64,000 bases of DNA from Nguyenibacter vanlangensis. GTDB lineage: Bacteria > Pseudomonadota > Alphaproteobacteria > Acetobacterales > Acetobacteraceae. Where the stretch lies: positions 1,498,001-1,562,000 of the forward strand of contig NZ_CP152276.1 in the NCBI RefSeq assembly GCF_038719015.1. The letters run 5' to 3'. Positions 1 to 64,000 of the stretch are shown in pieces (within the stretch, counting starts at the first letter, position 1; each line of letters starts with the position of its first letter). Position numbers and translations under genes: made by a program. Below the pieces are notes generated by a model, which ran no database searches, was not told the origin of the DNA, and saw only the letters and a program-made list of their open reading frames with translations.

Positions 1-725
1 TGGTTGTCGGAGCTGCCGGAGATATATGCTCTGAAGTCTGCCGTCGACTGGAGAGTGACGGTTACAAATTAATATTGATCGACCGCGATGAGGTTCGGCT
101 CAACAGGTTGCTCAACACCCTCGACAGTGACCGTGTCACGCCGGTAATCGCTGATGCAGGTGCAACAGAGCCCGCAGACGGAGGCATAGCCGACGCGGTT
201 GACCAACACCGGCCGGAGGTGCTCATAAACGGTGTCGGCGGCGACACCAAAGTATTAAGGATCGAAGACCTTACGGCAAGCTATGTTGCCGAAAAGATAA
301 ATGAAAACCTGATAACGACGTTCAACGTAACCAAGCTCTGCGTGCCCCACATGAAAGCCAAACGTTATGGACGCATCGTCAACTTTGCGTCCGCCGGCGG
401 GCGTACATACAGCCATTTCAATAACGCGGCGTATGTCGCTGCAAAAGCCGCGGTCATCGGGTTTACCAAACAAATAGCATATGAACTCGCTCCCTTCGAT
501 ATTGTTGCGAACGTCGTTGCACACGGGCCGATGCTGACGAGCCGCATTGAATCCGCGTGGGAGCGGCGCCCCGAAGAGCAGAGGAAGGACGTGCTGAATA
601 GAATCCCTCTCCGACGGATGGGCACTCTCGATGAAGCCGTCGGAAGCGTAATGTATTTGGCATCTCCTTCCGCGGGTTTCACAACAGGAAGTGTGATGGA
701 CATCAATGGCGGTCTTTACATGTAA
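1..725 (+). CDS. SDR-family oxidoreductase, 5' end cut off
   Basis: A short-chain dehydrogenase/reductase whose start lies before the window; the frame is open from base 3. The first visible residues include GAAGDIC, matching the nucleotide-binding glycine motif, followed by an acidic residue (IDRDE) after the second strand, which usually favours NAD over NADP. NGVGG stands where NNAG is usual. The active site is present as a serine in NFASAGG and YVAAK. The C-terminus INGGLYM is typical of the family, so only about ten N-terminal residues are missing. It is the first visible gene of a same-strand row that continues with a YCII protein and a GH3 enzyme. Its substrate cannot be read from sequence. 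Codon choice is more A/T-rich than in genes after 8.4 kb. Confidence 0.88.
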   Translation, partial: VVGAAGDICSEVCRRLESDGYKLILIDRDEVRLNRLLNTLDSDRVTPVIADAGATEPADGGIADAVDQHRPEVLINGVGGDTKVLRIEDLTASYVAEKINENLITTFNVTKLCVPHMKAKRYGRIVNFASAGGRTYSHFNNAAYVAAKAAVIGFTKQIAYELAPFDIVANVVAHGPMLTSRIESAWERRPEEQRKDVLNRIPLRRMGTLDEAVGSVMYLASPSAGFTTGSVMDINGGLYM

Positions 726-746
726 ACTGGCCCAAGGAGATAGGTG

Positions 747-1022
747 ATGATTACATTTATTGTAAAATACATATATAACGTTACCAGATCTGCGCGAGAA
801 CAGGTTATGGCGTCGCATCGAGAAAATCTGGAACAACAAGCGCAGTCGGGCGCCTTGATTTGTGCGGCGCGCGTCGAAGGCGAAGAGGCGGGTGTTCTGA
901 TATACAAGGCCGAAGATCGCGAGAAACTGGAAAACATACTACAAAAAGAGCCCTATAAGAAAAATGGATTTATAGAAAAGACCGAGATATCGGTTTTGAA
1001 TCCAACAATAGGGCTCCTCTAA
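747..1022 (+). CDS. YCII-domain small protein
   Basis: A 91-residue protein with the layout of YciI/YCII-domain proteins: a beta strand ITFIVKYIYN, a helix with REQVMASHRENLEQQAQ, a strand ending SGALICAARV, then LIYKAEDREKLENIL and a QKEPYKKNGF segment like the family's 'DPF..aGl' stretch. The family fold resembles muconolactone isomerase, and a few members are dehydrochlorinases or cyclisation helpers; most are unassigned. The start at 747 is chosen because AAGGAG at 734-739 stands seven bases before it, although a GTG at 744 is also in frame. It begins 21 bases after the SDR stop, so co-transcription is likely. A role in the neighbouring pathway is inference. Confidence 0.72.
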   Translation: MITFIVKYIYNVTRSAREQVMASHRENLEQQAQSGALICAARVEGEEAGVLIYKAEDREKLENILQKEPYKKNGFIEKTEISVLNPTIGLL

Positions 1023-1119
1023 CGATCGCAACACCTCAAAAAACGTGAAGACTGGCCATCAGAATATAAAATATTCCAATATCGAATGACGAAGATCCAA
1101 CTCCTGGGAGACCAAAACC

Positions 1120-2826
1120 ATGGCTATCACCGACTGGTCGCTCAATTGGTTCGATCGCAGGTCAAGTTTCATCGAAGAGTGCAACGCTGCGCGCAACGCG
1201 CTTATCGATGATCTAGCCGATGGGGCTGCCACGCAGCAGCGCGTATTGGACGATATATATCGCATTTGCGGCCCATCGCAATCATGGCAACAATCGGGGT
1301 ATAGCGACGCCATCCGGCGTGGCGCAACTTTCCGGGAAATTGTACCAATTCGGACATACGCGGATTTTGAACCGCTCATTGACAGCGAAGTGCACACCAA
1401 GGGTGGCGTTCTGTCGACCAGTCCTGTCCGTCGCTGGTTAAAAACAAGTGGCACGACCGGAAAGCCCAAGCGTATCCCCTATACGGACCACTGGATGACG
1501 GCTTATCGCGTGCCCGCGATGAAGGCGATGTGGGGCACGTTTCTGCTGAATTGTCCGGAACTTCTTGCCCATCCGTATGCGACGTTCGACACCCAGACAG
1601 TCCGCGAAGTCCCCGGCGATCACATCTTTGGCGTGCCTTATCAGGGGATCAGTAACCGCAACCCGCCACTCGGCGCCTCAGATTGGACGCCACCCTGGTA
1701 CGAAGCCCCTTGGTATATCCCCTCTCTCCCCAGCGACCATTTAACCAAAATGTATTACCGGCTACGATGGCTCGTCACGAAAGATGTCCGGTTTTTGACT
1801 GCAATAAACCCAAGCACCATCTTGTCCATACTCGATAGTCTCAAACTGTTCGCATCAGTTCTGGTCAAGGAGATAGCGGACGGATCCGTGGCCGGGATAA
1901 ACATGGTTGCGCCGGATCCGGAAGCGGCTCGGCGGCTGGAGAAAATTCTCGGACGATCCACTTATTCATTGAATGATGTCTGGCCCAACTTGATACATTA
2001 CAGCACATGGGCGTCGGCCGCCGCGAGGCTCTACGATGCGCAAATGCTCCATGCCTTGCCCTGCGCCAAGCGACTTCCCTTCATGAGCTGCGGAACGGAA
2101 GGGGTCGTGACAATACCGCTGGACGGTTCTCAATTGGGTCAACCATTGGCGGTCGACCAAGCCTGGTTCGAGTTCATCCCCGCTGAGGATGAACCGAACG
2201 AGTATTTAAGCGGCAGGAGAAGAACCGACACCCTCTTGTATGACGAACTGGACGTCGGAAAAGAGTACCACGTTATAATGTCTCAGTTGAACGGTTTGAC
2301 GCGACTCTACACCGGAGATATATTTTCTGTCGAAAAAATAGAGGCCGGAGTGCCGCATATTTACTTCACCCGTAGACACGGTGTTTATCATTCATTCACG
2401 GGCGAAAAATTGACCGAGGCTGAAGTCGTTTCTGCAATTGAACGCGGCCTCGCGCAGTTCGGAGCACCTCTCGGATTATTTCTCTGTGGCGCGCGATGGG
2501 GATCTCCGCCAGGTTATTCAATTGCGATCGAGCTGCATCTGCCCCGGAAACTTGATGTTACGGAAATCGCCACGGCGATTGATCTCCATCTGCAGCACAT
2601 CAGCATCGAGTATGCGTCGAAGCGGGAGAGCGGTCGCCTGGACGGCATACAGGTCGCATTGATTCAACATCAGGCGATCGCGAAATACGTCGAATCAAAA
2701 CGGAATCCAGGCAATACCACTCAATACAAATATAAGCCGTTCCATAAGGACACGTCCTTTCTCGATGAACTCGTCCGAGATAACAACATTATCCAGGGGG
2801 AGATGCACGGTGTCAGCGTCACGTAA
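1120..2826 (+). CDS. GH3-family acyl-adenylating amide synthetase
   Basis: A 568-residue member of the GH3 family, the plant auxin/jasmonate-amido synthetase family that activates a carboxylic acid with ATP and joins it to an amine, usually an amino acid. The ATP/phosphate motif SGTTGKPKRIPYT is at about residues 110-122, a second family segment (FMSCGTEGVV) lies near 327, and LYTGDIFSVEKI near 396 corresponds to the YRxGD-type nucleotide motif. The C-terminal domain (TGEKLTEAEV onward) is present, so the protein looks full length. Bacterial homologues are found in specialised-metabolite loci and as scattered genes. Acid and amine substrates are unknown. The next gene starts inside the last 17 bases of this one, which points to coupled translation. 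It is A/T-rich compared with genes beyond 8.4 kb. Confidence 0.85.
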   Translation: MAITDWSLNWFDRRSSFIEECNAARNALIDDLADGAATQQRVLDDIYRICGPSQSWQQSGYSDAIRRGATFREIVPIRTYADFEPLIDSEVHTKGGVLSTSPVRRWLKTSGTTGKPKRIPYTDHWMTAYRVPAMKAMWGTFLLNCPELLAHPYATFDTQTVREVPGDHIFGVPYQGISNRNPPLGASDWTPPWYEAPWYIPSLPSDHLTKMYYRLRWLVTKDVRFLTAINPSTILSILDSLKLFASVLVKEIADGSVAGINMVAPDPEAARRLEKILGRSTYSLNDVWPNLIHYSTWASAAARLYDAQMLHALPCAKRLPFMSCGTEGVVTIPLDGSQLGQPLAVDQAWFEFIPAEDEPNEYLSGRRRTDTLLYDELDVGKEYHVIMSQLNGLTRLYTGDIFSVEKIEAGVPHIYFTRRHGVYHSFTGEKLTEAEVVSAIERGLAQFGAPLGLFLCGARWGSPPGYSIAIELHLPRKLDVTEIATAIDLHLQHISIEYASKRESGRLDGIQVALIQHQAIAKYVESKRNPGNTTQYKYKPFHKDTSFLDELVRDNNIIQGEMHGVSVT

Positions 2827-3676
2827 AATCGAACAACTTCATAGCGACGGTGCGGATTTGGCGTTGCACTCTTGGATGCCGCGTAACCCGCGCGCCGCGG
2901 TCTTCTACCTCCATGGCCTTCAAAGCCACGCTGGATGGTCATGGCAATTTGGGGAGTATCTCGGGCGTCGCGGCGTCGCCTTGTTCGTTTTGGATCGGCG
3001 TGGGAGTGGTCTGAGCGGGGGCGTCCGCGGGGACTATGCATCATTGGACTCCCTGGCCTATGATTATCATGTCGCGTACAACCATATGCTGGCGCTACTT
3101 GAAGATAAGCAAAATGTAACGCTCTTTGGTCACTGCCTCGGAGGATCGCTGCTCGGTGGTCTTCTGGCTAAAGGAGGCGTATTCGCGAATTATCGCTCGT
3201 TTGTTTTTTGCTCCACGTGGCTGGGTCGTCTTCACGCCGTGCTTTCGCCTGAGGAGAGATCAATAATCGCCGGAGAGAGAAGCACCGAGCTTGTAGACGT
3301 AGACTTGAAGGCGCATGACTTTACGGATGTCAAGAAATATCTTGACTTTATTTCCTCCGATCCGCTCTCAATAAAATGCATTACCGCTCGAAGCAGAGCG
3401 TTGTTTCTGGAAATAGAACAGATTTATCTCGAGAGGGGGATAGATTCAGGCGCTGCATCAGCACATTATATTATAAGTTCAACCGATCCCATTGTGAACC
3501 ATCAAGCATCCTTCGAGGTATTTAACGCGATCACTCGAAATGCCGGATTTCTAACAGTTATACCGACAAATAAACACTATATTCCATTCACTGATGCAAG
3601 GGAGGTATTGTTTAAACGAACGGAATCAATTGCGCTAGAGCATCATCCGACCGGATGGGCTCATCCGGTCGGATAA
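2810..3676 (+). CDS. alpha/beta hydrolase with cysteine nucleophile
   Basis: A 288-residue alpha/beta-hydrolase of the S33/monoacylglycerol-lipase-like type. The oxyanion-hole region is YLHGLQSHAGW. The nucleophile elbow reads GHCLGG (Cys109), where most relatives have GHSxGG. Asp226 (SSTDPIVN) and His256 (NKHYIPF) fit the remaining triad positions. A G-x-C-x-G elbow is known in PHA synthases and some acyl-transferring or cyclising relatives, so acyl transfer or thioester chemistry is as likely as hydrolysis. The GTG start at 2810 is chosen because GGGGGAG at 2796-2802 precedes it; a longer in-frame extension to 2765 would lie inside the GH3 gene. It overlaps the GH3 stop, so the two probably act together. 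The stop codon lies next to a long hairpin. Confidence 0.82.
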   Translation: MSASRKIEQLHSDGADLALHSWMPRNPRAAVFYLHGLQSHAGWSWQFGEYLGRRGVALFVLDRRGSGLSGGVRGDYASLDSLAYDYHVAYNHMLALLEDKQNVTLFGHCLGGSLLGGLLAKGGVFANYRSFVFCSTWLGRLHAVLSPEERSIIAGERSTELVDVDLKAHDFTDVKKYLDFISSDPLSIKCITARSRALFLEIEQIYLERGIDSGAASAHYIISSTDPIVNHQASFEVFNAITRNAGFLTVIPTNKHYIPFTDAREVLFKRTESIALEHHPTGWAHPVG

Positions 3677-3684
3677 AGATGCTC
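3638..3684. repeat. long hairpin at the end of the hydrolase gene
   Basis: Bases 3645-3657 and 3662-3674 form a perfect 13-bp stem with a 4-base loop. Outside it, GAGCATC (3638-3644) pairs with GATGCTC (3678-3684) after a three-base bulge. The stem covers the last codons and stop of the hydrolase gene. The layout (GAGCATC flank, inner GC-rich palindrome, complementary flank) resembles mobile palindromic repeats of other alphaproteobacteria more than a plain terminator, because no T-run follows. Confidence 0.7.
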
Positions 3685-3703
3685 GTTAAAACAAAGAGCT
3701 AAG

Positions 3704-3739
3704 AGCCATATCCGTGAACCTGTGAGAATGGATATGGCT
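3704..3739. repeat. second intergenic hairpin
   Basis: AGCCATATCC (3704-3713) pairs perfectly with GGATATGGCT (3730-3739), separated by 16 bases. The pairing nearly continues outward with CTAAG and TTTAG. It is the second of three hairpins between the hydrolase and the enolase-superfamily gene. Confidence 0.6.
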
Positions 3740-3808
3740 TTAGAGCATGTCGGTTGAACACCGGTTCCGTGAAAATACCCTAAGTTATTATTCTGTCGAG
3801 CATCTTCA

Positions 3809-3836
3809 CCCGTTCAAACGACTCCGTTTGAACGGG
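3809..3836. repeat. third intergenic hairpin, perfect 12-bp stem
   Basis: CCCGTTCAAACG (3809-3820) and CGTTTGAACGGG (3825-3836) form a perfect 12-bp stem around a 4-base loop (ACTC). It ends 28 bases before the chosen start of the next gene. A nearby TCGAGCATC (3797-3805) echoes the GAGCATC flank of the first hairpin, which suggests repeated insertion of related elements. It could lower read-through or tune expression of the downstream genes. Confidence 0.65.
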
Positions 3837-3863
3837 ATCTTCTCCAGCCGAGGGGACATCGGG

Positions 3864-4988
3864 ATGAGAACGCGTTTTTTCCACGTAACGCTCCCCTTAA
3901 AGCGGCCGTTTGCTCACATGGCACATAAGCGGACCACATCCGACAGCGTTGTCCTTATGATTGAACACCAAGGCGTTACAGGAATCGGTGAATGTGCGCC
4001 GCGGAAATATGTCACCGGAGAGACGGCCGAGCAGGTGATATGGTCGGTGAACTCCGCTCTTAAGAGTCGCGGCGTCGCGGAGGCACTCGAAGCAAGTCCC
4101 ATCGAGTTTCTTTCCGGAATGCTAAACGGTGACAAGCGCTTTAGTGACATCGCATCGCTGCCCAACAACGCGCGATGCCTGTTGGAAATGGCGCTGCTCG
4201 ATTGGCTCTGCCATGCAAGATCGATCGCATTATGTGACGTCATAGCTGCGTCATTTGAGTCCGGCTTGATGCCGAGCAAGGAAATCACGCGTGTTCTCGA
4301 TGGCCATCGGAATCTGGATGATTTTCTCAGTTCGGACGGTCCGTTTCACTGCATAAAGGTAAAGGCTACGATAAATAGCCAATCGGATATCGAGACCGTT
4401 GAGAAATTGCGTGAAAGCATAGGGCCAAACCGCGATATAATAGTCGATGCCAATATGGGCTGGACAGACGAGAATGCCCGGTCGTCGATGGCCAAACTTG
4501 GACGAGCCGGAGCTACGCTGTTTGAGGAGCCTCTTCCCGCACGACGATACCTGGATTTGGCCGATCTCAGGGCCACAACGAATCAGCCAATTATGCTGGA
4601 CGAGTCCCTGTGCACACTTCAGGACGGAGAGGAGGCAATTGCGCGATCGAGCGTTGACGCCTTCAACATCAGAATTTCCAAGAATGGCGGGATATCGGGC
4701 GCGCTTGGCCTGATACGCCTGGCTCAATCGTCGGGTATCCGTTGGCAACTGGGCGTTCAAGTCGCCGAGGTCGGGCCGCTGGTTGCGGCCGAACGGCATT
4801 TAGCGTGTACGGTCGGGGGCTATTTGACTGTCGAGGCGGGAATTGGTGACGAGATATTTGACGAATTTGTCGTGGATCCTTATCCCACGCCCGATCGAAA
4901 AAATAATACAATAATACTTCCACCAGGCGACGGGCTTGGCGTTCAACTATCTTCAAATATAAATAAGTACAATACAGCACTTACCTGA
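3864..4988 (+). CDS. enolase-superfamily enzyme, muconate cycloisomerase subgroup
   Basis: A 374-residue enolase-superfamily protein. The capping domain (THK... to about residue 130) is followed by a barrel with the acid/base pair KVK (Lys165, Lys167), metal ligands Asp195 (VDANMGW), Glu221/222 (FEEPL) and Asp246 (MLDES), and the opposite lysine Lys273 (ISKNGG). This K-x-K/D-E-D/K pattern is that of the muconate cycloisomerase subgroup, which includes cycloisomerases, o-succinylbenzoate synthase, N-acylamino-acid racemases and dipeptide epimerases. It is not the mandelate-racemase/fuconate-dehydratase pattern. The start at 3864 follows GAGGGG at 3850-3855; the frame stays open back to 3747 through the hairpin block, which is probably not coding. 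Racemisation or epimerisation of an amino-acid conjugate made by the GH3 enzyme would fit, but that is inference. Confidence 0.82.
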   Translation: MRTRFFHVTLPLKRPFAHMAHKRTTSDSVVLMIEHQGVTGIGECAPRKYVTGETAEQVIWSVNSALKSRGVAEALEASPIEFLSGMLNGDKRFSDIASLPNNARCLLEMALLDWLCHARSIALCDVIAASFESGLMPSKEITRVLDGHRNLDDFLSSDGPFHCIKVKATINSQSDIETVEKLRESIGPNRDIIVDANMGWTDENARSSMAKLGRAGATLFEEPLPARRYLDLADLRATTNQPIMLDESLCTLQDGEEAIARSSVDAFNIRISKNGGISGALGLIRLAQSSGIRWQLGVQVAEVGPLVAAERHLACTVGGYLTVEAGIGDEIFDEFVVDPYPTPDRKNNTIILPPGDGLGVQLSSNINKYNTALT

Positions 4989-4999
4989 AGACGTTCGTT

Positions 5000-5911
5000 T
5001 TGTCTGGCGTATTTGATTTGTCATTGGTCGATTGCGATATTGGATCCGAGGTTGCCATGTATACCTTGTCAAGGTGCGATGTGCAGAGCCGTGTGTTGAC
5101 TTTTCTCGGCAACGGGCGAACGAACAGGGCGCTCACTGCTGTGCGCGACGATCCAGCAGATCTCATACAATCTTCCATCGCGGGAAATACGGAGCGGCTC
5201 GCCGTCTCGATTTTGCAAGGGGCATCAGTTGAAAACCGACGTCCAAAGGGATTTTTTCACTGGCGGGCGCCTTTCGAGATGCACGCTCAGAACCGTGTTA
5301 TAGTCGGAGGCTTCGGCAAAACGCACGGATCGCGCCATGCGGACGTCTCTGCTGCCGACGCGCCTGCGTGGTTCTTCAAAGGGACCGACGCTCAGCTGCT
5401 TCTGAATGGCGAGGCAATAAAAGGCGTGGGGCGCGCTGCCCAGATTTGTGAGGAAGCAGAAATTATACTGGTCTACAGTACTGACGGCTCAGGTGTTGCA
5501 CAGTACGTTGGCTTTATGTTTGGAAACGATGTTACTGACATTGTTACTGCCCGCGGCCAGCCCTCCAAGCTTGGACGCGCAAAGCTTTATCCGACGCCCG
5601 TTCACCCCGAATTGTTTCTCGGCCCGCCGCCGGCGCGTGTGACTGGGCGAGTCTCATGTTATCGCGACGGGCAATTGATGGGCGATTTCCACGTTGAAAC
5701 TGGAACGGATGAGCTTGTCTGGCCGGTCGAGGAACTTATTATGGGACTCCTGTCCAATGCACCGATGGCAGTCCCTGGGACTATACACATGATATTCATG
5801 GGGTGTCCCATGAATAGCTACGATAAGGGTATCCCGCTGGCGCCGAAAGATGAAGTCGTGATCGAATTTCCGGATTACGATGTGCGGATAAGTAATACCC
5901 TGGAGGCCTGA
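5000..5911 (+). CDS. FAH-fold protein, AraD1-like
   Basis: A protein of up to 303 residues with the fumarylacetoacetate-hydrolase fold in the AraD1/GguC-like branch. The recognisable run is FFKGTDAQLL, EEAEIILVYSTDG (acidic metal-site segment), YVGFMFGNDVTDI, LGRAKLYPTPVHPELFLG and GTIHMIFMG. Characterised AraD1-type enzymes dehydrate sugar acids; other family members hydrolyse or decarboxylate beta-diketo acids. The frame opens with TTG at 5000; the first ATG is at 5057 and may be the true start, which would give 284 residues. It begins 11 bases after the enolase-superfamily stop, so the two are probably one transcript. An IS3 transposase scrap continues in the same frame directly after the stop. 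Confidence 0.75.
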   Translation: MSGVFDLSLVDCDIGSEVAMYTLSRCDVQSRVLTFLGNGRTNRALTAVRDDPADLIQSSIAGNTERLAVSILQGASVENRRPKGFFHWRAPFEMHAQNRVIVGGFGKTHGSRHADVSAADAPAWFFKGTDAQLLLNGEAIKGVGRAAQICEEAEIILVYSTDGSGVAQYVGFMFGNDVTDIVTARGQPSKLGRAKLYPTPVHPELFLGPPPARVTGRVSCYRDGQLMGDFHVETGTDELVWPVEELIMGLLSNAPMAVPGTIHMIFMGCPMNSYDKGIPLAPKDEVVIEFPDYDVRISNTLEA

Positions 5912-5920
5912 GGGGGGTCG

Positions 5921-5974
5921 GCCCGCTACGGGACGCCGGAGATTTTCAACACGGATCAGGGCAGCGCTTTCCAG
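5921..5974 (+). pseudogene. IS3-family transposase (OrfB) fragment
   Basis: Translation gives ARYGTPEIFNTDQGSAF, which matches the conserved segment of IS3-family OrfB integrase cores around the second catalytic Asp (GTPE..NTDQGSQF). Only about 18 codons are preserved; the frame stops matching after 5974 and no inverted repeats or other parts of the element are visible. It is a remnant and marks past IS activity between the enzyme genes and the LysR/MFS pair. The rest of 5975-6140 holds nothing else I can identify. Confidence 0.75.
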
Positions 5975-6140
5975 ACCGGGGCAACCTCTGGGTCAGGCGG
6001 ACTCCAAGCGGTTTGTGATGCCAATTCATGCAAAGCATCATGAGGAGCAGCGTTCTTCTCCAGGTGCAAAGTTTTTCTCGCACGTCGACTCGGGTGGGCT
6101 TAAGCTCATCGTCCTGAAACGTTGGGGCGCGTCACCGTAA

Positions 6141-7046
6141 ATGCATCCAAAAGATTTATCTTTGCTGGCATGTCTCGACGTTCTCTTATCCGAGGGCAGC
6201 GTAGCGGGAGCAGCTTCGCGCATGAATCTCAGTACTCCGGCCATGAGTCGAATCCTCGGGAGGATTCGGTCATTGACGGGAGATCCGATTCTTGTGCGGG
6301 CCGGCCGGGGCATGGTGCCCACACCGCGAGCAGAAGAAATTCGTGAGCAGGTGAGCGCGCTCGTGGAGAACGCTCGGCAGATATTGCAAGGCTCGAGCCA
6401 ATTCTCACCGCACCTTCTCAAACGTACCTTCACGCTTCGCGCAACCGACGGCTTTGTATCATCATTCGGCTCTCATTTGATTGATTCTCTCTCCAAATGT
6501 GCTCCTCACGTCAGCCTGCGATTTGCCCCACAAGGGGACGAAGACGTTGCGGGGCTTCGAGAGGGGGCGGTCGATCTTGACATCGCCTCAATAAATATCA
6601 GTGGTCCCGAAATTATAACCCAGTCCCTGTTTTCCGACCGCTTTGTCGGGGTGGTAAAGAAATCCCACCCTCTTGCCTCCGGTAAGGTTACGGTCGAACG
6701 ATTCTGTAATTATCCTCAGATCTCCGCGTCACGCCGAGGACGCAAGCAGGGGCCGTTGGACTTGGCGCTCCAAAATCTCGGCCAGTCGCGCACGGTCGCC
6801 GTGGTCGTATCCGGCTTCGCGGATGCGGTGTTCCTAGCCGACCAGGCGGGCCTGGTCGCGGTTGTGCCGGAGTTGCTTACACGTAGCGTGCGTCATGGAT
6901 TGATGACGTTCCAGTTGCCGGTGGAGACGCCACCGGTCACGGTGTCCCTGGCGTGGCATCCCAAATTTCAATTTGATCCTGCGCATAGCTGGTTGAGGAC
7001 GATTGTAAAGGCAATCTGCTCTTCTGACGACTCGTCAGATACATAG
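6141..7046 (+). CDS. LysR-family transcriptional regulator
   Basis: A 301-residue LysR regulator. The N-terminal winged helix reads DLSLLACLDVLLSEGSVAGAASRMNLSTPAMSR, close to the NodD/PcpR/LeuO type that begins with 'DLNLL..f..ll.e.sVt.AA..l..sqpAmS'. The effector domain follows from about residue 90. The start at ATG 6141 leaves the usual five residues before the helix. It lies on the same strand as the MFS gene that follows after 107 bases and may control that transporter, the upstream enzyme row, or both. Base composition is between that of the enzyme row and the rest of the window. Confidence 0.88.
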   Translation: MHPKDLSLLACLDVLLSEGSVAGAASRMNLSTPAMSRILGRIRSLTGDPILVRAGRGMVPTPRAEEIREQVSALVENARQILQGSSQFSPHLLKRTFTLRATDGFVSSFGSHLIDSLSKCAPHVSLRFAPQGDEDVAGLREGAVDLDIASINISGPEIITQSLFSDRFVGVVKKSHPLASGKVTVERFCNYPQISASRRGRKQGPLDLALQNLGQSRTVAVVVSGFADAVFLADQAGLVAVVPELLTRSVRHGLMTFQLPVETPPVTVSLAWHPKFQFDPAHSWLRTIVKAICSSDDSSDT

Positions 7047-7116
7047 TTGCATTTCTATCAACGATACATTTCAATAATTGCAGTTTCCGCATCTTCTTTG
7101 TCTGGCGCATTATCAT

Positions 7117-7140
7117 CCAGCTTCAGGGCCAGCTTCAGGG
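7117..7140 (+). repeat. tandem 12-base repeat before the MFS gene
   Basis: CCAGCTTCAGGG occurs twice in direct succession (7117-7128 and 7129-7140), ending just before the AAGGAAGAAGGG ribosome-binding region of the MFS gene. It is probably a simple slippage duplication in the leader. Confidence 0.55.
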
Positions 7141-7153
7141 AAGGAAGAAGGGA

Positions 7154-8359
7154 ATGGCGACGGCATCCACAGACATGGCTCCTGCCTCCGGTCGAGAAGC
7201 AACGCGGCGGCTGCTTCCCTTCACGGTTCTGGTTGCTCTCGGTTACCTCACGGTGGGATTGCCCCTAGCTGTTGTACCGATCTATGTACATAGTACGCTC
7301 GGTTTTGGTCCGGTTGCCGTTGGCTGGGTGATAGCAATGCAATCGATCGGGACATTACTGACTCGCCACTTTGCAGGTGTTGTTTCCGACACGCGTGGTT
7401 CGAAACTCGCGGTTATTTCTGGCGCTGCCACATGTTCTTTTGCAGCAGTGTTATATAGTCTGAGCACTCCGTCGCTTTTCGGGAGGACTGGTGGGCTAGG
7501 GATCCTATTATTAGCCCGGTTGATTCTCGGGTTGGGAGAAAGTCTGCTGATCACCGGCGCGTTAGCGTGGTGCATAGGGGCAGTAGGAAGCCGGTATACC
7601 GGGCGCGCGATGGTTTGGGTCGGCATAGCAATGTTCGGTTCGATCGGAGCCGGCGCGCCTGCCGGCGTTGGCCTGCTCCGAGCAGGCGGTTTTACCTTTC
7701 TTGCTCTGGTAGCGGCTCTCCTCCCGATTCTTGCGTGCCTGATTGCGGCAAGGAAGCCCGGCATACCTCCGCATCACGGCCGGCGCATGGGGTTCCTGAA
7801 GGTTGTCGGCCTCATCTGGCCATTTGGGGTAAGCTTGGCGCTGAGTACTTTCGGGTTCGGCACGCTCTTCGCGTTTCTTGGCCTCTATTACGCGTCTCAC
7901 AATTGGTCCGGTGCGTCATGGGCGCTCTCGGGATTTGGCCTCGCATATACGGTCACCCGCCTCATATTCGGTGGCCTGCCCGACCAAATGGGGGGAATCA
8001 GGGTCGCGTCGGTCACTATCCCTCTCCAGGCACTCGGATTGATTATTTTAGCGGCGGCACCGGTGGCTGAAGTGGCTTTGATCGGCGCTGCCATTCTTGG
8101 AGGGGGGTACTCACTGACATTTCCGGCGCTGGGAGTCGAAGCCGTCAAACATGTTCCTCCGCAAAGCCGGGGCGCTGCAATGGGTGCTTACGTGGCGTTC
8201 GTCGATATAGGGCTTGGTCTAACTGGGCCAATTTCCGGAGCCATTGTCAGCCATGCGGGTTATCCAGCGGTCTTTGTGGCGGGAGCCCTCGCATCGGGGG
8301 GGGCGTTCGTCGCAATGATGTTGACGAGTAACCTCTTCGTTAGGCCCACCGTAGATTAA
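7154..8359 (+). CDS. MFS transporter
   Basis: A 401-residue major-facilitator protein with about twelve hydrophobic segments, starting with FTVLVALGYLTVGLPLAVVPIYVH. The loop between segments 2 and 3 reads FAGVVSDTRGSK, a form of the family's G-x-x-x-D-x-x-G-x-K/R signature, and the second half repeats it as FGGLPDQMGG. It resembles the YhhS/arabinose-efflux-like group of small-molecule exporters. A purine-rich ribosome-binding region (AAGGAAGAAGGG) precedes ATG 7154. Being the last gene of the A/T-richer segment and next to a LysR regulator, it may export the product, or import the substrate, of the upstream enzymes; the substrate is not known. Confidence 0.86.
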   Translation: MATASTDMAPASGREATRRLLPFTVLVALGYLTVGLPLAVVPIYVHSTLGFGPVAVGWVIAMQSIGTLLTRHFAGVVSDTRGSKLAVISGAATCSFAAVLYSLSTPSLFGRTGGLGILLLARLILGLGESLLITGALAWCIGAVGSRYTGRAMVWVGIAMFGSIGAGAPAGVGLLRAGGFTFLALVAALLPILACLIAARKPGIPPHHGRRMGFLKVVGLIWPFGVSLALSTFGFGTLFAFLGLYYASHNWSGASWALSGFGLAYTVTRLIFGGLPDQMGGIRVASVTIPLQALGLIILAAAPVAEVALIGAAILGGGYSLTFPALGVEAVKHVPPQSRGAAMGAYVAFVDIGLGLTGPISGAIVSHAGYPAVFVAGALASGGAFVAMMLTSNLFVRPTVD

Positions 8360-8430
8360 GTGTTTGGTTTCAGGAACTCGACGTCATACCCCTCCCTGCG
8401 GCGTACGAAACGTGGCATGATCCTGAAGGG

Positions 8431-9414
8431 TCAGCAGGCGTCCTGCGACACGGTACCGAAGACCCCGCGCAGCAGGGCCTCCATTTCAGAAACATCATGT
8501 TCGATGAAATCCGGAAGCGTGTCGCGCGCCACCTGCCTGAGATGGTCGGAGAATTCGGCGAGAACCGGCGCCAGCGGCGTGGCGCTGCGTGAAATGACGC
8601 CGAAATGGAACGGAATCTGCACGTCGAGCGGCCGCACGACGGCACCGTCCACCGGCATCCCATAGGCCGTGACCGGATCGATCACCGCCACCCCCATGCC
8701 GGCGCGCGCGGCGGCGACGGCCGAGACGCTGGCATTGGTGTCGATGGCGGAAAACGGCGCGAGGCCGGCCGCGCGAAAGGCCGCATCGATCCGGGGACGC
8801 AGCCGGAAGGGGTTGGACGTGGCGATCAGCGGCCGGTCCTGCAGGTCGATCAGACGGATCCGCCGGCGCCGGACAAGGGGATCGGAATCGGACACCACCG
8901 CCACGCAGGCGGCCGAACCGATCCAGTGCACGTCCACCCCCGGATGGTCGAGCGGCAGCGACGAGATGCCGAGTTCCGCCGTGCCGGAACTGACGGCCTG
9001 GACGACGTTTTCGGCCATCATCGTGTGGAGGAAAATCTTGCGCGGCAGGCGGCCCGGCGGGATGCGCGCCAGGGCGAAGGGCGCGATGGTCGCGGTGAAG
9101 GCCGGGATCGACGCGATTTCGAACGGCTGCGGCTCGCCGAAGGCGATGGCGTCCGCGCGCTCCTTGATATGGCGCAGGCCGCTGAGGAAACGCTCGACCT
9201 CGGAATGGAACAGCACGCCCTGGCTGGTGGGCGCGATGCGCGGGCCGTTCCGCGACAGCAGCAGGAAACCGATATTGTTTTCCAGGTCCTGAATCGCGCG
9301 GCTGATCGTCGGCTGTGACCGGTTGAGGACGCGCGCCGCGGCGGTGATGCTGCCGGCCGACATCACGGCCGCGAACGCATCGAGTTGCTTGATGTCGAGA
9401 TCATCCAAATTCAT
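8431..9414 (-). CDS. LysR-family transcriptional regulator
   Basis: A 327-residue LysR regulator with the helix-turn-helix DIKQLDAFAAVMSAGSITAAARVLNRSQPTISRAI at the N-terminus and a periplasmic-binding-like effector domain after it. I chose ATG 9414 (MNLDDLDIKQ) because it gives the normal spacing to the helix; the frame remains open for 56 more codons upstream, probably by chance in high-GC DNA. It is divergent from the two AhpD-like genes starting at 9573, the standard arrangement for a LysR activator and its target. It is followed tail to tail by the MFS gene. Confidence 0.88.
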   Translation of the reverse strand: MNLDDLDIKQLDAFAAVMSAGSITAAARVLNRSQPTISRAIQDLENNIGFLLLSRNGPRIAPTSQGVLFHSEVERFLSGLRHIKERADAIAFGEPQPFEIASIPAFTATIAPFALARIPPGRLPRKIFLHTMMAENVVQAVSSGTAELGISSLPLDHPGVDVHWIGSAACVAVVSDSDPLVRRRRIRLIDLQDRPLIATSNPFRLRPRIDAAFRAAGLAPFSAIDTNASVSAVAAARAGMGVAVIDPVTAYGMPVDGAVVRPLDVQIPFHFGVISRSATPLAPVLAEFSDHLRQVARDTLPDFIEHDVSEMEALLRGVFGTVSQDAC

Positions 9415-9572
9415 GCCGCGCATCATAGCAGGCCCGATGATCGTTGCAAACCAAGGATGCCTTACAAGGATCATAATGGCATTGTCATTCGTAATACGCA
9501 TGATAAGGTGACCACGGCCGGGACGCCGGAACCGGAACCGGCCAAGTCGCGTCATTTCGATATGAGAAAAAA

Positions 9573-10076
9573 ATGCCACCACCGGACGTCAATTTCTTCG
9601 CGGATAGAATTGCCGCGACCCGATCGCCGGCGATGCGGGACATGTTCGCCGCACGGGCGGAGATCATGCGCCTGTGCGACGCCAGCGCCGCCGCGGTCCT
9701 GACCCCCATGGAACCCGGCCGGATCGGCCGGGCCGAACGTTTTGCCCTGGCATCGCGGATCTCGCGCTGGAATGGTGATGCCGCCCTGGCGGACCGCTAC
9801 GGCCGGCAGTTGGACGAGATGTCGGCCTGTCCGGTGCTGCGGGCGCTGGGCCTGGGCGAGATGCCCGAACTGGACGCGCGGCAGGCCGCGATCGTGACCT
9901 ATGTCGATATCGTCACCAAGGATCCCGTCAAGGCGGGGCGGGCCGAAATTGCGGCGATGCAGTCGGCCGGCCTGACGGATGCGGACGTGGTCCGGCTGGC
10001 CGAACTGGTGGCGTTCGTCAATTTCCAGGCCCGCGTCATGGCCGGCCTGACGCTGATCGAGGAGCATGCGGCATGA
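9573..10076 (+). CDS. CMD/AhpD-like protein, Avi_7170-type
   Basis: A 167-residue all-helical protein of the carboxymuconolactone-decarboxylase/AhpD superfamily, resembling the 'CMD domain protein, Avi_7170' family. It lacks the CxxC pair of catalytic AhpD proteins; only isolated cysteines (LCDAS, MSACPV) are present. Members of this family are encoded directly before an AhpD-domain partner, as here: the ATG of the next gene overlaps this stop (ATGA). The pair could form one heteromeric peroxidase-type enzyme in which only the partner carries the redox cysteines. That is inference from gene order. Confidence 0.7.
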   Translation: MPPPDVNFFADRIAATRSPAMRDMFAARAEIMRLCDASAAAVLTPMEPGRIGRAERFALASRISRWNGDAALADRYGRQLDEMSACPVLRALGLGEMPELDARQAAIVTYVDIVTKDPVKAGRAEIAAMQSAGLTDADVVRLAELVAFVNFQARVMAGLTLIEEHAA

Positions 10077-10648
10077 AGCCGGCAACGGAATTTACGGTCG
10101 AGCCCCTGGAATGGGAGCCCTACATCACGCCGGTCAACCTGGACGAGGCGACCGACGCGCAGCGCGACGCGCTGAAAATCACGCCGTCGAACAAGAAAAT
10201 CTCGAATTATGTCCTGACCCTGGCGCTGGATCCCGAAAGCCTGGCGCACCGAACCCCGCTCTTCAACGCCATCATGTACGGCCCGGCGGGCCTGCCGCGT
10301 TCAGAGCGGGAACTGGGCGCGGTCGCGGCCTCGATCGTCAATCATTGCATCTATTGCGCGTCCACCCATGCCGCGCGCTACAACCAACTGACATCCCGGC
10401 CCGAAATCATGCAGGAAATCTTCAGCGCCGGCACCCAGGCCGCGCTGGACGAGCATTCCCAGGGTCTTTTCGATTTCGCGGTCCATTTGTCCCGGACGCC
10501 CCCCGCCCTGTCGCGCGACGACGTGTCGGTCCTGGAATGTTTGGGCCTCACAGCGCTGCAGATGTTCGACCTGGTGCTGTCGGCGGCGATTTTCGGCTGG
10601 GCCAACCGGCTGATGCACCCGCTGGGCCAGGCGATGAAGGCGCAATAG
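10073..10648 (+). CDS. AhpD-domain peroxidase-like protein, Avi_7169-type
   Basis: A 191-residue AhpD-fold protein with the active-site motif HCIYCASTHAARY, giving the CxxC pair Cys92/Cys95 and His99 used by alkylhydroperoxidase D enzymes. The N-terminal extension (EPYITPVNLDEATDAQRDAL) is typical of the Avi_7169-like group. It overlaps the previous gene by four bases, so the two are translationally coupled. A divergent LysR gene probably controls both. The likely role is peroxide or organic peroxide removal linked to a specific metabolite, but the electron donor is not encoded nearby. Confidence 0.78.
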   Translation: MKPATEFTVEPLEWEPYITPVNLDEATDAQRDALKITPSNKKISNYVLTLALDPESLAHRTPLFNAIMYGPAGLPRSERELGAVAASIVNHCIYCASTHAARYNQLTSRPEIMQEIFSAGTQAALDEHSQGLFDFAVHLSRTPPALSRDDVSVLECLGLTALQMFDLVLSAAIFGWANRLMHPLGQAMKAQ

Positions 10649-10681
10649 CGCCGGCCCGGCACCGCATTGCCGGGTGGGGCC

Positions 10682-11329
10682 CTACCAACGCGTCAGAGGC
10701 GGCAGGACCAGCCGCGCGGCCAGCGCCGTCACGCCGCCGCCGAGAAGATACCAGACGGCGACATAGAGCGGGTCGTCGAAAGGACAGGCCAGCATGAAGA
10801 CCAGCGCCCCCCAGGCGGCGGCGGCCATCCCGGCGGCGGCGGCGCTGCCGCGCCGGTCGGTCGGGGCGCCGCGCCGCATCAACAACCCGAACGCCGCGAC
10901 CGCCGGCAGCGACAGCAGCACGATCTTCGTCGCGCAAATGATGCCATGCACCGGGTCCAGCCGCTGCCCGAGCGACGCCCCCCCTGCCCGCGCCGCATCG
11001 ACCAGCCAACCGGCCGCCAGGGTGGCCAGCACCAGCATGACGGCCGCCCGCACGCCACGACGCGGCGAACGGATCGGGCTGAGGGACAGGATGGCCGCCC
11101 CGCCGCCGACCAGCGCGATCAGCGCCAGGCTGATCGCCTTCCACCAGAAGCTCGGCAGCGCCATGGCCGCCGACAGATCGGGCCGCATCGTGCCCATTCC
11201 GGCGAAACCCGCCATTTCGACCGCGCCCAGCAGCAGCAGCAGCGCGGCGTCGCGCAGGGGGGTACGCCGGCGCACCGGGCGCAGATCGGCGCTGAGCCGG
11301 TCGATCAGCGGATCAATCGACATCGTCAC
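10682..11329 (-). CDS. nrsF: NrsF-type anti-sigma factor (DUF1109)
   Basis: A 215-residue membrane protein with about six hydrophobic segments after a short cytoplasmic start (MSIDPLIDRLSADLRPVRRRTPLRD), the layout of DUF1109/NrsF negative regulators of ECF sigma factors. It overlaps the upstream sigma-factor gene by 17 bases, and this sigma/DUF1109 pairing is the family's usual context. In Azospira and Caulobacter such proteins hold the sigma factor at the membrane until a redox signal acts. Cysteines that could sense oxidants lie in or near membrane segments (IICATK, FMLACPF). The start may be 11329 or 11323. Confidence 0.85.
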   Translation of the reverse strand: MTMSIDPLIDRLSADLRPVRRRTPLRDAALLLLLGAVEMAGFAGMGTMRPDLSAAMALPSFWWKAISLALIALVGGGAAILSLSPIRSPRRGVRAAVMLVLATLAAGWLVDAARAGGASLGQRLDPVHGIICATKIVLLSLPAVAAFGLLMRRGAPTDRRGSAAAAGMAAAAWGALVFMLACPFDDPLYVAVWYLLGGGVTALAARLVLPPLTRW

Positions 11330-11855
11330 CTCGCTTGACCAGATCGCTCAGACGTCCCAGCCCCCGATGGATATTGACCTTGACCAGCGACACGGTCTGG
11401 CCCGTCCGCCGCGACGTTTCCTCGACGCTGAATCCCTGCAGCTTCACCAGCCGGATCGCATCCGCCTGGGCCGGCTTCAGCGTCGCCAGCAGGCGCTCCA
11501 GCGCATGGGCGGCCGTCACCGCGTTCCCGTGATCGGGAATGGCGATGTCCTCGCACAAGGGTATCTCGGTCTTCTGCATGGCGCGCAGCCTGTCGATCCA
11601 TTTATAGCGGGCGATGGCCGCCAGCCAGGGCGCGAACGGCTTGGCCGGGTCATAGGTATGGCGCTTCTCGTGAACCGCCAGCAGCGTATCCTGGACCGCG
11701 TCATCGACCATCGACACCGGCAGCCGCCGGGAGAAATAGCGCTTCAGCCAGACGGCGATTTCGGCCAGCGCGCGGCGATAGGCCTGCGCGTCGCCGCGCT
11801 GCGCCGCCGCCATCAGCATGCTCCAATCGGCGTCCGTCACATCATCTCCCGCCAT
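11313..11855 (-). CDS. sigF: ECF sigma factor, SigF-like
   Basis: A 180-residue extracytoplasmic-function sigma factor. Region 2 contains DDAVQDTLLAVHEKRHTYDP and APWLAAIARYKWIDRLR; region 4 contains SVEETSRRTGQTVSLVKVNIHRG. ATG 11855 (MAGDDVTDADW) fits the family; the frame is open further upstream but that part is Arg/Cys-rich and unlikely to be coding. It forms an operon with the NrsF anti-sigma gene. Its probable targets are the neighbouring methionine sulfoxide repair and methionine-rich protein genes, as in the Azospira SigF regulon; no promoter alignment was attempted. Confidence 0.88.
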   Translation of the reverse strand: MAGDDVTDADWSMLMAAAQRGDAQAYRRALAEIAVWLKRYFSRRLPVSMVDDAVQDTLLAVHEKRHTYDPAKPFAPWLAAIARYKWIDRLRAMQKTEIPLCEDIAIPDHGNAVTAAHALERLLATLKPAQADAIRLVKLQGFSVEETSRRTGQTVSLVKVNIHRGLGRLSDLVKRGDDVD

Positions 11856-12056
11856 GTCCCCCGCCCCGCGGCGCGCGCCCATCCTATCCCGGCGCACGCT
11901 GGCAGAGAACAGGGGGGTCGCAAAACAGCGGCATGAACAGCGGCACAAACAGCGTCTTCAGCACCGCAAGGCACGGGGCGTGGCCGGGATGACGGCGCAG
12001 CGACGGTCCTTTGATCTTGTCGTCCATGATCGCCCTCGTTCTCATGCGAACGTCTC

Positions 12057-12529
12057 TCACGCGGGCGTGAAGGTCAGCGCCGCGCCGTTCATGCAGTAGC
12101 GCAGGCCGGTCGGCGCCGGACCGTCGTCGAATACATGGCCCAGATGGCCGCCGCAGGTCGCGCAATGGATTTCGGTCCGCTGCATGCCATGGCTGTCGTC
12201 GCGTGCCTCCTGCACCGCATGGACAAGAACCGCCAGAAGCTGGGCCAGCCGGTGCCGCTGTCGAATTTGGTCGCGGCATCGAAATTCGCCGTGCCGCACC
12301 CCGCGCAATGGAACCGGCCGGGCCGGTGCTCGTTCAGCAGCGGACTGGAGAAGGGTGGCTCGGTGCCACCCGCGCGCAGGATCGCATATTGCGCGGGCGT
12401 CAGCAGGCGGCGCCATTCGACGTCGCTGTGCATGACCGGATAGCGCATATCGGCGCGCGCGAGACGGGGCATGGCCCCGAATGCGAGAAGAACCGTGCTC
12501 CGCAGCAGGAAATCGCGTCGGGATGTCAT
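12057..12529 (-). pseudogene. msrB: Tat-exported MsrB, frameshifted
   Basis: Peptide-methionine (R)-S-oxide reductase split by one frameshift. The first part starts at ATG 12529 with a twin-arginine signal ([16 protein letters not shown], cleavage near ARA) and runs through the zinc motif CAGC and [12 protein letters not shown]. The second part, in another frame, continues with [34 protein letters not shown], including the second zinc pair CATC, and ends [13 protein letters not shown] with the catalytic cysteine. Restoring one G in the GG run at 12221-12222 (a C in the coding strand) would give a continuous reading WRFLSHAVQ. All functional residues are otherwise intact, so this is a very recent mutation or a homopolymer sequencing error. 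Confidence 0.88.
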
Positions 12530-12709
12530 CGTGGCCTCCAGCGCCCATGGCGTCGGTGGCATGTTCGGTACCCATGCCCCGCCGGTTACAGGCGACGCGC
12601 GAAATCCCGCCCGCGACATGCCGTCCAAAAATTTTTCCCAAAAATTCCGCCGGACCGTAACCCGCGCCCCTGCCCCCGCGAAGATCCGCCTGTCCGAAGG
12701 GAGAAGACC

Positions 12710-13348
12710 ATGAAACCCGACCGCAGGCGCACACACACGCGGATCGTCCGGCTGACGCATTGGGTCGCGACGGCGGCGATGCTGTGCATGATCGGCAGCG
12801 GCTGGCAGATCTATAACGCCTCGCCGATCCTGCCCTTCACCTTCCCGCCCTGGGCGACGCTGGGCGGATGGCTGGCCGGCGGGATCGCCTGGCATTTCGC
12901 GGCCATGTGGGTGCTGATGGCCGCCGGCCTGGTCTATCTGGCCCATGGTTTCGCATCGGGTCATTTCCGGCGGGATATCCGGCCCCAGGGTGTGCGGCGC
13001 ACCGCGCAGGATTTCGCCCTGGCCCTGCGGCTGCGGCTGCATCACCGGGCCGGCGCGTACAACGCCGTGCAGCGCCTGTTCTATACCGGGGTGCTGGTGG
13101 TGGCGGTTCTGGCCGTTCTGAGCGGGCTTGCGATCTGGAAACCCGTGCAGCTCGGCTGGCTGAGCTGGCTGCTGGGCGGGTACGACATCGCGCGACGCAT
13201 CCATTTCACGATGATGGCGCTGATCGTCGCCTTTCTGATCGTGCATCTGACGCTGGTGGCGATCGTGCCGTCGACCCTGGTCGGCATGATCACCGGCGGC
13301 CGCCGCATACCCGATTCCGACAGGACACAGCCCAGGATACAGCCATGA
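12710..13348 (+). CDS. cytochrome b subunit, YedZ1-like
   Basis: A 212-residue cytochrome b561-type membrane protein with four main hydrophobic segments and histidines in [43 protein letters not shown] and [10 protein letters not shown] that can bind two hemes. AAGGGAGAAG at 12697-12706 precedes ATG 12710. Its stop overlaps the start of the molybdoenzyme gene (ATGA), so it is the natural quinol-oxidising partner that passes electrons to that periplasmic enzyme. The family differs from classical MsrQ/YedZ; the same b-type pairing is found with YedY1 in the Azospira hypochlorite locus. It is divergent from msrB. Confidence 0.82.
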
Positions 13349-14094
13349 ACCGCCCGATCATCGACCGCGCGGCGATCGCCCCGGACCTGCGGCGCATCGA
13401 GCGCCGTCTGATGCTGAAACACGCGCTGTCGCTGGGCGGGCTGGCCATGCTGTCGGGCTGCGTGCTGGACGACAATGCCGGCATCGAGCGCGCGCTGGCC
13501 ACGGCGCTGCGTTTTACCGACCGGATGCAGGCCCTGCTGTTCAGCCGCGCCCGCCTGGCCCGGACATTTCCGCACAGCGCCCTGACCACGCCCTTTCCGT
13601 TCAATGCCTATTATGGCATCGACGCAGTCCGCACCGTCGATGCGGGGCAATGGCGGCTGGAACTGTCCGGGCTGATCGCCGACCGGCGCCCCTGGTCGCT
13701 GTCGCAGTTCCGGGCCCTGCCGCAGGAAAGCCAGATCACCCGCCATATCTGCGTCGAGGGCTGGAGCGCGATCGGTGCCTGGTCCGGGGTGCCGCTTGCG
13801 ACCTTCCTGCGGCACGTGGGCGCGGATCTGCGGGCGAAATACGTGATGTTCCGCTGTTTCGACGATTATTCCACCAGCATCGACATGGCGACCGCGCTGC
13901 ATCCCCAGACCATCATGGCGCTGGATTACGACGGCCGATCCCTGCCCCCCGCCTATGGCGCGCCGATGAAGATCCGCATTCCCACCAAGCTGGGCTACAA
14001 GAATCCGAAATATGTCGCGGCCCTCGAGGTGACGAACAAGTTTCCCGGCGGCTATTGGGAAGACCAGGGTTACGACTGGTTCGGCGGATCGTGA
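13345..14094 (+). CDS. YedY/MsrP-like molybdopterin oxidoreductase
   Basis: A 249-residue sulfite-oxidase-fold molybdoenzyme. The molybdenum-binding cysteine is Cys136 in RHICVEGWSAIGAWSG, followed by family segments YVMFRCFDDYSTSID, MALDYDGRSLPPAYGAP and KNPKYVAALEVTNKFPGGYWED. The N-terminus ERRLMLKHALSLGGLAMLSGC has a twin-arginine-like start and a lipobox (LSGC, Cys39), so it is probably a Tat-exported membrane-anchored lipoprotein. The YedY/MsrP family reduces protein methionine sulfoxide in the periplasm. It overlaps the cytochrome b gene by four bases and is followed by a methionine-rich secreted protein, a likely substrate. Confidence 0.85.
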   Translation: MNRPIIDRAAIAPDLRRIERRLMLKHALSLGGLAMLSGCVLDDNAGIERALATALRFTDRMQALLFSRARLARTFPHSALTTPFPFNAYYGIDAVRTVDAGQWRLELSGLIADRRPWSLSQFRALPQESQITRHICVEGWSAIGAWSGVPLATFLRHVGADLRAKYVMFRCFDDYSTSIDMATALHPQTIMALDYDGRSLPPAYGAPMKIRIPTKLGYKNPKYVAALEVTNKFPGGYWEDQGYDWFGGS

Positions 14095-14195
14095 AAGAAT
14101 CGCGCCCCATCCGTAATCCGCGCCGTCGGGAAAGCGAAGAACGGGACGCAGGAACACGTGCCGCGCGTTTCGATCGCAAGTTCAGGAGACAGGCA

Positions 14196-14552
14196 ATGTT
14201 CACACGCTCATTTTCCACCCTGTTCTGCACCGCGCTGCTGGTGGGCGGCTCCGCCATGGCGCAGGAGACCATGCAACCCCCGGCGGGACAGACGCCGCAA
14301 GGCCAGATGCAACAGAGCCCGATGACGCACGAGATGCACCCCGGTGCCATGGCGCCGAACGCGATGGCGCCAGACGCGATGGGCCACATGAAGATGAAGA
14401 AGCCCCCCATGCAGACGAAACCGGGGCAGCCGAAACCCGGGCAGATGAAACCCACGCAGACGAAACCCGGCGCGATGGAGAAATCCCCGATGAGCCCCAA
14501 TGCGATGCCGCATGGCGGGATGGCGCCCGACCAGACGACGGGACCGCACTGA
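14196..14552 (+). CDS. methionine-rich secreted protein, MrpX-like
   Basis: A 118-residue secreted protein with a Sec signal peptide (STLFCTALLVGGSAMA, cleavage before QE). The mature part of about 96 residues carries 15 methionines spread in a Pro/Gly/Gln/Lys-rich, low-complexity chain with repeated APNAM/APDAM and KPGQ units, and has no cysteine. AGGAGA at 14184-14189 precedes ATG 14196. In Azospira suillum a comparable protein, MrpX, absorbs hypochlorite by methionine oxidation and is regenerated by YedY1, under SigF/NrsF control. Gene order here supports the same role. Sequence similarity cannot be used as proof because the composition is so biased. Confidence 0.8.
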   Translation: MFTRSFSTLFCTALLVGGSAMAQETMQPPAGQTPQGQMQQSPMTHEMHPGAMAPNAMAPDAMGHMKMKKPPMQTKPGQPKPGQMKPTQTKPGAMEKSPMSPNAMPHGGMAPDQTTGPH

Positions 14553-14599
14553 ACCCGCCCGGCCCCGCCGTCGTCACGCGCGGGCAGCGGGCCGCAGGA

Positions 14600-14625
14600 A
14601 CTGGCCGCCTGACGGGGCGGCCAGT
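14600..14625 (+). terminator. hairpin terminator after the methionine-rich gene
   Basis: ACTGGCCGCC (14600-14609) pairs perfectly with GGCGGCCAGT (14616-14625) around a six-base loop, and a short TTTT run follows at 14632. It lies 47 bases after the stop. The remainder of the 312-base gap 14553-14864 contains no convincing gene; a few open codons on the minus strand (with CPMCE) lack a start context. Confidence 0.65.
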
Positions 14626-14864
14626 ATCCTGTTTTCGCACATCGGGCATTTTCCGCGCAGCACGACCATAACCGGCCAGCCGGTCATGCGGCGCCCTTGC
14701 CCCGCACCATCGGCCCCCGGCAGGACCGACGGAGCCGCGGCATCGTTCGTCCTGATCGTTTGTCTTTGCAAATGACATACCATGCGCATACCATTCCCCG
14801 CGAAAGCCGATGCGTGCGGACGCACGAAGAGAGTGCGTGAGGAATACGAAAAATACCGGGAGAC

Positions 14865-15581
14865 ATGACGGACATGATGGCGGAATCGTCGCGGCGCCCG
14901 CGCAAGACCGGGCGGAGCAGGGCAAAGACGGCCAGCTCCATCGCCAGGAGCCTGACCGACGCCACGTACGAACACGTGCTGGACCTGATCCTGAGCCGCA
15001 GGCTGCCCGGCAACACGATCATCCAGGAACGGCGCATGGCCGAGGAACTGGGCGTCTCGCGGACCCCGATGCGCGAGGCCCTGGGGCGGCTTGAAGGCGA
15101 AGGGCTGATCGTGCGGCACGGTCCCCGCACGCTGGCGGTCCGCCTGGTCTCGCTGGAGGAATTCCTGCAAAGCCTCGACCTGCGCCTGCTGATCGAACCC
15201 CATGCCGCGAGCGTCTCGGCCCTGCACATCCCCGATGACCGCCTGGCCGAATTGCGCCGCTCCTTGCGGAGCATCGATCCGAGGCAGGGCCACCCGCCGG
15301 CCATGCACTGGGTCTTCGACGACAATCTTCACGGGGCGGTCGGGGAATATTGCAAGAATGACCTGACCGCGAACACGCTGCTCGCCATGCGGCGCCTGAC
15401 CAAGATGTTCGAACGCCAGCATCTGCCGGAGCGCACTGCACCGGGCTGGAAGGAGCATGACGAGATCCTCTCGGCGCTGGAGACACGGGACGGCGCGCGC
15501 GCGCGCCGGGCGATGGCCGAACATCTGAAGACCGCGCGCAGGAACGTGCTGGAAATAATCCTGGGCGGCGCACGCCTCTAA
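14865..15581 (+). CDS. GntR-family regulator, FCD type
   Basis: A 238-residue GntR regulator. After a basic N-terminal tail, the winged helix reads YEHVLDLILSRRLPGNTIIQERRMAEELGVSRTPMREALGRLEGEGLI, and an all-helical FCD ligand domain follows with the metal-type histidines LHGAVG, KEHDEIL and AEHLKTA. FCD members usually sense small organic acids. It stands alone: a terminator precedes it, and a 44-base palindrome follows its stop directly. The thiaminase-like gene starts 184 bases further on, so it might control that pair, but nothing in the sequence proves it. Confidence 0.86.
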   Translation: MTDMMAESSRRPRKTGRSRAKTASSIARSLTDATYEHVLDLILSRRLPGNTIIQERRMAEELGVSRTPMREALGRLEGEGLIVRHGPRTLAVRLVSLEEFLQSLDLRLLIEPHAASVSALHIPDDRLAELRRSLRSIDPRQGHPPAMHWVFDDNLHGAVGEYCKNDLTANTLLAMRRLTKMFERQHLPERTAPGWKEHDEILSALETRDGARARRAMAEHLKTARRNVLEIILGGARL

Positions 15582-15625
15582 TGTCCTGCCCGGGACATTC
15601 TCATGAGAATTCCCCGGGCAGGACA
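15582..15625. terminator. 44-base near-perfect palindrome
   Basis: TGTCCTGCCCGGG (15582-15594) pairs perfectly with CCCGGGCAGGACA (15613-15625). Inside lies a second perfect palindrome, ATTCTCATGAGAAT (15597-15610), with only two mismatched positions between the two parts. It begins at the base after the GntR stop. It can act as a terminator, although there is no T-run; its symmetry also leaves room for a protein-binding site. Confidence 0.6.
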
Positions 15626-15765
15626 CAAGGGCGGCCAATCGCGACCGCAGCCAGGTCGTCGATCCCCATACGGTCGTTCTATCTTCACCCGTCCGTCGCC
15701 CGGCTTTCCGCAGGGCACGTCGGTGATCGGCGGGCGTCGTGGCGTGAACACCATGGGGAGACAAC

Positions 15766-17241
15766 ATGATGATAGCGATCAGGGCCATGGCCTGCGCGGT
15801 CCTGGGAAGCCTTTGCATGTCCGGCGCGGCGCTGGCGGCCGAACTGGTCATCCGCAATGACGGGCCCGCATCGGCGTCCTGCCATTTTCAGGCCCCCGCG
15901 ACATCGCCGGTCGCCATGCCGGACCGTGCCGTCGCGGCAGGCGCGACCATCCATGTCCTGCCGCCGCCGGGCAGCCTGATCGACAGCGTGCGCTGCGGCG
16001 GCCTGACGGCGCGCGCCATGCGGATCGGCCCGGCCGGGCCGAACGGCTTCCTGCGCCTGAACGGCCGCCAGACGCGCGTGCTCAATGTCGCGCTCTATCC
16101 TTTTATTCCCAGCCTGCCGAACGGCAATTTCGACCGGCTGATCCGGCATGTCGTCGCGCGCTACCAGGCGGAGAACCAGGACGTTCTGCTGCATGTCGTG
16201 ATGAGCGAAAGCGTCGATATCTATGACCCTGAAACCCTGGCCGGCCTGTTGTCCGCCGGCGGTTACGACGTGGTCGAACTCGACACGCTCTATCTCGGTT
16301 TTCTGGCGGGCAAGGGACTTCTGGCCCCGATGCGCGTGACCGGGGACGCGCCGCTGCCGGCAGGCCGGGCGGCGGCGACCCATGATCACGTTCTCTATGG
16401 CATACCAAGCTGGCTCTGCCTGGATTTCGCCTATGCCGACAACCCTGCCCTGGCTTCGGCGCGAAACCTGTCGGATTTCGTAAAAATCCTGTCTCGGCAC
16501 GGAAGAAAATCGCGCGGCCTGTCCGCCGATTTCTCGGGCACTACCCGTCTGCCGTCCCTGTATATCGATGCCTACGCACAGCGTTACGGCACCGCCAGGC
16601 TGTCGGACGCAATGAGAATGCCCCCGGACGACGCGGTGATCGACGCGCTGGCCACCCTGGTCCGCGCCTGTGACGAGGGCCCCCGCAATGTCTGCGCCGA
16701 CGGAACGCTGACCCGCGCGCCCGATGGAGAGATCGAACGTGCGTTCGCGACCGGCCGCAGCATGGCCGATATCGGCTTTTCGGAGCAGAGCTTCTATATC
16801 GCGCTTTATGCTCCCAAACGCGCTGCGCGACCGACGATGATCCCCGTGCCATGGGGGCCCCACCCCGCGCCGCTGCTCTATAGCGATGCTTTCGTGACCA
16901 GCAGGGCCAGTTGCGGCAGCGGACGCTGTGCCGAGGATGGCGCGCGCTTCACGGCCCTGATGACCGGCATCGCGATGAAGAATTATATCGCATTTTCGGG
17001 CGACCTGCCGGCAGGGGCGCCGCCACGGCATCTGCTGGTCGCGACCCGGCCGTTCTGGCAACAGCCGCGCGTGCGGCGCGACCCCATCTATCGCCAGGCC
17101 GCCGACGCGGTGGCGCAGGGCACGGCCTTTCCCAACGCGCTGACCCAGGCCACGCGCGACCGCATGGCGCGAGAGGTCTGTCTTGCGCTGAAGGCCCGGG
17201 TTCCGGTCTATGATTGCGGCGACACGCGCGGCCCGATGTAG
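15766..17241 (+). CDS. secreted thiaminase-I-like protein
   Basis: A 491-residue exported protein (signal peptide ending GAALAAE). Residues 26-105 form an extra N-terminal beta-type domain. From VLNVALYPFIPSL (about 105) it follows thiaminase I, a periplasmic-binding-protein-like fold that exchanges the thiazole of thiamine for another nucleophile: YDVVELDTLYLGFLAGKGLL aligns with the family's 'vFDaifLdyfv..gyL', and YGIPSWLCLDFAYAD places Cys218 where the catalytic cysteine lies (IPq.LCtn). Further support is FATGRSMADIGFSE in the C-terminal lobe. GGGGAG at 15755-15760 precedes the start. A Pnu-type vitamin transporter follows, consistent with thiamine fragment salvage. It may instead be a related binding protein; the catalytic Glu could not be placed with certainty. 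Confidence 0.7.
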   Translation: MMIAIRAMACAVLGSLCMSGAALAAELVIRNDGPASASCHFQAPATSPVAMPDRAVAAGATIHVLPPPGSLIDSVRCGGLTARAMRIGPAGPNGFLRLNGRQTRVLNVALYPFIPSLPNGNFDRLIRHVVARYQAENQDVLLHVVMSESVDIYDPETLAGLLSAGGYDVVELDTLYLGFLAGKGLLAPMRVTGDAPLPAGRAAATHDHVLYGIPSWLCLDFAYADNPALASARNLSDFVKILSRHGRKSRGLSADFSGTTRLPSLYIDAYAQRYGTARLSDAMRMPPDDAVIDALATLVRACDEGPRNVCADGTLTRAPDGEIERAFATGRSMADIGFSEQSFYIALYAPKRAARPTMIPVPWGPHPAPLLYSDAFVTSRASCGSGRCAEDGARFTALMTGIAMKNYIAFSGDLPAGAPPRHLLVATRPFWQQPRVRRDPIYRQAADAVAQGTAFPNALTQATRDRMAREVCLALKARVPVYDCGDTRGPM

Positions 17242-17296
17242 GACGCGCCTTGGGTTTCATGACGAAAACCGCCCTCCGCCTCCTCCGAAAGATCAC

Positions 17297-17989
17297 ATGA
17301 ACATCTTCAGCGTCAATAATATCCTGGTCCATATCCCGATCGGCCGCGCCGGGTATGACCTGTCCTGGGTCGAAGCGATCGGCACCGCGTTCTGCCTGCC
17401 CTGCATCTGGCTGGCCAGCCGGGAACGGGTCGAGAATTATGCCTTCGGACTGGTCAACGTCACCTGCTTCGCCGTCATCTTCTTCCAGATCCAGCTTTAT
17501 GCCAGCCTGCTGCTGCAGATCTTCTTCTTCGCCGCGAACCTGTACGGCTGGTATGCGTGGACCCGTCCGCGCGAGAATGCGGCGGCCGCGCCGGCCGTGC
17601 TCTGGCTGGCGCCGGCGCGGCTGGCGCTTTGCGCCTGCGCCTGCGCCGTGGCCATCGCGCTGTTGAGCGTCAGCATCGACACGCTCTTCGGCGCGATCAC
17701 CCGGGCCGCGGTGGCGCTGGGCGCGCCGCGGCCGGCGCGCCTCGCCCCCGATCCGTTCCCGGTCTGGGATTCCACGGTGCTGATCCTGCAGGTCGCGGCG
17801 ATGATCCTGATGACGCGAAAATACGTCGAAAGCTGGATCCTGTGGAGTACGACCTATGCGCTGGGCGTGCTGCTTTACTATGCGCAGGGTGTCATGGTCA
17901 TGGCGCTTGAAAACATCGTCCTGACCGCCATTTCGGTTTCCGGCACGCGCGAATGGATTCTGGCGGCGCGCGGGCCGCGCCGCACATGA
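17297..17989 (+). CDS. PnuC/PnuT-family vitamin transporter
   Basis: A 230-residue membrane protein of the PnuC family with about seven hydrophobic segments. The marker segments are NLYGWYAWTRP near 81-91 and VESWILWSTTYALGVLLYY near 177-195, which carries the W-x-x-W motif of these facilitators. PnuC imports nicotinamide riboside and PnuT imports thiamine; substrate calls follow gene context rather than sequence. It starts 55 bases after the thiaminase-like gene, so uptake of thiamine or a thiamine fragment is more likely than nicotinamide riboside. No NAD-salvage gene such as nadR is nearby. Confidence 0.78.
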   Translation: MNIFSVNNILVHIPIGRAGYDLSWVEAIGTAFCLPCIWLASRERVENYAFGLVNVTCFAVIFFQIQLYASLLLQIFFFAANLYGWYAWTRPRENAAAAPAVLWLAPARLALCACACAVAIALLSVSIDTLFGAITRAAVALGAPRPARLAPDPFPVWDSTVLILQVAAMILMTRKYVESWILWSTTYALGVLLYYAQGVMVMALENIVLTAISVSGTREWILAARGPRRT

Positions 17990-18057
17990 ACGGATCGTGC
18001 TAATCTTCTTTTCATGAAAACGGGTGCCGGACGATCCATGATCGCGGGAGAGAACGC

Positions 18058-19101
18058 ATGTCAACCAACAGGGTAATGCGCGCCGTGCGGCTGGAGGCGC
18101 CGGGCCGCCCCTTCACGCTGCGCGCGGTCGCCGTGCCGGAACCCGGTCCCGGCATGGTGCGTCTGCGCATCGGCGCCTGCGGTATCTGCCGCACGGAACT
18201 GCATCTGCGCGACGGCGGCCTGGATCTGGGATGCCGGGATTTCACGGTCGGCCACGAAATCGCAGGCATCATAGACGCGCTGGGCGACGGCGTGGACCCG
18301 CGCCGCCTGGGCGAGAAAGCCGTCGTCTATTACTATCAGGGATGCGGAACCTGCCACCATTGCCGGATGGGCGAGACGCATCTCTGTCCCGCGCCGCTGG
18401 CGCAGCCCGGATTTACGAGCGATGGCGGCTATGCGGAGTATATCGCCGTCCCGGCGACGCATGCGGTTCCGCTGCCGGGCGACGCCGACCTGGCCGAGGC
18501 GGCACCGCTGGGCTGTGCCGGCTCGACCGCGGTCCATGCCTGCCGCATGGCCGGTATCGTGCCGGGCGAATGGATCGTCGTGAACGGCGCGGGCGGGGTG
18601 GGGCTGGCCGTGGTGCAGGTCGCGCGTGCGGCGGGGGCACGGGTCGTCTCTGTGGGCCGGGGCGCGGAACGGCTGGCGCTTGCCCGCGAGATGGGGGCCG
18701 AGGCGGTGATCGACGCGGCGCATGAGGATGTCGGCGCCCGCATCCGCGCGGTGACCGGAGAGGGGGCGGACGTGGTGTTCGAACTCGTCGGCACCGAGGC
18801 CACGATGCGCATCGCCACGGCCGCATTGCGGCGCAAGGGACGATTGGTGCTGATCGGCTATACGGCCGACAGCTATACCGTCCATCCCGTCGAATTGATC
18901 GTGCGGGAACTGAAGATCATGGGATCGGTCGGTGCGACGCTGCAGGATCTGCATGATGCGGTCACGCTGTTTTCGCGCGGCCTGCTGCGCATGCCCGTCG
19001 CCCGGCGCCTGGCGCTGGAGGAATTCGCCACCGGCCTGGCACTGACCGAGAAAGGCGGGATCAGCGGCCGCATCGTGCTGATGCCGCAGATCGCGCCCTG
19101 A
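18058..19101 (+). CDS. zinc-dependent alcohol dehydrogenase
   Basis: A 347-residue medium-chain alcohol dehydrogenase. Catalytic zinc ligands are in GACGICRTELH and GHE (GHEIAGII); the structural zinc cysteines are in QGCGTCHHCRMGETHLC. The nucleotide-binding motif GAGGVGLAVVQ follows at about residue 180. It is full length with a good start (GGGAGAG before ATG 18058). NAD(H)-linked oxidation of a primary alcohol or reduction of an aldehyde is the expected reaction. It stands as a single gene, convergent with the SDR at 19115. Confidence 0.88.
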   Translation: MSTNRVMRAVRLEAPGRPFTLRAVAVPEPGPGMVRLRIGACGICRTELHLRDGGLDLGCRDFTVGHEIAGIIDALGDGVDPRRLGEKAVVYYYQGCGTCHHCRMGETHLCPAPLAQPGFTSDGGYAEYIAVPATHAVPLPGDADLAEAAPLGCAGSTAVHACRMAGIVPGEWIVVNGAGGVGLAVVQVARAAGARVVSVGRGAERLALAREMGAEAVIDAAHEDVGARIRAVTGEGADVVFELVGTEATMRIATAALRRKGRLVLIGYTADSYTVHPVELIVRELKIMGSVGATLQDLHDAVTLFSRGLLRMPVARRLALEEFATGLALTEKGGISGRIVLMPQIAP

Positions 19102-19114
19102 CGGGCGATTTTCT

Positions 19115-19942
19115 TCATCCATCCGTGGAAAGCGTAACGGACTTCCACGCCTCGATTTCCTGCTTCAGACGTTCGATCCTGTCCGACACGAGGGCGAGCG
19201 CATCGCTGCCAAGCAGAAGTTGCGGCGGAGGGGTATCGGTTTCGATCAGACCCAGAACGGCTGCCGCGAGCTTACCGGGATCGCCCGGCTGCCTGCCGCT
19301 TCTGGCCTGCCGCGCCTCTCTGATCGGATCGAACAGCGCGTCATAGTCCGGGATCGATCGCTTCGTCCTGACCATCGAGCGTCCGGCCCAATCCGTTCGG
19401 AAGGAGCCGGGACAAAGCGCCGTCACATGGACCCCGAACGGGGCCATTTCCGCGCGCATGACCTCGGAAATACCCTGAAGGGCGAATTTGCTTCCGCAGT
19501 AATAGCCGATGCCGGGCATGGTAATCATGCCGCCCATCGAGGTCACGTTGACGATGAATCCGCGACGCCTTGCGCGAAAACGCGGCAGGAAGGCCTTTGC
19601 GACGGCAACCGCACCGAAGACATTGACGTCGAACTGGCGCCGCATCTCCTCAAGTGACGATTCTTCGAGAATTCCCTCGTGACCATAGCCGGCATTGTTG
19701 ATCAGAACATCGACCGGGCCATGGTCCTCCTCGGCTTGTCGGACGATATCGGCGATCCGGTCGAATTCCGTCACGTCGCAGAGGACGGACCGTACCGCCG
19801 GCAGGCGTTCCGCAAGGGCAACCCGTGACCGTTCCGATCGGACGGTGCCGATGACCTTATGCCCCTGGCGGCTCGCAGCCGACGCGATCGCGAAGCCGAA
19901 GCCGGAATTCGCGCCGGTGATGAAGAAGGTTTTCGGTGACAT
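19115..19942 (-). CDS. SDR-family oxidoreductase
   Basis: A 275-residue classical SDR with TGANSGFGFAIA as the cofactor motif, CDVTEFD, NNAGYG, serine in NVTSMGGM and YYCGSKFAL as the catalytic Tyr/Lys pair. The 'GxNSGFG' form and the C-terminal length match NADP-linked SDRs of unknown substrate that are often encoded divergently from an AraC regulator, as here (AraC gene at 20041). The two genes probably form one regulatory unit. Confidence 0.87.
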   Translation of the reverse strand: MSPKTFFITGANSGFGFAIASAASRQGHKVIGTVRSERSRVALAERLPAVRSVLCDVTEFDRIADIVRQAEEDHGPVDVLINNAGYGHEGILEESSLEEMRRQFDVNVFGAVAVAKAFLPRFRARRRGFIVNVTSMGGMITMPGIGYYCGSKFALQGISEVMRAEMAPFGVHVTALCPGSFRTDWAGRSMVRTKRSIPDYDALFDPIREARQARSGRQPGDPGKLAAAVLGLIETDTPPPQLLLGSDALALVSDRIERLKQEIEAWKSVTLSTDG

Positions 19943-20040
19943 GCTGGGCGTTCTCCTGTTGATCGCGCGAAGCTATTGACCGATAATATGCGAACAGGCG
20001 GAAATCGATCGTGAAAACTCTGAATGTCTTGCCCAATCCT

Positions 20041-20946
20041 ATGAATTCCGAGCAGGGTCCGGTGAAGCGCCGCGAACTCGTGGAACTGGCGGACCGTCTG
20101 GCACCCCGCCAGGGATACAACCCGACGCCGCTGCCCGGCGTCCGCATCCTCCGGACCGAGACGATGCTTCACGACGTTCCCGTGCTCTACAAGCCGGGCG
20201 CGGTATTCGTGTTGCAGGGCCGCAAGCGGGGCCTTCTCGAAGGCGAGATCTATCTCTACGACGAGGAGCATTATCTGGCAGTGTCGGTGCCGGTCCCGTT
20301 CCGAATGGAATCCGTAGCCAGCCCGGAACGGCCGCTGCTCGCCGTCTATGTCGATTTCGACATGAAAATGGCCGCCGGGATCGTCGCGCAGATGGGCGCT
20401 CCGGAAACGTCCGGCAAGGTGAAAAGCCTCCTCTCGAGCAGAATGGATCCCGCTATCGAGGATGCCGTGCTGCGGCTGCTGAATGCCTTGGATAATCCCG
20501 TCGAGCTTGCGGTTCTCGGCGCGTGCATCCTGCGCGCGTTGCATTACCGGGTGCTGGTCGGCCCGCAAGGCGGCGCGATGATCGCAGGTTTGCAACAGCG
20601 CGGGCCATCGGGGAAAATCCTGGAAAGCATCGCCCGCCTGCGCGAACGCTACGCCTCCGGAATTTCGGTCGCCTCGCTGGCCGGCGAAGCCGGCATGAGC
20701 ATTCCGTCCTATCACACGCACTTCAAGGCGCTGACAGGCAGCACGCCGATACAATATGTGAAGGCGATGCGGCTGCATGAGGCACGACTGATGATCGCGC
20801 GCGGGGACAAGACGATCGCGGACGTCGCGGCGTCGGTCGGCTACGCCAGCCCCGCCCAGTTCAGCCGCGATTTCAAGCGGCACTTCCGGCGCACGGCGTC
20901 CGAGGAAGCCGAATGGGTGCGCCGACATCTCGGCACCCTCACCTGA
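20041..20946 (+). CDS. AraC-family transcriptional regulator
   Basis: An AraC regulator of about 301 residues. The N-terminal half (TPLPGVRILRTETMLHDVPVLYKPGAVFVLQGRKRG) matches the AraC_N domain, and the C-terminal half has the two helix-turn-helix motifs (ISVASLAGEAGMSIPSYHTHFK and TIADVAASVGYASPAQFSRDFKRHF). ATG 20041 is my choice, but a GTG at 20011 would add ten residues. It is divergent from the SDR gene. A small hairpin (GCCC...GGGC, 20949-20963) follows the stop. Confidence 0.87.
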   Translation: MNSEQGPVKRRELVELADRLAPRQGYNPTPLPGVRILRTETMLHDVPVLYKPGAVFVLQGRKRGLLEGEIYLYDEEHYLAVSVPVPFRMESVASPERPLLAVYVDFDMKMAAGIVAQMGAPETSGKVKSLLSSRMDPAIEDAVLRLLNALDNPVELAVLGACILRALHYRVLVGPQGGAMIAGLQQRGPSGKILESIARLRERYASGISVASLAGEAGMSIPSYHTHFKALTGSTPIQYVKAMRLHEARLMIARGDKTIADVAASVGYASPAQFSRDFKRHFRRTASEEAEWVRRHLGTLT

Positions 20947-20972
20947 TCGCCCCTTTTTCGGGCTTGACGCAC

Positions 20973-20988
20973 TACCTACTAGAAGGTA
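20973..20988 (+). promoter_or_regulatory. TetR operator before its own gene
   Basis: TACCTACTAGAAGGTA is a 16-base palindrome with one mismatched pair. It follows a TTGACG -35-like hexamer (20964-20969) by three bases, and so lies inside the promoter, 10 bases before the tetR start. A perfect copy of the same site stands before the gene at 21731, so the two identify the operator of this TetR protein. Confidence 0.78.
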
Positions 20989-20998
20989 GGAACGCGAT

Positions 20999-21622
20999 AT
21001 GGCGAATTCATCCACGACTTCGGACGATATCCTGACCTGCGCACGGTCCCTGATCGTCGCAGGTGGTTATAACGGTTTCAGCTACGCCGATATCGCGGAA
21101 GTGGTTGGCATCCGCAAGGCGAGCATTCATCACCATTTCCCCAGCAAGGCCGATCTGGTGCGGACATTGGTCGCGCGTTATCGGGAAGACGCCAAAGCCG
21201 CGCTGGCGGATCTCGCCCTCCAGGTCAGCGATCCGCTCGAACAATTGCGGCGCTATGTCGGGTATTGGGAAGCCTGTATCGCGGATGCAACCGCTCCGTT
21301 CTGCGTGTGCGCGCTGCTGGCAAGCCAACTCCCCGTCTTGCCCGAGGAGATTGCCTTGGAAGTCCGCGCGCATTTCCGCGCATTGTCGAACTGGCTGGCA
21401 ACCGTGATGGAGAGCGGTGCGCGCACCGGGGAAATCCGGCTGACGCGTTCGCCGCATGTCGAGGCGGACGCGTTCATGGCCACCGTTCATGGCGCGATGC
21501 TTTCGGCACGCGCCTATGGCGATCCGAAAATTTTCGGTGTCGTAATCGGCGCTCATATGGAGCGGATGATCGCACCGCCCGACCGTGATATGAAGAAGAG
21601 ACCGAGAGAATTTCTGTCCTGA
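20999..21622 (+). CDS. TetR-family repressor
   Basis: A 207-residue TetR regulator. The DNA-binding part reads GYNGFSYADIAEVVGIRKASIHHHFPSKADLV. The ligand domain is cysteine-bearing (AACIADATAPFCVCALLAS region), which may matter for sensing electrophiles or aldehydes, though that is inference. The operator at 20973-20988 indicates autoregulation, and the matching site at 21686 indicates control of the membrane-protein gene. Confidence 0.88.
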   Translation: MANSSTTSDDILTCARSLIVAGGYNGFSYADIAEVVGIRKASIHHHFPSKADLVRTLVARYREDAKAALADLALQVSDPLEQLRRYVGYWEACIADATAPFCVCALLASQLPVLPEEIALEVRAHFRALSNWLATVMESGARTGEIRLTRSPHVEADAFMATVHGAMLSARAYGDPKIFGVVIGAHMERMIAPPDRDMKKRPREFLS

Positions 21623-21685
21623 GCGGGACAGAAAACGATCTCCGTAACAATTATACCTTGACTGGAAAAGCTTACCTTTCATACC

Positions 21686-21701
21686 TACCTACTAGTAGGT
21701 A
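21686..21701 (+). promoter_or_regulatory. TetR operator before the membrane-protein gene
   Basis: TACCTACTAGTAGGTA is a perfect 16-base palindrome and differs from the site before tetR at a single position. A TTGACT -35-like hexamer lies at 21658-21663, and the operator starts where the -10 element would be (ATACCT, 21681-21686), so bound repressor would block the promoter. Confidence 0.8.
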
Positions 21702-21730
21702 TATATCGGTTCTGCAAGATGGAGACTGAC

Positions 21731-22246
21731 ATGTTTGGAATCACCCCCGTTGGCTGGATACACACGCTCGGAAGTCTGCCCGCCATTCCATTGGCCGGGT
21801 ATATGTTCGTCCGTCACGGGCGGATCGTCCCGCGATCGGCGCCTGGGGTTGCCTACCTCGTGGCGATGCTGACAGGCGCGGTGACGGCATTCCTCGTGGC
21901 CAAGCAGCCGGTGAGCTACGGCTTCGGCGCCGTGACGATCCTGCTTCTTCTTGCCGGGTACGGCGTCGGCCACATGCCGATTTTCGGTCGTTCAGGCCGA
22001 TATCTTGAAGCGATCTTTCTCACCATGACGGTATTTCTGCTGATGCTGCCCGCCGCAACCGAAACCTTGCGCCGCGTTCCCGACGGCCACCCCCTGGTGA
22101 CCGACCCGCACGCGCCGCTTCTTGTCGGCACGCAATCTGGCCTGCTCATCTGCCTCGTTATTGGTTTGACGGTCCAAATCATCTCTTTGCGCAGACAGGC
22201 CAGGGATGTCGCCCACGCAAACCATGAAGCCGTTATCGCGGAATGA
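21731..22246 (+). CDS. small membrane protein under TetR control
   Basis: A 171-residue protein with about four or five hydrophobic segments (TLGSLPAIPLAGYMFV, YLVAMLTGAVTAFLVA, VTILLLLAGYGVGH, IFLTMTVFLLMLPA, LLICLVIGLTVQII). I do not recognise a specific function; the length and layout resemble uncharacterised small integral membrane proteins. ATG 21731 is preferred because GGAG (21721-21724 area) stands ahead of it; an ATG at 21719 would add four residues. The strong operator before it implies it is the main target of the adjacent TetR. Confidence 0.7.
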   Translation: MFGITPVGWIHTLGSLPAIPLAGYMFVRHGRIVPRSAPGVAYLVAMLTGAVTAFLVAKQPVSYGFGAVTILLLLAGYGVGHMPIFGRSGRYLEAIFLTMTVFLLMLPAATETLRRVPDGHPLVTDPHAPLLVGTQSGLLICLVIGLTVQIISLRRQARDVAHANHEAVIAE

Positions 22247-22260
22247 CATCCGTATTTCCA

Positions 22261-22279
22261 CGTCCCCGTCTGGGGGACG
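22261..22279. terminator. hairpin terminator
   Basis: CGTCCCC (22261-22267) pairs with GGGGACG (22273-22279) around a five-base loop, and AAAAACTTAAAA follows. It ends the tetR-controlled gene; on the opposite strand the preceding T-run could serve the glgP gene. Confidence 0.6.
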
Positions 22280-22412
22280 AAAAACTTAAAAGATAAACCG
22301 CGCCGGAATTTCCGGAGACCTCAACTCTCAGGAGAGTGGGGTTATGGATGCCTGCCGCATCGCCGCGGGTGCCAGGGCGGACATCCCGCCCCGCGTTCCC
22401 TTGACGGTCCCC

Positions 22413-24125
22413 TTATCGCGGCCGCCAGACGAGGTGGCCGCGATAAGCCTCGCTCATGTAACGCCGCATCATCCGATGGCTGGTAAAGACCGAGCCGCAT
22501 TTCGACACCGCGCCGGCCATCACCCGGGCCCATCCACCGCGGTCCTTGTAGAACAGCGGCAGGATCACCTGCTGCAGCTTGTCCAGCAGGGCGGCGCCAT
22601 GCGCCTCGGCCGGCATGTCCGGCGTGCCGATCGCCCAGCCCGTCACGCCTTCCATGCAGCCTTCGATCCACCAGCCGTCCAGGACGCTGAGGCTGGGCAC
22701 GCCGTTGAGGGCCGCCTTCATGCCGCTGGTCCCCGATGCCTCCATGGGCGGCAGTGGCGTATTCAGCCAAAGATCGGCACCCGCAACCAGCATCCTCGCC
22801 TGCGCGAAGCCGTAGTCGGGCAGGAAGACGATCGGCACGCGCCCCGTTGCGCGGCGCGCGGCGTCCGCAATGCGCGCGATCATCCGTTTGCCGTCTCCGT
22901 CGCGTGGATGCGCCTTGCCCGCGAACACGATCTGGATTGGGTATTCCCCGGCGAGTTCCATCAGGCGCGGAAGGTTTTCCAAGATCAGGTCCGCCCGTTT
23001 ATAGGCCGTCATGCGCCTGGCGCAGCCGACGATCAGGACCGACGGATCCAGGGCCTGCCCCGTCGCCCGCTGAATCGCGGCCAGAAGATCCGACTTGGCC
23101 GCCTCATGTGCCGCGAACCAGTCCGTGGGCGGCAGGATATCCGCATAGGCCAGGAATTCCGGCTCGTGACGCCAGCGCGGGCATATCCGGTCGTAAAGTC
23201 GCGCGAAGGCCGGATGCACCCAGGTTTCCGGATGGACGCCGTTCGTAATCGAACGGATCACATAGCCGGGGAACAATTTCTGCGTCGTTTCGCCATGACG
23301 CTCGGCGACGCCATTGATGTAGCCGCACAGATTGACGGCCAGTTGCGTCATGTTCAGCGAGCCGGCGCCGGCCAGTTGCTGCAGCATCGGCAGGTCGATA
23401 TAACGCCCCAGGATGCGACCGACCAGTTCGTACCCGAACCGGTCGTGCCCTGCCTCGACCGGCGTATGGGTGGTAAAGACGCAGCGTTCCAGCACACGCT
23501 CCCGGTCATACGGAAACATATCCGTCGAGACATGGCTGGGCGGTCGCGGATGCTGCCGCAACAGCGCGAGCGGCAACAGGGCGCCATGCCCCTCGTTGAG
23601 ATGATAGGTCGCGATGGAGAAGCCGAGCGCACGCAGGACCTTCTCGCCGCCGATACCCAGAACGATCTCCTGCGCCAGCCGGTGCGCTTCGTTTCCGCCA
23701 TAGAGGCGATCCGCGACGTCCCGGTCGCGGCGGTCATTTTCGGTAAGGTGCGTGTCGAGGAGCAAGACCGGAATCGCCCCGCCCGCCCGTTTCAGGACAT
23801 GGAGCCAGGGCCGGATCCAGACCGCGCGGCCTTCGATGAAGACGGCGACCATCGCCGACAGCGGCCGGGCCACGGCGGAGAGATCCCATGGTTCGGGATG
23901 ATCGTGCTGGACGCCCCTGGCGTCGATTTCCTGGTGAAGATAGCCCTGGCGGCAGGCAAGGGTCACGAACACCATGGGCAGATCGAGATCGGCCGCCGAC
24001 CGCGCCGCGTCGCCCGCCAGAATGCCAAGGCCCCCGCTATAGGTCGGGATTGCCGGATCCAGCGCGATTTCCATGCTGAAATAGGCGATCGACGCCGAGC
24101 CGACAAAGCGTTCCAGGGGCCCCAT
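22413..24125 (-). CDS. glgP: alpha-glucan phosphorylase, short form
   Basis: A 570-residue glycogen/alpha-glucan phosphorylase of the short, TIGR02094-like group: IAYFSMEIALDPAIPTYSGGLGILAGD at the N-terminus, NEGHGALLPL, FTTHTPVEAGHDRF, NGVHPETWV, ARRMTAYKRADL and the pyridoxal-phosphate region EASGTSGMKAALNGVPSLSVLDGWWIEG. It releases glucose-1-phosphate from storage glucan without ATP. ATG 24125 (MGPLERFVGSAS) gives the family's usual beginning; the frame stays open upstream through a purine-rich repeat that is probably leader. It is divergent from the hydrogenase operon, with 217 bases between the starts, so both could share an oxygen- or redox-sensing control region. Confidence 0.9.
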   Translation of the reverse strand: MGPLERFVGSASIAYFSMEIALDPAIPTYSGGLGILAGDAARSAADLDLPMVFVTLACRQGYLHQEIDARGVQHDHPEPWDLSAVARPLSAMVAVFIEGRAVWIRPWLHVLKRAGGAIPVLLLDTHLTENDRRDRDVADRLYGGNEAHRLAQEIVLGIGGEKVLRALGFSIATYHLNEGHGALLPLALLRQHPRPPSHVSTDMFPYDRERVLERCVFTTHTPVEAGHDRFGYELVGRILGRYIDLPMLQQLAGAGSLNMTQLAVNLCGYINGVAERHGETTQKLFPGYVIRSITNGVHPETWVHPAFARLYDRICPRWRHEPEFLAYADILPPTDWFAAHEAAKSDLLAAIQRATGQALDPSVLIVGCARRMTAYKRADLILENLPRLMELAGEYPIQIVFAGKAHPRDGDGKRMIARIADAARRATGRVPIVFLPDYGFAQARMLVAGADLWLNTPLPPMEASGTSGMKAALNGVPSLSVLDGWWIEGCMEGVTGWAIGTPDMPAEAHGAALLDKLQQVILPLFYKDRGGWARVMAGAVSKCGSVFTSHRMMRRYMSEAYRGHLVWRPR

Positions 24126-24342
24126 CCCGACACCACTCCGGCAAAGATAAAGAAGATAGAGAAGATAGAGAAAATAAACCGGGCAGAGACGAGCGGACTG
24201 CCCTGCCAGCCGGCCCATAACGCCGCAGCGACCGGCCATCCCGCAAAAAAGATTCCGTGAAGGACGCATCCGCCGCCGGCCACGGCGCGCTAGTGTCCCG
24301 AAGGGCCGATCCCGGACTGATCCTCGGGAGGAAGACCTGCTC

Positions 24343-26145
24343 ATGGCCAGCACGGGCGACGCTTTCCTTGACGAACAGATCGCCCTGGTCGGGGCCGATC
24401 GCGGCCGCCTGATGGACGTGCTGCGCGCGGTCCAAACCAGATACGGCCATGTCAGCGATGCCAGTGCATCCGCGATCGCTGCGGGGTTGGGCATGCATGT
24501 GGGTGACGTGATCGATGCGTTGTCCTTCTATGCATTCTTCAGCCGCGTCCCGGCCGGCCGGTTTCAGATCCGCCTGTCCCGCACCCCGATTTCGCGCATT
24601 CACGGCGCCGATGCCGTCGCCCACGCCTTCTGCCAGGCGCTGGGCATCGCCATGGGCGAGACGTCGCCCGACGGCCTCGTCACCCTGAACTGGACCAGCG
24701 ATATCGGCATGGCCGATCAGGAGCCCGCGGCCCTGGTCGACGACGTGGTCGTCACCGCGCTGACCCCGGAGGTCGTCCCGGCGATCCTGGCCGCGCTGCG
24801 GGCCGCGATCGACGCCTCCACGGGCATCCCGTCGCCGGGTAACCGCGTCCCCCTGCCCCATGCGCGCGTCCATCCCAACGTGATCCAGGCCGGACCATTG
24901 CTGTCGCGCGCCGCCCGCCGCGGCGACGGGATTCGCGCCGCCCTGCTGCTGCCCCCGGAACAGGTGGTCGCGCGGATCGCCGCAGCACGCCTGCGCGGCA
25001 GGGGCGGCGCAGGCTTCCCGACCGCGCTGAAATGGCGCCTTTGCCGTAACGGTCCGGACGGCGAGCGCCACATCATCTGCAATGCCGACGAAGGCGAGCC
25101 GGGGACATTCAAGGACCGGGTGCTTTTGTCGGATTTCGCCGACCTTGTCTTCGACGGCATGACCATCGCCGGCTATGCGCTGGGGGCACCATCCGGGGTG
25201 ATGTATCTGCGGGCGGAATATGCCTGGATGCTGCCGGCCCTGCACGATGTCCTGGCCGCGCGCCGCCGGCTGGGGCTGCTGGGCGGCGCGATCTGCGGGC
25301 ATGATGCGTTCGGCTTCGAGATCCGCATCCAGTCCGGTGCCGGGGCCTATATCTGCGGCGAGGAATCGGCGCTGATCGAATCGTTGGAAGGCAAGCGCGG
25401 CGCGCCGCGCGACCGTCCCCCTTTCCCGACCGAACATGGATATCGCGACCGGCCGACCGCCGTGAACAATGTCGAGACCCTGGCCTGCGTCGCCCGAATC
25501 ATGGAGAACGGGCCGGAAACCTTCGCCGCCCTGGGCACCCGCGAATCCACGGGCACGAAATTGATGAGCCTGTCCGGCGATTGTCCGCATCCCGGCCTGT
25601 ACGAGGTTCCGTTCGGCATCACGCTGAACGGCCTGCTCGATCTGGCCGGTGCGCCGGACGCGGGGTTCGTGCAGGTCGGCGGCCCGTCGGGCCGATCGGT
25701 CGCGCCGAAGGATTTCGGCAGGCGCCTGGCCTATGAGGACCTGTCGACCGGCGGGTCGATCATGATCTTCGGGCCGGATCGCGACGTGCTGGACATCGTT
25801 CTGCAATTTGCTGAATTCTTCGCCGACGAATCCTGCGGCTGGTGCACGCCGTGCCGCGTCGGCACCGCGCTGCTGCGCGACCAGATGGCGCATGTCGCCG
25901 CCGGACGCGCCACCTTGCGCGACATCGGGGCGCTGGAATCCCTGGCGGGCACCGTGGCGCGCACCAGCCGATGCGGACTGGGCCAGACCGCGCCCAATCC
26001 GATCCTGAGCACGATGCGCGATTTTCCCGAACGCTATGAGGCGCGATTGCACGCCGCGGATTTCGTCTCGAAGATCGACCTGGTCGCCGCCCAGCGGGAA
26101 AGCGCCGCCCTGCAAGGTCGGCACCCTGTCGAGGAGTTGTTCTGA
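24343..26145 (+). CDS. hoxF: NAD-reducing hydrogenase diaphorase subunit HoxF
   Basis: A 600-residue HoxF, a NuoE-NuoF fusion that exchanges electrons between NAD(H) and iron-sulfur clusters through FMN. The NuoF-like part has GRGGAGFPTALKW (219-231), the NADH region CNADEGEPGTFKDR, GAGAYICGEESALIESLEG and the [4Fe-4S] cysteines ESCGWCTPC (498, 501, 504) plus Cys544. The N-terminal NuoE-like part (about 10-140) has only one cysteine, Cys97; the segment NWTSDIGMADQEPA stands where NuoE has cluster-binding cysteines, so the usual [2Fe-2S] cluster is absent. GGGAGGAAG before ATG 24343 is a strong ribosome-binding site. First gene of hoxFUYHW. Confidence 0.93.
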   Translation: MASTGDAFLDEQIALVGADRGRLMDVLRAVQTRYGHVSDASASAIAAGLGMHVGDVIDALSFYAFFSRVPAGRFQIRLSRTPISRIHGADAVAHAFCQALGIAMGETSPDGLVTLNWTSDIGMADQEPAALVDDVVVTALTPEVVPAILAALRAAIDASTGIPSPGNRVPLPHARVHPNVIQAGPLLSRAARRGDGIRAALLLPPEQVVARIAAARLRGRGGAGFPTALKWRLCRNGPDGERHIICNADEGEPGTFKDRVLLSDFADLVFDGMTIAGYALGAPSGVMYLRAEYAWMLPALHDVLAARRRLGLLGGAICGHDAFGFEIRIQSGAGAYICGEESALIESLEGKRGAPRDRPPFPTEHGYRDRPTAVNNVETLACVARIMENGPETFAALGTRESTGTKLMSLSGDCPHPGLYEVPFGITLNGLLDLAGAPDAGFVQVGGPSGRSVAPKDFGRRLAYEDLSTGGSIMIFGPDRDVLDIVLQFAEFFADESCGWCTPCRVGTALLRDQMAHVAAGRATLRDIGALESLAGTVARTSRCGLGQTAPNPILSTMRDFPERYEARLHAADFVSKIDLVAAQRESAALQGRHPVEELF

Positions 26146-26146
26146 A

Positions 26147-26869
26147 ATGCCGCTTGGGACACTGCAATTCACCATCGACGGGATTACCGTCCAGACGCAG
26201 GAAGGCCAGAGTCTGATCGCGGCATGTGATGCGGCGGGGCTTTATATTCCGCGCCTGTGCTATCATCCCGATCTGCGCCCGGCCGGGAATTGCCGCGTCT
26301 GCACCTGCCGCATCGACGGACACCAGGCCGCCGCCTGCGTAACCCCGGTGCGCGACGGCATGGTCGTCGAGAACGACACGCCGCAACTGAATGCCGATCG
26401 CCTGGCCCTGATCGAGATGATGTTCGTCGAAGGCAATCACCCCTGCCCGTACTGCGTGGCCAGCGGCGATTGCGAACTCCAGGCCCTGGGCTACCGGCTG
26501 GGCATGACGGCGCCGGTCTATCCGTTTTTCTGGCCGCGCCACGAGATCGATGCCAGCCATCCGGATATTTTCCTGGACCGCGAACGCTGCATCGCGTGCT
26601 CGCGCTGCATCGAGGCCTCCCGCATGCCGGACGGCAAGTCTGTCTTCAGCTACGAGGGGCGCGGCATCGCCATGCATCTGCATGTGGATGGATGGGGCGG
26701 ACTGGGCGCAACCCAGATGGCGGCGATCGACAAGGCGGCCCATGTCTGTCCGGTGGCCTGCATCGTCATCCGGCGTGACGGCTATCGGATTCCGAACGGG
26801 CAGCGCCGCTTCGACAAGACGCCGATCGGAACCGATATCGAGGCGCGCCGCAAGGCGCCGCCGTCGTGA
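26147..26869 (+). CDS. hoxU: hydrogenase diaphorase small subunit HoxU
   Basis: A 240-residue HoxU, homologous to the N-terminal part of NuoG. Three cluster sites are visible: a [2Fe-2S] ferredoxin site (Cys38, Cys49, Cys52, Cys64), the His-ligated [4Fe-4S] site in GNHPCPYCVASGDCE (His98, Cys100, Cys103, Cys109) and a [4Fe-4S] site in RCIACSRC (148, 151, 154) with the partner cysteine in HVCPVACIV. It carries electrons from HoxY to HoxF. It starts one base after the HoxF stop. Confidence 0.93.
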   Translation: MPLGTLQFTIDGITVQTQEGQSLIAACDAAGLYIPRLCYHPDLRPAGNCRVCTCRIDGHQAAACVTPVRDGMVVENDTPQLNADRLALIEMMFVEGNHPCPYCVASGDCELQALGYRLGMTAPVYPFFWPRHEIDASHPDIFLDRERCIACSRCIEASRMPDGKSVFSYEGRGIAMHLHVDGWGGLGATQMAAIDKAAHVCPVACIVIRRDGYRIPNGQRRFDKTPIGTDIEARRKAPPS

Positions 26870-26885
26870 TCCGCTGGAGGGCGAC

Positions 26886-27428
26886 ATGACCCGGCCGCGC
26901 CTCGCCACCTGTTCGCTGACCGGCTGTTTCGGCTGCCACATGTCCCTGCTGGATATCGACGAACGGCTGCTCGACCTGGCCGATCTCGTCGAACTGGACC
27001 GCTCTCCGTTCGACGACAAGAAACGGTTCGATCGCCCCGTCGATATCGGATTTATCGAGGGCGGATGCTCGAACACGCACAATGTCCACGTGCTGCGGCA
27101 ATTCCGTACCCATTGCCGGACCCTGGTTTCAGTGGGGGCCTGCGCCCTGTACGGCGGCGTGCCGGCCATGCGCAACGTCGTCACCCTGCGCGCCTGTCTC
27201 GAGGAAGCATACCAGAACGGCCCGACCGTCACATGCGGCGGCCATATCCCCGACGATCCCGAATTGCCCCTTCTGCTGGATCGCGTCTACCCGGCGCACG
27301 ACATCGTCCGGATCGATCATTTCCTGCCGGGCTGCCCGCCATCGGCGGATGCGATCTGGGAAACATTGCGCGCGCTGCTGACCGGCCAGGCACCGGACCT
27401 GCCTTATCCGCTTTTGAAATACGAATGA
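26886..27428 (+). CDS. hoxY: [NiFe]-hydrogenase small subunit HoxY
   Basis: A 180-residue group 3d hydrogenase small subunit. The proximal cluster ligands are Cys14 and Cys17 (TGCFGCHMSLLD), Cys86 (SVGACALYGGVPAMRN) and Cys150 (LPGCPPSADAIW). It lacks a signal peptide and the extra cluster domains of membrane-bound uptake hydrogenases, as expected for a soluble NAD-linked enzyme. It lies 16 bases after hoxU. Confidence 0.93.
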   Translation: MTRPRLATCSLTGCFGCHMSLLDIDERLLDLADLVELDRSPFDDKKRFDRPVDIGFIEGGCSNTHNVHVLRQFRTHCRTLVSVGACALYGGVPAMRNVVTLRACLEEAYQNGPTVTCGGHIPDDPELPLLLDRVYPAHDIVRIDHFLPGCPPSADAIWETLRALLTGQAPDLPYPLLKYE

Positions 27429-27444
27429 CAATGCGTGACGGACC

Positions 27445-28917
27445 ATGAACGACAAGGATAATGGCAACCGGGATTCGGGCACGCGCCGGATCGTCATCGA
27501 TCCGGTCACGCGCGTCGAAGGCCACGGCAAGGTCACGCTGCGGCTGGATGACGCGGGAAACATCGCCCAGGCGCGTTTCCACGTCGTCGAATTCCGCGGG
27601 TTCGAACGCTTCATCCAGGGACGGATGTATTGGGAAGTCCCCGTCATCGTGCAGAGGCTCTGCGGCATCTGCCCGGTCAGCCATCATCTGGGCGCCGGCA
27701 AGGCGATGGATGCGATCGCCGGCGTGGACCGGCTGACGCCCACCGCCGAGAAGATGCGCCGGCTGATGCATTACGGCCAGGTCCTGCAATCCAGCGCCGT
27801 CAATTTCTTCCACCTTGCGTCCCCGGACCTGCTGCTGGGCTTCGAGGCCCCCGTCGAGACGCGCACGATCATCGGCGTGATGGAGCGCTATCCCGAGGTC
27901 GGGAAATGGGCGATCATGATCCGCAAGTTCGGACAGATGGTGATCGCCGCCACCGGCGGACGCCGGATCCATCCCCGGCTCTGCGTACCGGGTGGGGTCA
28001 ACCAGAATCTCTCCGTGGAATACCGGGACAATTTGCGGCGCGATGTCGAACCGGTTCTGGCCTGGTGCTGCCAGGCGCTCGAACTCCATCGCGCCTTCAT
28101 CGACGCCCACCCCGAACTGCACGCGGAATTCGCGCGGATCGAATCGCATTACATGAGCCTTGTCGCCGCCGATGGCGGGCTGGACCTGTATGATGGGCGG
28201 TTGCGCGCCATGGACGCAAAGGGCGGCATGATCTTCGACGGAATTCCCGCCGATCGCTATGCCGATCATCTCGGCGAGGAGGTCCGGCCGTGGAGCTACA
28301 TGAAATTCCCCTATATCCGTGCGCTCGGCCCCGAACAGGGCTGGTACCGTGTCGGCCCCCTGGCGCAGTTGAATTGCTGCGCCTTCATCGGCACCCCCCT
28401 GGCGGAACAGGCGCGCCGCGATTTCATGGCCCAAGGCGGCGTCAGGAATGGCGGCGGGCCGATTCATGCGACCCTCGCCTATCACTGGGCGCGGCTTGTC
28501 TGCATGATCCATTGCGCCGAGACGATCCGCATCCTGCTCCATGACGACGACCTGCAGGGCAGCGACCTGGTCGTCACGGGCGAGAAGCGCCTGCGCGGCA
28601 TCTCCGTCCTGGAAGCGCCGCGGGGCACGCTGTTTCATCATTACGAGATCGATGAACAGGACCGCATCGTGCGTGCGAACCTGATCGTCGCGACCACTCA
28701 CAATAACGAGGCGATCAACCGTTCGATCCGCCAGGTCGCCGAGCGTGATCTCGCCGGCCGCGACATCAGCGAAGGACTGCTCAACCACCTGGAAGTCGCC
28801 ATCCGGGCCTATGATCCCTGTCTGTCCTGCGCCACCCATGCGCTGGGACAGATGAAGCTGGTCGTGACGCTGGAGGACAGTGACGGCACGCCCATCCTGT
28901 CGAAGGCGCGCGGATGA
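27445..28917 (+). CDS. hoxH: [NiFe]-hydrogenase large subunit HoxH
   Basis: A 490-residue catalytic subunit of the NAD-linked hydrogenase. The nickel-iron site cysteines are Cys73/Cys76 in RLCGICPVSHH and Cys459/Cys462 in DPCLSCATH near the end. A 25-residue tail beginning ALGQMKL follows His465 and is expected to be removed by the HoxW protease after nickel insertion. RVEGHGKV near the N-terminus is the other family signature. The four-base overlap with hoxW couples maturation to synthesis. Confidence 0.95.
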   Translation: MNDKDNGNRDSGTRRIVIDPVTRVEGHGKVTLRLDDAGNIAQARFHVVEFRGFERFIQGRMYWEVPVIVQRLCGICPVSHHLGAGKAMDAIAGVDRLTPTAEKMRRLMHYGQVLQSSAVNFFHLASPDLLLGFEAPVETRTIIGVMERYPEVGKWAIMIRKFGQMVIAATGGRRIHPRLCVPGGVNQNLSVEYRDNLRRDVEPVLAWCCQALELHRAFIDAHPELHAEFARIESHYMSLVAADGGLDLYDGRLRAMDAKGGMIFDGIPADRYADHLGEEVRPWSYMKFPYIRALGPEQGWYRVGPLAQLNCCAFIGTPLAEQARRDFMAQGGVRNGGGPIHATLAYHWARLVCMIHCAETIRILLHDDDLQGSDLVVTGEKRLRGISVLEAPRGTLFHHYEIDEQDRIVRANLIVATTHNNEAINRSIRQVAERDLAGRDISEGLLNHLEVAIRAYDPCLSCATHALGQMKLVVTLEDSDGTPILSKARG

Positions 28918-29360
28918 TCGCACGAACGCTGGTGATCGGCGTCGGCAATCCGGGGCGCGAGGACGACGGGCTGGGCCCCGCCGCCGCGACGGCGATCGCC
29001 GGCCTGCGCCTGCCCAACATCGCGATCCATGATCCGTACCAGCTCGCGATCGAGGATGCCCTCGACATCGCGGAAAACGACGTCGTCTGGTTCATCGACG
29101 CCACGCTTCGCGGGCATGCCCCATTCCGTGTGACGCCGGTCTTTCCCGCGCCCGAAATCGGCTTTACCAGCCATGTTCTCTCACCCCCCGCCGTCCTGGC
29201 CATCGCACGCGATTATCTCGGCGCGACGCCCCGCGCCTACCAACTGGCAATCCGCGGCTACAGCTTCACCCTTGCCGAGGATCTGACGCCGCGCGCGGCG
29301 CGCAATCTCGGCCACGCCGTCCGGGCGCTCGGCGCGCGGCTGCGCGGCGATGCGGGATAA
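28914..29360 (+). CDS. hoxW: hydrogenase maturation endopeptidase HoxW
   Basis: A 148-residue HyaD/HoxW-type protease that trims the HoxH C-terminus. It begins with VIGVGNPGREDDGLGP, containing the nickel-sensing acidic residue after GNP, and has DATLRGHAPF and the metal-site histidine segment TSHVLSP. It overlaps hoxH (ATGA). The size is normal for the family. Confidence 0.92.
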   Translation: MIARTLVIGVGNPGREDDGLGPAAATAIAGLRLPNIAIHDPYQLAIEDALDIAENDVVWFIDATLRGHAPFRVTPVFPAPEIGFTSHVLSPPAVLAIARDYLGATPRAYQLAIRGYSFTLAEDLTPRAARNLGHAVRALGARLRGDAG

Positions 29361-29367
29361 GAAGATC

Positions 29368-29763
29368 ATGGGTAATATCGGGCTTGGCGCGAAACGGCGC
29401 ACCCTTCTGCTGATCGATACCGACGCGACCGCCCGGGGCGCCCTGCGCGACGCGCTGGAACAGGCCGGCTTCAGCGTCGGCGAGGCCGCCGACAGCCGCG
29501 AGGGCCTGCGCACGACACGCCGGGTTCGTCCGGATGCGATCCTGGCCGACCTGATGCTCGAAACCGCCGACGCCGGCGCCCATCTGGCGGAGACGCTGCG
29601 CAACGAGGGACTCGCAATCCCGCTTTTCATCATCAGCACCGCGTCGCAATCCCTGTCGGGCACGACGGGCTTTCACGAACTCGGCATTTCGGGCGTGTTC
29701 CTTAAACCCGTCGATGCACCGATCGTTATCCAGGCCTTGCGGTCACGGCTGAGCGCCTCCTGA
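29368..29763 (+). CDS. stand-alone receiver-domain protein in the hox operon
   Basis: A 131-residue protein made only of a CheY-like receiver domain: LLLIDTDATARGALRDAL, ADLMLETADAG with the probable phospho-acceptor Asp, the switch serine/threonine in FIISTAS, and FLKPVD with the conserved lysine. There is no output domain. ATG 29368 gives the shorter form; ATG 29350 would add six residues and overlap hoxW. Its place between hoxW and hypA suggests phosphorylation-dependent control of hydrogenase synthesis or activity by an unlinked kinase, since no histidine kinase is present in the window. Confidence 0.8.
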   Translation: MGNIGLGAKRRTLLLIDTDATARGALRDALEQAGFSVGEAADSREGLRTTRRVRPDAILADLMLETADAGAHLAETLRNEGLAIPLFIISTASQSLSGTTGFHELGISGVFLKPVDAPIVIQALRSRLSAS

Positions 29764-29789
29764 AATATGGACCGCGCAGAAAGCCCGAC

Positions 29790-30131
29790 ATGCACGAAAT
29801 GTCGCTCGCCGAAAATCTTCTGGCATTGATCGAGGAAGAATCCCGCAAACAGGGTTTTCGCTGCGTTCACACGGTCACGGTGGCCATCGGGGTGCTTGGC
29901 CCGGTCGAGCCCATGGCGCTGCAATTCTGTTTCGCCGCGGTCGCGCGGGGTACAATCGCCCATAAGGCGCGACTGCAAATCGAGACCGTACCGGCCAACG
30001 GTTTCTGTCCCGATTGCGGGTACACAGGCTCCGTAACCGAGTGGCATCAGGATTGTCCGCGCTGCGCCCTGGCCAACCTGGTGGTGACCGGCGGCGACGA
30101 TTTTTTCCTGACCGGACTGGAGGTGATCTGA
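29790..30131 (+). CDS. hypA: nickel-insertion zinc protein HypA
   Basis: A 113-residue HypA. The N-terminal MHEMSLAENLL holds the nickel-binding His2, and two cysteine pairs (GFCPDCGY and DCPRCAL) form the structural zinc site. It delivers nickel to HoxH together with HypB. The stop overlaps the hypB start by one base. Confidence 0.92.
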   Translation: MHEMSLAENLLALIEEESRKQGFRCVHTVTVAIGVLGPVEPMALQFCFAAVARGTIAHKARLQIETVPANGFCPDCGYTGSVTEWHQDCPRCALANLVVTGGDDFFLTGLEVI

Positions 30132-31009
30132 TGTGCGTGATCTGCGGATGCGGAACGCCGGGTACCGAGCCGGCGGATCATGCCATGGCGCATCGGGAGG
30201 GGCATGCCCACCAGCACCATGACGGCGGCTGTCTTGATTTCAGATCCGGGCTTGATTTCGGATCCGGGGATGTCGGGCCCGACAGCGCACATGCGCATGC
30301 GCCGGGCGTCGGAAAGGAACGCGCGATACGGATCGAGCGCGATATTCTGGCGGCCAACGATGCCTTCGCGGCGGCCAATCGCGCGCGGCTGCTGCAACAG
30401 GGCAGCTTTGCGCTTAATATCGTCTCCAGCCCGGGTGCGGGGAAGACTTCGCTTCTGGTCAGACTTGTCGAACATATACGGACATTCCTGCCGGTCGCGG
30501 TCATCGAGGGCGACCAGCAGACGTCACGCGACGCCGAACGGATCCGCGCCACCGGGGCTGCGGCGGTGCAGGTCAATACCGGCAAGGGCTGCCATCTGGA
30601 TGCGCACATGGTGTCGCACGCGATGGACATGCTGCCCACGCCGCAAAACGGCGTCCTGTTTATCGAGAATGTCGGAAACCTGGTTTGCCCCGCCGCCTTC
30701 GACCTGGGGGAAAGATCCCGCATGGTCGTGCTGTCGGTGACCGAGGGAGAGGACAAGCCGCTCAAATATCCGCATATCTTTTCCTCGTCGCATTTGATGG
30801 TGCTGAATAAGATCGACCTGCTTCCGCATCTGGATTTCGACCGCGACGCCTGCATCGCGGCGGCGCGCCGGGTGAACCCGCACCTGCAGATCCTGGAGGT
30901 TTCCGCCAGGACGGGCGCGGGGCTGAACGAACTGGCCGGCTGGGTCATGCAATGTCGCCCGGCCGCGGTCCCGGACGGGCCGGACCATGCATACCCTGCC
31001 CGGCGCTAG
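30131..31009 (+). CDS. hypB: hydrogenase nickel GTPase HypB
   Basis: A 292-residue HypB. The N-terminus begins MCVICGCGTPG (high-affinity nickel motif type) and continues with a histidine-rich stretch, HAMAHREGHAHQHHDGG, which can store nickel. A small in-frame duplication follows (DFRSGLDFGSG, from two similar 18-base units around 30236-30271). The GTPase motifs are SSPGAGKTSLL, EGDQQTSRD and LNKIDLL. The start overlaps hypA, and the 3' end overlaps hypF by 23 bases. Confidence 0.92.
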   Translation: MCVICGCGTPGTEPADHAMAHREGHAHQHHDGGCLDFRSGLDFGSGDVGPDSAHAHAPGVGKERAIRIERDILAANDAFAAANRARLLQQGSFALNIVSSPGAGKTSLLVRLVEHIRTFLPVAVIEGDQQTSRDAERIRATGAAAVQVNTGKGCHLDAHMVSHAMDMLPTPQNGVLFIENVGNLVCPAAFDLGERSRMVVLSVTEGEDKPLKYPHIFSSSHLMVLNKIDLLPHLDFDRDACIAAARRVNPHLQILEVSARTGAGLNELAGWVMQCRPAAVPDGPDHAYPARR

Positions 31010-33272
31010 GGATACGCGCCGCGCGGCGCGGCGTGTCCAGGTTCGTATCGGCGGGGTCGTACAGGGTGTGGGCTTTCGTCCTTTCATCTACGGGCTTGCG
31101 CGGCAACATGGCCTTTCCGGCTACGTCCTGAATGACGGCGACGGCGTGCTGGCCGAAATCGAGGGTGCATCCCTGGACGGGTTTCTTGCCGCCCTTCGCG
31201 CCGCACCGCCGCCCCTTGCCCGCATAGAGCGGGTGGATGTGCGCGATATCCCTCCCGACGGCGGCAAAGGGTTCGAAATCCGCGAAACCATCCACCGCCC
31301 AGGCCACACCCGTATGGCCACGGATGCGCCACCCTGCCCGTCCTGCCTGCAAGAGCTTTTCGATCCGGCCGGCCGCTTTTACCTCTATCCATTCATCAGT
31401 TGCACGCAGTGCGGCCCCCGCCTGACGATCACGCGGGCGCTTCCGTTCGATCGCGCGAACACGACGATGTCTGCCTTCAGTCTCTGCCCCGATTGCCGGC
31501 GCGATTATCAGGCACCCGGCAACCGGCGCTTTCATGCCGAAACGATCGCCTGCGCGTCCTGCGGGCCGCGTTTGAGTGCCTCGACGGACCAGATCGCCAG
31601 CGCCCTGTGCGATGGCGCCATCGTGGCGCTGAAGGGCGTCGGCGGGTTCCATCTTTATTGCGATGCAGGGAACGAGGCCGCCGTGCGTCGGCTCAGGGTC
31701 CGGAAGAACCGGCCGGCCAAGCCCTTCGCCACCCTTGTCGCCGACCTGGCCGCCGCCGGGCTGGTCGCGATCGTCGATCCGCTGTCGCGCCGGATGCTTG
31801 AACGGCCCGAACGGCCGATCGTGCTGCTGGCCCGACGCACGATCGTGGCGCCGTCCGTGGCCCCTGGCCTGAGGCAGATCGGCGTCATGCTGCCATCGGC
31901 CCCGATCCATCACCTGCTCTTCCACGCACTGGCGCAAGAGGCGCGCCGGCGCGGCACCAGCGCGCCGGCCTGCCTGGTCGCGACCAGCGCGAACCGCGCC
32001 GGCATGCCGTTGATTACCGATAACGGGGCGGCGCATGCGCAACTGGCCGGCCTGGCCGACCTGATCGTCACCCATGACCGCGACATCGAAAACGGACTGG
32101 ACGATTCGGTCATGACGGTCATCGACCGGGCTCCCGCCTGTCTCCGCCGGGCGCGGGGCATCGTCCCCGCGCCGATCGACCTGGCAGAGGACGGACCGCC
32201 CGTCCTGGCCGTGGGGGCCTATCTGAAGGCGACGATCTGCATCATCCGGGGGCGCGAAGCCTTTCTTTCCCAGCATATCGGGGATCTGGACAGCCCCCAG
32301 GCCATTCGGCGCCATGCGGACGCGATCCGCCGCATGACCGCGTTTCTGGGCGTTGTCCCGCTTGTCGTCGCCTGTGACCTGCACCCGGATTATCCGTCGA
32401 GCCGCTATGCGCAGGAAAGCGGAATGCCTGTTCTGCCGGTCCAGCATCACCTGGCCCATCTTGCTGCGGTGGCCGCCGAGCGGATCGTGCGCGGCCCCTA
32501 TCTGGGCCTGGCCCTGGACGGCCATGGTCATGGTCATGACGGCGGCAATTGGGGTGGCGAACTGCTCCATGTCGACGGATCGACGTGGCACCGGCTTGGC
32601 CATCTTGCCCCCGTGCCGCTGCCCGGCGGGGACCGGGCGGCACGCGAACCCTGGCGCATGGGTGTCGCCGTTCTGGCCACGCTGGGGCGGGGGGACGAGG
32701 CAGGTCGAAGATTTCATACCGTTCCGCAGGCGGCGCGCCTGGCGGGTCTGGTGGCCGGCGGCGCCTTCCCGGGCACGAGCAGCATGGGCCGGCTGTTCGA
32801 TGCCGCCGCCGCCCTGCTGGGAATCTGTGTCCGCCAGAGCCATGAAGCCGAAGCCGCCATGGCGCTGGAAGCCCTGGCCACGGCACCGCGGGGTCTGGTG
32901 AACGGCTATCGGCTGAATGGCGGCACGCTGGATTTCCTGCCGCTGCTTGCTGCGCTGTCGCAGCCGGGGATGGATGCACGCACAGGTGCGGACCTGTTTC
33001 ATGGCACCGTCATCGCCGGCCTGTCGGCATTGACCGCCAGCCATGCCGCGCGCCTGGGGGTACGGACTGTGCTTCTGGCCGGAGGATGCCTCGCAAACCG
33101 GCTGCTGGCCGACGGGCTGGCAGGCGCATTGCGGAATGCGGGGTTGAATCCGATCATGCCGCGTAGCGTCCCGGCCAATGACGGGGGGCTGTCCCTGGGA
33201 CAGGCGGCGTGGGCCAGGCTGTGCCTGAAAGACGGTACCCGCGCGGGCATTCCCGGATATGAAAGGACATAG
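30987..33272 (+). CDS. hypF: carbamoyltransferase HypF
   Basis: A 761-residue HypF that makes the thiocarbamate precursor of the cyanide ligands. Domains in order: acylphosphatase-like (VQVRIGGVVQGVGFRPFIYGLAR), two zinc fingers (CPSC...CTQC and CPDC...CASC), a YrdC-like ATP/carbamoyl-adenylate domain (GVGGFHLYCDA, KNRPAKPFA) and a Kae1-like domain with HHLAHLAAV and DGHGHGHDGGNWGGE. All catalytic parts are present and the length is normal. It overlaps hypB. Confidence 0.93.
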   Translation: MHTLPGARDTRRAARRVQVRIGGVVQGVGFRPFIYGLARQHGLSGYVLNDGDGVLAEIEGASLDGFLAALRAAPPPLARIERVDVRDIPPDGGKGFEIRETIHRPGHTRMATDAPPCPSCLQELFDPAGRFYLYPFISCTQCGPRLTITRALPFDRANTTMSAFSLCPDCRRDYQAPGNRRFHAETIACASCGPRLSASTDQIASALCDGAIVALKGVGGFHLYCDAGNEAAVRRLRVRKNRPAKPFATLVADLAAAGLVAIVDPLSRRMLERPERPIVLLARRTIVAPSVAPGLRQIGVMLPSAPIHHLLFHALAQEARRRGTSAPACLVATSANRAGMPLITDNGAAHAQLAGLADLIVTHDRDIENGLDDSVMTVIDRAPACLRRARGIVPAPIDLAEDGPPVLAVGAYLKATICIIRGREAFLSQHIGDLDSPQAIRRHADAIRRMTAFLGVVPLVVACDLHPDYPSSRYAQESGMPVLPVQHHLAHLAAVAAERIVRGPYLGLALDGHGHGHDGGNWGGELLHVDGSTWHRLGHLAPVPLPGGDRAAREPWRMGVAVLATLGRGDEAGRRFHTVPQAARLAGLVAGGAFPGTSSMGRLFDAAAALLGICVRQSHEAEAAMALEALATAPRGLVNGYRLNGGTLDFLPLLAALSQPGMDARTGADLFHGTVIAGLSALTASHAARLGVRTVLLAGGCLANRLLADGLAGALRNAGLNPIMPRSVPANDGGLSLGQAAWARLCLKDGTRAGIPGYERT

Positions 33273-33274
33273 CG

Positions 33275-33523
33275 ATGTGCCTGGCGATTCCCATCCGGGT
33301 CGATGCGCTGCTGCCCGACGCCATGGCCCGCGTTACCCTGAACGGCGTCTCGCGCCTGGTCTCCGTCGCACTGCTCGAGGACGTGGCTGTCGGCGACTAT
33401 GTCATCATCCATGTCGGATATGCCCTGGCCAGGCTCGACCCCGAAGAGGCGGCGCAAACGCTCGCCTTGATGCGCGCCGCCGGCCTGTCTTCGTTCCCGG
33501 GCGGGCAGGACGTCCTTCAATGA
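33275..33523 (+). CDS. hypC: hydrogenase assembly chaperone HypC
   Basis: An 82-residue HypC with the essential N-terminal Cys2 (MCLAIPIRV) and the family segments VGDYVIIHVGYAL and LDPEEA. It carries the Fe(CN)2CO moiety between HypD and HoxH. It starts two bases after hypF. Confidence 0.92.
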   Translation: MCLAIPIRVDALLPDAMARVTLNGVSRLVSVALLEDVAVGDYVIIHVGYALARLDPEEAAQTLALMRAAGLSSFPGGQDVLQ

Positions 33524-33533
33524 AAGACGCGTC

Positions 33534-34664
33534 GTGAAATACATGACGGAATATCGCGACGGGCATCTGGCCCGTGCGCTTGCCGAGACGCTGGCGCGCG
33601 AGGCCGATCCGCACCGCGATTATCGGATCATGGAATTCTGCGGTGGTCATACCCACGCCATCGCACGATACGGTATCGAGGATCTGCTGCCACGCAATGT
33701 ACGGATGGTCCATGGCCCCGGTTGCCCGATCTGCGTCCTGCCCGTCGGCCGGATCGAGGATGCGATCCGGCTGGCCGGGCAACCCGGCATCACGCTATGC
33801 ACCTATGCCGACCTGATGCGCGTCCCGACCCCGGACGGCGGCAGCCTGCTGCGGGCCCGCGCGGCCGGGGCCGATATCCGGATGGTGTATTCCACGCACG
33901 ACGCCCTGCAGATTGCCGAGACCGAACCGGAACGCCGGATTGTCTTTCTGGCGGTGGGTTTCGAGACGACGACGCCGCCCACCGCCCTTGCAATCCTTCA
34001 CTCTAAGGAAAGGAATATTTTTAATTTCAGTATATTGTGCAACCATGTTCTGACACCGCCGGCCATCCGCGCCATTCTCGACAATCAGGACGTGGCGATC
34101 GATGGGTTGGTCGGCCCGGCACATGTCAGCACGGTCATCGGCACGTCTCCCTATGAGGACATCGCGGCACGCTTTTCAAAACCCGTTGTCGTGACGGGGT
34201 TCGAACCGCTGGACGTGCTGCAGGGGATCGTCATGCTGGTCCGGCAGATGAACGCGGGGCGCTGCGTCGTCGAAAACCAGTATCGCCGTGCGGTGATACG
34301 GGGCGGCAATCTCCTTGCCCAGCGGGCCATTGCCGATGTCTTCGAGATTCGCGAATCGTTCGCATGGCGTGGGCTGTGCGAGATTCCATACAGCGCATTG
34401 CGCCTGAACGACCGCCATGCCGCATTCGATGCCGAACGGCGATACGGCATTACCACCCTGCCGGCCGCGGACAATCCTGCCTGCGCCTGCGGCGACGTAT
34501 TGCGCGGCGTACGAAAACCGACCGATTGCCGTCTGTTTGGTACGGTCTGCTCGCCGGAAACGCCGATCGGTTCCTGCATGGTCTCGCCCGAAGGCGCCTG
34601 CGCCGCCCATTGGACCTATAAACGATTTCGAGACAGGACGCCGCCAGGTGCGCGGGACCGATGA
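33534..34664 (+). CDS. hypD: iron-centre assembly protein HypD
   Basis: A HypD of about 376 residues, the scaffold on which the Fe(CN)2CO unit is built. Signatures are MEFCGGHTHAI, VHGPGCPICVLP, AVGFETTTPPTA, VTGFEPLDVLQG and the C-terminal [4Fe-4S] cysteines in CACGDVLRG, CRLFGTVC and GSCMVSPEGACAAHW. The frame opens with GTG 33534; ATG 33543 is a possible start. The stop overlaps hypE by four bases. Confidence 0.93.
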   Translation: MKYMTEYRDGHLARALAETLAREADPHRDYRIMEFCGGHTHAIARYGIEDLLPRNVRMVHGPGCPICVLPVGRIEDAIRLAGQPGITLCTYADLMRVPTPDGGSLLRARAAGADIRMVYSTHDALQIAETEPERRIVFLAVGFETTTPPTALAILHSKERNIFNFSILCNHVLTPPAIRAILDNQDVAIDGLVGPAHVSTVIGTSPYEDIAARFSKPVVVTGFEPLDVLQGIVMLVRQMNAGRCVVENQYRRAVIRGGNLLAQRAIADVFEIRESFAWRGLCEIPYSALRLNDRHAAFDAERRYGITTLPAADNPACACGDVLRGVRKPTDCRLFGTVCSPETPIGSCMVSPEGACAAHWTYKRFRDRTPPGARDR

Positions 34665-35710
34665 GCAGGCAGGTCCCCCGCCAACGCCGGCTCGACATCG
34701 CCAATGGCCGCGTCGACCTGTCGCACGGGGCCGGCGGCCGGGCCATGGCGCAACTGATCGATGAGATCTTCCGCGCGGCATTTTCCAACCCTTTGCTCGA
34801 CCAGGCTAATGATTGCGCCGTCTTCCCGGTGACCGGCGGCCATATCGCGCTCTCCACCGATTCATATGTCGTATCGCCGATCTTCTTCCCCGGCGGCGAT
34901 ATCGGATCCCTGGCCGTGCACGGCACGATCAACGACCTGGCGATGGCCGGTTCCGTCCCGGTGTACATGGCCGCGGGATTCGTGATCGAAGAGGGATTTC
35001 CGTTGCGTGACCTGCAGCGGATCGCCGCCAGCATGGGAACGGCCAGCCGCGCGTCGGATGTTGCGATCGTAACCGGCGACATCAAGGTCGTCGAACGCGG
35101 CAAGGCGGACGGCGTGTTCATCACGACGACCGGGGTCGGACGCATCCCTCCTGGGGTTGCGTTGTCAGGTGATCAGGCCCGGCCGGGGGACAAGGTACTG
35201 GTCTCCGGCTTCCTGGGCGATCATGGGGCCGCGATCATGTCCAAACGCGCCGGCCTGGGTTTCGAAACCGACATCCTGTCCGATAGCGCGGCACTTCATA
35301 CCCTCGTCGCCGAGATGATCCGCGCATCCGGCAGCGCGCTCCGACTGCTGCGCGATCCGACGCGCGGCGGCATCGGCGCGACGCTGAACGAGATCGCGCA
35401 TCAATCATCCGTCGGCATAATGCTGCGGGAAGAGGCCATACCCGTGCGGGAAAACGTGGCCGCCGCTTGCGAACTTCTTGGCCTGGACCCGCTCTATGTC
35501 GCCAGCGAAGGCAAATTGATCGCGATCGTCGCCCCCCAGGAGGCGACGCGCCTGTTGCAGGCGATGCGGAAGCATCCTCTGGGCCGCGATGCCTGCATCA
35601 TCGGAGACGTGATCGAAGACCCAGACCATTTCGTGCAGATGACGACCGGATTCGGTGGCGGACGGATCGTGGACTGGCTGTTCGGCGAACATCTGCCGCG
35701 AATCTGCTGA
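34661..35710 (+). CDS. hypE: carbamoyl dehydratase HypE
   Basis: A 349-residue HypE. It has the PurM-type ATP-binding fold (LSHGAGGRAMAQLI, DSYVVSPIFFPGGDIG, GDIKVVERGKADG, LRDPTRGGIG) and ends in the conserved PRIC, whose last cysteine takes the carbamoyl group from HypF and dehydrates it to cyanide. It is the last gene of the maturation set; hypA to hypE are all present once. Confidence 0.94.
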   Translation: MSRQVPRQRRLDIANGRVDLSHGAGGRAMAQLIDEIFRAAFSNPLLDQANDCAVFPVTGGHIALSTDSYVVSPIFFPGGDIGSLAVHGTINDLAMAGSVPVYMAAGFVIEEGFPLRDLQRIAASMGTASRASDVAIVTGDIKVVERGKADGVFITTTGVGRIPPGVALSGDQARPGDKVLVSGFLGDHGAAIMSKRAGLGFETDILSDSAALHTLVAEMIRASGSALRLLRDPTRGGIGATLNEIAHQSSVGIMLREEAIPVRENVAAACELLGLDPLYVASEGKLIAIVAPQEATRLLQAMRKHPLGRDACIIGDVIEDPDHFVQMTTGFGGGRIVDWLFGEHLPRIC

Positions 35711-35758
35711 CGCGGCCGGGTCCTCCGTCCTCCATCCCCCGGGCCCGTCATCCCGTGG

Positions 35759-36184
35759 TCAGCCTTTCGACCTGTCCGCGGCAACACACGGGAAATGTTG
35801 CTTCGCCCGCTCGTACAGGCTGCCCGGCCGATGCATCGGCAATTTCAGCACGTAATTCCGAACGGCACGCGGCAGATGCACGACCAGATACGCAATAGCC
35901 TGCTGCTCGGAAATATCCGCCAGGGCCAGAAGTTTCCGCATGTCTTCTGGCGGGATCAGGACATGGATCATCCCGGGGGCCGCCTCGGGCGGATGGGGCT
36001 GGCACCCCCAGCCGCGCACCTGGTCATAGATCGCCGCGTCGGCGGCCCGGCTCAGCAGCCCGTACACCCCCTGGCCCGGCTTGTCCGCGTCGAGATATTG
36101 CTCCAGGGCCGCGGCAAACCTGTGCCGCTGGTCGGGTGTCAGGGCTGCCGCTTCCATGCCGGCGTTGGGTAATCCTTGTTCCAT
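35759..36184 (-). CDS. hypothetical protein, 141 residues
   Basis: I do not recognise this protein. From ATG 36184, with an AGGAGA-type site just upstream, it is soluble and mostly helical: LTPDQRHRFAAALEQYLDADKPGQGVYGLL in the first third, WGCQPHPPEAAPGMIHVLIPPEDMRKLLALADISEQQAIAYLV in the middle and a basic tail. There is no signal peptide or membrane segment. It is encoded tail to tail with hypE and 79 bases before the acyltransferase gene on the same strand, so it belongs by position to the persistence gene group. Coding is supported by the start context and sensible amino-acid composition. Confidence 0.6.
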   Translation of the reverse strand: MEQGLPNAGMEAAALTPDQRHRFAAALEQYLDADKPGQGVYGLLSRAADAAIYDQVRGWGCQPHPPEAAPGMIHVLIPPEDMRKLLALADISEQQAIAYLVVHLPRAVRNYVLKLPMHRPGSLYERAKQHFPCVAADRSKG

Positions 36185-36263
36185 GCTGCGTTTCTCCTTT
36201 CCCTTTCCAACCTCATGAAGCGCATGACAGATCTTGGAAAATCCGCGCCGATGCCGACCAAAA

Positions 36264-37655
36264 TCAGGTTTTTTCCCCGGCATGACGGACCAGAAGCAGC
36301 GCGATCGCGCATGACCCGAGACGGGCCAGCGTCTTGTCGGCACGACTGGTCAGAATGATCGGTACCCGGGCGCCGAGCGCTATGCCCGCCATCTGGGCAT
36401 CGGCCAGATATTCCAGTTCCTTGGCCAGCATGTTCCCCGCTTCCAGGTCCGGCACGACGAAGATGTCCGCATGCCCCGCGACGGGCGAGACGATCCCCTT
36501 GGCCTTCGCCGCCATGACCGAGACCGCGTTGTCGAACGCGAGCGGACCGTCCAGTATGCCGCCGGTAATCTGGCCACGTTCAGCCATCTTGCATAAGGCG
36601 GCCGCATCGAGCGTTGAACGAAGAGCCTCGGTCACCGTTTCCACGGCGGACAGGATCGCAACCCGGGGACACGGAATGCCCAACGCATGGGCCAGCGCGA
36701 TCGCGTTCTGGACGATATCCCGTTTGTCGGAAAGTGTCGGGTCGATATTGACCGCGGCGTCGGTCAGCAGGATCGGGCGCGGATAGAACGGCGCGTCGAT
36801 CGCGAACACGTGGCTGAGCCGCCGTTCGGTCCGCAAGCCGTGATCGCGGTCCAGAACGGCGCGAAGCAGCACGTCCGTGTGCAGCGCCCCCTTCATCAGG
36901 GCCTCGGCCCGTGCCTCGCGGGCCAAGCGGACCGCGGCTTGCGCTGCCTCCTCGGGCCGATCCGCCGGGACGATTTCGTACCCCGACACATCGACCTGCG
37001 CCCGCGCGGCCTCGGCGCGTATCCTGTCTTCCGGACCGATCAGGATAGGCTCTATCAGATTGGCGCGCGCGGCCTCCATGGCACCGAGAAGGGAGATCGT
37101 CTCCACCGGATAGATGACGGCCGTCCTGATCGGCGCCAGCCCCCGGGTCAGGGCGATCAGCCGTTCGTACCGGCGCCCCTTGCCCGACGACAATTGATCC
37201 GATCGGGTCTCGCGAAGGCGCGATATCTTCTCGGTCGGCGCGATGATCTCGGCACGCCCACGGGCGACGATCTCGCCCCGCTGGTTCGTTGCCAGGCAGT
37301 CCATGCCGACGATGCCGTCCCGCGCATCCTTCGCCGTCACCGTCAAGGTCACCGTCATCGTATCGCCCAGCGCGATCGCGCGTTCGAAGTGAAGGCTCTG
37401 CGCGGCATATTTGCTGCCCAGGCCGGGAAGCCGGGTCGCGACCAGCGCCGAAACCAATGCGGGCAGCCACATTCCCTGGGCGGCGACATCATAGAACGGC
37501 TCGCTGCGGGCGGCCGCTTCGTCGATCGCGGCAGGGCACATATGCCGCGCCATCGTCGAGAATATCTGCATGTCCTTATAGGTCAGCGTGTGGGTCACGC
37601 TGGCCGCCTCCCCCGGCGCGATCGCATCGAATACGCGGTTTTCGATCGGCTGCAT
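36264..37655 (-). CDS. MaoC-like / phosphate acyltransferase fusion
   Basis: A 463-residue bifunctional protein. Residues 1-145 are a MaoC-like hot-dog domain (VTHTLTYKDMQIFSTMARHMCPAAID...), and residues 165-463 are a phosphate acetyl/butyryltransferase domain (RYERLIALTRGLAPIRTAVIYP, ILIGPEDRI, MKGALHTDVLLRAVL, ITGGILDGPLAFDNAVS, LEAGNMLAKELEYLADA). The second part makes acyl-phosphate from acyl-CoA, a route to ATP if an acyl kinase is present; none is visible here. ATG 37655 follows GAGAGGGG. It fits with low-oxygen energy metabolism and lies between the hydrogenase genes and hsp20. Confidence 0.88.
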   Translation of the reverse strand: MQPIENRVFDAIAPGEAASVTHTLTYKDMQIFSTMARHMCPAAIDEAAARSEPFYDVAAQGMWLPALVSALVATRLPGLGSKYAAQSLHFERAIALGDTMTVTLTVTAKDARDGIVGMDCLATNQRGEIVARGRAEIIAPTEKISRLRETRSDQLSSGKGRRYERLIALTRGLAPIRTAVIYPVETISLLGAMEAARANLIEPILIGPEDRIRAEAARAQVDVSGYEIVPADRPEEAAQAAVRLAREARAEALMKGALHTDVLLRAVLDRDHGLRTERRLSHVFAIDAPFYPRPILLTDAAVNIDPTLSDKRDIVQNAIALAHALGIPCPRVAILSAVETVTEALRSTLDAAALCKMAERGQITGGILDGPLAFDNAVSVMAAKAKGIVSPVAGHADIFVVPDLEAGNMLAKELEYLADAQMAGIALGARVPIILTSRADKTLARLGSCAIALLLVRHAGEKT

Positions 37656-37898
37656 CCCCTCTCGACCCTTGCCTTGCGCGCGCGTGCGACACCGCGCATC
37701 GCCGCTTGCCGCGGCATCCGACAGATAGGGATCCTTCTCCGCGCGGATCAGTGTCCGCCCCTCGATTTTTTCGACACGACACAAAGCACGCAGCCGGTGC
37801 TTCGGGTGACAACTTACCGCCGGATCCCGCGTTCCCTAGCCCCAGAGACCAGCTTGCCCCCTGCCTGGTACTCGCAGTGCGAAGACATGGAGATTCCC

Positions 37899-38432
37899 AT
37901 GGCAGACCCCAACAAACTCGCGATCAAACCGGAATCCAGGCCCGCAAAACCGCTACGGGCGGCATCCTGGCCGGCGCTCGATACGTTGCGCCGCGAACTG
38001 GACCGCAGGTTTGACGAACTCCCGTCGGGGTGGTGGCGCCGTCCCTTTGGCCGTTCATCGGGCCTCGATATGTTCTGGCCGCGGGGCGAGGGCCTCGACA
38101 TCGCGCCTCCGATCGACATTCTCGACCGGGACAACCGCTATGAAATCACCGTCGAGCTTCCCGGAATGGACGAGACCGACGTCGAGGTCAAAACGACGAA
38201 TGACACTTTGATCATTCGCGGTGAAAAACATGAAGAAAAAGAAGAGAAGAAGAACAATTATTACCACTCCGAGCGACGCTTCGGCACGTTCCTGCGCTCC
38301 TTCCAGATCCCTGACGAGGTGGATGTCGGGGCGATCGAAGCATCCTTCAGCAAGGGCGTGCTGACGGTGACCCTGCCCAAGACGGCCGAGGCCCAGAAGA
38401 ACGAACAGGTCATCCCCATCAAACATACCTGA
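37899..38432 (+). CDS. Hsp20-family small heat-shock protein
   Basis: A 177-residue small heat-shock protein. The alpha-crystallin domain covers about residues 70-165 (APPIDILDRDNRYEITVELPGMDETDVEV, RSFQIPDEVDVGAIEASFSKGVLTVTLPK), and the C-terminal VIPIKHT contains the I-x-I assembly motif. ATG 37899 is preferred because GGAG lies seven bases ahead; an in-frame ATG at 37887 would add four residues. It prevents protein aggregation without ATP. It is divergent from the acyltransferase gene. Confidence 0.9.
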   Translation: MADPNKLAIKPESRPAKPLRAASWPALDTLRRELDRRFDELPSGWWRRPFGRSSGLDMFWPRGEGLDIAPPIDILDRDNRYEITVELPGMDETDVEVKTTNDTLIIRGEKHEEKEEKKNNYYHSERRFGTFLRSFQIPDEVDVGAIEASFSKGVLTVTLPKTAEAQKNEQVIPIKHT

Positions 38433-38504
38433 ACACGACCGCGACGGAGACGCCGGAACCGGCGGCAGGAATGCCGCAACACGGTACGGGATCGTGCCCC
38501 CGGC

Positions 38505-39641
38505 TCAGGCCGCGGAGTGCGGCCCCGTGCCGTGTGACGTCCTGCCCTGGTGCTGGAACAGCAGGCTGCCGACGAATTCCTGGAACGGCTCGTGGGAGAT
38601 GCCGTCATGCCCGTCCACCACATGGGAACCTGCACGCACGATCCAGAAGGGCGTCCCCGGCCGGTTGGCATTGCCGGTCGGGGTCAATGAAAACATTTCG
38701 CCATCGACGGGACCCCTCAACCGGTGCGTGCGAAATGGGCGGATATTTCCGATCGTGCGCCCCAGGCATCTGCGCTCCAGCCGGGACCGGCAGCGTTGCA
38801 TCATGCGGGCCGCGGCATGTCCCAGCGGAAACAGGATGCGGTCGGGCCAGTCATTGCGCGCCGACACACATACGAAGACCGGTGGCGTGTCATGACCATG
38901 CAGAGGGACGCCCGGCCGCCGCAGGATGTCGTAGATCGGCAGATAGCGTGTCGCTTCCAGCACGGGGTTGATCAGCAGGACCAGATCTGCGAACCGGGGC
39001 GAATCCTGCGGGTCCGGCGAGGACGCATATTCGATCAGCGACTGGCTCAAGACCGAGTACACGATCATCCCGCCGAAACTATGACCGATGACGGCAAGCA
39101 GGGGGCACCCGCCTGCCGCGCGTCTAGCATCACGATACCGCCGCAACAGCCCGAACAATTCGCGTACCGACCCGCCGGCAACCCGCCGCCCTGCCGCCTG
39201 GCGCCCCCAGAAAGTGAGATATTCGAGCACGGGATGAAAAAGCGTCCGGCCGCGCCACCCGACGAATATCCCCAGAATGGAGCGGGGACGGGCCGGGTTC
39301 AATTGCCGTTCGTGCCGCGCGGCGATCGACAGGACATGCCGAAAACCCAGCAGACCGGCATCCAGGGGATCGGCGTTATGGTTCCAGCCATGAACAAAGA
39401 CGACGATGACGGCGTCCGTGTCCTGACGGACCAGACGGGCGACCTGGTCCGCCAGGGCGGCCATCTGCGCGCGTTCATAATAGCAGCCCTGGTCGTCGAA
39501 TTCGACGATGGCCAGTTCGTAATCACCCGAGGCATCGGCGACGAACCCGCGACGATCGGGCTGCCGCGGGCAATTGCCGATCAGCAATCGCCGGCGCCTT
39601 TCGGATATCTGCCCCTGCCCGGCCGGACTGTATTGAAGCAT
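38505..39641 (-). CDS. alpha/beta hydrolase
   Basis: A 378-residue protein with an alpha/beta-hydrolase core. FVHGWNHNADP marks the oxyanion-hole strand, GHSFGGMIVYSVL is the nucleophile elbow (serine), and SHVVDGHDGISHEPFQEFV near the end supplies the probable histidine. It lacks a signal peptide or clear membrane segment. The layout resembles bacterial DUF900-like or GPI-inositol-deacylase-like lipases of unknown substrate. A GGAGG site precedes ATG 39641; the frame continues upstream without another good start. Confidence 0.78.
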   Translation of the reverse strand: MLQYSPAGQGQISERRRRLLIGNCPRQPDRRGFVADASGDYELAIVEFDDQGCYYERAQMAALADQVARLVRQDTDAVIVVFVHGWNHNADPLDAGLLGFRHVLSIAARHERQLNPARPRSILGIFVGWRGRTLFHPVLEYLTFWGRQAAGRRVAGGSVRELFGLLRRYRDARRAAGGCPLLAVIGHSFGGMIVYSVLSQSLIEYASSPDPQDSPRFADLVLLINPVLEATRYLPIYDILRRPGVPLHGHDTPPVFVCVSARNDWPDRILFPLGHAAARMMQRCRSRLERRCLGRTIGNIRPFRTHRLRGPVDGEMFSLTPTGNANRPGTPFWIVRAGSHVVDGHDGISHEPFQEFVGSLLFQHQGRTSHGTGPHSAA

Positions 39642-39795
39642 GGTGGCCTCCGCACGGATGCGACATGCCCGAAGAAAAGGATGACCCAAAACCGGCGGAT
39701 CGGCCCGTGCCAATCCACTCTAAGTGTAGCGAGAGGCCCCAGGTTCAAGGGAACACGAAACCGTCACATGATCCGGCTTCGCGGCATCCAACTCT

Positions 39796-41100
39796 TCAGA
39801 ACCATCCCAGGACCATCTCGACGGTTGAAACCGCCATCACGAAGGTCGCGATCCATCCAAGCGCCAATATGGTCTTGCTGACCACGAATTTTCCCAATGT
39901 CAGGCGCCGCCCCCCGAGCAGAAGCAGGACGGCCATCAGCGGCGCGGCGACGACGCCGTTCAGGACGGCACACCAGAACAGCGCCTTCATGGGGCTGAGG
40001 GGGGAGAACTGGATGACCAGCGCCGCCAGGACACTGACGATGATGACACCATAGAAGCCGCGCGCGTCGGTCGCCTTGCGTTCCAGCCCCCATTGCCAGT
40101 TCATCGCCTCCGAAAAGCCATAGGCCGCCGATCCGGCCAGGACAGGGACACCGATCAGGCCGACCCCCCAGATACCGACCGCGAACAGGTAATAGGCGAA
40201 GTCACCCGCCAGGGGCCGGAGCGCATCGGCGGCCTGTGCCGCCGTTTCGATCCGGGTGACGCCGTGCGCATGCAGCGTCACCGCCGTCGCAAGGATGATG
40301 AAATACGCGGTCACATCCGAATAGAACATGCCGCTCCATGTATCCCACGAAATGCGGCGCAGCTCGCCGGCGGCGCCCATGTCATCGGTCAGCAGGGGTT
40401 CCGCGTGATGAATCCGCAGATCCTCCACTTCTTCCGAGGCCTGCCAGAAGAACAGATACGGGCTGATCGTCGTGCCGAACACGCCCAGCACCATTTCGGC
40501 GGTACGTCCATCCCAGGTCACATGGGGCCGGATCGTCCGCATCGCGACGTCGTGCCAGGGCACATGAACGATCATGGCCACGATGAAATAGGACAACAGG
40601 GAAAGCGTAAGCCATTTCAGAAAATATACATATCGGTGATACGGGACGAAGACCTGCAGCACAAGGGTGACGATCACCCAGAATATGGCTGCAAGCTGCT
40701 TGTTCAGGCCGGTGACCAAAGAGGTGACGTCGCCCATCGCGGCGATGTCGGCCGCGATGTTGAGCGTATTGGCAAGCAGCAGCAGGCCGGTGACGGCCAG
40801 CAGCACCGGGGCGGGAAACGCGGTCTTGATATTGGCCGCCAGGCCACGCCCGGTGACCCGGCCGATGCGCGCGCAGACCAACTGGATCGCCGCCATCAGC
40901 GGAAATGCCAGCGGCATCGTCCAGAGCATGTCCAGACCGAAGGTGGCCCCTGCGTGCGAATAGGTGGCAATTCCGCTGGGATCGTCGTCCGCGACCCCGG
41001 TAATCAGGCCGGGTCCCACCCGCGTGATGGGACTCTTTCTGATACGGGCCCCGATTTTGGCTAGGCGGCCCTTCATTCCCCGCTGTCCCAGGATCGTCAT
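39796..41100 (-). CDS. Nramp-like metal transporter with altered metal site
   Basis: A 434-residue Nramp-superfamily protein with about eleven membrane segments. In canonical manganese/iron Nramps segment 1 has DPGN and segment 6 has MPH; here they read DDDPSGIATYS and GTTISPYLFFWQ, so the Asn and Met ligands are replaced. This variant is common in a separate bacterial branch whose ion is not settled. ATG 41100 is preferred, with ATG 41076 possible. The neighbouring P1B-5 ATPase on the same strand suggests a joint role in nickel or iron balance around the hydrogenase, which is inference. The 216-base gap upstream (41101-41316) shows nothing recognisable. Confidence 0.85.
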   Translation of the reverse strand: MTILGQRGMKGRLAKIGARIRKSPITRVGPGLITGVADDDPSGIATYSHAGATFGLDMLWTMPLAFPLMAAIQLVCARIGRVTGRGLAANIKTAFPAPVLLAVTGLLLLANTLNIAADIAAMGDVTSLVTGLNKQLAAIFWVIVTLVLQVFVPYHRYVYFLKWLTLSLLSYFIVAMIVHVPWHDVAMRTIRPHVTWDGRTAEMVLGVFGTTISPYLFFWQASEEVEDLRIHHAEPLLTDDMGAAGELRRISWDTWSGMFYSDVTAYFIILATAVTLHAHGVTRIETAAQAADALRPLAGDFAYYLFAVGIWGVGLIGVPVLAGSAAYGFSEAMNWQWGLERKATDARGFYGVIIVSVLAALVIQFSPLSPMKALFWCAVLNGVVAAPLMAVLLLLGGRRLTLGKFVVSKTILALGWIATFVMAVSTVEMVLGWF

Positions 41101-41316
41101 GTTCTGTTCAGTTTCCGATGTTCCGAACGCCCCCCGGTTACGGTGAACTCGTTCGTAGCGGGCCTCGTCCCTCGCAGCGTACGACAGGCAGACGGCTTCG
41201 CAAAGCGCCGCAAACACATAATCTCCCGACAAACACATAATCTTCAGCCAGCCGCTCCGGCAGACGCGCCACCGGCAGGTGATCGGCCGCGCCGGGGGAT
41301 GGGCGCGCCCTGTCCC

Positions 41317-43680
41317 CTACCGTTCCCGCTCAAGCAGGCGATAGATTTCCTCCTCCTGCGCGAAATGCAGGCGGGTAATGGCTTCGAGGCCGTAGAGCAG
41401 GCGCTGCAGTTCGCGGCGCTGCAGCGCATTCGCGCCATGTTCCGACACGGCGCGGCGCAGCGCGGCCAGATTGTGGATCTGGCGCCGTATCTCCATGTGG
41501 GTGCGGCTCATGCCGGCCAGCAGGTCGGGCATGCGCGCCTGCCGCCTGATGCGGGCATAGATCTCCCGGTCATCCTGCCGCTCATGCGGCAGAAGCCGCT
41601 GTCGCAGCATCTGATCCAGGATTTCCAGATCCTTGTCGAGATCCGGCCCCGACACGTCATGCGACCGGTCCGCGGTCACGCGAATGCGGTCGACGACGTC
41701 GAGCAGCGCCTGGTGTTCGGCATCGAGGGCGCGCAATTCATCCGGTGCGAGGCCGGCATGTCCGGCGCGGCGCCAGAGGCCGCCATGCAGCGCGCGCAGG
41801 GCATTGAGAATGACGGCGGCATCGATACCTTCCTGCAGCAGCGCGCCCTCGACCGGGATGAGATACCCCGCGGTGGCGGCCAGCATGGCGCAAATGGACA
41901 GGCCCACGCCCGCATAGACGCTTTGCAGCGCGATCCGGCGCGCCCGCCGGGCGATGCGCAGGGCATCCACCAGCCGGTCCAGCCTGTCGACCAGGATGAC
42001 GATGTCCGCCGCCTCCGACGAGGCCGCGGCACCGCGGGCGCCCATGGCCACGCCCAGGTCGGATGCGGCCAGGGCCGGCGCGTCATTGACCCCGTCCCCG
42101 GCCATCAGAACCGGGCCGGCCGATTTCTCCGCGGCGACGATCGCCGTCTTGTCCTGGGGCTTGAGATCCGCCACGACGGCATCGACCTCGAGGAATACGC
42201 CGACACTGGCCGCGAGGTCGGCCCGGTCCCCGGTCGCCAGTACGATCCGGCTTATGCCGGCATCCCGCAATTGCCGCAGCACGACCCCGGCCTCGGGCCG
42301 GACCTGGTCCGCCAGCAGGAACGCGCCGGCGACATGGCGGTCGATGCCCACCGCGACCGCCACCGCGCCGTCGCGGCGCATCCACTCCGAAATTTCCGCC
42401 GCAAACGGCGTGTCGTCGGTGGCGGCGCGCACATAATCCCAACTGCCGACCACAACCAGATGCCCCTCCAGCCTGCCGGTCACGCCGGCGCCGGACTGTT
42501 CGTGGGCCGCCTCGGGCAGGGACAGGACGATCCCGCGTTCTCCGGCGCTCAGCACCAGCGAACGCGCGACGACATGGTGCGAAACCTGGTCGAGCGACGC
42601 CGCGATGCGCAATAATTCGCGCGGATCGATGGTGTCGCACATCATGTCCAGAATGCGGGCCCGGCCGTCGGTCAGGGTGCCGGTCTTGTCGAAGATGACG
42701 GTCCTGATCCGGCTGAGCTGTTCCAGCGCGCCGCCGCCCTTCACGAGGATGCCGCGGCGCGCGCAGCGGGAGATGCCGGACATGATCGCCACCGGCACCG
42801 CGAGGATGAGCGGACAGGGTGTTGCCACGACCAGGACCGCCAGGGCCCGGACAGGATCGCGGCTGACGATCCAGGCCGCCCCCGTCACGAAAAGAGTAAG
42901 CGCGAAGAAGACCAGCGCATAACGATCGGCCAGGCGCACCATGGGCGCCCTTGCGGCGCCCGCGGCCTCGACCAGACGGACGATCCCGGCATAGGTGCTG
43001 TCGGCGGCCGTGCTGGTCGCCTGCATGCCGAAGGCGTCGCCGGCATTGGTCGTGCCGCTGACGATCGCGGCGCCGACCCGGTGCGATACGGGCAGCGCCT
43101 CTCCCGTCAGCGCCGATTCATCCAGGACGGCGATCCCCTTGGTCACCAGCCCGTCCACGGGAACGACATCGCCCTGCCGCACCAGGATGCGGTCGCCGGC
43201 CAGAAGCGCGGCCAGAGGCACGTCCCGCAATTGTTCCCCGTCATAGCGGGCGGCGCTGCGCGGCACGCGATCGAGCAGCGCGGTCATCTCGCGCCGCGCG
43301 CGCCCCTGCGCAAAACCTTCCAGCGCCTCTCCGCCGGCAAACATCAGGGCAATGATGATGCCGGCCAGATTCTGGCCCAGCAGAAGGGCGCCCCCCATGG
43401 CGAGGGCGGCGATCAGGTCGAGTCCGAATTCGCCGCGACGCAGCGTCAGGGCGATCTGCAGCAGCAGGAAGCACAGCACGACGGCGGTTCCGGCCATCCA
43501 GAACCAGTCGCTCCATGCCCAGCCCAGCAGACGCCCCACACCGCCGATGCACAATGCCCCGGCAACCAGAGGAAGCAGGACACGCCGTGCCGCCCCGTCC
43601 AGGATGGCGCCCAGGGTGACGCCCAGGGTGATGGGATGCCGCGTGATGGGATGCCGCGCATCCTCGGCCCGCTGAGGCAT
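41317..43680 (-). CDS. P1B-5-type metal ATPase with hemerythrin tail
   Basis: A 787-residue metal-transporting P-type ATPase. LTGEALP (191-197) is the actuator loop, ATPCPL (286-291) the metal-site motif, DKTGTLTDG (331 onward) the phosphorylation site and GDGVNDAPALAASDLG the hinge. There is no N-terminal metal-binding domain. After the last membrane segments, residues from about 650 form a hemerythrin-like helical bundle (LDAEHQALLDVV, LLPHERQDDREIY, SRTHMEIRRQIHNL, LHFAQEEEIYRLLE). TPC plus a hemerythrin domain defines the P1B-5 group, linked in Sinorhizobium and Acidothermus studies to nickel/iron export. The diiron site could sense oxygen. Near the start a 15-base direct repeat gives RHPITRHPIT. 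Confidence 0.9.
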   Translation of the reverse strand: MPQRAEDARHPITRHPITLGVTLGAILDGAARRVLLPLVAGALCIGGVGRLLGWAWSDWFWMAGTAVVLCFLLLQIALTLRRGEFGLDLIAALAMGGALLLGQNLAGIIIALMFAGGEALEGFAQGRARREMTALLDRVPRSAARYDGEQLRDVPLAALLAGDRILVRQGDVVPVDGLVTKGIAVLDESALTGEALPVSHRVGAAIVSGTTNAGDAFGMQATSTAADSTYAGIVRLVEAAGAARAPMVRLADRYALVFFALTLFVTGAAWIVSRDPVRALAVLVVATPCPLILAVPVAIMSGISRCARRGILVKGGGALEQLSRIRTVIFDKTGTLTDGRARILDMMCDTIDPRELLRIAASLDQVSHHVVARSLVLSAGERGIVLSLPEAAHEQSGAGVTGRLEGHLVVVGSWDYVRAATDDTPFAAEISEWMRRDGAVAVAVGIDRHVAGAFLLADQVRPEAGVVLRQLRDAGISRIVLATGDRADLAASVGVFLEVDAVVADLKPQDKTAIVAAEKSAGPVLMAGDGVNDAPALAASDLGVAMGARGAAASSEAADIVILVDRLDRLVDALRIARRARRIALQSVYAGVGLSICAMLAATAGYLIPVEGALLQEGIDAAVILNALRALHGGLWRRAGHAGLAPDELRALDAEHQALLDVVDRIRVTADRSHDVSGPDLDKDLEILDQMLRQRLLPHERQDDREIYARIRRQARMPDLLAGMSRTHMEIRRQIHNLAALRRAVSEHGANALQRRELQRLLYGLEAITRLHFAQEEEIYRLLERER

Positions 43681-43900
43681 GATGAAGGACCCCCTCCGAC
43701 AAGCGACCGGACCGCATGATCGGGCGCGTATATCGGGAAATCTTGTATCGACGCGAACCTGAAACCAGCCGCGTCGCGAAAGACGTCCGAGGGCGAACCC
43801 GACCGTGCGTCGCGCGTTGCGAATGCGATCGGGCCGTCACGCCCTTTCGGTCGCAGGCAGGGCCGCGGCAGGCGGGGCCGGATGTCCAGGGGACGACGCC

Positions 43901-44470
43901 ATGGCCATTCCCGTGCAGATCACCTTCAAGAACATGGATCCCTCGCCGGCGCTCGAGGCGAAAATCCGCGCCAGGGCCGCACAGTTGACGCATTTCGAAA
44001 GCGACATCCTGCGTTGCCATGTGACGGTCGAAATCCCGCACCGCCATCATCACCAGGGCGATCTGTACCACGTGCAACTGGTGGTGAGCACCCCGGCGGG
44101 CGACATCGTCGTCTCGCGCGAAGGACCGCGAAACCATGCGCATGAGGACGCCTATGTCGCCGTCCGGGACGCGTTCGACGCGGCAGTCCGCCGGCTGGAA
44201 GACCATGTGCGCACGCGCGGCGGACAGGTGAAACACCACGAACCCATCTTGCAGGAGGGCCACGTCACCCGCTTCGTCGCCGGACAGGATTACGGCTTCA
44301 TCGAACTGCCCGATGGGAAAGAGGTCTATTTCCATCGCCACAGCGTGGCCGACGACGGATTCGACCAGTTGCAGGTCGGCAGCCCGGTGCATGTCGCCGT
44401 TACCGAGGGGGAAACCGGCCTCCAGGCCGCCATCGTGCGTCCGGGCGAGAAACGCCGGCCGGCGTCCTAA
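43901..44470 (+). CDS. HPF/RaiA ribosome factor fused to a cold-shock domain
   Basis: A 189-residue two-domain protein. The first 100 residues are a hibernation-promoting-factor/RaiA domain (ITFKNMDPSPALEAKIRARAAQL, CHVTVEIPHRHHHQGDLYHVQLVV, DAYVAVRDAFDAAVRRLEDH). The second is a cold-shock OB domain (GHVTRFVAGQDYGFIELPDGKEVYFHRHSV) in place of the dimerisation domain of long HPF. It would bind and silence 70S ribosomes in starved or oxygen-limited cells; the OB domain could contact rRNA or mRNA. It begins a two-gene unit with the CapA-like gene 13 bases downstream. Confidence 0.88.
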   Translation: MAIPVQITFKNMDPSPALEAKIRARAAQLTHFESDILRCHVTVEIPHRHHHQGDLYHVQLVVSTPAGDIVVSREGPRNHAHEDAYVAVRDAFDAAVRRLEDHVRTRGGQVKHHEPILQEGHVTRFVAGQDYGFIELPDGKEVYFHRHSVADDGFDQLQVGSPVHVAVTEGETGLQAAIVRPGEKRRPAS

Positions 44471-44483
44471 ACCTGACGCCGCC

Positions 44484-45581
44484 ATGTCCGACCTCACCCT
44501 CCTGCTCGGCGGCGACGTCATGCTCGGGCGCGGCGTGGACCAGATCCTGCGCCATCCCGGCCAACCCGAACTGCATGAGCGCCATGTCGCGTCGGCCCTC
44601 GGCTATCTCGACCTGGCCGAGCGGGAAAACGGTCCCATTCCCCGGCATGTCGCGCCGGACTATGTCTGGGGCGATGCCCTGCCCTATTTGCGCGATGCCG
44701 GCCTTTCGGCGCGGATCGTCAATCTGGAAACGGCCGTCACCACGTCCGGCGCCTATGTGCCCAAGGGGATCAATTACCGGATGCATCCGGACAATGTCGA
44801 TTGCCTGACGGCGGCCCGCATCGATTGCTGCGTGCTGGCCAACAATCATACGCTCGACTGGGGGCAGGCCGGCCTGATGCAGACCCTCGATACGTTATGG
44901 AAGGCGCATATCCAAACCGCCGGCGCGGGGCGCGACCTGGCCCAGGCCACGGCCCCGGCCGTACTGCCGCTTGCCGGCGGCGACCGGCGCCTGCTGGTCT
45001 TCGCCTGCGCCCTGCCGAGCAGCGGCGTGCCGGAGGAATGGAAGGCCGGCGCGCATATGCCGGGCCTGTATCTTCTGCCCGACCTGTCGGCCGGCAGCGC
45101 CGAACTGGTCGCGCAAGACATGCAACGCTGGCGCCGGCCGGGCGATATCGTGATCGCCTCCATCCATTGGGGCGGCAATTGGGGCTATCTCATCCCGCAG
45201 GCGCACCGACAATTTGCGCAGGCCCTGATCGATCGCGGCGCCGACCTGATCCACGGGCATTCCGCGCATCACCGGCTGGGGCTGGAATGCCATCGGGGGA
45301 AACTGATCCTGTATGGCTGCGGCGACCTTATCAACGATTATGAAGGGATCGGAGGGTACGCCGCGTTCCGGCCCGATCTGGCCGCGCTCTATCTCCCCCG
45401 CCTGGGCACAGACGGCCGGCTGGCCGCCCTGCGCGTCGTACCGATGCAGATCCGCAATTTCCGCCTCCGAACGCCACGGCAATCCGATATCACGTGGTTC
45501 CATCATGTCCTGGCCCGCGAAAGCGCGGCGCTGGAAACATCGCTGACTCCGCTGCCATCGGGAGAGTTCGAGATCCGATAG
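44484..45581 (+). CDS. CapA-family metallophosphatase-like protein
   Basis: A 365-residue cytoplasmic protein of the CapA/PGA_cap family with LLLGGDVMLGRGVD, ARIVNLETAVTT, VLANNHTLDWGQAGL, VIASIHWGGNWG and GHSAHHRLG, the metal-binding segments of the calcineurin-like fold. CapA proteins take part in poly-gamma-glutamate export, but no capBC genes are present, and this sort of stand-alone member is common near stress genes with unknown role. It follows the HPF gene directly. Confidence 0.85.
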   Translation: MSDLTLLLGGDVMLGRGVDQILRHPGQPELHERHVASALGYLDLAERENGPIPRHVAPDYVWGDALPYLRDAGLSARIVNLETAVTTSGAYVPKGINYRMHPDNVDCLTAARIDCCVLANNHTLDWGQAGLMQTLDTLWKAHIQTAGAGRDLAQATAPAVLPLAGGDRRLLVFACALPSSGVPEEWKAGAHMPGLYLLPDLSAGSAELVAQDMQRWRRPGDIVIASIHWGGNWGYLIPQAHRQFAQALIDRGADLIHGHSAHHRLGLECHRGKLILYGCGDLINDYEGIGGYAAFRPDLAALYLPRLGTDGRLAALRVVPMQIRNFRLRTPRQSDITWFHHVLARESAALETSLTPLPSGEFEIR

Positions 45582-45648
45582 CCAGGCCAAGAGCCGGGAC
45601 CAGCGTCTAATACCAATCCACTTGGACATTGACCGTTTGGAAGACAGG

Positions 45649-45769
45649 TCGGGCTCCGCCCGAACCCGGCAGGGGTCACTGACCCCTGCACCCCATTACC
45701 CCCGTTATATTGATAAATAATCGGTTTCCAAAGGCACCGCCTTTGGCGGGGTTCGGGGCAGCGCCCCGA
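45649..45769. repeat. cluster of four GC-rich hairpins
   Basis: Four perfect short hairpins stand in a row: TCGGGC/GCCCGA (45649-45663), CAGGGGTC/GACCCCTG (45670-45688), CCAAAGGC/GCCTTTGG (45728-45746) and TCGGGGC/GCCCCGA (45753-45769). They fill the gap between two genes that converge tail to tail. The phrasing (CCTTTGGCGGGGTTCGGGGC) is of a kind I associate with repeated intergenic elements of acetic acid bacteria, from memory only. It would also terminate transcription both ways. Confidence 0.6.
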
Positions 45770-45787
45770 AAAGAGAGAACGGGACGG

Positions 45788-47635
45788 TCAATCATGACAC
45801 GCGCTGGTATAATCGGCTTCGTGCCCGGCGGTACAGCATTGGGGGTCGCTGAGGACCATGCCGGTCACCGGATTGGGGCGAAAAGTGGTGCAGCCCTTGA
45901 GGCCGCTGTCATAGGCAAGGTCGTAGACGCGCTTGAACGCGTCGAACGGATAGTCCTGCGGCACGTTCACGGTTTTCGAGATCGCGCTGTCCACGAAGGG
46001 CTGCAGTGCCGCCTGCATGGCGATGTGATCCTCCGGCCCCAGGTCGCTGGCGGATACGAAAGCGGGCGGCAGGCCCGGCCGCCCGCTTTCGCCCCCGGCC
46101 CCGCGCGCCCCGGCCCCCCGAGCCCAGACCTCAACGGCATAGTCGGTCAGCAGAAAATCCCGGGGCGCCGCGGTTTCGTCCAGTATCGTGCGGTGATGGG
46201 ACGCGGCGAAGATCGGCTCCAGCCCGCTCGAAACATTGCCGGCCAGCAGGCTGATGCTCCCGGTCGGCGCGATCGCCAGCAGATGGCTGTTGCGGATGCC
46301 GGACGCGGCGATCGCATCGCGGATATCGCCGGGCAAGGCGCGGATGAACGGCCCCTGCATATAGGCATCACGCACGAAACGCGGGAAAGGCGATTTCTCG
46401 CGCGCCAGGGCAACCGAGGCGCGATAGGCCGCGTGGCAGACGACGCGCATCATGTCCGCGGCAACGGCGCGCGCCTGTGCGGAATCGTAGCGCAGGCCCA
46501 GCATCAGCAGCATGTCGGCCAGCCCGGTCACGCCCAGGCCGATGCGGCGCGAGGCGCGGGCGTTCTCGGCCTGCTGCGGCAGGGGATAACGCGAGACATC
46601 GATCACGTCGTCGAGAAAACGCACGGCGCCTCGCGTGGCCTCCGCCAGGCGCCCGGTATCGAGATCCGCCTGCGGGGTAAAAGGCGCGCGCACGAAACAC
46701 GCCAGGTTGAGCGAGCCCAGGTCGCACGCCCCGTAAGGGGGCAACGGCATCTCGCCACAGGGATTCGTGGCGCTGATCCGCTCGCAATACCAGAGCGTGT
46801 TGGACGCGTTGATCCGGTCGACGAACAGGACCCCGGGCTCGGAAAAATCATAGGTGCTGCGCAGGATGTCATCCCATAGCGCACGGGCGCCGACACGCCG
46901 CACGACGCGGCACGGGACCGGAACGGACAACCCCGGCCATCGCCGCGCCACGCTCTCGCCGCCCTGATCGTCCGGCCCGAATGCGGCGGCCGGAAACACC
47001 AGCGGCCAGGCCGCGTCGGACCGCACGGCCGCCATGAAGGCGTCGGTCACCTGGACCGACATATTGAACCGCCGCAGCATGCCGGGCCGATGTTTGGCCG
47101 AGACGAATTCCGCGATGTCCGGATGATCGCACCGCAGGGTCGCCATCATCGCGCCGCGCCGGGCACCGGTCGACAGCACGGTCCCGCACATCGCGTCCCA
47201 GATCTGCATGAACGAGACCGGACCGGATGCGATGGTGCCGGCCGCCCATGCCCGCAGGCCGCGCGGGCGAAGCGTCGAGAAATCCAGCCCGATCCCGCCG
47301 CCGGCCTGCATGGTCACCGCCGCTTCCTCCAGAGCCCGGAAGATGCCCGGAATCGAATCCTCTATTTCTCCCATCACGAAACAGTTGAAGAGGGTGACAT
47401 TGCGCGCGGTTCCGGCCCCGGCCTGAATCCGGCCGCCGGGCAGGAAGGACCGATCCTGCAGGAGATCGAAGAAACGCGCCTCCCATAACGGCGCGCCGGA
47501 CGGCTCGGCGGCGGCGATGGCACGCGCGACGCGCCGCCAGCTATCGGCAATGCCCGCCTCGCTCCGGCCGGCATCGACCAGCCGATATTTGGCGCGCCAT
47601 ACATAATCGGAAATTTCGGCCGGGTCCATGTCCAT
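45788..47635 (-). CDS. nrdJ: adenosylcobalamin-dependent ribonucleotide reductase
   Basis: A 615-residue class II ribonucleotide reductase, which makes deoxynucleotides with a B12 radical and needs neither oxygen nor a second protein. Landmarks are FLPGGRIQAGAGT, NVTLFNCFVMG, AVTMQAGGGIGLDFS, SATNPCGEMPLPPYGACDLGSLNL with the active-site cysteine, RRIGLGVTGLADML, APTGSISLLAGN, SKTVNVPQDYPFD and GLKGCTTFRPN. A C-terminal cysteine tail (QCCTAGHEADYTSACHD) can reduce the active site. ATG 47635 is preferred. No cobalamin riboswitch is apparent upstream. It is divergent from polX. Confidence 0.92.
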   Translation of the reverse strand: MDMDPAEISDYVWRAKYRLVDAGRSEAGIADSWRRVARAIAAAEPSGAPLWEARFFDLLQDRSFLPGGRIQAGAGTARNVTLFNCFVMGEIEDSIPGIFRALEEAAVTMQAGGGIGLDFSTLRPRGLRAWAAGTIASGPVSFMQIWDAMCGTVLSTGARRGAMMATLRCDHPDIAEFVSAKHRPGMLRRFNMSVQVTDAFMAAVRSDAAWPLVFPAAAFGPDDQGGESVARRWPGLSVPVPCRVVRRVGARALWDDILRSTYDFSEPGVLFVDRINASNTLWYCERISATNPCGEMPLPPYGACDLGSLNLACFVRAPFTPQADLDTGRLAEATRGAVRFLDDVIDVSRYPLPQQAENARASRRIGLGVTGLADMLLMLGLRYDSAQARAVAADMMRVVCHAAYRASVALAREKSPFPRFVRDAYMQGPFIRALPGDIRDAIAASGIRNSHLLAIAPTGSISLLAGNVSSGLEPIFAASHHRTILDETAAPRDFLLTDYAVEVWARGAGARGAGGESGRPGLPPAFVSASDLGPEDHIAMQAALQPFVDSAISKTVNVPQDYPFDAFKRVYDLAYDSGLKGCTTFRPNPVTGMVLSDPQCCTAGHEADYTSACHD

Positions 47636-47773
47636 TGAACCTGTCCGTGTCGCAAAACGGGCAAAAACGGAATGTGACCCGGCCGCCGCGCGGAAAAAGC
47701 CCCCCGCCCCTGGATTCATGGGGGATCATGCCAATGTGCCATCATTATCCTGCGATGCCGATGGAGCAGGCGC

Positions 47774-49501
47774 ATGCCGGTCCAGAATGCCGAGATCGCG
47801 GCGATGTTCGACCAGACCGCGGACCTTCTGGAAATCGAGGGCGCGAACCAGTTCCGGGTACGGGCCTATCGTCGCGCGGCCCGCACCATCGACGGCTTGC
47901 CCGAAGCGGTCACCGCGATGCTGGAGGCCGGGGAGAACCTTGCGGACCTGCCCGGCATCGGTGAAGACCTGGCCCACAAGATCGCGGATATCGTCGGCTC
48001 CGGCCGCTTCGCGCTGCTGGACAAGCTGAAGGCCGAGCTTCCGGGCGAACTCGACGCGCTGGCGACGCTTCCGGGTCTCGGACCGAAGCGCGTGAAAATC
48101 CTTTACGACCTGCTCGGGGTCCGCTCGCTGGATGATCTGCGCCGGGCGGTGGCGGCGGGGCATGTCCATGAATTGCCGGGGTTCGGCGACATCACGGAAC
48201 GCAAGCTCGGCGAGGCGCTCGGAAGACCGGTGGGCCCCAGGCGCTTCAAGCTTGCGGTCGCCGAGGCCGAAGCCCAGGCGCTGACCGGCTATCTGGGCGA
48301 AAGCGGGGGACGCGTGGCGGTGGCCGGCAGCTATCGCCGCCGCCGCGACACCATCGGCGATCTCGACATCCTGGCGAGCAGCGCACAGGCCGCGACGGCC
48401 GGCGACAGGCTGGCCGCCTATGAGAATACCGCAGAAATCCTGGCCCACGGCCCGACGCGCACCACCGTGGTCCTGCGTTCGGGCATCCAGGTCGATTTGC
48501 GCGCGGTTCCGGAAGAAAGCTACGGCGCCGCCCTGCTCTATTTCACCGGCTCCAAGCCGCACAACATCGCCCTGCGCGCGATCGCCGCCAGGCATGGGTG
48601 GAAACTCAACGAATACGGCCTGTTCGCCGGCGAACGCCGCATCGCCGGCACCACCGAGGAGGAGATCTATGACAGGCTGGGCCTTGCCTATATCCCCCCT
48701 GAAATGCGCGAGGACCGCGGCGAGATCGCATTGGCGCAGGCCGGAAGGCTGCCGCGCCTGATCGCACTGGCGGATATGCGGGGCGACCTGCATGTCCATT
48801 CCGACTGGACCGACGGCACGGCCACGATCGCCGACATGGCGGCGGCGGCCCGTGCCTGCGGCCATCGCTACATGGCGCTGACCGACCATAGCCGGCGCGT
48901 CGCCATGGCGCACGGGCTGGACCCCGACAGGGTCGCCCGCCAGGGCGCGGAAATCGACGCGCTGAATGCCGGCCTCAAGGGCTTCACGATCCTCAAGGGG
49001 ATCGAGGTCGATATCCTCAAGGATGGTACCCTGGACCTGCCGGATACGACGCTTGCGCGGCTCGATATCGTCGTGGCCGCCATCCATTCCTTCTTCGACC
49101 TGCCGCGCGACGCGCAGACCGCACGGATGCTGCGGGCGATGGAAAACCCGCACGTGTCGATCATCGCCCACCCGACCGGCCGCCTGCTGGGCGAACGCGC
49201 GCCCTACGCGATCGATATGGACCGCGTCACGTCGGCCGCGCGCGACCTTGGCTGTGCCCTGGAAATCAATGCCCAGCCCGATCGGCTCGATTTGAATGAC
49301 GCCCATGCCCACATGGCCAGAAGCAAGGGCGTCAAACTCGCCATTTCCACCGACGCGCATTCCGTCAACGCGTTTCAATATATGCGCTTCGGCATCGACC
49401 AGGCACGGCGCGCATGGCTCGGCCCCGACGACGTGCTCAATACCCGCCCGCTGGCCGGGCTTCGCGCCCTGCTGGGACGGCGTGCCGCGCGCGCGGCATA
49501 G
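47774..49501 (+). CDS. polX: DNA polymerase X / PHP exonuclease
   Basis: A 575-residue PolX repair enzyme. In order: helix-hairpin-helix DNA-binding repeats (NLADLPGIGEDLAHKIADIV, LATLPGLGPKRVKILYDLLG), the nucleotidyltransferase core with GSYRRRRDTIGDLDIL (catalytic Asp pair) and IQVDLRAV, then a C-terminal PHP metal-dependent 3'-5' exonuclease with GDLHVHSDWTDG, LTDHSRR, EVDILKDG, IIAHPTGR and STDAHSV. It fills short gaps in base-excision repair and trims damaged ends. It pairs with nrdJ across a 138-base divergent region, coupling nucleotide supply and repair under low oxygen. Confidence 0.92.
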   Translation: MPVQNAEIAAMFDQTADLLEIEGANQFRVRAYRRAARTIDGLPEAVTAMLEAGENLADLPGIGEDLAHKIADIVGSGRFALLDKLKAELPGELDALATLPGLGPKRVKILYDLLGVRSLDDLRRAVAAGHVHELPGFGDITERKLGEALGRPVGPRRFKLAVAEAEAQALTGYLGESGGRVAVAGSYRRRRDTIGDLDILASSAQAATAGDRLAAYENTAEILAHGPTRTTVVLRSGIQVDLRAVPEESYGAALLYFTGSKPHNIALRAIAARHGWKLNEYGLFAGERRIAGTTEEEIYDRLGLAYIPPEMREDRGEIALAQAGRLPRLIALADMRGDLHVHSDWTDGTATIADMAAAARACGHRYMALTDHSRRVAMAHGLDPDRVARQGAEIDALNAGLKGFTILKGIEVDILKDGTLDLPDTTLARLDIVVAAIHSFFDLPRDAQTARMLRAMENPHVSIIAHPTGRLLGERAPYAIDMDRVTSAARDLGCALEINAQPDRLDLNDAHAHMARSKGVKLAISTDAHSVNAFQYMRFGIDQARRAWLGPDDVLNTRPLAGLRALLGRRAARAA

Positions 49502-49520
49502 GCGGCAGCGGTCCGCGCGC

Positions 49521-50246
49521 CTATCGGAAATCCGTCTCGGTGTTCAAGGGCGAAGCGGGGTTCATGGGCGAAGCGGGGTTCTGAAATCCGGCGGCAGGGA
49601 CGGCGAACGGGTCCGCCGGCCATGCCAGCATCCCGATCCGCCCGATTTCCAGCAATTTTTCGCGCGACGCGCCGTCGCGCGCCTGCACCGCCATCCCGCG
49701 GAACAGCGCGCTGAAGAACGCCGCAAGCCCTTCGGCATCCGTATGCGCCGGCAGGTCCGCGTCCGCGATCCCCTTGCGCAGGCGCTCCACCAGCGCAGCC
49801 TCCGACAGCGCGCGCTGCCGCGCCATCAGGTCGCGCAACCGCGCCTGTTCCGGCCCCCCCTGGGTGCCCGACACCGAGATCATGCACCCGGCCGGCAGAT
49901 CCTCGCGGGTGAACTCCATGGCCGCCGCCAGCATGAGTTTCTCGAACGCCGTCCTCGTATCCGCGTTTTCATGCAGGATGCGCAGGAACCAGGTGCCGGC
50001 CGCCTCGAGATAAGCGTCGATCGCCTCCTGATAGAGCCGCTCCTTGCTGCCGAACGCGTTGTAGAAGCTCGACGGGCTGATCCCCATCGCGGCGATCAGG
50101 TCGTCGAAACGCGCGCCCTCATAGCCCCGGTCCCAGAACAGCCGCATCGCGGCGCACAGGGCCTTCGACCGGTCGAAGGATTGCGGGCGGCCGCGGCCGC
50201 GCTTCTCTCCACACGGTTTCTCCTCGCGGATATTTTTTGATGCCAT
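49521..50246 (-). CDS. TetR-family repressor
   Basis: A 241-residue TetR regulator with the DNA-binding segment CAAMRLFWDRGYEGARFDDLIAAMGISPSSFYNAFGSKERLY. The long ligand domain resembles AcrR/COG1309 members encoded beside SDR genes. The last residues (NPASPMNPASPLN) come from an 18-base duplication and look dispensable. It is divergent from the SDR gene at 50400, with a candidate operator between them. Confidence 0.87.
   Translation of the reverse strand: MASKNIREEKPCGEKRGRGRPQSFDRSKALCAAMRLFWDRGYEGARFDDLIAAMGISPSSFYNAFGSKERLYQEAIDAYLEAAGTWFLRILHENADTRTAFEKLMLAAAMEFTREDLPAGCMISVSGTQGGPEQARLRDLMARQRALSEAALVERLRKGIADADLPAHTDAEGLAAFFSALFRGMAVQARDGASREKLLEIGRIGMLAWPADPFAVPAAGFQNPASPMNPASPLNTETDFR
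49542..49581. repeat. tandem 18-base repeat in the TetR 3' end
   Basis: Two 18-base units (49542-49559 and 49560-49577), differing at one position, plus four bases of a third lie in frame at the 3' end of the TetR gene and encode the NPASP-type duplication. Simple slippage is the likely origin. Confidence 0.6.
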
Positions 50247-50296
50247 CGCTCCATAAATCCTTGAACGCCGGATCTCCGATCCTCATGTGGCTGATG

Positions 50297-50314
50297 TTGG
50301 AGCGGCCACTCCAA
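50297..50314. promoter_or_regulatory. candidate operator of the TetR/SDR pair
   Basis: TTGGAG (50297-50302) and CTCCAA (50309-50314) form a perfect inverted repeat around a GGCC core, leaving one mismatched pair. It lies in the divergent 153-base region, 51 bases from the TetR start and 86 bases from the SDR start, where a TetR dimer site is expected. Only one copy is seen. Confidence 0.55.
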
Positions 50315-50399
50315 ATTTTAAGCCCGTGGCCGCTCGACCCCGACAGGACGTCACGAAACAAGGCACCATGCCGTGCCGGATGAAGCAGGAGCAAGAACC

Positions 50400-51146
50400 A
50401 TGAGCAGACTTTCAGGAAAAGTGGCGGTCGTGACCGGCGCCTCCAAGGGCATCGGTGCCGGCATCGCCAAGGCGCTGGCGGCTGAAGGGGCCGCCGTCGT
50501 CGTTAATTACGCCTCCAGCAAGGCGGGCGCCGACGCCGTCGTCGCGGCGATCACGGCGGCCGGCGGCAAGGCCGTCGCCGTACGGGGCGACGTGTCGCGC
50601 AAGGAGGACGCCGAGGCGATCATCGGCGCCGCCATCACGCAGTACGGGCGGCTCGACATCCTGGTCAACAATTCCGGCGTCTATGAATTCGCGCCGCTGG
50701 AACAGGTGACCGAGGAACAGTTCCACAGGCTCTTCAACATCAACGTGCTGGGTGTCCTGCTGACCACCCAGGCGGCCGCCAGGCATGTCGGCGCGGGCGG
50801 CAGTATCATCAATATCAGTTCCGTCGTCAGCAGCATCACCCCGCCGCATACCGCAATCTATACCGGCACCAAGGGCGCCCTGGATGCGATCACCCGCGTG
50901 CTGGCCCTCGAACTCGCGCCGCGGCAGATCCGGGTGAACAGCATCAATCCGGGCCTGATCGAAACCGAAGGCACGCAGAGCAAGGGCATCATCGGTTCCG
51001 ATTTCGAGAAGAACGCCCTCGCCCAGACCCCGCTCGGACGCGTCGGCCAGGTCGGTGACATCGCGCCGGTCGCGGTTTTCCTGGCGTCCGAGGACTCCGC
51101 CTGGCTCACCGGCGAAGAAATCATCGCCGCCGGCGGGGTTCGCTGA
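50400..51146 (+). CDS. SDR-family 3-oxoacyl-ACP reductase-like enzyme
   Basis: A 248-residue classical SDR. The cofactor motif is VTGASKGIGAGIAKAL, followed by NNSGVYEF, the catalytic serine in INISSVVSS and YTGTKGAL, and an ending LTGEEIIAAGGVR. The YTGTK form and overall pattern match FabG-like SDRs that are commonly under TetR control and reduce various carbonyls; no fatty-acid genes are nearby. AGGAG before ATG 50400 supports the start. Confidence 0.87.
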   Translation: MSRLSGKVAVVTGASKGIGAGIAKALAAEGAAVVVNYASSKAGADAVVAAITAAGGKAVAVRGDVSRKEDAEAIIGAAITQYGRLDILVNNSGVYEFAPLEQVTEEQFHRLFNINVLGVLLTTQAAARHVGAGGSIINISSVVSSITPPHTAIYTGTKGALDAITRVLALELAPRQIRVNSINPGLIETEGTQSKGIIGSDFEKNALAQTPLGRVGQVGDIAPVAVFLASEDSAWLTGEEIIAAGGVR

Positions 51147-51181
51147 ACCCGGTCCTTTCGGCCTGAAACGATCATGACATC

Positions 51182-51212
51182 CCGGCCCGGGGAGTTTACT
51201 CCCCCGGGCCGG
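51182..51212. terminator. strong hairpin terminator
   Basis: A GC-rich stem of about 14 bp (51182-51195 with 51198-51212, one bulged base) lies 36 bases after the SDR stop and 30 bases before the end of the convergent hydrolase gene. It probably stops transcription from both sides. Confidence 0.65.
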
Positions 51213-51241
51213 ACTGGTCGGCCATATATCCCGAGCTTCGC

Positions 51242-52381
51242 TCACGCGTCACGAATGCGCAAATTCTTGTAGACGGCATCTCTGATCTCATTCGGAAACA
51301 AGCCGTCACTGCCCTCCAACCCCGTGTTCGTCATTGAAACCGCGCTAAGTTGGGCCACCTGGTCGATGAACCAGCTGTGCCCGAAAACTCCTCCCCAGCG
51401 GGCGGTCCCCGCCGACGCCGGCGACCCGGCCAGCGCAGGATGATCAAGCCATGCGCCGATAAGGCAAAATTGCCATCCGGGTGCAACCGCATGTGGTAGA
51501 TGGGGCGTCTGATTCGATAACGCCTCCGCTGCACCGGATTTTCCGAAAGGCGTTCTGCCACGCCAAAGAGATTCGAGCAGCAACATGTAATCCGACGCGG
51601 TCCCGATCATTCCATCACTACCGGACAAGAAGGCCTGACCGTCGAAGATCCTGTCGGGGTGAAATATAGTTTGACCGCCCCATGGATCAGGAAGCACGTG
51701 CGGGTCACGCATGCGAACCGGTTGCGTGGCGCCGTCGGCATAGGCGGTGGCCAACCGGGAACGGTCCGTCACGCGAAATCCCGTATCGCGCATGCCCAAT
51801 GGCCGAGTCACGAATTTTTCCACGGCGCCTTCGAGTGTGTCATCGGCAAGCAATGCCGCAATCGCCCCGAGCACGTCATAGGATCGGGAATAAGCCCAGG
51901 CCATCCCCGGCGTGAAGCGCAGCGTGCTGCCGCCATGAAGCCTTACGACCTGCTCCAGAGACCGATGATAATAAGCCATTTCGATTCGTCCAGGATCTTG
52001 TCCGTCGCTTGCGAGTCGCGACACGTCCAGACCAAGACCGGACGTGTGGGTCAAGAGATGCCGGACAGTGATCGGCGGCATGCTTCCGTCGGGCATGCAT
52101 GGCGTGAAGGCTGGGAAAAAATCCGACACCGCATGATCGAGGTGGAGAAGCCCGCATTTCACCTGCGCCAGGATACATGCTGCGATGATCGGCTTTGTCA
52201 GAGACGACAGCCGAAACATCGTATCGATATTCATCGGCCTCCCATTCTCGCGATCGGCCCATCCATGGGCGGCCTGATAGATCGACGCTCCACGATGGCA
52301 AACGATCACCACCGAGCCGACAATGCGCCCGCCATCGATTGCAGTTCTGGCTATGCGGTCAAGGTCGTCGCGAAGGCTCAT
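51242..52381 (-). CDS. beta-lactamase-fold serine hydrolase
   Basis: A 379-residue protein of the class C beta-lactamase/esterase family. The S-x-x-K motif is SSLTK (in MFRLSSLTKPIIAACIL), the tyrosine element is AYSRSYDVLG (Y-S-R where beta-lactamases have Y-x-N) and a third motif candidate is GVFGHSWFID. It has no signal peptide, so esterase or amidase action in the cytoplasm is more likely than antibiotic resistance. ATG 52381 (MSLRDDLDRIA) is chosen over upstream codons in low-complexity sequence. The codon pattern is somewhat less GC-biased than its neighbours. Confidence 0.82.
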   Translation of the reverse strand: MSLRDDLDRIARTAIDGGRIVGSVVIVCHRGASIYQAAHGWADRENGRPMNIDTMFRLSSLTKPIIAACILAQVKCGLLHLDHAVSDFFPAFTPCMPDGSMPPITVRHLLTHTSGLGLDVSRLASDGQDPGRIEMAYYHRSLEQVVRLHGGSTLRFTPGMAWAYSRSYDVLGAIAALLADDTLEGAVEKFVTRPLGMRDTGFRVTDRSRLATAYADGATQPVRMRDPHVLPDPWGGQTIFHPDRIFDGQAFLSGSDGMIGTASDYMLLLESLWRGRTPFGKSGAAEALSNQTPHLPHAVAPGWQFCLIGAWLDHPALAGSPASAGTARWGGVFGHSWFIDQVAQLSAVSMTNTGLEGSDGLFPNEIRDAVYKNLRIRDA

Positions 52382-52582
52382 CGCGTTCTCCGTTTTAAAC
52401 CCACCAATCGATGGCGAAGCTGCGCATGACCGCCGTCCCCCTGGTAATCCCGCCAAATTACCGCTCATCGCGCATTTGGCATGTTGCCTTCGGCCTACGC
52501 AAGTTTCTCTTTTCCCAGATCCGCACGCCCTCACCCACCAAACGGCAGACGTCACGATGCCCCCCTCAGCGCGGCATCGCTT

Positions 52583-54025
52583 TCATCGCGACAGGCGAAT
52601 ATCCGGTTCGACAAGGACCGGCGATGCCGGAAGAAGCGTCGTTCCGGCCAGATACAGGATCGACGCGATCCCACTTCCCGCAAACCATGAAAAATTGCGC
52701 AGCGGCGCAAGAGCCGCACAGAATTCGGGCAGCAACGCCATCGCGACGGCGCACAGCATCGCCCCGATGGCCACGGGATTACACCCCCACCAGTCGCGAT
52801 AGGGGCCTTGCGCGGCATCGGCGTAAAGTGCGCGCACATCGCGCCACCCGCGCCGTATCAGGCAGAAATCCGTCAGGACGATCCCGAAAAACGGGCCGAT
52901 GAAGGCCGAGAGCACGTCGAGCGTCATATGCATCCGCGCAGGGTCGTCGTAGAGGTTCCAGGGCGTGATCGCCACCGCGCCCACGCCGCACAGCCACCCG
53001 GCGCGCGCCCAGTTCATGCGCCCGGGCGCCAGCGCGCACAGATCCAGCGCGCCGGAGACAAAATTCGCGGCGATATTGATCCCCGCGGTGGCCACGGCGA
53101 AGGTGATGATCGCCAGCAGCGTGGCGGTCACGCTGTCCACCCGCGCGATGATCGCCACCGGATCGATCAGTTGCGCGCCGAAGACCGGCAACGTCAGCGC
53201 GGTCGTGGCGACGGACAGAAGCGAAAACAGCACGAAATTGACGGGCAGCCCCAGCAGGTTGCCCCAGATGATCTGGCGCATGGACCGGCCGTTCCGGGCG
53301 AAATCGCCGAAATTGAGCATCGGTCCGGAAAAATACGAGACGACCAGCGCCACCGCGTTCACCGCCGCCAACGCCCCGCCATGCGCCTCGGAATGCCACA
53401 GCGCGGGCCAACGCCATCCGTTGCGCCGCGCCAGATAGAGCAGCAGCAACAGCATGACGCCATAGACCGCCGGCCCCGCCAGGTCGAAGAAGCGGCGGAT
53501 CGCCGCGACCCCGCGCTGAAAGATCAGCATCTGCACGGCCCAGAGGATGACGAAACACCCCCACCCCACCGCCGAGAGACCCAGGAAGCCATGGCGGCGT
53601 ACGTCGTCCCACGCGGCCAGCCCGGGCAGCAGGCGGACCAGCAGCAGGCAGATGGCGTTCGATGCCAGCCATGTCTGGATTCCGTACCAGGCCATCGCGA
53701 CGACGGCCCGCACCGCCGCGGGCAGCAGCGCGCCGCGCCGGCCGAATGAGGCACGGACGACGATGGCGAAGGGCACGCCGTGACGCTGGCTGGGCATCGC
53801 CATGAGCGTGCAGAACACGCACACCAGCAGGCTGCCGGCGACCAGCGCCCCGAGGACCTGGAGCGCCGACAGGCCAAGGGAAAACAGCGTCCCCGCCATG
53901 ACATAGCCGCCGATGCTGTGGACATCCGACATCCAGAAGGAGAGATAGGCGAACCATCCCCAGTCCTTCACCGCCACCGGCGCGAGTTCGTCATGCGGCA
54001 TCCCCGTCCCGGCGGCCCGTTCCAT
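52583..54025 (-). CDS. NCS1-family permease
   Basis: A 480-residue nucleobase:cation symporter-1 protein with about twelve membrane segments: KDWGWFAYLSFWMSDVHSIGGYVMAGTLFSLG at the start, VPFAIVVRASFGRRGALLPA, SYFSGPMLNFGDFARNGRSM and ATAGINIAANFVSGALDL. NCS1 members carry cytosine, purines, allantoin or hydantoins. It is the last gene of an operon with a TonB receptor (4 bases upstream) and a racemase of the hydantoin-racemase family, which favours a hydantoin- or allantoin-like substrate. Start 54025 or 54001. Confidence 0.88.
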   Translation of the reverse strand: MERAAGTGMPHDELAPVAVKDWGWFAYLSFWMSDVHSIGGYVMAGTLFSLGLSALQVLGALVAGSLLVCVFCTLMAMPSQRHGVPFAIVVRASFGRRGALLPAAVRAVVAMAWYGIQTWLASNAICLLLVRLLPGLAAWDDVRRHGFLGLSAVGWGCFVILWAVQMLIFQRGVAAIRRFFDLAGPAVYGVMLLLLLYLARRNGWRWPALWHSEAHGGALAAVNAVALVVSYFSGPMLNFGDFARNGRSMRQIIWGNLLGLPVNFVLFSLLSVATTALTLPVFGAQLIDPVAIIARVDSVTATLLAIITFAVATAGINIAANFVSGALDLCALAPGRMNWARAGWLCGVGAVAITPWNLYDDPARMHMTLDVLSAFIGPFFGIVLTDFCLIRRGWRDVRALYADAAQGPYRDWWGCNPVAIGAMLCAVAMALLPEFCAALAPLRNFSWFAGSGIASILYLAGTTLLPASPVLVEPDIRLSR

Positions 54026-54029
54026 TCCG

Positions 54030-56510
54030 TCAGAACCCCGTCCGGAAGGTCACGATCGCATAAAAATGGCTGAGCGTATTGTAGGTCGGTGCCTGCCCGG
54101 CGATTTCCGTGCCGAAGATGCCGCGCGTCGTCCTGGCGTTCAGGCGGGGACTGTTGATCGCGGAATAGGCCTTGGTATCGGCGAGATTATTGATCCACAG
54201 CATGATTTCCGGCGACTTGAAGACCGATGACGTCCTGCGGCCCAGCCAGCCCGTCTTGGGCAGGCGTGCGCCGACGGTCAGGTTCATGGTCACGAGGCTC
54301 GGCAGCGCCTCATCGTTCATGAAGGTCGAATATTGCTTGGAAAAATAGGTCAGGCCGTAATTCCAGAAGAACGTCCCGTTATCCCAGTCGATCCCCAGCG
54401 ACGTCGTCCATTCGGGGCTGTTGATCGCCGTCTTGCCCTTCGTCGGAAGGTAGTCGTTGCCCGCCCGGATGTTGTTGTCGATGGTCGAATGGAGATATTG
54501 CGCCGACACATAGGGCCGGAAATGATGGATCGGCCTGGTCCCGATCTCGGCGTCGAAACCGTCGCTCGTCTGCCCGCCGCCGTTCAGGTTCTCGGCGATC
54601 TGCTCGTTGCCCAGATAGCCATAGGTCGAAATCTGACGGTTGGTGAAATTATAATGAAAATACGTCAGCGATCCGACCAGCAGCGTCCCGTCATAGCGAA
54701 GCCCCGCTTCCTCCGAGATCGAATATTCCTGCTTGACCGCGGCATTGCCGCGATAGGCATATTGCCCGGTATTCGGATTCAGGGTCGAGATCAGATAGGA
54801 ATCCGGCGGCGCCTTCGCCCCGGTCGCCACGCCCGCGAACACCTGCCAGTTCCGATCGATCTGGTAATGCGCGCCGAGCTGCGGCAGAAGCTGCAGCTCG
54901 TTCAGGCCATATTTATAGGGCAGCCCCGGCAGGCGCTGCGTCGCATCGCGGTTGATCATCGTCACGCGCATGCCGCCCTCGGCGACGAACCGCCCCTGCA
55001 GAAGGCTGAGCGTATCACCCGCATACAAGGCGTTGGTCTGCGTGATGTCGCTATAGTCCGTGGTATAATAAGGCCGGCCATCGGGCATCCGCAGGGTCTT
55101 GCTGAGATAACCCCAGGGCGTATAGGGCGAACCGTCCTGATAGACGCCGGTAAAGCCGGTCAGGTCCGTCGCATTGTCATAATCGTACCAATATCCGATG
55201 AACGGCTTGTTGGCGCCGAGATCGACAATCGTCCTGGCGCTGAACCCGCCACGCATCTCGTTCAGGCTGGAATAGGATTCCGCGATGCCGGACGTCGTGC
55301 CGGGATGCTGCCCCGGGATGACCATGCCGGTGACGAACTGGTTCCCGTAATACAGGTCGTTGTTCAGGTCGGTACCCGATCCATAGACCTTGTCGTTATA
55401 GGCCGTATAGGGCGTGAAGTCGAAGCTGACGCGCCCGGCCTTGAAATGCATCGGCGCGACGATGTTATAGGTTCGCGAATGCAGCCAGTTCAGCTTCCAG
55501 TAATCGGTATTCTGCGTGCCGGGGTCGTAATAGCGCGCGAGTTGATTGCTCCAGCCGTAGCGTCTCCAATTGGCCATCGTCGTGTTCCAGTACGGCTCGT
55601 TCCCCGCCAGGCCGCGCATGAATCCGCCGATCAGCGCAATCCGGTTGTTCTCGTCCCATTCCTTCAGGATCTTGAAATCGACGTGCTGGAAACTCTCCTG
55701 CCCTGGTCCGCGATAGAACGAATCATGCTGGTTCGAGACCGAGATGAACGAGCGGATGCCCGAATGCCCCCATTCGCCCGTATCCACGCGGAAGAACTGG
55801 CGCGTATAGTCCCGGCTGCCCGCGCCGACATCCGCCAGGCCGCCGAATGTCCGCGACGGATCGCGCATCGACAGGGAAAACAGGCCGCCCGACCCGTTGA
55901 TCGCGGGAGAATCCAGGCCGGCCGAGCCAGGCTGGACGGAAATGCTGCCGATATTCTCGGTATCGATCACCCAGGCCAGGTCGAGGTTATATCCGCCCAC
56001 GCTTGAAAGCGGCATCCCCTCATAGACGTTCGCGATCTCGTCCTGGGTCAGGCCACGCATGCTCAGCGCCGATTTCTCGTGCCCGGCCGGGTCGGTATTC
56101 GCCACAACGACGCCCGGCGCCATCTTCACCAGGTTATAGGCGTTCTGCGCCGGGGCCTGCTTGGCGATATAATCCTGCGAAATCGTGCTGCGGGCCTTGG
56201 GCGCCGTCTGCGGGCGGATCAATCCCCCGCCCGGCGCGCGGCCGTTGACGCCATCGGCACCCAGGGTCGCGCCCTGCACGGTGATGGCCTCCGCCTGCGG
56301 CGGCAGGGCGGCACGGCGCCGTCCGGCCGGCGGCACCGTTGCGCCGGCCCGGGGACGATGGCTGGCGGCGGCCCGGCCTTTCGCCGGCACGGCCTGCGCC
56401 GGCTGACGCGCCACCGCCGCCGAAAGCAGCAGCATCGCCGGCAGAAGCGCGCTTCCGCCCGCCAGGGAGAGCCGTAGCGGCAATTCCCGCAATTTTCCTC
56501 TGCTGGCCAT
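54030..56510 (-). CDS. TonB-dependent outer-membrane receptor
   Basis: An 826-residue receptor. After an export signal (LPAMLLLSAAVARQPAQA) comes a Pro/Ala/Arg-rich linker, then the plug domain (STISQDYIAKQAPAQNAYNLVKMAPGV, ALSMRGLTQDEIANVYEGMPLSS, GSAGLDSPAINGSGG) and a beta barrel ending in YAIVTFRTGF with the terminal Phe needed for assembly. ATG 56510 has a better ribosome-binding site than ATG 56525. Its operon with an NCS1 permease points to a small nitrogen-ring compound or a conjugate of one, instead of a siderophore, as ligand. Confidence 0.9.
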   Translation of the reverse strand: MASRGKLRELPLRLSLAGGSALLPAMLLLSAAVARQPAQAVPAKGRAAASHRPRAGATVPPAGRRRAALPPQAEAITVQGATLGADGVNGRAPGGGLIRPQTAPKARSTISQDYIAKQAPAQNAYNLVKMAPGVVVANTDPAGHEKSALSMRGLTQDEIANVYEGMPLSSVGGYNLDLAWVIDTENIGSISVQPGSAGLDSPAINGSGGLFSLSMRDPSRTFGGLADVGAGSRDYTRQFFRVDTGEWGHSGIRSFISVSNQHDSFYRGPGQESFQHVDFKILKEWDENNRIALIGGFMRGLAGNEPYWNTTMANWRRYGWSNQLARYYDPGTQNTDYWKLNWLHSRTYNIVAPMHFKAGRVSFDFTPYTAYNDKVYGSGTDLNNDLYYGNQFVTGMVIPGQHPGTTSGIAESYSSLNEMRGGFSARTIVDLGANKPFIGYWYDYDNATDLTGFTGVYQDGSPYTPWGYLSKTLRMPDGRPYYTTDYSDITQTNALYAGDTLSLLQGRFVAEGGMRVTMINRDATQRLPGLPYKYGLNELQLLPQLGAHYQIDRNWQVFAGVATGAKAPPDSYLISTLNPNTGQYAYRGNAAVKQEYSISEEAGLRYDGTLLVGSLTYFHYNFTNRQISTYGYLGNEQIAENLNGGGQTSDGFDAEIGTRPIHHFRPYVSAQYLHSTIDNNIRAGNDYLPTKGKTAINSPEWTTSLGIDWDNGTFFWNYGLTYFSKQYSTFMNDEALPSLVTMNLTVGARLPKTGWLGRRTSSVFKSPEIMLWINNLADTKAYSAINSPRLNARTTRGIFGTEIAGQAPTYNTLSHFYAIVTFRTGF

Positions 56511-56615
56511 CTCGTCCCTCTCCATCCTGCACGTGCCCGGCCCACCGCCCGGAACCCGACCACTCGCGAAACATTCCGAATGGAGAATGACGATCCGTCA
56601 CAATATGTCAACGAT

Positions 56616-56629
56616 TATTGTTCACAATA
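56616..56629. promoter_or_regulatory. candidate GntR operator before the TonB receptor gene
   Basis: TATTGTTCACAATA is a perfect 6-2-6 inverted repeat between the racemase stop and the receptor start. Related sites occur in the divergent region at 57353-57377, next to the GntR gene, so all may be read by that regulator. Confidence 0.6.
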
Positions 56630-56641
56630 TTTGAGAGCAAA

Positions 56642-57298
56642 TCAGCCCCGTGCTGCCATATGGGACACCACCGCCCGCAAGGTTTCGGTGAGGCTGCAAT
56701 GCACGGGCACCGCCAGCCGCGCGGCCAGCGCATCCCGAAATCCCGCCAGCCCCGTCCCGCCGAGCAGGATCCGCTCCGCACCGGTCCGTTCGATCGCAAT
56801 CAGGGCTTCAGCGGCCAATGCCCCAAGCGTGCCGTGCGGATCGGCCTGCGCCGCCCGGCCGAAATGGGGAATCGCCCGCACGTCGGCCAGGCTCCGGCCA
56901 TATCCCGTCCGGTCGGCCAGGTCGCGGATCAGCGGGGGCCAGTCCGCTCCTCCCGTCACGACGGCGAACCGCCCCCCGGGCGCCGCGCAGGCGGCGAAGC
57001 CGCTCTCGGCCATGCCGAAGACCGGCGCCGAAAGCGCCCGGCGCAGCGCGTCGAGCGCCGGGTCGCCGAAACATGCCAGCAGGACGGCGTCGCACCCCGC
57101 CAGGTCCAGGCCGGCAAGGCAGTCCATGGCGACCATGCCCGCCATGCGCAAGGCCTTGGGCGATGCGATATACCGCGCCCCGCGCGGCGCCGTCATGCCG
57201 CGCACCGCCCAATCCGGCAATTGGCGCCGCGCGATCGCCACCAGTCGGGCGGTCAGCGCGGCATCGGTATTGGGATTGAAAAGCAGAAGCCGCGGCAC
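56642..57298 (-). CDS. Asp/Glu/hydantoin racemase-family protein
   Basis: A 218-residue protein of the aspartate/glutamate/hydantoin racemase family. It begins LLFNPNTDAALTARL, the typical first strand of hydantoin racemases, and carries the two catalytic cysteines in LLACFGDPAL and VPVHCSLTET. The start is GTG 57298, preceded by AAGGGGGA. Such enzymes invert 5-substituted hydantoins or act on related ring compounds, allantoin included. No hydantoinase or carbamoylase is encoded nearby. Confidence 0.85.
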   Translation of the reverse strand: MPRLLLFNPNTDAALTARLVAIARRQLPDWAVRGMTAPRGARYIASPKALRMAGMVAMDCLAGLDLAGCDAVLLACFGDPALDALRRALSAPVFGMAESGFAACAAPGGRFAVVTGGADWPPLIRDLADRTGYGRSLADVRAIPHFGRAAQADPHGTLGALAAEALIAIERTGAERILLGGTGLAGFRDALAARLAVPVHCSLTETLRAVVSHMAARG

Positions 57299-57352
57299 GG
57301 CGTCCCCCTTGCGACCAGGGCGGAAGCGGAAGAGCCTCGCCGCTCGCCATCC

Positions 57353-57377
57353 TATTGTTCATCTTTTTTGTTTACAA
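57353..57377. promoter_or_regulatory. candidate GntR operators in the divergent region
   Basis: TTGTTTACAA (57368-57377) is a perfect 4-2-4 inverted repeat, and TATTGTTCA (57353-57361) matches most of the site at 56616-56629. They lie between the racemase start (57298, leftward) and the GntR start (57425, rightward), where a shared operator is expected. Confidence 0.5.
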
Positions 57378-57424
57378 TCTATAAGTGGCAGCCCTTTCAC
57401 TGGACAGGGATGCGGCGGCCATGC

Positions 57425-58195
57425 ATGACGTTCACAATCGATCATGCGCCTCCTGCTCCCGAGACAGCCAGAACCGCCATGTCCATGACGCTTTCGTTTT
57501 TCGACCCGACCGATTCCAATGGCCTCGCGCCGGAAGAAGCCACGATCGCGAACCGGATCCGCGACGCGATCCTCGAGCGGCGCCTGCCGCCGGGCAGCAA
57601 GCTGCCCGAGGAGCATCTTGCGGAGACCTTCGCGACGACGCGCGCGCGCGTCCGCCGCGTCCTGCTGGCATTGTCACGCGAACATATCATCGTGCTGCAA
57701 CCGGCCCGCGGCGCCTCGGTGGCCCGGCCGACGCCCGAGGACGCGATGCATATCCTCGCAGCGCGCCGCGTGCTCGAAATCGGCACCGTCGAACATCCCT
57801 GCCGGAAACTGACGGACGAGGCGTACGAAACGCTGCGCGCGACGATCGAGCGCGAGCGCGAAAGCCATCGCCAGAATGATTCGGTGAACATGATCCGGCT
57901 GTCCGGCCAGTTCCATCTCGAACTCGCCCTGGCCGTCGGCAACCCCGTCATCGCGGCGATGCTGCGCGACCTCATCCTGCGGACGTCCCTGATCATCGCC
58001 CTGTTCGAGCGGCGCAAGGCAACCTGCTGCCTGACCATGGATCACGGGCAAATTCTGGCGGCGATCCACGAAGGGGCGACCATGGAGGCGGCACGCCTCA
58101 TGGCGCGGCACCTGCTGGAAATCGAGGGCAACATGGATTTCTCCCTCGCCCCCCCGCCCGTCACCTCGCTCAGCTTCCTTCTCGCCCCGTCATAA
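57425..58195 (+). CDS. GntR-family regulator, FCD type
   Basis: A GntR regulator of about 256 residues. The winged helix reads IANRIRDAILERRLPPGSKLPEEHLAETFATTRARVRRVLLALSREHII, and the FCD domain follows with FHLELALAVGN and DHGQILAAI supplying metal-type histidines. The 'TTRARVRRVL' recognition helix differs from the common 'SRTPVREAL'. ATG 57425 and ATG 57479 are both possible starts. It is divergent from the racemase/receptor/permease operon and presumably represses it until the imported compound is present. Confidence 0.85.
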   Translation: MTFTIDHAPPAPETARTAMSMTLSFFDPTDSNGLAPEEATIANRIRDAILERRLPPGSKLPEEHLAETFATTRARVRRVLLALSREHIIVLQPARGASVARPTPEDAMHILAARRVLEIGTVEHPCRKLTDEAYETLRATIERERESHRQNDSVNMIRLSGQFHLELALAVGNPVIAAMLRDLILRTSLIIALFERRKATCCLTMDHGQILAAIHEGATMEAARLMARHLLEIEGNMDFSLAPPPVTSLSFLLAPS

Positions 58196-58368
58196 CGATC
58201 CGCATCCGCCGCCACGCCCCGGCGGCAAGCCGGTGCCACCTGCCCGGGCCTTGGGGGATGGCATGATGGGATAGACCCGTCACGACATGGTCCACGTCAC
58301 CGTTTTGCAGAAAATCCCACGACACTGCGTGGTTCCGACCGACCGCGAGAGGCCCCGGAAAACAAAAC

Positions 58369-58402
58369 GCATGTCCGATGAACACCGGTTCACCGGACAT
58401 GC
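58369..58402. terminator. 15-bp hairpin after the dehydrogenase operon
   Basis: Bases 58369-58383 pair with 58388-58402 with one mismatch around the loop ACCG. It lies in the 272-base convergent gap (58196-58467) between the GntR gene and the GMC dehydrogenase gene. Nothing else coding is seen in that gap. Confidence 0.6.
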
Positions 58403-58434
58403 GCCATGCCATGGTTTCGCCCGACGGCCCTGCC

Positions 58435-58458
58435 TGCTCGGATGCGCGCATCCGAGCA
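58435..58458. terminator. 24-base perfect palindrome at the dehydrogenase 3' end
   Basis: TGCTCGGATGCG (58435-58446) is followed directly by its exact complement CGCATCCGAGCA (58447-58458), nine bases beyond the stop of the GMC gene read leftward. A terminator or mRNA-stabilising stem is the likely role. Confidence 0.6.
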
Positions 58459-58467
58459 GAACCTGCA

Positions 58468-60102
58468 TCAGCCGTGCTTCATGTCTTCCAGGATGGCGTC
58501 GCCGGCACGCAGCGACAGCGCCGCCATCGTCAGGGTGGAATTGACCGTTCCCGACGCCGCCATCGTCGCCCCCGTCGCCAGGAACAGGTTCGGATGGTCA
58601 TGCGTCCTCAGCCATTGGTCGACAACGGAATCCTTGGGGTCATGCCCCATGATGGCCCCGCCGGTGATATGGTTGTTCGGCGTGAAATAGGGCGTCATCT
58701 CGATTTCCGTACCCCCCATGGCCTGGGCGATCTTCATCAGATGCTGGCGTGACAGAACCGCCGACTTGCGGACATAGTCGCCGACATCGTACGTCACTTC
58801 CGGATGCGGAATCCCCAGCGCGTCGCGATGATCCTTCGACAGAACCAGGCGGTTTTCCGGATTCGGCAGGATCTCGTGATTGGCGTAGATATCCACGCCA
58901 TGCGCCGAACGGCGGCGGATCTCCTCGTCCAGCTTCTTGCCGACCAGCCCCAGGGAAAGGGCCTTCATCCCGGCGCGGGAATTCTGCGCCGTGTTGTTGT
59001 AGCCGATCTGGATGGCGGCACGCTCCGAACGGAATGCGCCGTCGCGGAAATTGGTGATCGAACTCATCTGCACCGACCCGCCGCCGGCCCAGACGGGCTC
59101 CGCCGCCTGGAAGCTCATCCCGATCCCCGGGTGATCCATCATGTTGCGGCCGACCTGGTCGGACGAATTGGCGATCCCGTTGGGGTTGCGGTCATTGGCC
59201 GCCAGCAGCAGCAGCTTGGGCGTCTCGATGCCGTTGGCCGCGATGACGAACGTCCTGGCGACGACGCGGTGCGTCCCCTTGTCCGGATCGTAATAATTCA
59301 TCGCGACGATGTTGTTTTTCGCGTCCGTCTCGATCGCGTAGACGACGGCGTTGGCGATGATCCTGGCACCGTGGCGCTCGGCCTTCCACGCCCCGTAGAC
59401 ACCGTGATACATCGCGCCGATCGGACAGATCGGCATGCAGTTGTTGTTGCCGCAGCACTGGGGACGGCCGTCATAGGGACGGCTGTTGCGGGCCTGGGGC
59501 ACCGGCGTATTGTCATAGCCCAGCGGCTTGACGATTTCCGTGAAGAGACGATCCCCCGGGCCATAGGGCATCGAATCCATCGGCCACGGATTTTTCCTCG
59601 GCGCCGACGGAATGATCTCCTGTCCGTTGGGGCCCTTCACGCCCATTTCCAGTTCCGCCGCGTAGTAATACGGCTCCAGCTCGTCATAGCTCATGGCGTA
59701 GTCGCGGCCGACGCCATACGTCGATTTCAGGCGGAAATCGTTCGGCAGGTAACGCCAGCTCGACGCGGCCCAATGCCAGGTCGTGCCGCCCACGCCCTTG
59801 ATGATGCCCTGACGATACGCGCTGGCGTCCGGCCCCTTGACGATCAGATAGCCATTGTCCGGAAAATAATTGGTATGCGGCGCCCACGGGACCGACGGGT
59901 ACGGCGTGGCGTAGTCGTACAGGGACTTGTTGTTGGGCGGCATGTTCCGCCAGTTCTCGACGATCTGGTCGCGATCCCTGTGCGGACCCGCGTCGAGCAG
60001 CAGCACGGACAGGCCGTTGCGCGCAAGCTTGTGCGCCAGCATGGAGCCGCAAATACCCGCGCCGACGATGACGACATCCGCCGTCTGCGTATCTTGTGCC
60101 AT
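58468..60102 (-). CDS. FAD dehydrogenase large subunit (fructose/sorbitol type)
   Basis: A 544-residue GMC-type flavoprotein, the catalytic subunit of a three-part periplasmic sugar or polyol dehydrogenase. VVIVGAGICGSMLAHKLA (glycines 14, 16, 19) binds FAD; QCCGNNNCMPICPIGA (Cys216, 217, 222, 226) matches the [3Fe-4S] site of these enzymes; the active-site end is NNHITGGAIMGHD and GTVNSTLTMAALSLRAGD. It has no signal peptide and is expected to be exported in complex with the Tat-signal small subunit. The closest recalled relatives are fructose dehydrogenase (FdhL) and FAD-sorbitol dehydrogenase of Gluconobacter; gluconate or 2-ketogluconate dehydrogenase is also possible. Confidence 0.88.
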   Translation of the reverse strand: MAQDTQTADVVIVGAGICGSMLAHKLARNGLSVLLLDAGPHRDRDQIVENWRNMPPNNKSLYDYATPYPSVPWAPHTNYFPDNGYLIVKGPDASAYRQGIIKGVGGTTWHWAASSWRYLPNDFRLKSTYGVGRDYAMSYDELEPYYYAAELEMGVKGPNGQEIIPSAPRKNPWPMDSMPYGPGDRLFTEIVKPLGYDNTPVPQARNSRPYDGRPQCCGNNNCMPICPIGAMYHGVYGAWKAERHGARIIANAVVYAIETDAKNNIVAMNYYDPDKGTHRVVARTFVIAANGIETPKLLLLAANDRNPNGIANSSDQVGRNMMDHPGIGMSFQAAEPVWAGGGSVQMSSITNFRDGAFRSERAAIQIGYNNTAQNSRAGMKALSLGLVGKKLDEEIRRRSAHGVDIYANHEILPNPENRLVLSKDHRDALGIPHPEVTYDVGDYVRKSAVLSRQHLMKIAQAMGGTEIEMTPYFTPNNHITGGAIMGHDPKDSVVDQWLRTHDHPNLFLATGATMAASGTVNSTLTMAALSLRAGDAILEDMKHG

Positions 60103-60131
60103 GACTGAAATTTCTCCTGTTTCCCGGCGGC

Positions 60132-61586
60132 TCAGGCGGCGCGTCTGGACTTGAGGGCAAAACGAAGCACCAGAGCGAGGACGCCCAGGATCACGAGAAC
60201 GACGACAGCCAGGACCGCGATGACCGAAGGGTCGGCAAGCTTCGCAATAGGGACCTGCTTGCCGCCCGCGCGGACCGTGGCGACGGTCTCGGCGGTCACC
60301 GAAGCCTGCGCGTTGCCGAAATGCGCCAGGACGTAATTGGCGATCGCGGCGACCTGCTGATCGGACAGCGACTGCACCAGGGAATGTCCGTCGAAACCGG
60401 GCATCAGGATTTCACGGCCACCGACCGTCCGGTCGACGCCGAAAAGGATGCTCGCGACCAGGTCGTTCGGGTTCAACTGACCCGTGGTCGTGTTGCCGAC
60501 CAGCGAGGGATAATATCCGTCGGCACTGCCCCTGCCATCCGACTGGTGGCAGCTTGCGCAGACCGATTCATACAGGACATTGCCGGCCGCCATGGTCGTG
60601 ATGGTGCTGTCGCCGCGCCGCGCGTTGGCTGCGGCGTAATCGAACGGCGCCGCCTTGCCGCCATGCGCGAAATTCGCGACGCTCTGGCCCGGCTCGCCGA
60701 TCGCCGGCACCGATTTCACATAGACCGCGATCGCCGCCAGGTCATCCGGCGTCAGATACTGGAAACTATGCTCGACGGCTTCGGCCATCGGTCCCGCGGC
60801 ACGGGCATGGGCGGTTTTGCCCGTCTGCAGATAGGTCTGAAGCGCCTGGTTGGACCAGCCGCCGACCCCGGCCACGGCATCGCTGGTGATGTTGGGCGCC
60901 CGCCACGATCCGACATCTCCTCCCGCGAGATAGGCCGATGTTTTCGGTGCCAGAAGGATATTCCTCGGCGTATGGCATTCTCCGCAATGCGCGAGGCCAT
61001 CGACGAGATATTTGCCGCGATTCCACGCGGCGCTCTGCGCGGGATCGGCAACATAGGGCTTGCCGACGACGCCGCTGAGCAGCTTCCAGCCCCAAAGGGA
61101 CGCCCGGATCGAAAACGGGAACGGAAGCCGGGTTTCCGGCGCGGGCCGATCCACCGGCTTGACCTCGTGCATGAGGTAATCGTACAGCGCCGCAACGTCG
61201 TCGTCCGTCAGCAGGCTATACGACCCGTAAGGCATCGCCGGATAAAGCTGGGCGCCATCCGCCCGCACACCATGCCGAATGGCGCGGGAGAATTGCTCGA
61301 GCGTATAATTGCCGATGCCGTATGTCCTGGACGGCGTGATATTCGTCGAATAGATCGCCCCCATCGGCGATGCGATGGCATATCCGCCCGCCAGGAACGC
61401 GCCGTCACGGCCATTGGTGTGGCAGGCCGCGCAATCGGCAGCAACCGCGAGATAATGGCCGCGGCTCATCGGTTCTCCCTGCGATGCTTGCGCATGCGAC
61501 GGCGCCGCATACCCCGCCAGGACCAACGGAGCCGCCAGCCAGAAACGCCGAAGCAGCGTTCCGGACGTCGAGACAGAATTCTTCAA
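60132..61586 (-). CDS. triheme cytochrome c subunit of the dehydrogenase
   Basis: A 484-residue cytochrome c with a signal peptide (FWLAAPLVLAGYAAPSHAQA), three heme sites (CAACH at 52-56, CGECH at 201-205, CASCH at 343-347) and a C-terminal membrane anchor (VIAVLAVVVLVILGVLALVL). It passes electrons from the flavoprotein to ubiquinone in the inner membrane. The same arrangement is known for FdhC, SldC and the gluconate dehydrogenase cytochromes. It lies between the small- and large-subunit genes, 29 bases before the large subunit. Confidence 0.92.
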   Translation of the reverse strand: MKNSVSTSGTLLRRFWLAAPLVLAGYAAPSHAQASQGEPMSRGHYLAVAADCAACHTNGRDGAFLAGGYAIASPMGAIYSTNITPSRTYGIGNYTLEQFSRAIRHGVRADGAQLYPAMPYGSYSLLTDDDVAALYDYLMHEVKPVDRPAPETRLPFPFSIRASLWGWKLLSGVVGKPYVADPAQSAAWNRGKYLVDGLAHCGECHTPRNILLAPKTSAYLAGGDVGSWRAPNITSDAVAGVGGWSNQALQTYLQTGKTAHARAAGPMAEAVEHSFQYLTPDDLAAIAVYVKSVPAIGEPGQSVANFAHGGKAAPFDYAAANARRGDSTITTMAAGNVLYESVCASCHQSDGRGSADGYYPSLVGNTTTGQLNPNDLVASILFGVDRTVGGREILMPGFDGHSLVQSLSDQQVAAIANYVLAHFGNAQASVTAETVATVRAGGKQVPIAKLADPSVIAVLAVVVLVILGVLALVLRFALKSRRAA

Positions 61587-61601
61587 TGTTTTCGCTCCCG
61601 T

Positions 61602-62162
61602 TCAGAATTGCGGCATTTGCGCGACGGGAGCAGGCTCGGCGACCCAGTAATTCGGGCCGTTATGCGCATAGGTCGGAATCACCACGACATCGCGCGCCGG
61701 CTGATACATCAGGGCATTTTCGAACGCATAGACCTTGGCATCGGTGCCGTCTTCTATCACGCCGGAATACCAGCCGCGAATGATCTGCAGCAGCGTGTCA
61801 TGCAGCGGATTGCCGCGCAGCGATTCTTCCAGCGCCTCGACGTCCGCCGGCTTGCTGTCAGCAACCGTCTTGATCAATGCGGCAAGCTGATCCGGAAAAG
61901 CCGTGCTCTGGGCACGCAGGGCCGCCAGAAGGGACCGCCCGACCAATGGGTCGAGATTATCGTGTCCGGTTGCGAAACGGGAAAAGGCGACGAATTCCGC
62001 CGTGTCGTCCCCCGCCGCGCCGCCGATCCCCTGGGCCATGGCCGACCGGAAGGACGGTGCGAACAAGCCGAGAGCCGACGCGCCGGACACCATCAGCATA
62101 TTGCGGCGGGACACCATACGGCCGCGCGCGCGCGGCGTCCCCCGCATTTCAGTATTTTCCAT
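61602..62162 (-). CDS. dehydrogenase small subunit with Tat signal
   Basis: A 186-residue small subunit of the gluconate-2-dehydrogenase subunit-3 type. The N-terminus MVSRRNMLMVSGASALGLF is a twin-arginine signal that should carry the folded large subunit across the membrane. The C-terminal half (HDTLLQIIRGWYSGVIED, AKVYAFENALMYQP, VIPTYAHNGPNYWV) is very close to what I recall of Gluconobacter fructose dehydrogenase FdhS and the sorbitol dehydrogenase small subunit. First gene of the small-cytochrome-large operon. Confidence 0.9.
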   Translation of the reverse strand: MENTEMRGTPRARGRMVSRRNMLMVSGASALGLFAPSFRSAMAQGIGGAAGDDTAEFVAFSRFATGHDNLDPLVGRSLLAALRAQSTAFPDQLAALIKTVADSKPADVEALEESLRGNPLHDTLLQIIRGWYSGVIEDGTDAKVYAFENALMYQPARDVVVIPTYAHNGPNYWVAEPAPVAQMPQF

Positions 62163-62926
62163 ATCTTTTCCGATTTATCGAAAGCGTGAATTTAAAAATT
62201 CAAGAAATACGCAAAATCTTCTTCCCAGCGTCAGCGGACTTTACCAGAAGGGTGGACAATCCATAATCGCGGAAATTTGTGAGCGCAATGCGCCGGGACC
62301 GCGGACGGGAGGGCGAACAGGTAACTTTTTTTTGACCACGAAAAGGAGAGCCGTTCATTTGGAAAAACAGCCCGTCAATTACATGATATCAGAAGAATAA
62401 TTCCATAATTCACAGTTAATTATAAATATTTGAATGTTATTTCAAGTAAATACCGATCAAGACCGGCATATTGCCGGGATTTTACGAAATATTAACATAA
62501 TTTTTATATAATATCAATTTTATTATATGATTTCTTAGGCAGGAATAAATAATTATTTATGTTATTTTATTTTCCCAGAAGCATTCACGGCACATATTAA
62601 ACAGATATTTAATTTAGTAACCTAAGTATAAATTATTATTTAATCAGACGATACTTCCACGATTTTACGTTCTGTAGATTTTACACCGTATATTTTTTTA
62701 AACGGACCTTTCCGAAAGAACAATTTTCCGTCTCGTGACCGGCGGCTCTCCTTGGACAACACGGACATCCATGGAGCGCAATAACGGAATCGAACAGTCT
62801 ATGCTAAGCCGGGTCCCAGTGATCCATGCCCCGATACGAAAGAAGACTTGATGCCCCCATTCCCCTCATGAATCGAATGCCTCTTTTTCACAGATAAAAA
62901 ATTTCGCTGTTTCCCATAGGACTCCA
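62163..62926. other. A/T-rich non-coding region
   Basis: This 764-base gap separates the dehydrogenase operon (leftward) from the porin gene (rightward). From about 62385 to 62740 it is strikingly A/T-rich, with many TTAAT, ATAAAT and TATATAAT stretches, in contrast to the G/C-rich genes on both sides. I see no credible protein gene and no RNA gene I can name. It can hold both promoters, may be bent, and is a likely target for nucleoid proteins of the H-NS/Ros type; this last part is inference. Confidence 0.7.
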
Positions 62927-64000
62927 ATGGTTGGACGCAAGAAATGTCACCATTTACGTCACTTCATTGAAAGTGCCGCATGGTTCCTTGTCGCTTTTGT
63001 TCTGACGTCTTTCTGTCATTCGCACGGGGCGCATGCCCAGGCCCATGCCCAGACCCAGGCCGTCCCGCATGAGCTGATCGACCAGGGCGCGCCGCCGCCG
63101 GAATATCAGGGGATCGCCTATCCCATGGATAATGTCGGGGAATTCAATGTCGGCCCCATCATCCCGACGCTGGCGGGCGCGCCGCATCTGTTCGGCGACT
63201 GGCATGGCATCCAGCCCTGGCTGGTCAAGCGCGGCATTTTCCTGAATTTCTCTTTGAACGAGGAATATATGGGCAACATCACCGGCGGCAAGACCCGGGC
63301 GAACGTCCTGGCCGGCCAGGTCGCCGGAGAGCTGGATATCGACTGGCAACGCCTTGCCGGGGTGAACGGCTTCTGGACCCATATGCTCGTCGTCAATGGA
63401 CACGGCCGGAGCTTCAGCCAGGCCGTCGGCGATTCCGTTACCAACCCCGAACAGATCTACGGCGCGCGCGGCAACGTGGTCGCCCATCTCGTCGAACTCT
63501 ATGCGGACAAGACCTTTTTCAACAAACACGTCATCCTGTCCCTGGGCGACATCCCGACCGGCAGCTTCTTCTCCTTCGATTATACGGCCTGTTTCTTCAT
63601 GAACGTCTCGGTCTGCAGCAATTTCGCACCCGGGAAATACAATCCCGGAGGCCGCGACTGGCCCTCGGGGAATCTGGGCGGCGTTCTCAGGATCCGTCCG
63701 ACCGATCAGACCTATATCATGGGCGGCGTCTTCGCCGTCAGCCCGCACGCCTATAATGGCGGCATTTCGGGTTGGGCCATGGCGCAAAGCGGCCTTGGCA
63801 AGGTGACGTCGCAGTTCGAAATCGGATGGATGCCCGAATTCGGCCGGGACAAGCTGCGCGGCAACTACAAGATCGGCTATTGGTACGACAATTCGCGCTA
63901 TCCGAACCTGTACGAGGACATCAACGGCAATTCCTTCCAGGCCACGGGTCAGTCGCGCCGCTATGAAGCCGGCATGAACGTCGCCTGGCTGATGTTCGAC
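62927..64000 (+). CDS. OprB-type carbohydrate porin, 3' end beyond the window
   Basis: The first 358 codons of a carbohydrate-selective porin. After a signal peptide (WFLVAFVLTSFCHSHGAHAQ) the chain has LFGDWHGIQPWLVKRGIFLNFSLNEEYMGN, ANVLAGQVAGELDIDWQRL, LVELYADKTFFNKHVILSLGDIPTGSFF and GGVFAVSPHAYNGG, typical of OprB barrels in acetic acid bacteria. It would admit sugars or polyols to the periplasm, where the adjacent dehydrogenase acts. ATG 62927 is the first good start in this frame. The barrel end is outside the window. Confidence 0.87.
   Translation, partial: MVGRKKCHHLRHFIESAAWFLVAFVLTSFCHSHGAHAQAHAQTQAVPHELIDQGAPPPEYQGIAYPMDNVGEFNVGPIIPTLAGAPHLFGDWHGIQPWLVKRGIFLNFSLNEEYMGNITGGKTRANVLAGQVAGELDIDWQRLAGVNGFWTHMLVVNGHGRSFSQAVGDSVTNPEQIYGARGNVVAHLVELYADKTFFNKHVILSLGDIPTGSFFSFDYTACFFMNVSVCSNFAPGKYNPGGRDWPSGNLGGVLRIRPTDQTYIMGGVFAVSPHAYNGGISGWAMAQSGLGKVTSQFEIGWMPEFGRDKLRGNYKIGYWYDNSRYPNLYEDINGNSFQATGQSRRYEAGMNVAWLMFD

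Follow-up and report, generated by a model that had tools for sequence, protein, structure and literature searches.

Bacterial GH3 enzymes are widespread and little characterised, as stated in the accessible portion of PMC12493201. In the ornithine-lipid pathway of Singulisphaera acidiphila described there, a GH3-type amide synthetase (OlsH) and an acyltransferase of the alpha/beta-hydrolase superfamily (OlsI) are encoded in one operon, and this is the nearest characterised pair of its kind among the matches listed. A further GH3 gene, RubP3, appears beside other genes in the rubiginone cluster table, in the available part of PMC8487521. “Cluster 17” of P. donghuensis P482 was rejected as a described counterpart: in the main text of PMC4880745 and PMC8154892 the term “GH3” occurs 0 times and other genes are named.

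The operon analysed here, from the acetic acid bacterium Nguyenibacter vanlangensis, resembles OlsH/OlsI in pairing a bacterial GH3-type enzyme with an alpha/beta-hydrolase-superfamily protein (ABH). Unlike that system, as far as the available portion of PMC12493201 describes it, the operon also encodes a muconate-lactonizing-subgroup enolase-superfamily enzyme (MLE), a FAH-fold enzyme, an SDR and a YCII protein, places a Cys nucleophile in the hydrolase, and holds no methyltransferase gene among its six. Its GH3 resembles the plant GH3 acyl-acid amido synthetases of auxin and jasmonate conjugation in having all three Pfam GH3 domains and ATP-binding motifs that can be aligned with theirs, but the similarity is low (95-130 bits with the profile) and the context is a bacterial operon. 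It had been proposed that no such gene set was described, and no GH3-ABH-MLE cluster or product was found among the titles listed from the open-access literature, a description elsewhere being possible.

Gene content and active sites of the operon

The window is the whole stretch of 64,000 nucleotides that was analysed. As the original prediction held, six genes, all open, lie on the plus strand within positions 1-5911 (Table 1). The SDR gene starts at contig position 1497979 (L002:12979), so that the window cuts 22 nt of it. Gaps of 18 nt (SDR-YCII), 97 nt (YCII-GH3), 187 nt (ABH-MLE, filled by a repeat) and 11 nt (MLE-FAH) separate the genes, while the GH3 and ABH reading frames overlap by 62 nt. 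Because the dispersed repeat sits upstream, the MLE start was set at the ATG at 3864, behind GAGGGG, and a start at 3747 was rejected; the first ~37 codons of the latter frame have matches at 12 other genomic sites. Within L002:12400-19300, 9 promoters were found where shuffles average 5.7, and 5 terminators where shuffles average 7.5. An Rfam search of window positions 1-10000 gave no match at the gathering score.

Table 1. Features of the operon and its downstream neighbours (window coordinates)
Feature	Position	Strand	Remarks
SDR oxidoreductase	1..725	+	248 aa; 5' end outside window; Pfam
YCII / muconolactone-isomerase-like small protein	744..1022	+	92 aa; Pfam
GH3-family acyl-acid amido synthetase (putative)	1120..2826	+	568 aa; Pfam and motifs
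Alpha/beta hydrolase (Hydrolase_4), ABH	2765..3676	+	303 aa; triad C124-D241-H271
Dispersed genomic repeat in two parts (ABH-MLE gap)	3677..3866	+	
MLE	3864..4988	+	374 aa; K165xK167, D195, E221, D246, K273
FAH-fold enzyme (AraD1/GguC-like)	5000..5911	+	303 aa; TTG start; E152, E154, D177 invariant
52-bp IS3-type transposase-gene remnant	5914..5965	+	downstream operon edge
LysR regulator	6141..7046	+	pairs with MFS gene; probably outside operon
MFS transporter	7154..8359	+	pairs with LysR; probably outside operon

The assignment of the GH3 protein as a putative amide synthetase, made in the original prediction, agrees with the retained nucleotide-binding motifs of the family. Its N-terminal, central and C-terminal Pfam domains score 112, 47.4 and 39.7 bits, each above cut-off, and the motifs TSGTTGKPK (109-117), SCGTE (323-327) and GLTRLYTGD (392-400), together with K430, align with those of solved plant amide synthetases. 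It can be observed in 18 sequences that the key columns of the three nucleotide-binding motifs are invariant or nearly so. PADLOC gave no match for the GH3. A quick tree (LG+G4, 53 rows, L050 and L062 excluded by length) places the window protein on a long branch with uncertain neighbours.

The Cys nucleophile expected in the hydrolase was located by alignment at C124, within its triad. At this position 39 of 50 aligned sequences carry Cys, 10 Ser and 1 Gly, and D241 and H271 are kept in 50/50, rows outside 250-345 aa (L014, L018, L038) having been omitted. The Hydrolase_4 match scores 77 bits; at E <= 0.001 only Hydrolase_4, Abhydrolase_6 and Abhydrolase_1 were matched in Pfam, with none for dienelactone hydrolase. 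All 7 PDB sequence matches are monoacylglycerol (monoglyceride) lipases.

The MLE matches MR_MLE_C with 133 bits and displays the K-x-K motif, the three acidic metal ligands and the opposite Lys of the muconate-lactonizing subgroup, these catalytic Lys, Asp and Glu residues being invariant in a 30-row alignment and present in 50 or 51 of 51 sequences in a wider one. Compared with the subgroup, the GH3-linked MLEs additionally share invariant R47, Y49, R270 and E324. Its nearest structures are muconate cycloisomerases, N-acylamino acid racemases and dipeptide epimerases, all close together. No NCBIfam cut-off was reached: DgcA gave 93.5 bits where 400 are required, and L-Ala-D/L-Glu epimerase 82 where 500 are required.

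For the FAH-fold protein there was no Pfam match at E <= 0.001, and the GguC/AraD1 model (NF040903) gave 86.1 bits, below its cut-off of 340. Its structural model matches solved enzymes of the FAH fold, the top Foldseek match being 2-keto-3-deoxy-D-arabinonate dehydratase (prob 1.00, E 9.6e-15). The enzyme shares with AraD1/GguC and this dehydratase both the fold and the acidic metal-ligand positions, E152, E154 and D177 being invariant in 26 sequences, but identity is 13-19% among the 50 matches listed. The SDR (Pfam, 122 bits) is 43-57% identical to the SDRs of 19 other loci (L006-L056). The YCII protein matches its Pfam family with 43 bits and MIase with 32 bits, and adjoins the SDR in 18 of 20 SDR-bearing loci (L005-L056).

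The GH3-ABH-MLE cassette in other genomes

Co-occurrence of GH3 with this MLE and the Cys hydrolase, a check suggested earlier, was confirmed across genomes. Loci were retrieved with GH3 alone as query, and 14 of 94 were not kept before counting. The triad is present in 49/52 of the best loci and in 2/28 of the weaker ones, the 52 being the higher-scoring loci, which makes this a comparison between clades, without randomisation; the weaker 28 include at least 4 contigs below 7 kb, on which a neighbouring gene may have gone unseen, and one cut-off GH3 alone (L062). Order and strand are identical in 47/52. Without L005, which is of the same species as the window, the triad is found in 48/51. Among the exceptions, L022 gave no MLE match and L051 neither an ABH nor an MLE match; the L053 sequence stops 70 bases after the GH3 match, and the absence of ABH and MLE there therefore says nothing. 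Distance matrices correlate at 0.97 (GH3-ABH), 0.94 (ABH-MLE) and 0.92 (GH3-MLE), with n = 46 each and permutation maxima of 0.28-0.35; some of this correlation must stem from how the organisms are related. The cassette is a conserved, co-inherited unit, and the six-gene set is a recurrent cluster, not a chance set.

Cassette loci are many, occurring in Streptomyces, Pseudomonas and others, and are antibiotic-cluster-like. Gene families were clustered in 54 of 84 loci (L006-L056, L062, L079 and L002), giving ThDP enzymes in 22, PLP enzymes in 17, ATP-grasp in 14, KS-AT-DH-ACP polyketide synthase (PKS) in 8 and luciferase-like monooxygenase in 7, counts which are rough given that ORFs were picked automatically; 1-2 members of each of these families were scanned, and unscanned families were named by eye. 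Since related loci carry such genes, they look like natural-product clusters. Furthermore, a metagenomic GH3 (65% over 72%) and a metagenomic MLE (56% over 78%) share 8662 as the length of their longest contig, hinting at a linked relative of the window lineage.

Signs of foreign origin and the LysR-MFS neighbours

The A/T-richer segment noted previously was recovered, G+C being 0.51-0.54 over 1-6000 compared with 0.60-0.69 in 2-kb windows over 8001-62000. The window GH3 is absent from 12/12 congeners. Counting the copy inside the operon, at least 41 genomic sites match one or both parts of the repeat, as judged from the 40 candidates scored out of 66. The remnant at the downstream edge, presumably of the IS3-type family to judge from its transposase motif, is 92% identical to 4 other places, and the 3 of these that were read all lie in a transposase-like frame. 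Horizontal acquisition of the operon is the best reading of these signs. With at most 7 candidates scored per genome, no MLE was found at E 1e-70 in 248 other genomes of the family; a relative is present in another acetic acid bacterium, Komagataeibacter rhaeticus (43% over 82%). Among 72,556 plasmid records, 5 hold a GH3 relative (24-34% identity) and none an MLE match at E <= 1e-30. Another Nguyenibacter strain is given as 5.33 Mb in the available part of PMC10752598.

Between two strains, dN/dS of the six operon genes is 0.09-0.24, indicating purifying selection; the alignment covers these six and ends before LysR, MFS and a second LysR. Larger relatives have PLP, ATP-grasp, luciferase-like and ThDP genes that are missing from the host operon, whose pathway may therefore be incomplete or depend on enzymes of the host. 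A whole-genome search for the ThDP and PLP enzymes returned weak paralogues only. The proposal that the cluster has its own exporter was not supported: the LysR-MFS pair also occurs, at 60-64% identity, in two congeners without the GH3 operon, and is therefore probably separate from it. In loci elsewhere, the MFS genes belong to other families (named by eye).

Proposed pathway and alternative readings

We give an even chance to the reading that the operon arrived by horizontal transfer, is a compact representative of an unnamed family of biosynthetic clusters organised around the GH3-ABH-MLE cassette, and makes and remodels an acid-amine amide. GH3 would spend ATP to adenylate a carboxylic acid, which may or may not be the plant acid suggested earlier, and then couple it with an amine, an amino acid being the likeliest. 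The MLE would remove and return the proton next to the carboxylate of the conjugate (or of its acid), resulting in epimerisation or cyclisation, while the Cys hydrolase may move or close an acyl group rather than simply hydrolyse it. Preparation or trimming of the acid, through 2-oxo-acid or beta-dicarbonyl chemistry, reduction and isomerisation, would fall to the FAH-fold enzyme, the SDR and the YCII protein. A broader version is put forward tentatively, as somewhat more likely to fail than to hold: the cassette may be the core of an undescribed NRPS-independent class of amide natural products that gene transfer has carried through Actinomycetota and Pseudomonadota, in which GH3 forges the amide, the MLE remodels it via enolate chemistry and the Cys ABH closes or transfers it, the shared moiety being decorated by larger clusters and kept in minimal form in Nguyenibacter. 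The cassette predicts which other enzymes act on a GH3 product and flags a set of cryptic Streptomyces and Pseudomonas clusters in which products may be sought; the six-gene version is small enough for reconstitution.

Synthesis of an amino-lipid or N-acyl-amino acid, in which GH3 converts a fatty acid into an N-acyl amino acid, ABH O-acylates this product and the other genes are accessory, is unlikely. OlsH/OlsI is the closest characterised bacterial pair found, and OlsH (NF052613) is the sole NCBIfam match of the window GH3, but the score is 39.4 bits against a cut-off of 620, and the pathway, as set out in the accessible portion of PMC12493201, has no role for the MLE, the FAH-fold enzyme or the PKS, ATP-grasp and PLP genes of relatives. 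It is distinctly unlikely that the operon serves the breakdown of an aromatic or lactone compound by the MLE as cycloisomerase, the YCII protein, the Cys hydrolase and the FAH-fold enzyme, with GH3 activating the substrate and the MFS protein importing it. The MLE, YCII (with its MIase match), LysR and MFS classes and the FAH fold, all present here, are typical of ring-cleavage pathways; yet none of the six genes encodes a ring-cleavage oxygenase, the Pfam matches of ABH are confined to the three families named above, relatives adjoin PKS, ATP-grasp and PLP genes, and the LysR-MFS pair is separable.

A menaquinone-like logic has very little probability; here the MLE would act like an o-succinylbenzoate-synthase-like dehydratase and ABH like MenH, with GH3 standing in for MenE and the ThDP enzyme of the larger clusters for MenD, a ring being built and then amidated. 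The frequency of the ThDP family among clustered loci is consistent with it, as is the weak similarity of the MLE to MenC_N, which stays under the curated cut-off in both cases (E 0.069 for the window, 0.0003 for L044). Against it, PRK08327 and benzoylformate decarboxylase are the top-scoring families for the L028 and L033 ThDP enzymes, and MenD is not among the best 25; the window operon has no ThDP gene, and the PDB matches of ABH are lipases. Decay of a larger transferred cluster into a truncated remnant that has stopped yielding any defined product is improbable as well. The genes missing relative to many relatives, the IS remnant at the edge and the repeat inside the operon point that way, whereas the six open frames, their conserved active sites and the purifying selection between strains argue against it, and the metagenomic pair with the common 8662 figure hints at a linked relative.

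Conservation of the GH3-ABH-MLE cassette

When genomes were scanned with the GH3 profile A1, 80 of 94 loci were kept. It can be observed that genes for GH3, the alpha/beta hydrolase (ABH) and the muconate-lactonizing-subgroup enolase (MLE) were all present in 49 of the 52 higher-scoring loci (L005-L056), with order and strand retained in 47 (exceptions L044 and L047); the co-occurrence search proposed in the original prediction found GH3 linked to the MLE-type enolase and the alpha/beta hydrolase in these loci. The three incomplete loci were L022 (ABH, no MLE), L051 and L053, where the contig stretch ends behind GH3, so that ABH and MLE could not be seen. Among the 28 lower-scoring loci, several of them short contigs, 26 lacked any ABH or MLE match at E < 0.01, and L062 and L079 contained both. 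Pairwise distances were correlated at 0.966 for GH3-ABH, 0.938 for ABH-MLE and 0.923 for GH3-MLE (n = 46 each; permutation maxima 0.28-0.35), and at 0.81-0.89 for the FAH-fold enzyme against the cassette (n = 36-39; permutation maxima 0.42-0.45), organism relatedness being bound to account for part of these values. The FAH gene was present at ≥70 bits in 37 of the 52 loci, and three scanned FAH-negative loci (L048, L050, L051) held a canonical PF01557 FAH protein instead. SDR occurred in 20 of the 52 and YCII in 18, invariably adjoining SDR.

Clustering of the ORFs of 54 loci, with one or two members per main family scanned against Pfam and NCBIfam, suggests two main layouts among cassette loci. 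In the first (e.g. L011, Streptomyces), SDR, YCII, a PLP enzyme (PdxR scoring best, enduracididine MppQ next), an ATP-grasp enzyme (PRK07206 best and above cut-off, dapdiamide synthase DdaF next and below it) and a luciferase-like gene precede GH3-ABH-MLE-FAH. In the second, found in Pseudomonas, Burkholderia, Brenneria, Xenorhabdus, Zooshikella and Streptomyces, a ThDP enzyme and FAH come after the cassette; frequent companions are an aldo-keto-reductase-like gene, a CHMI-type isomerase and an MFS gene. The window operon resembles the first layout minus the PLP, ATP-grasp and luciferase-like genes; when its own genome was searched for ThDP and PLP enzymes, the top matches were weak paralogues (39.8 and 74.9 bits, respectively). 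In 8 of the 54 loci there is a polyketide synthase family of KS-AT-DH-ACP type, and seven of these loci also carry the ThDP family; the polyketide synthase at L016:4525-8586 (-), near the GH3 cassette, lacks a ketoreductase match. An AfsA-like gene (named by eye) was found in eight loci of both layouts, some with SDR-YCII-PLP behind the cassette. The ABH frame is stop-free for 1044 codons in L014:11688-14819 and for 2076 in L018:3028-9255.

Active sites and putative chemistry

The GH3 motifs TSGTTGKPK (109-117), SCGTE (323-327) and GLTRLYTGD (392-400), plus K430, align with plant GH3 structures, and T109, S110, G111, T113, K117, C324, G325, E327, G392, R395, G399, D400 and K430 were invariant or nearly so in 18 sequences. 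In ABH, D241 and H271 were present in 50 of 50 sequences, while position 124 (C124 in the window) was Cys in 39, Ser in 10 (L043, L044, L046-L048, L050, L052, L054, L056, L062) and Gly in one. The GH3 tree included eight of the Ser-type loci, none within the 42-row group containing the window; L079, the most distant GH3 in the tree, nevertheless carries Cys in ABH, which counts against a clean Cys/Ser split. MLE residues K165, K167, D195, E221, D246 and K273 were invariant (30 sequences), K204, K206 and D234 (longer numbering) each occurred in 50 of 51 of a wider set, and FAH residues E152, E154 and D177 were invariant (26 sequences). Between the two N. vanlangensis strains, dN/dS from SDR to FAH was 0.12, 0.10, 0.09, 0.10, 0.19 and 0.24, each value resting on 2-10 nonsynonymous and 6-26 synonymous differences.

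To the observed sequence, linkage, conservation and selection of the operon a putative chemistry may be added, in which FAH, SDR and YCII would prepare an acid, GH3 would form an amide, MLE would carry out an enolate-type isomerisation, and the Cys hydrolase ABH might perform acyl transfer or closure. Pairing of GH3 with an alpha/beta-hydrolase acyltransferase has a precedent in OlsH/OlsI (PMC12493201); however, the window GH3 scores 39 bits against an OlsH cut-off of 620 and does not qualify as an OlsH by that measure. No description of a GH3-ABH-MLE cluster was found among the open-access literature matches listed. The enzyme families are known, and the combination is apparently undescribed, widely distributed and co-inherited.

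Host operon and its origin

Features of the operon and its edge

Feature	Position	Extent or place	Basis
Six proteins: SDR, YCII, GH3, ABH, MLE, FAH-fold	1-5911	one strand	ORFs, Pfam/NCBIfam
Two-part dispersed repeat	3677-3866	at least 41 genome places including its own	DNA search
Transposase-gene remnant, 52 bp	5914-5965	behind FAH, operon edge	92% identical to four other places

The six genes originally noted on one strand were confirmed in the window (G000:C1:1498001-1562000, from a genome of one 4.75 Mb contig), with limits corrected for the SDR 5' end and the MLE start. Recovery of upstream DNA (L002), as had been advised, placed the SDR start 22 nt outside the window; the next genes on that side resemble those of an Lrp regulator and a saccharopine dehydrogenase (both named by eye). 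A levansucrase-like gene (also by eye) at L002:7880-9817 (-), a few kb upstream of the operon, adjoins a Hint-domain-like gene. The MLE start was set at ATG 3864, preceded by GAGGGG, giving 374 aa; residues 2-37 of the longer ORF match 12 other genome places. The repeat comprises units of ~67 and 108 bp (query about 1-67 and 65-172), one of which is open in frame and mimics a protein N-terminus. Its copies, its own place excepted, are 79-93% identical, their count being a lower bound because 40 of 66 candidates were scored.

On G+C and patchy distribution, the operon is judged to be of foreign origin. G+C is 0.51-0.54 in 1-6000 versus 0.60-0.69 in 2-kb windows within 8001-62000. GH3 of N. vanlangensis strain LMG 31431 (L005, an 18,636-bp contig) is 99% identical to that of the window; GH3 was not found in any of 12 congeners, and 59 other relatives gave one match (30%). 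Class-wide, with at most three candidates per genome scored, 4 of 385 genomes matched: the source genome of the window gave 858 bits, the other three 100-141 bits. Among 249 genomes of the family, that source genome alone had the MLE lineage at E ≤ 1e-70; a protein-database relative in Komagataeibacter rhaeticus has 43% identity over 82%. The left-flank gene pair occurs in six congeners (72-87% identity) and the LysR-MFS pair in two (60-64%), the operon being absent from all of these; LysR-MFS is therefore best regarded as a regulator and transporter in their own right, apart from the operon, and the notion that the operon has its own exporter is not borne out. Three of the four matches to the remnant, which we take to be IS3-type from its motif, were read and show a transposase-like frame, and longer open copies lie elsewhere in the genome. 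Between FAH and LysR, ~15 bp behind the remnant, the second strain is ~66 bp longer than the window (L005:13763-13829). At the opposite window end, 61001-64000 forms a second A/T-richer stretch (G+C 0.52-0.53).
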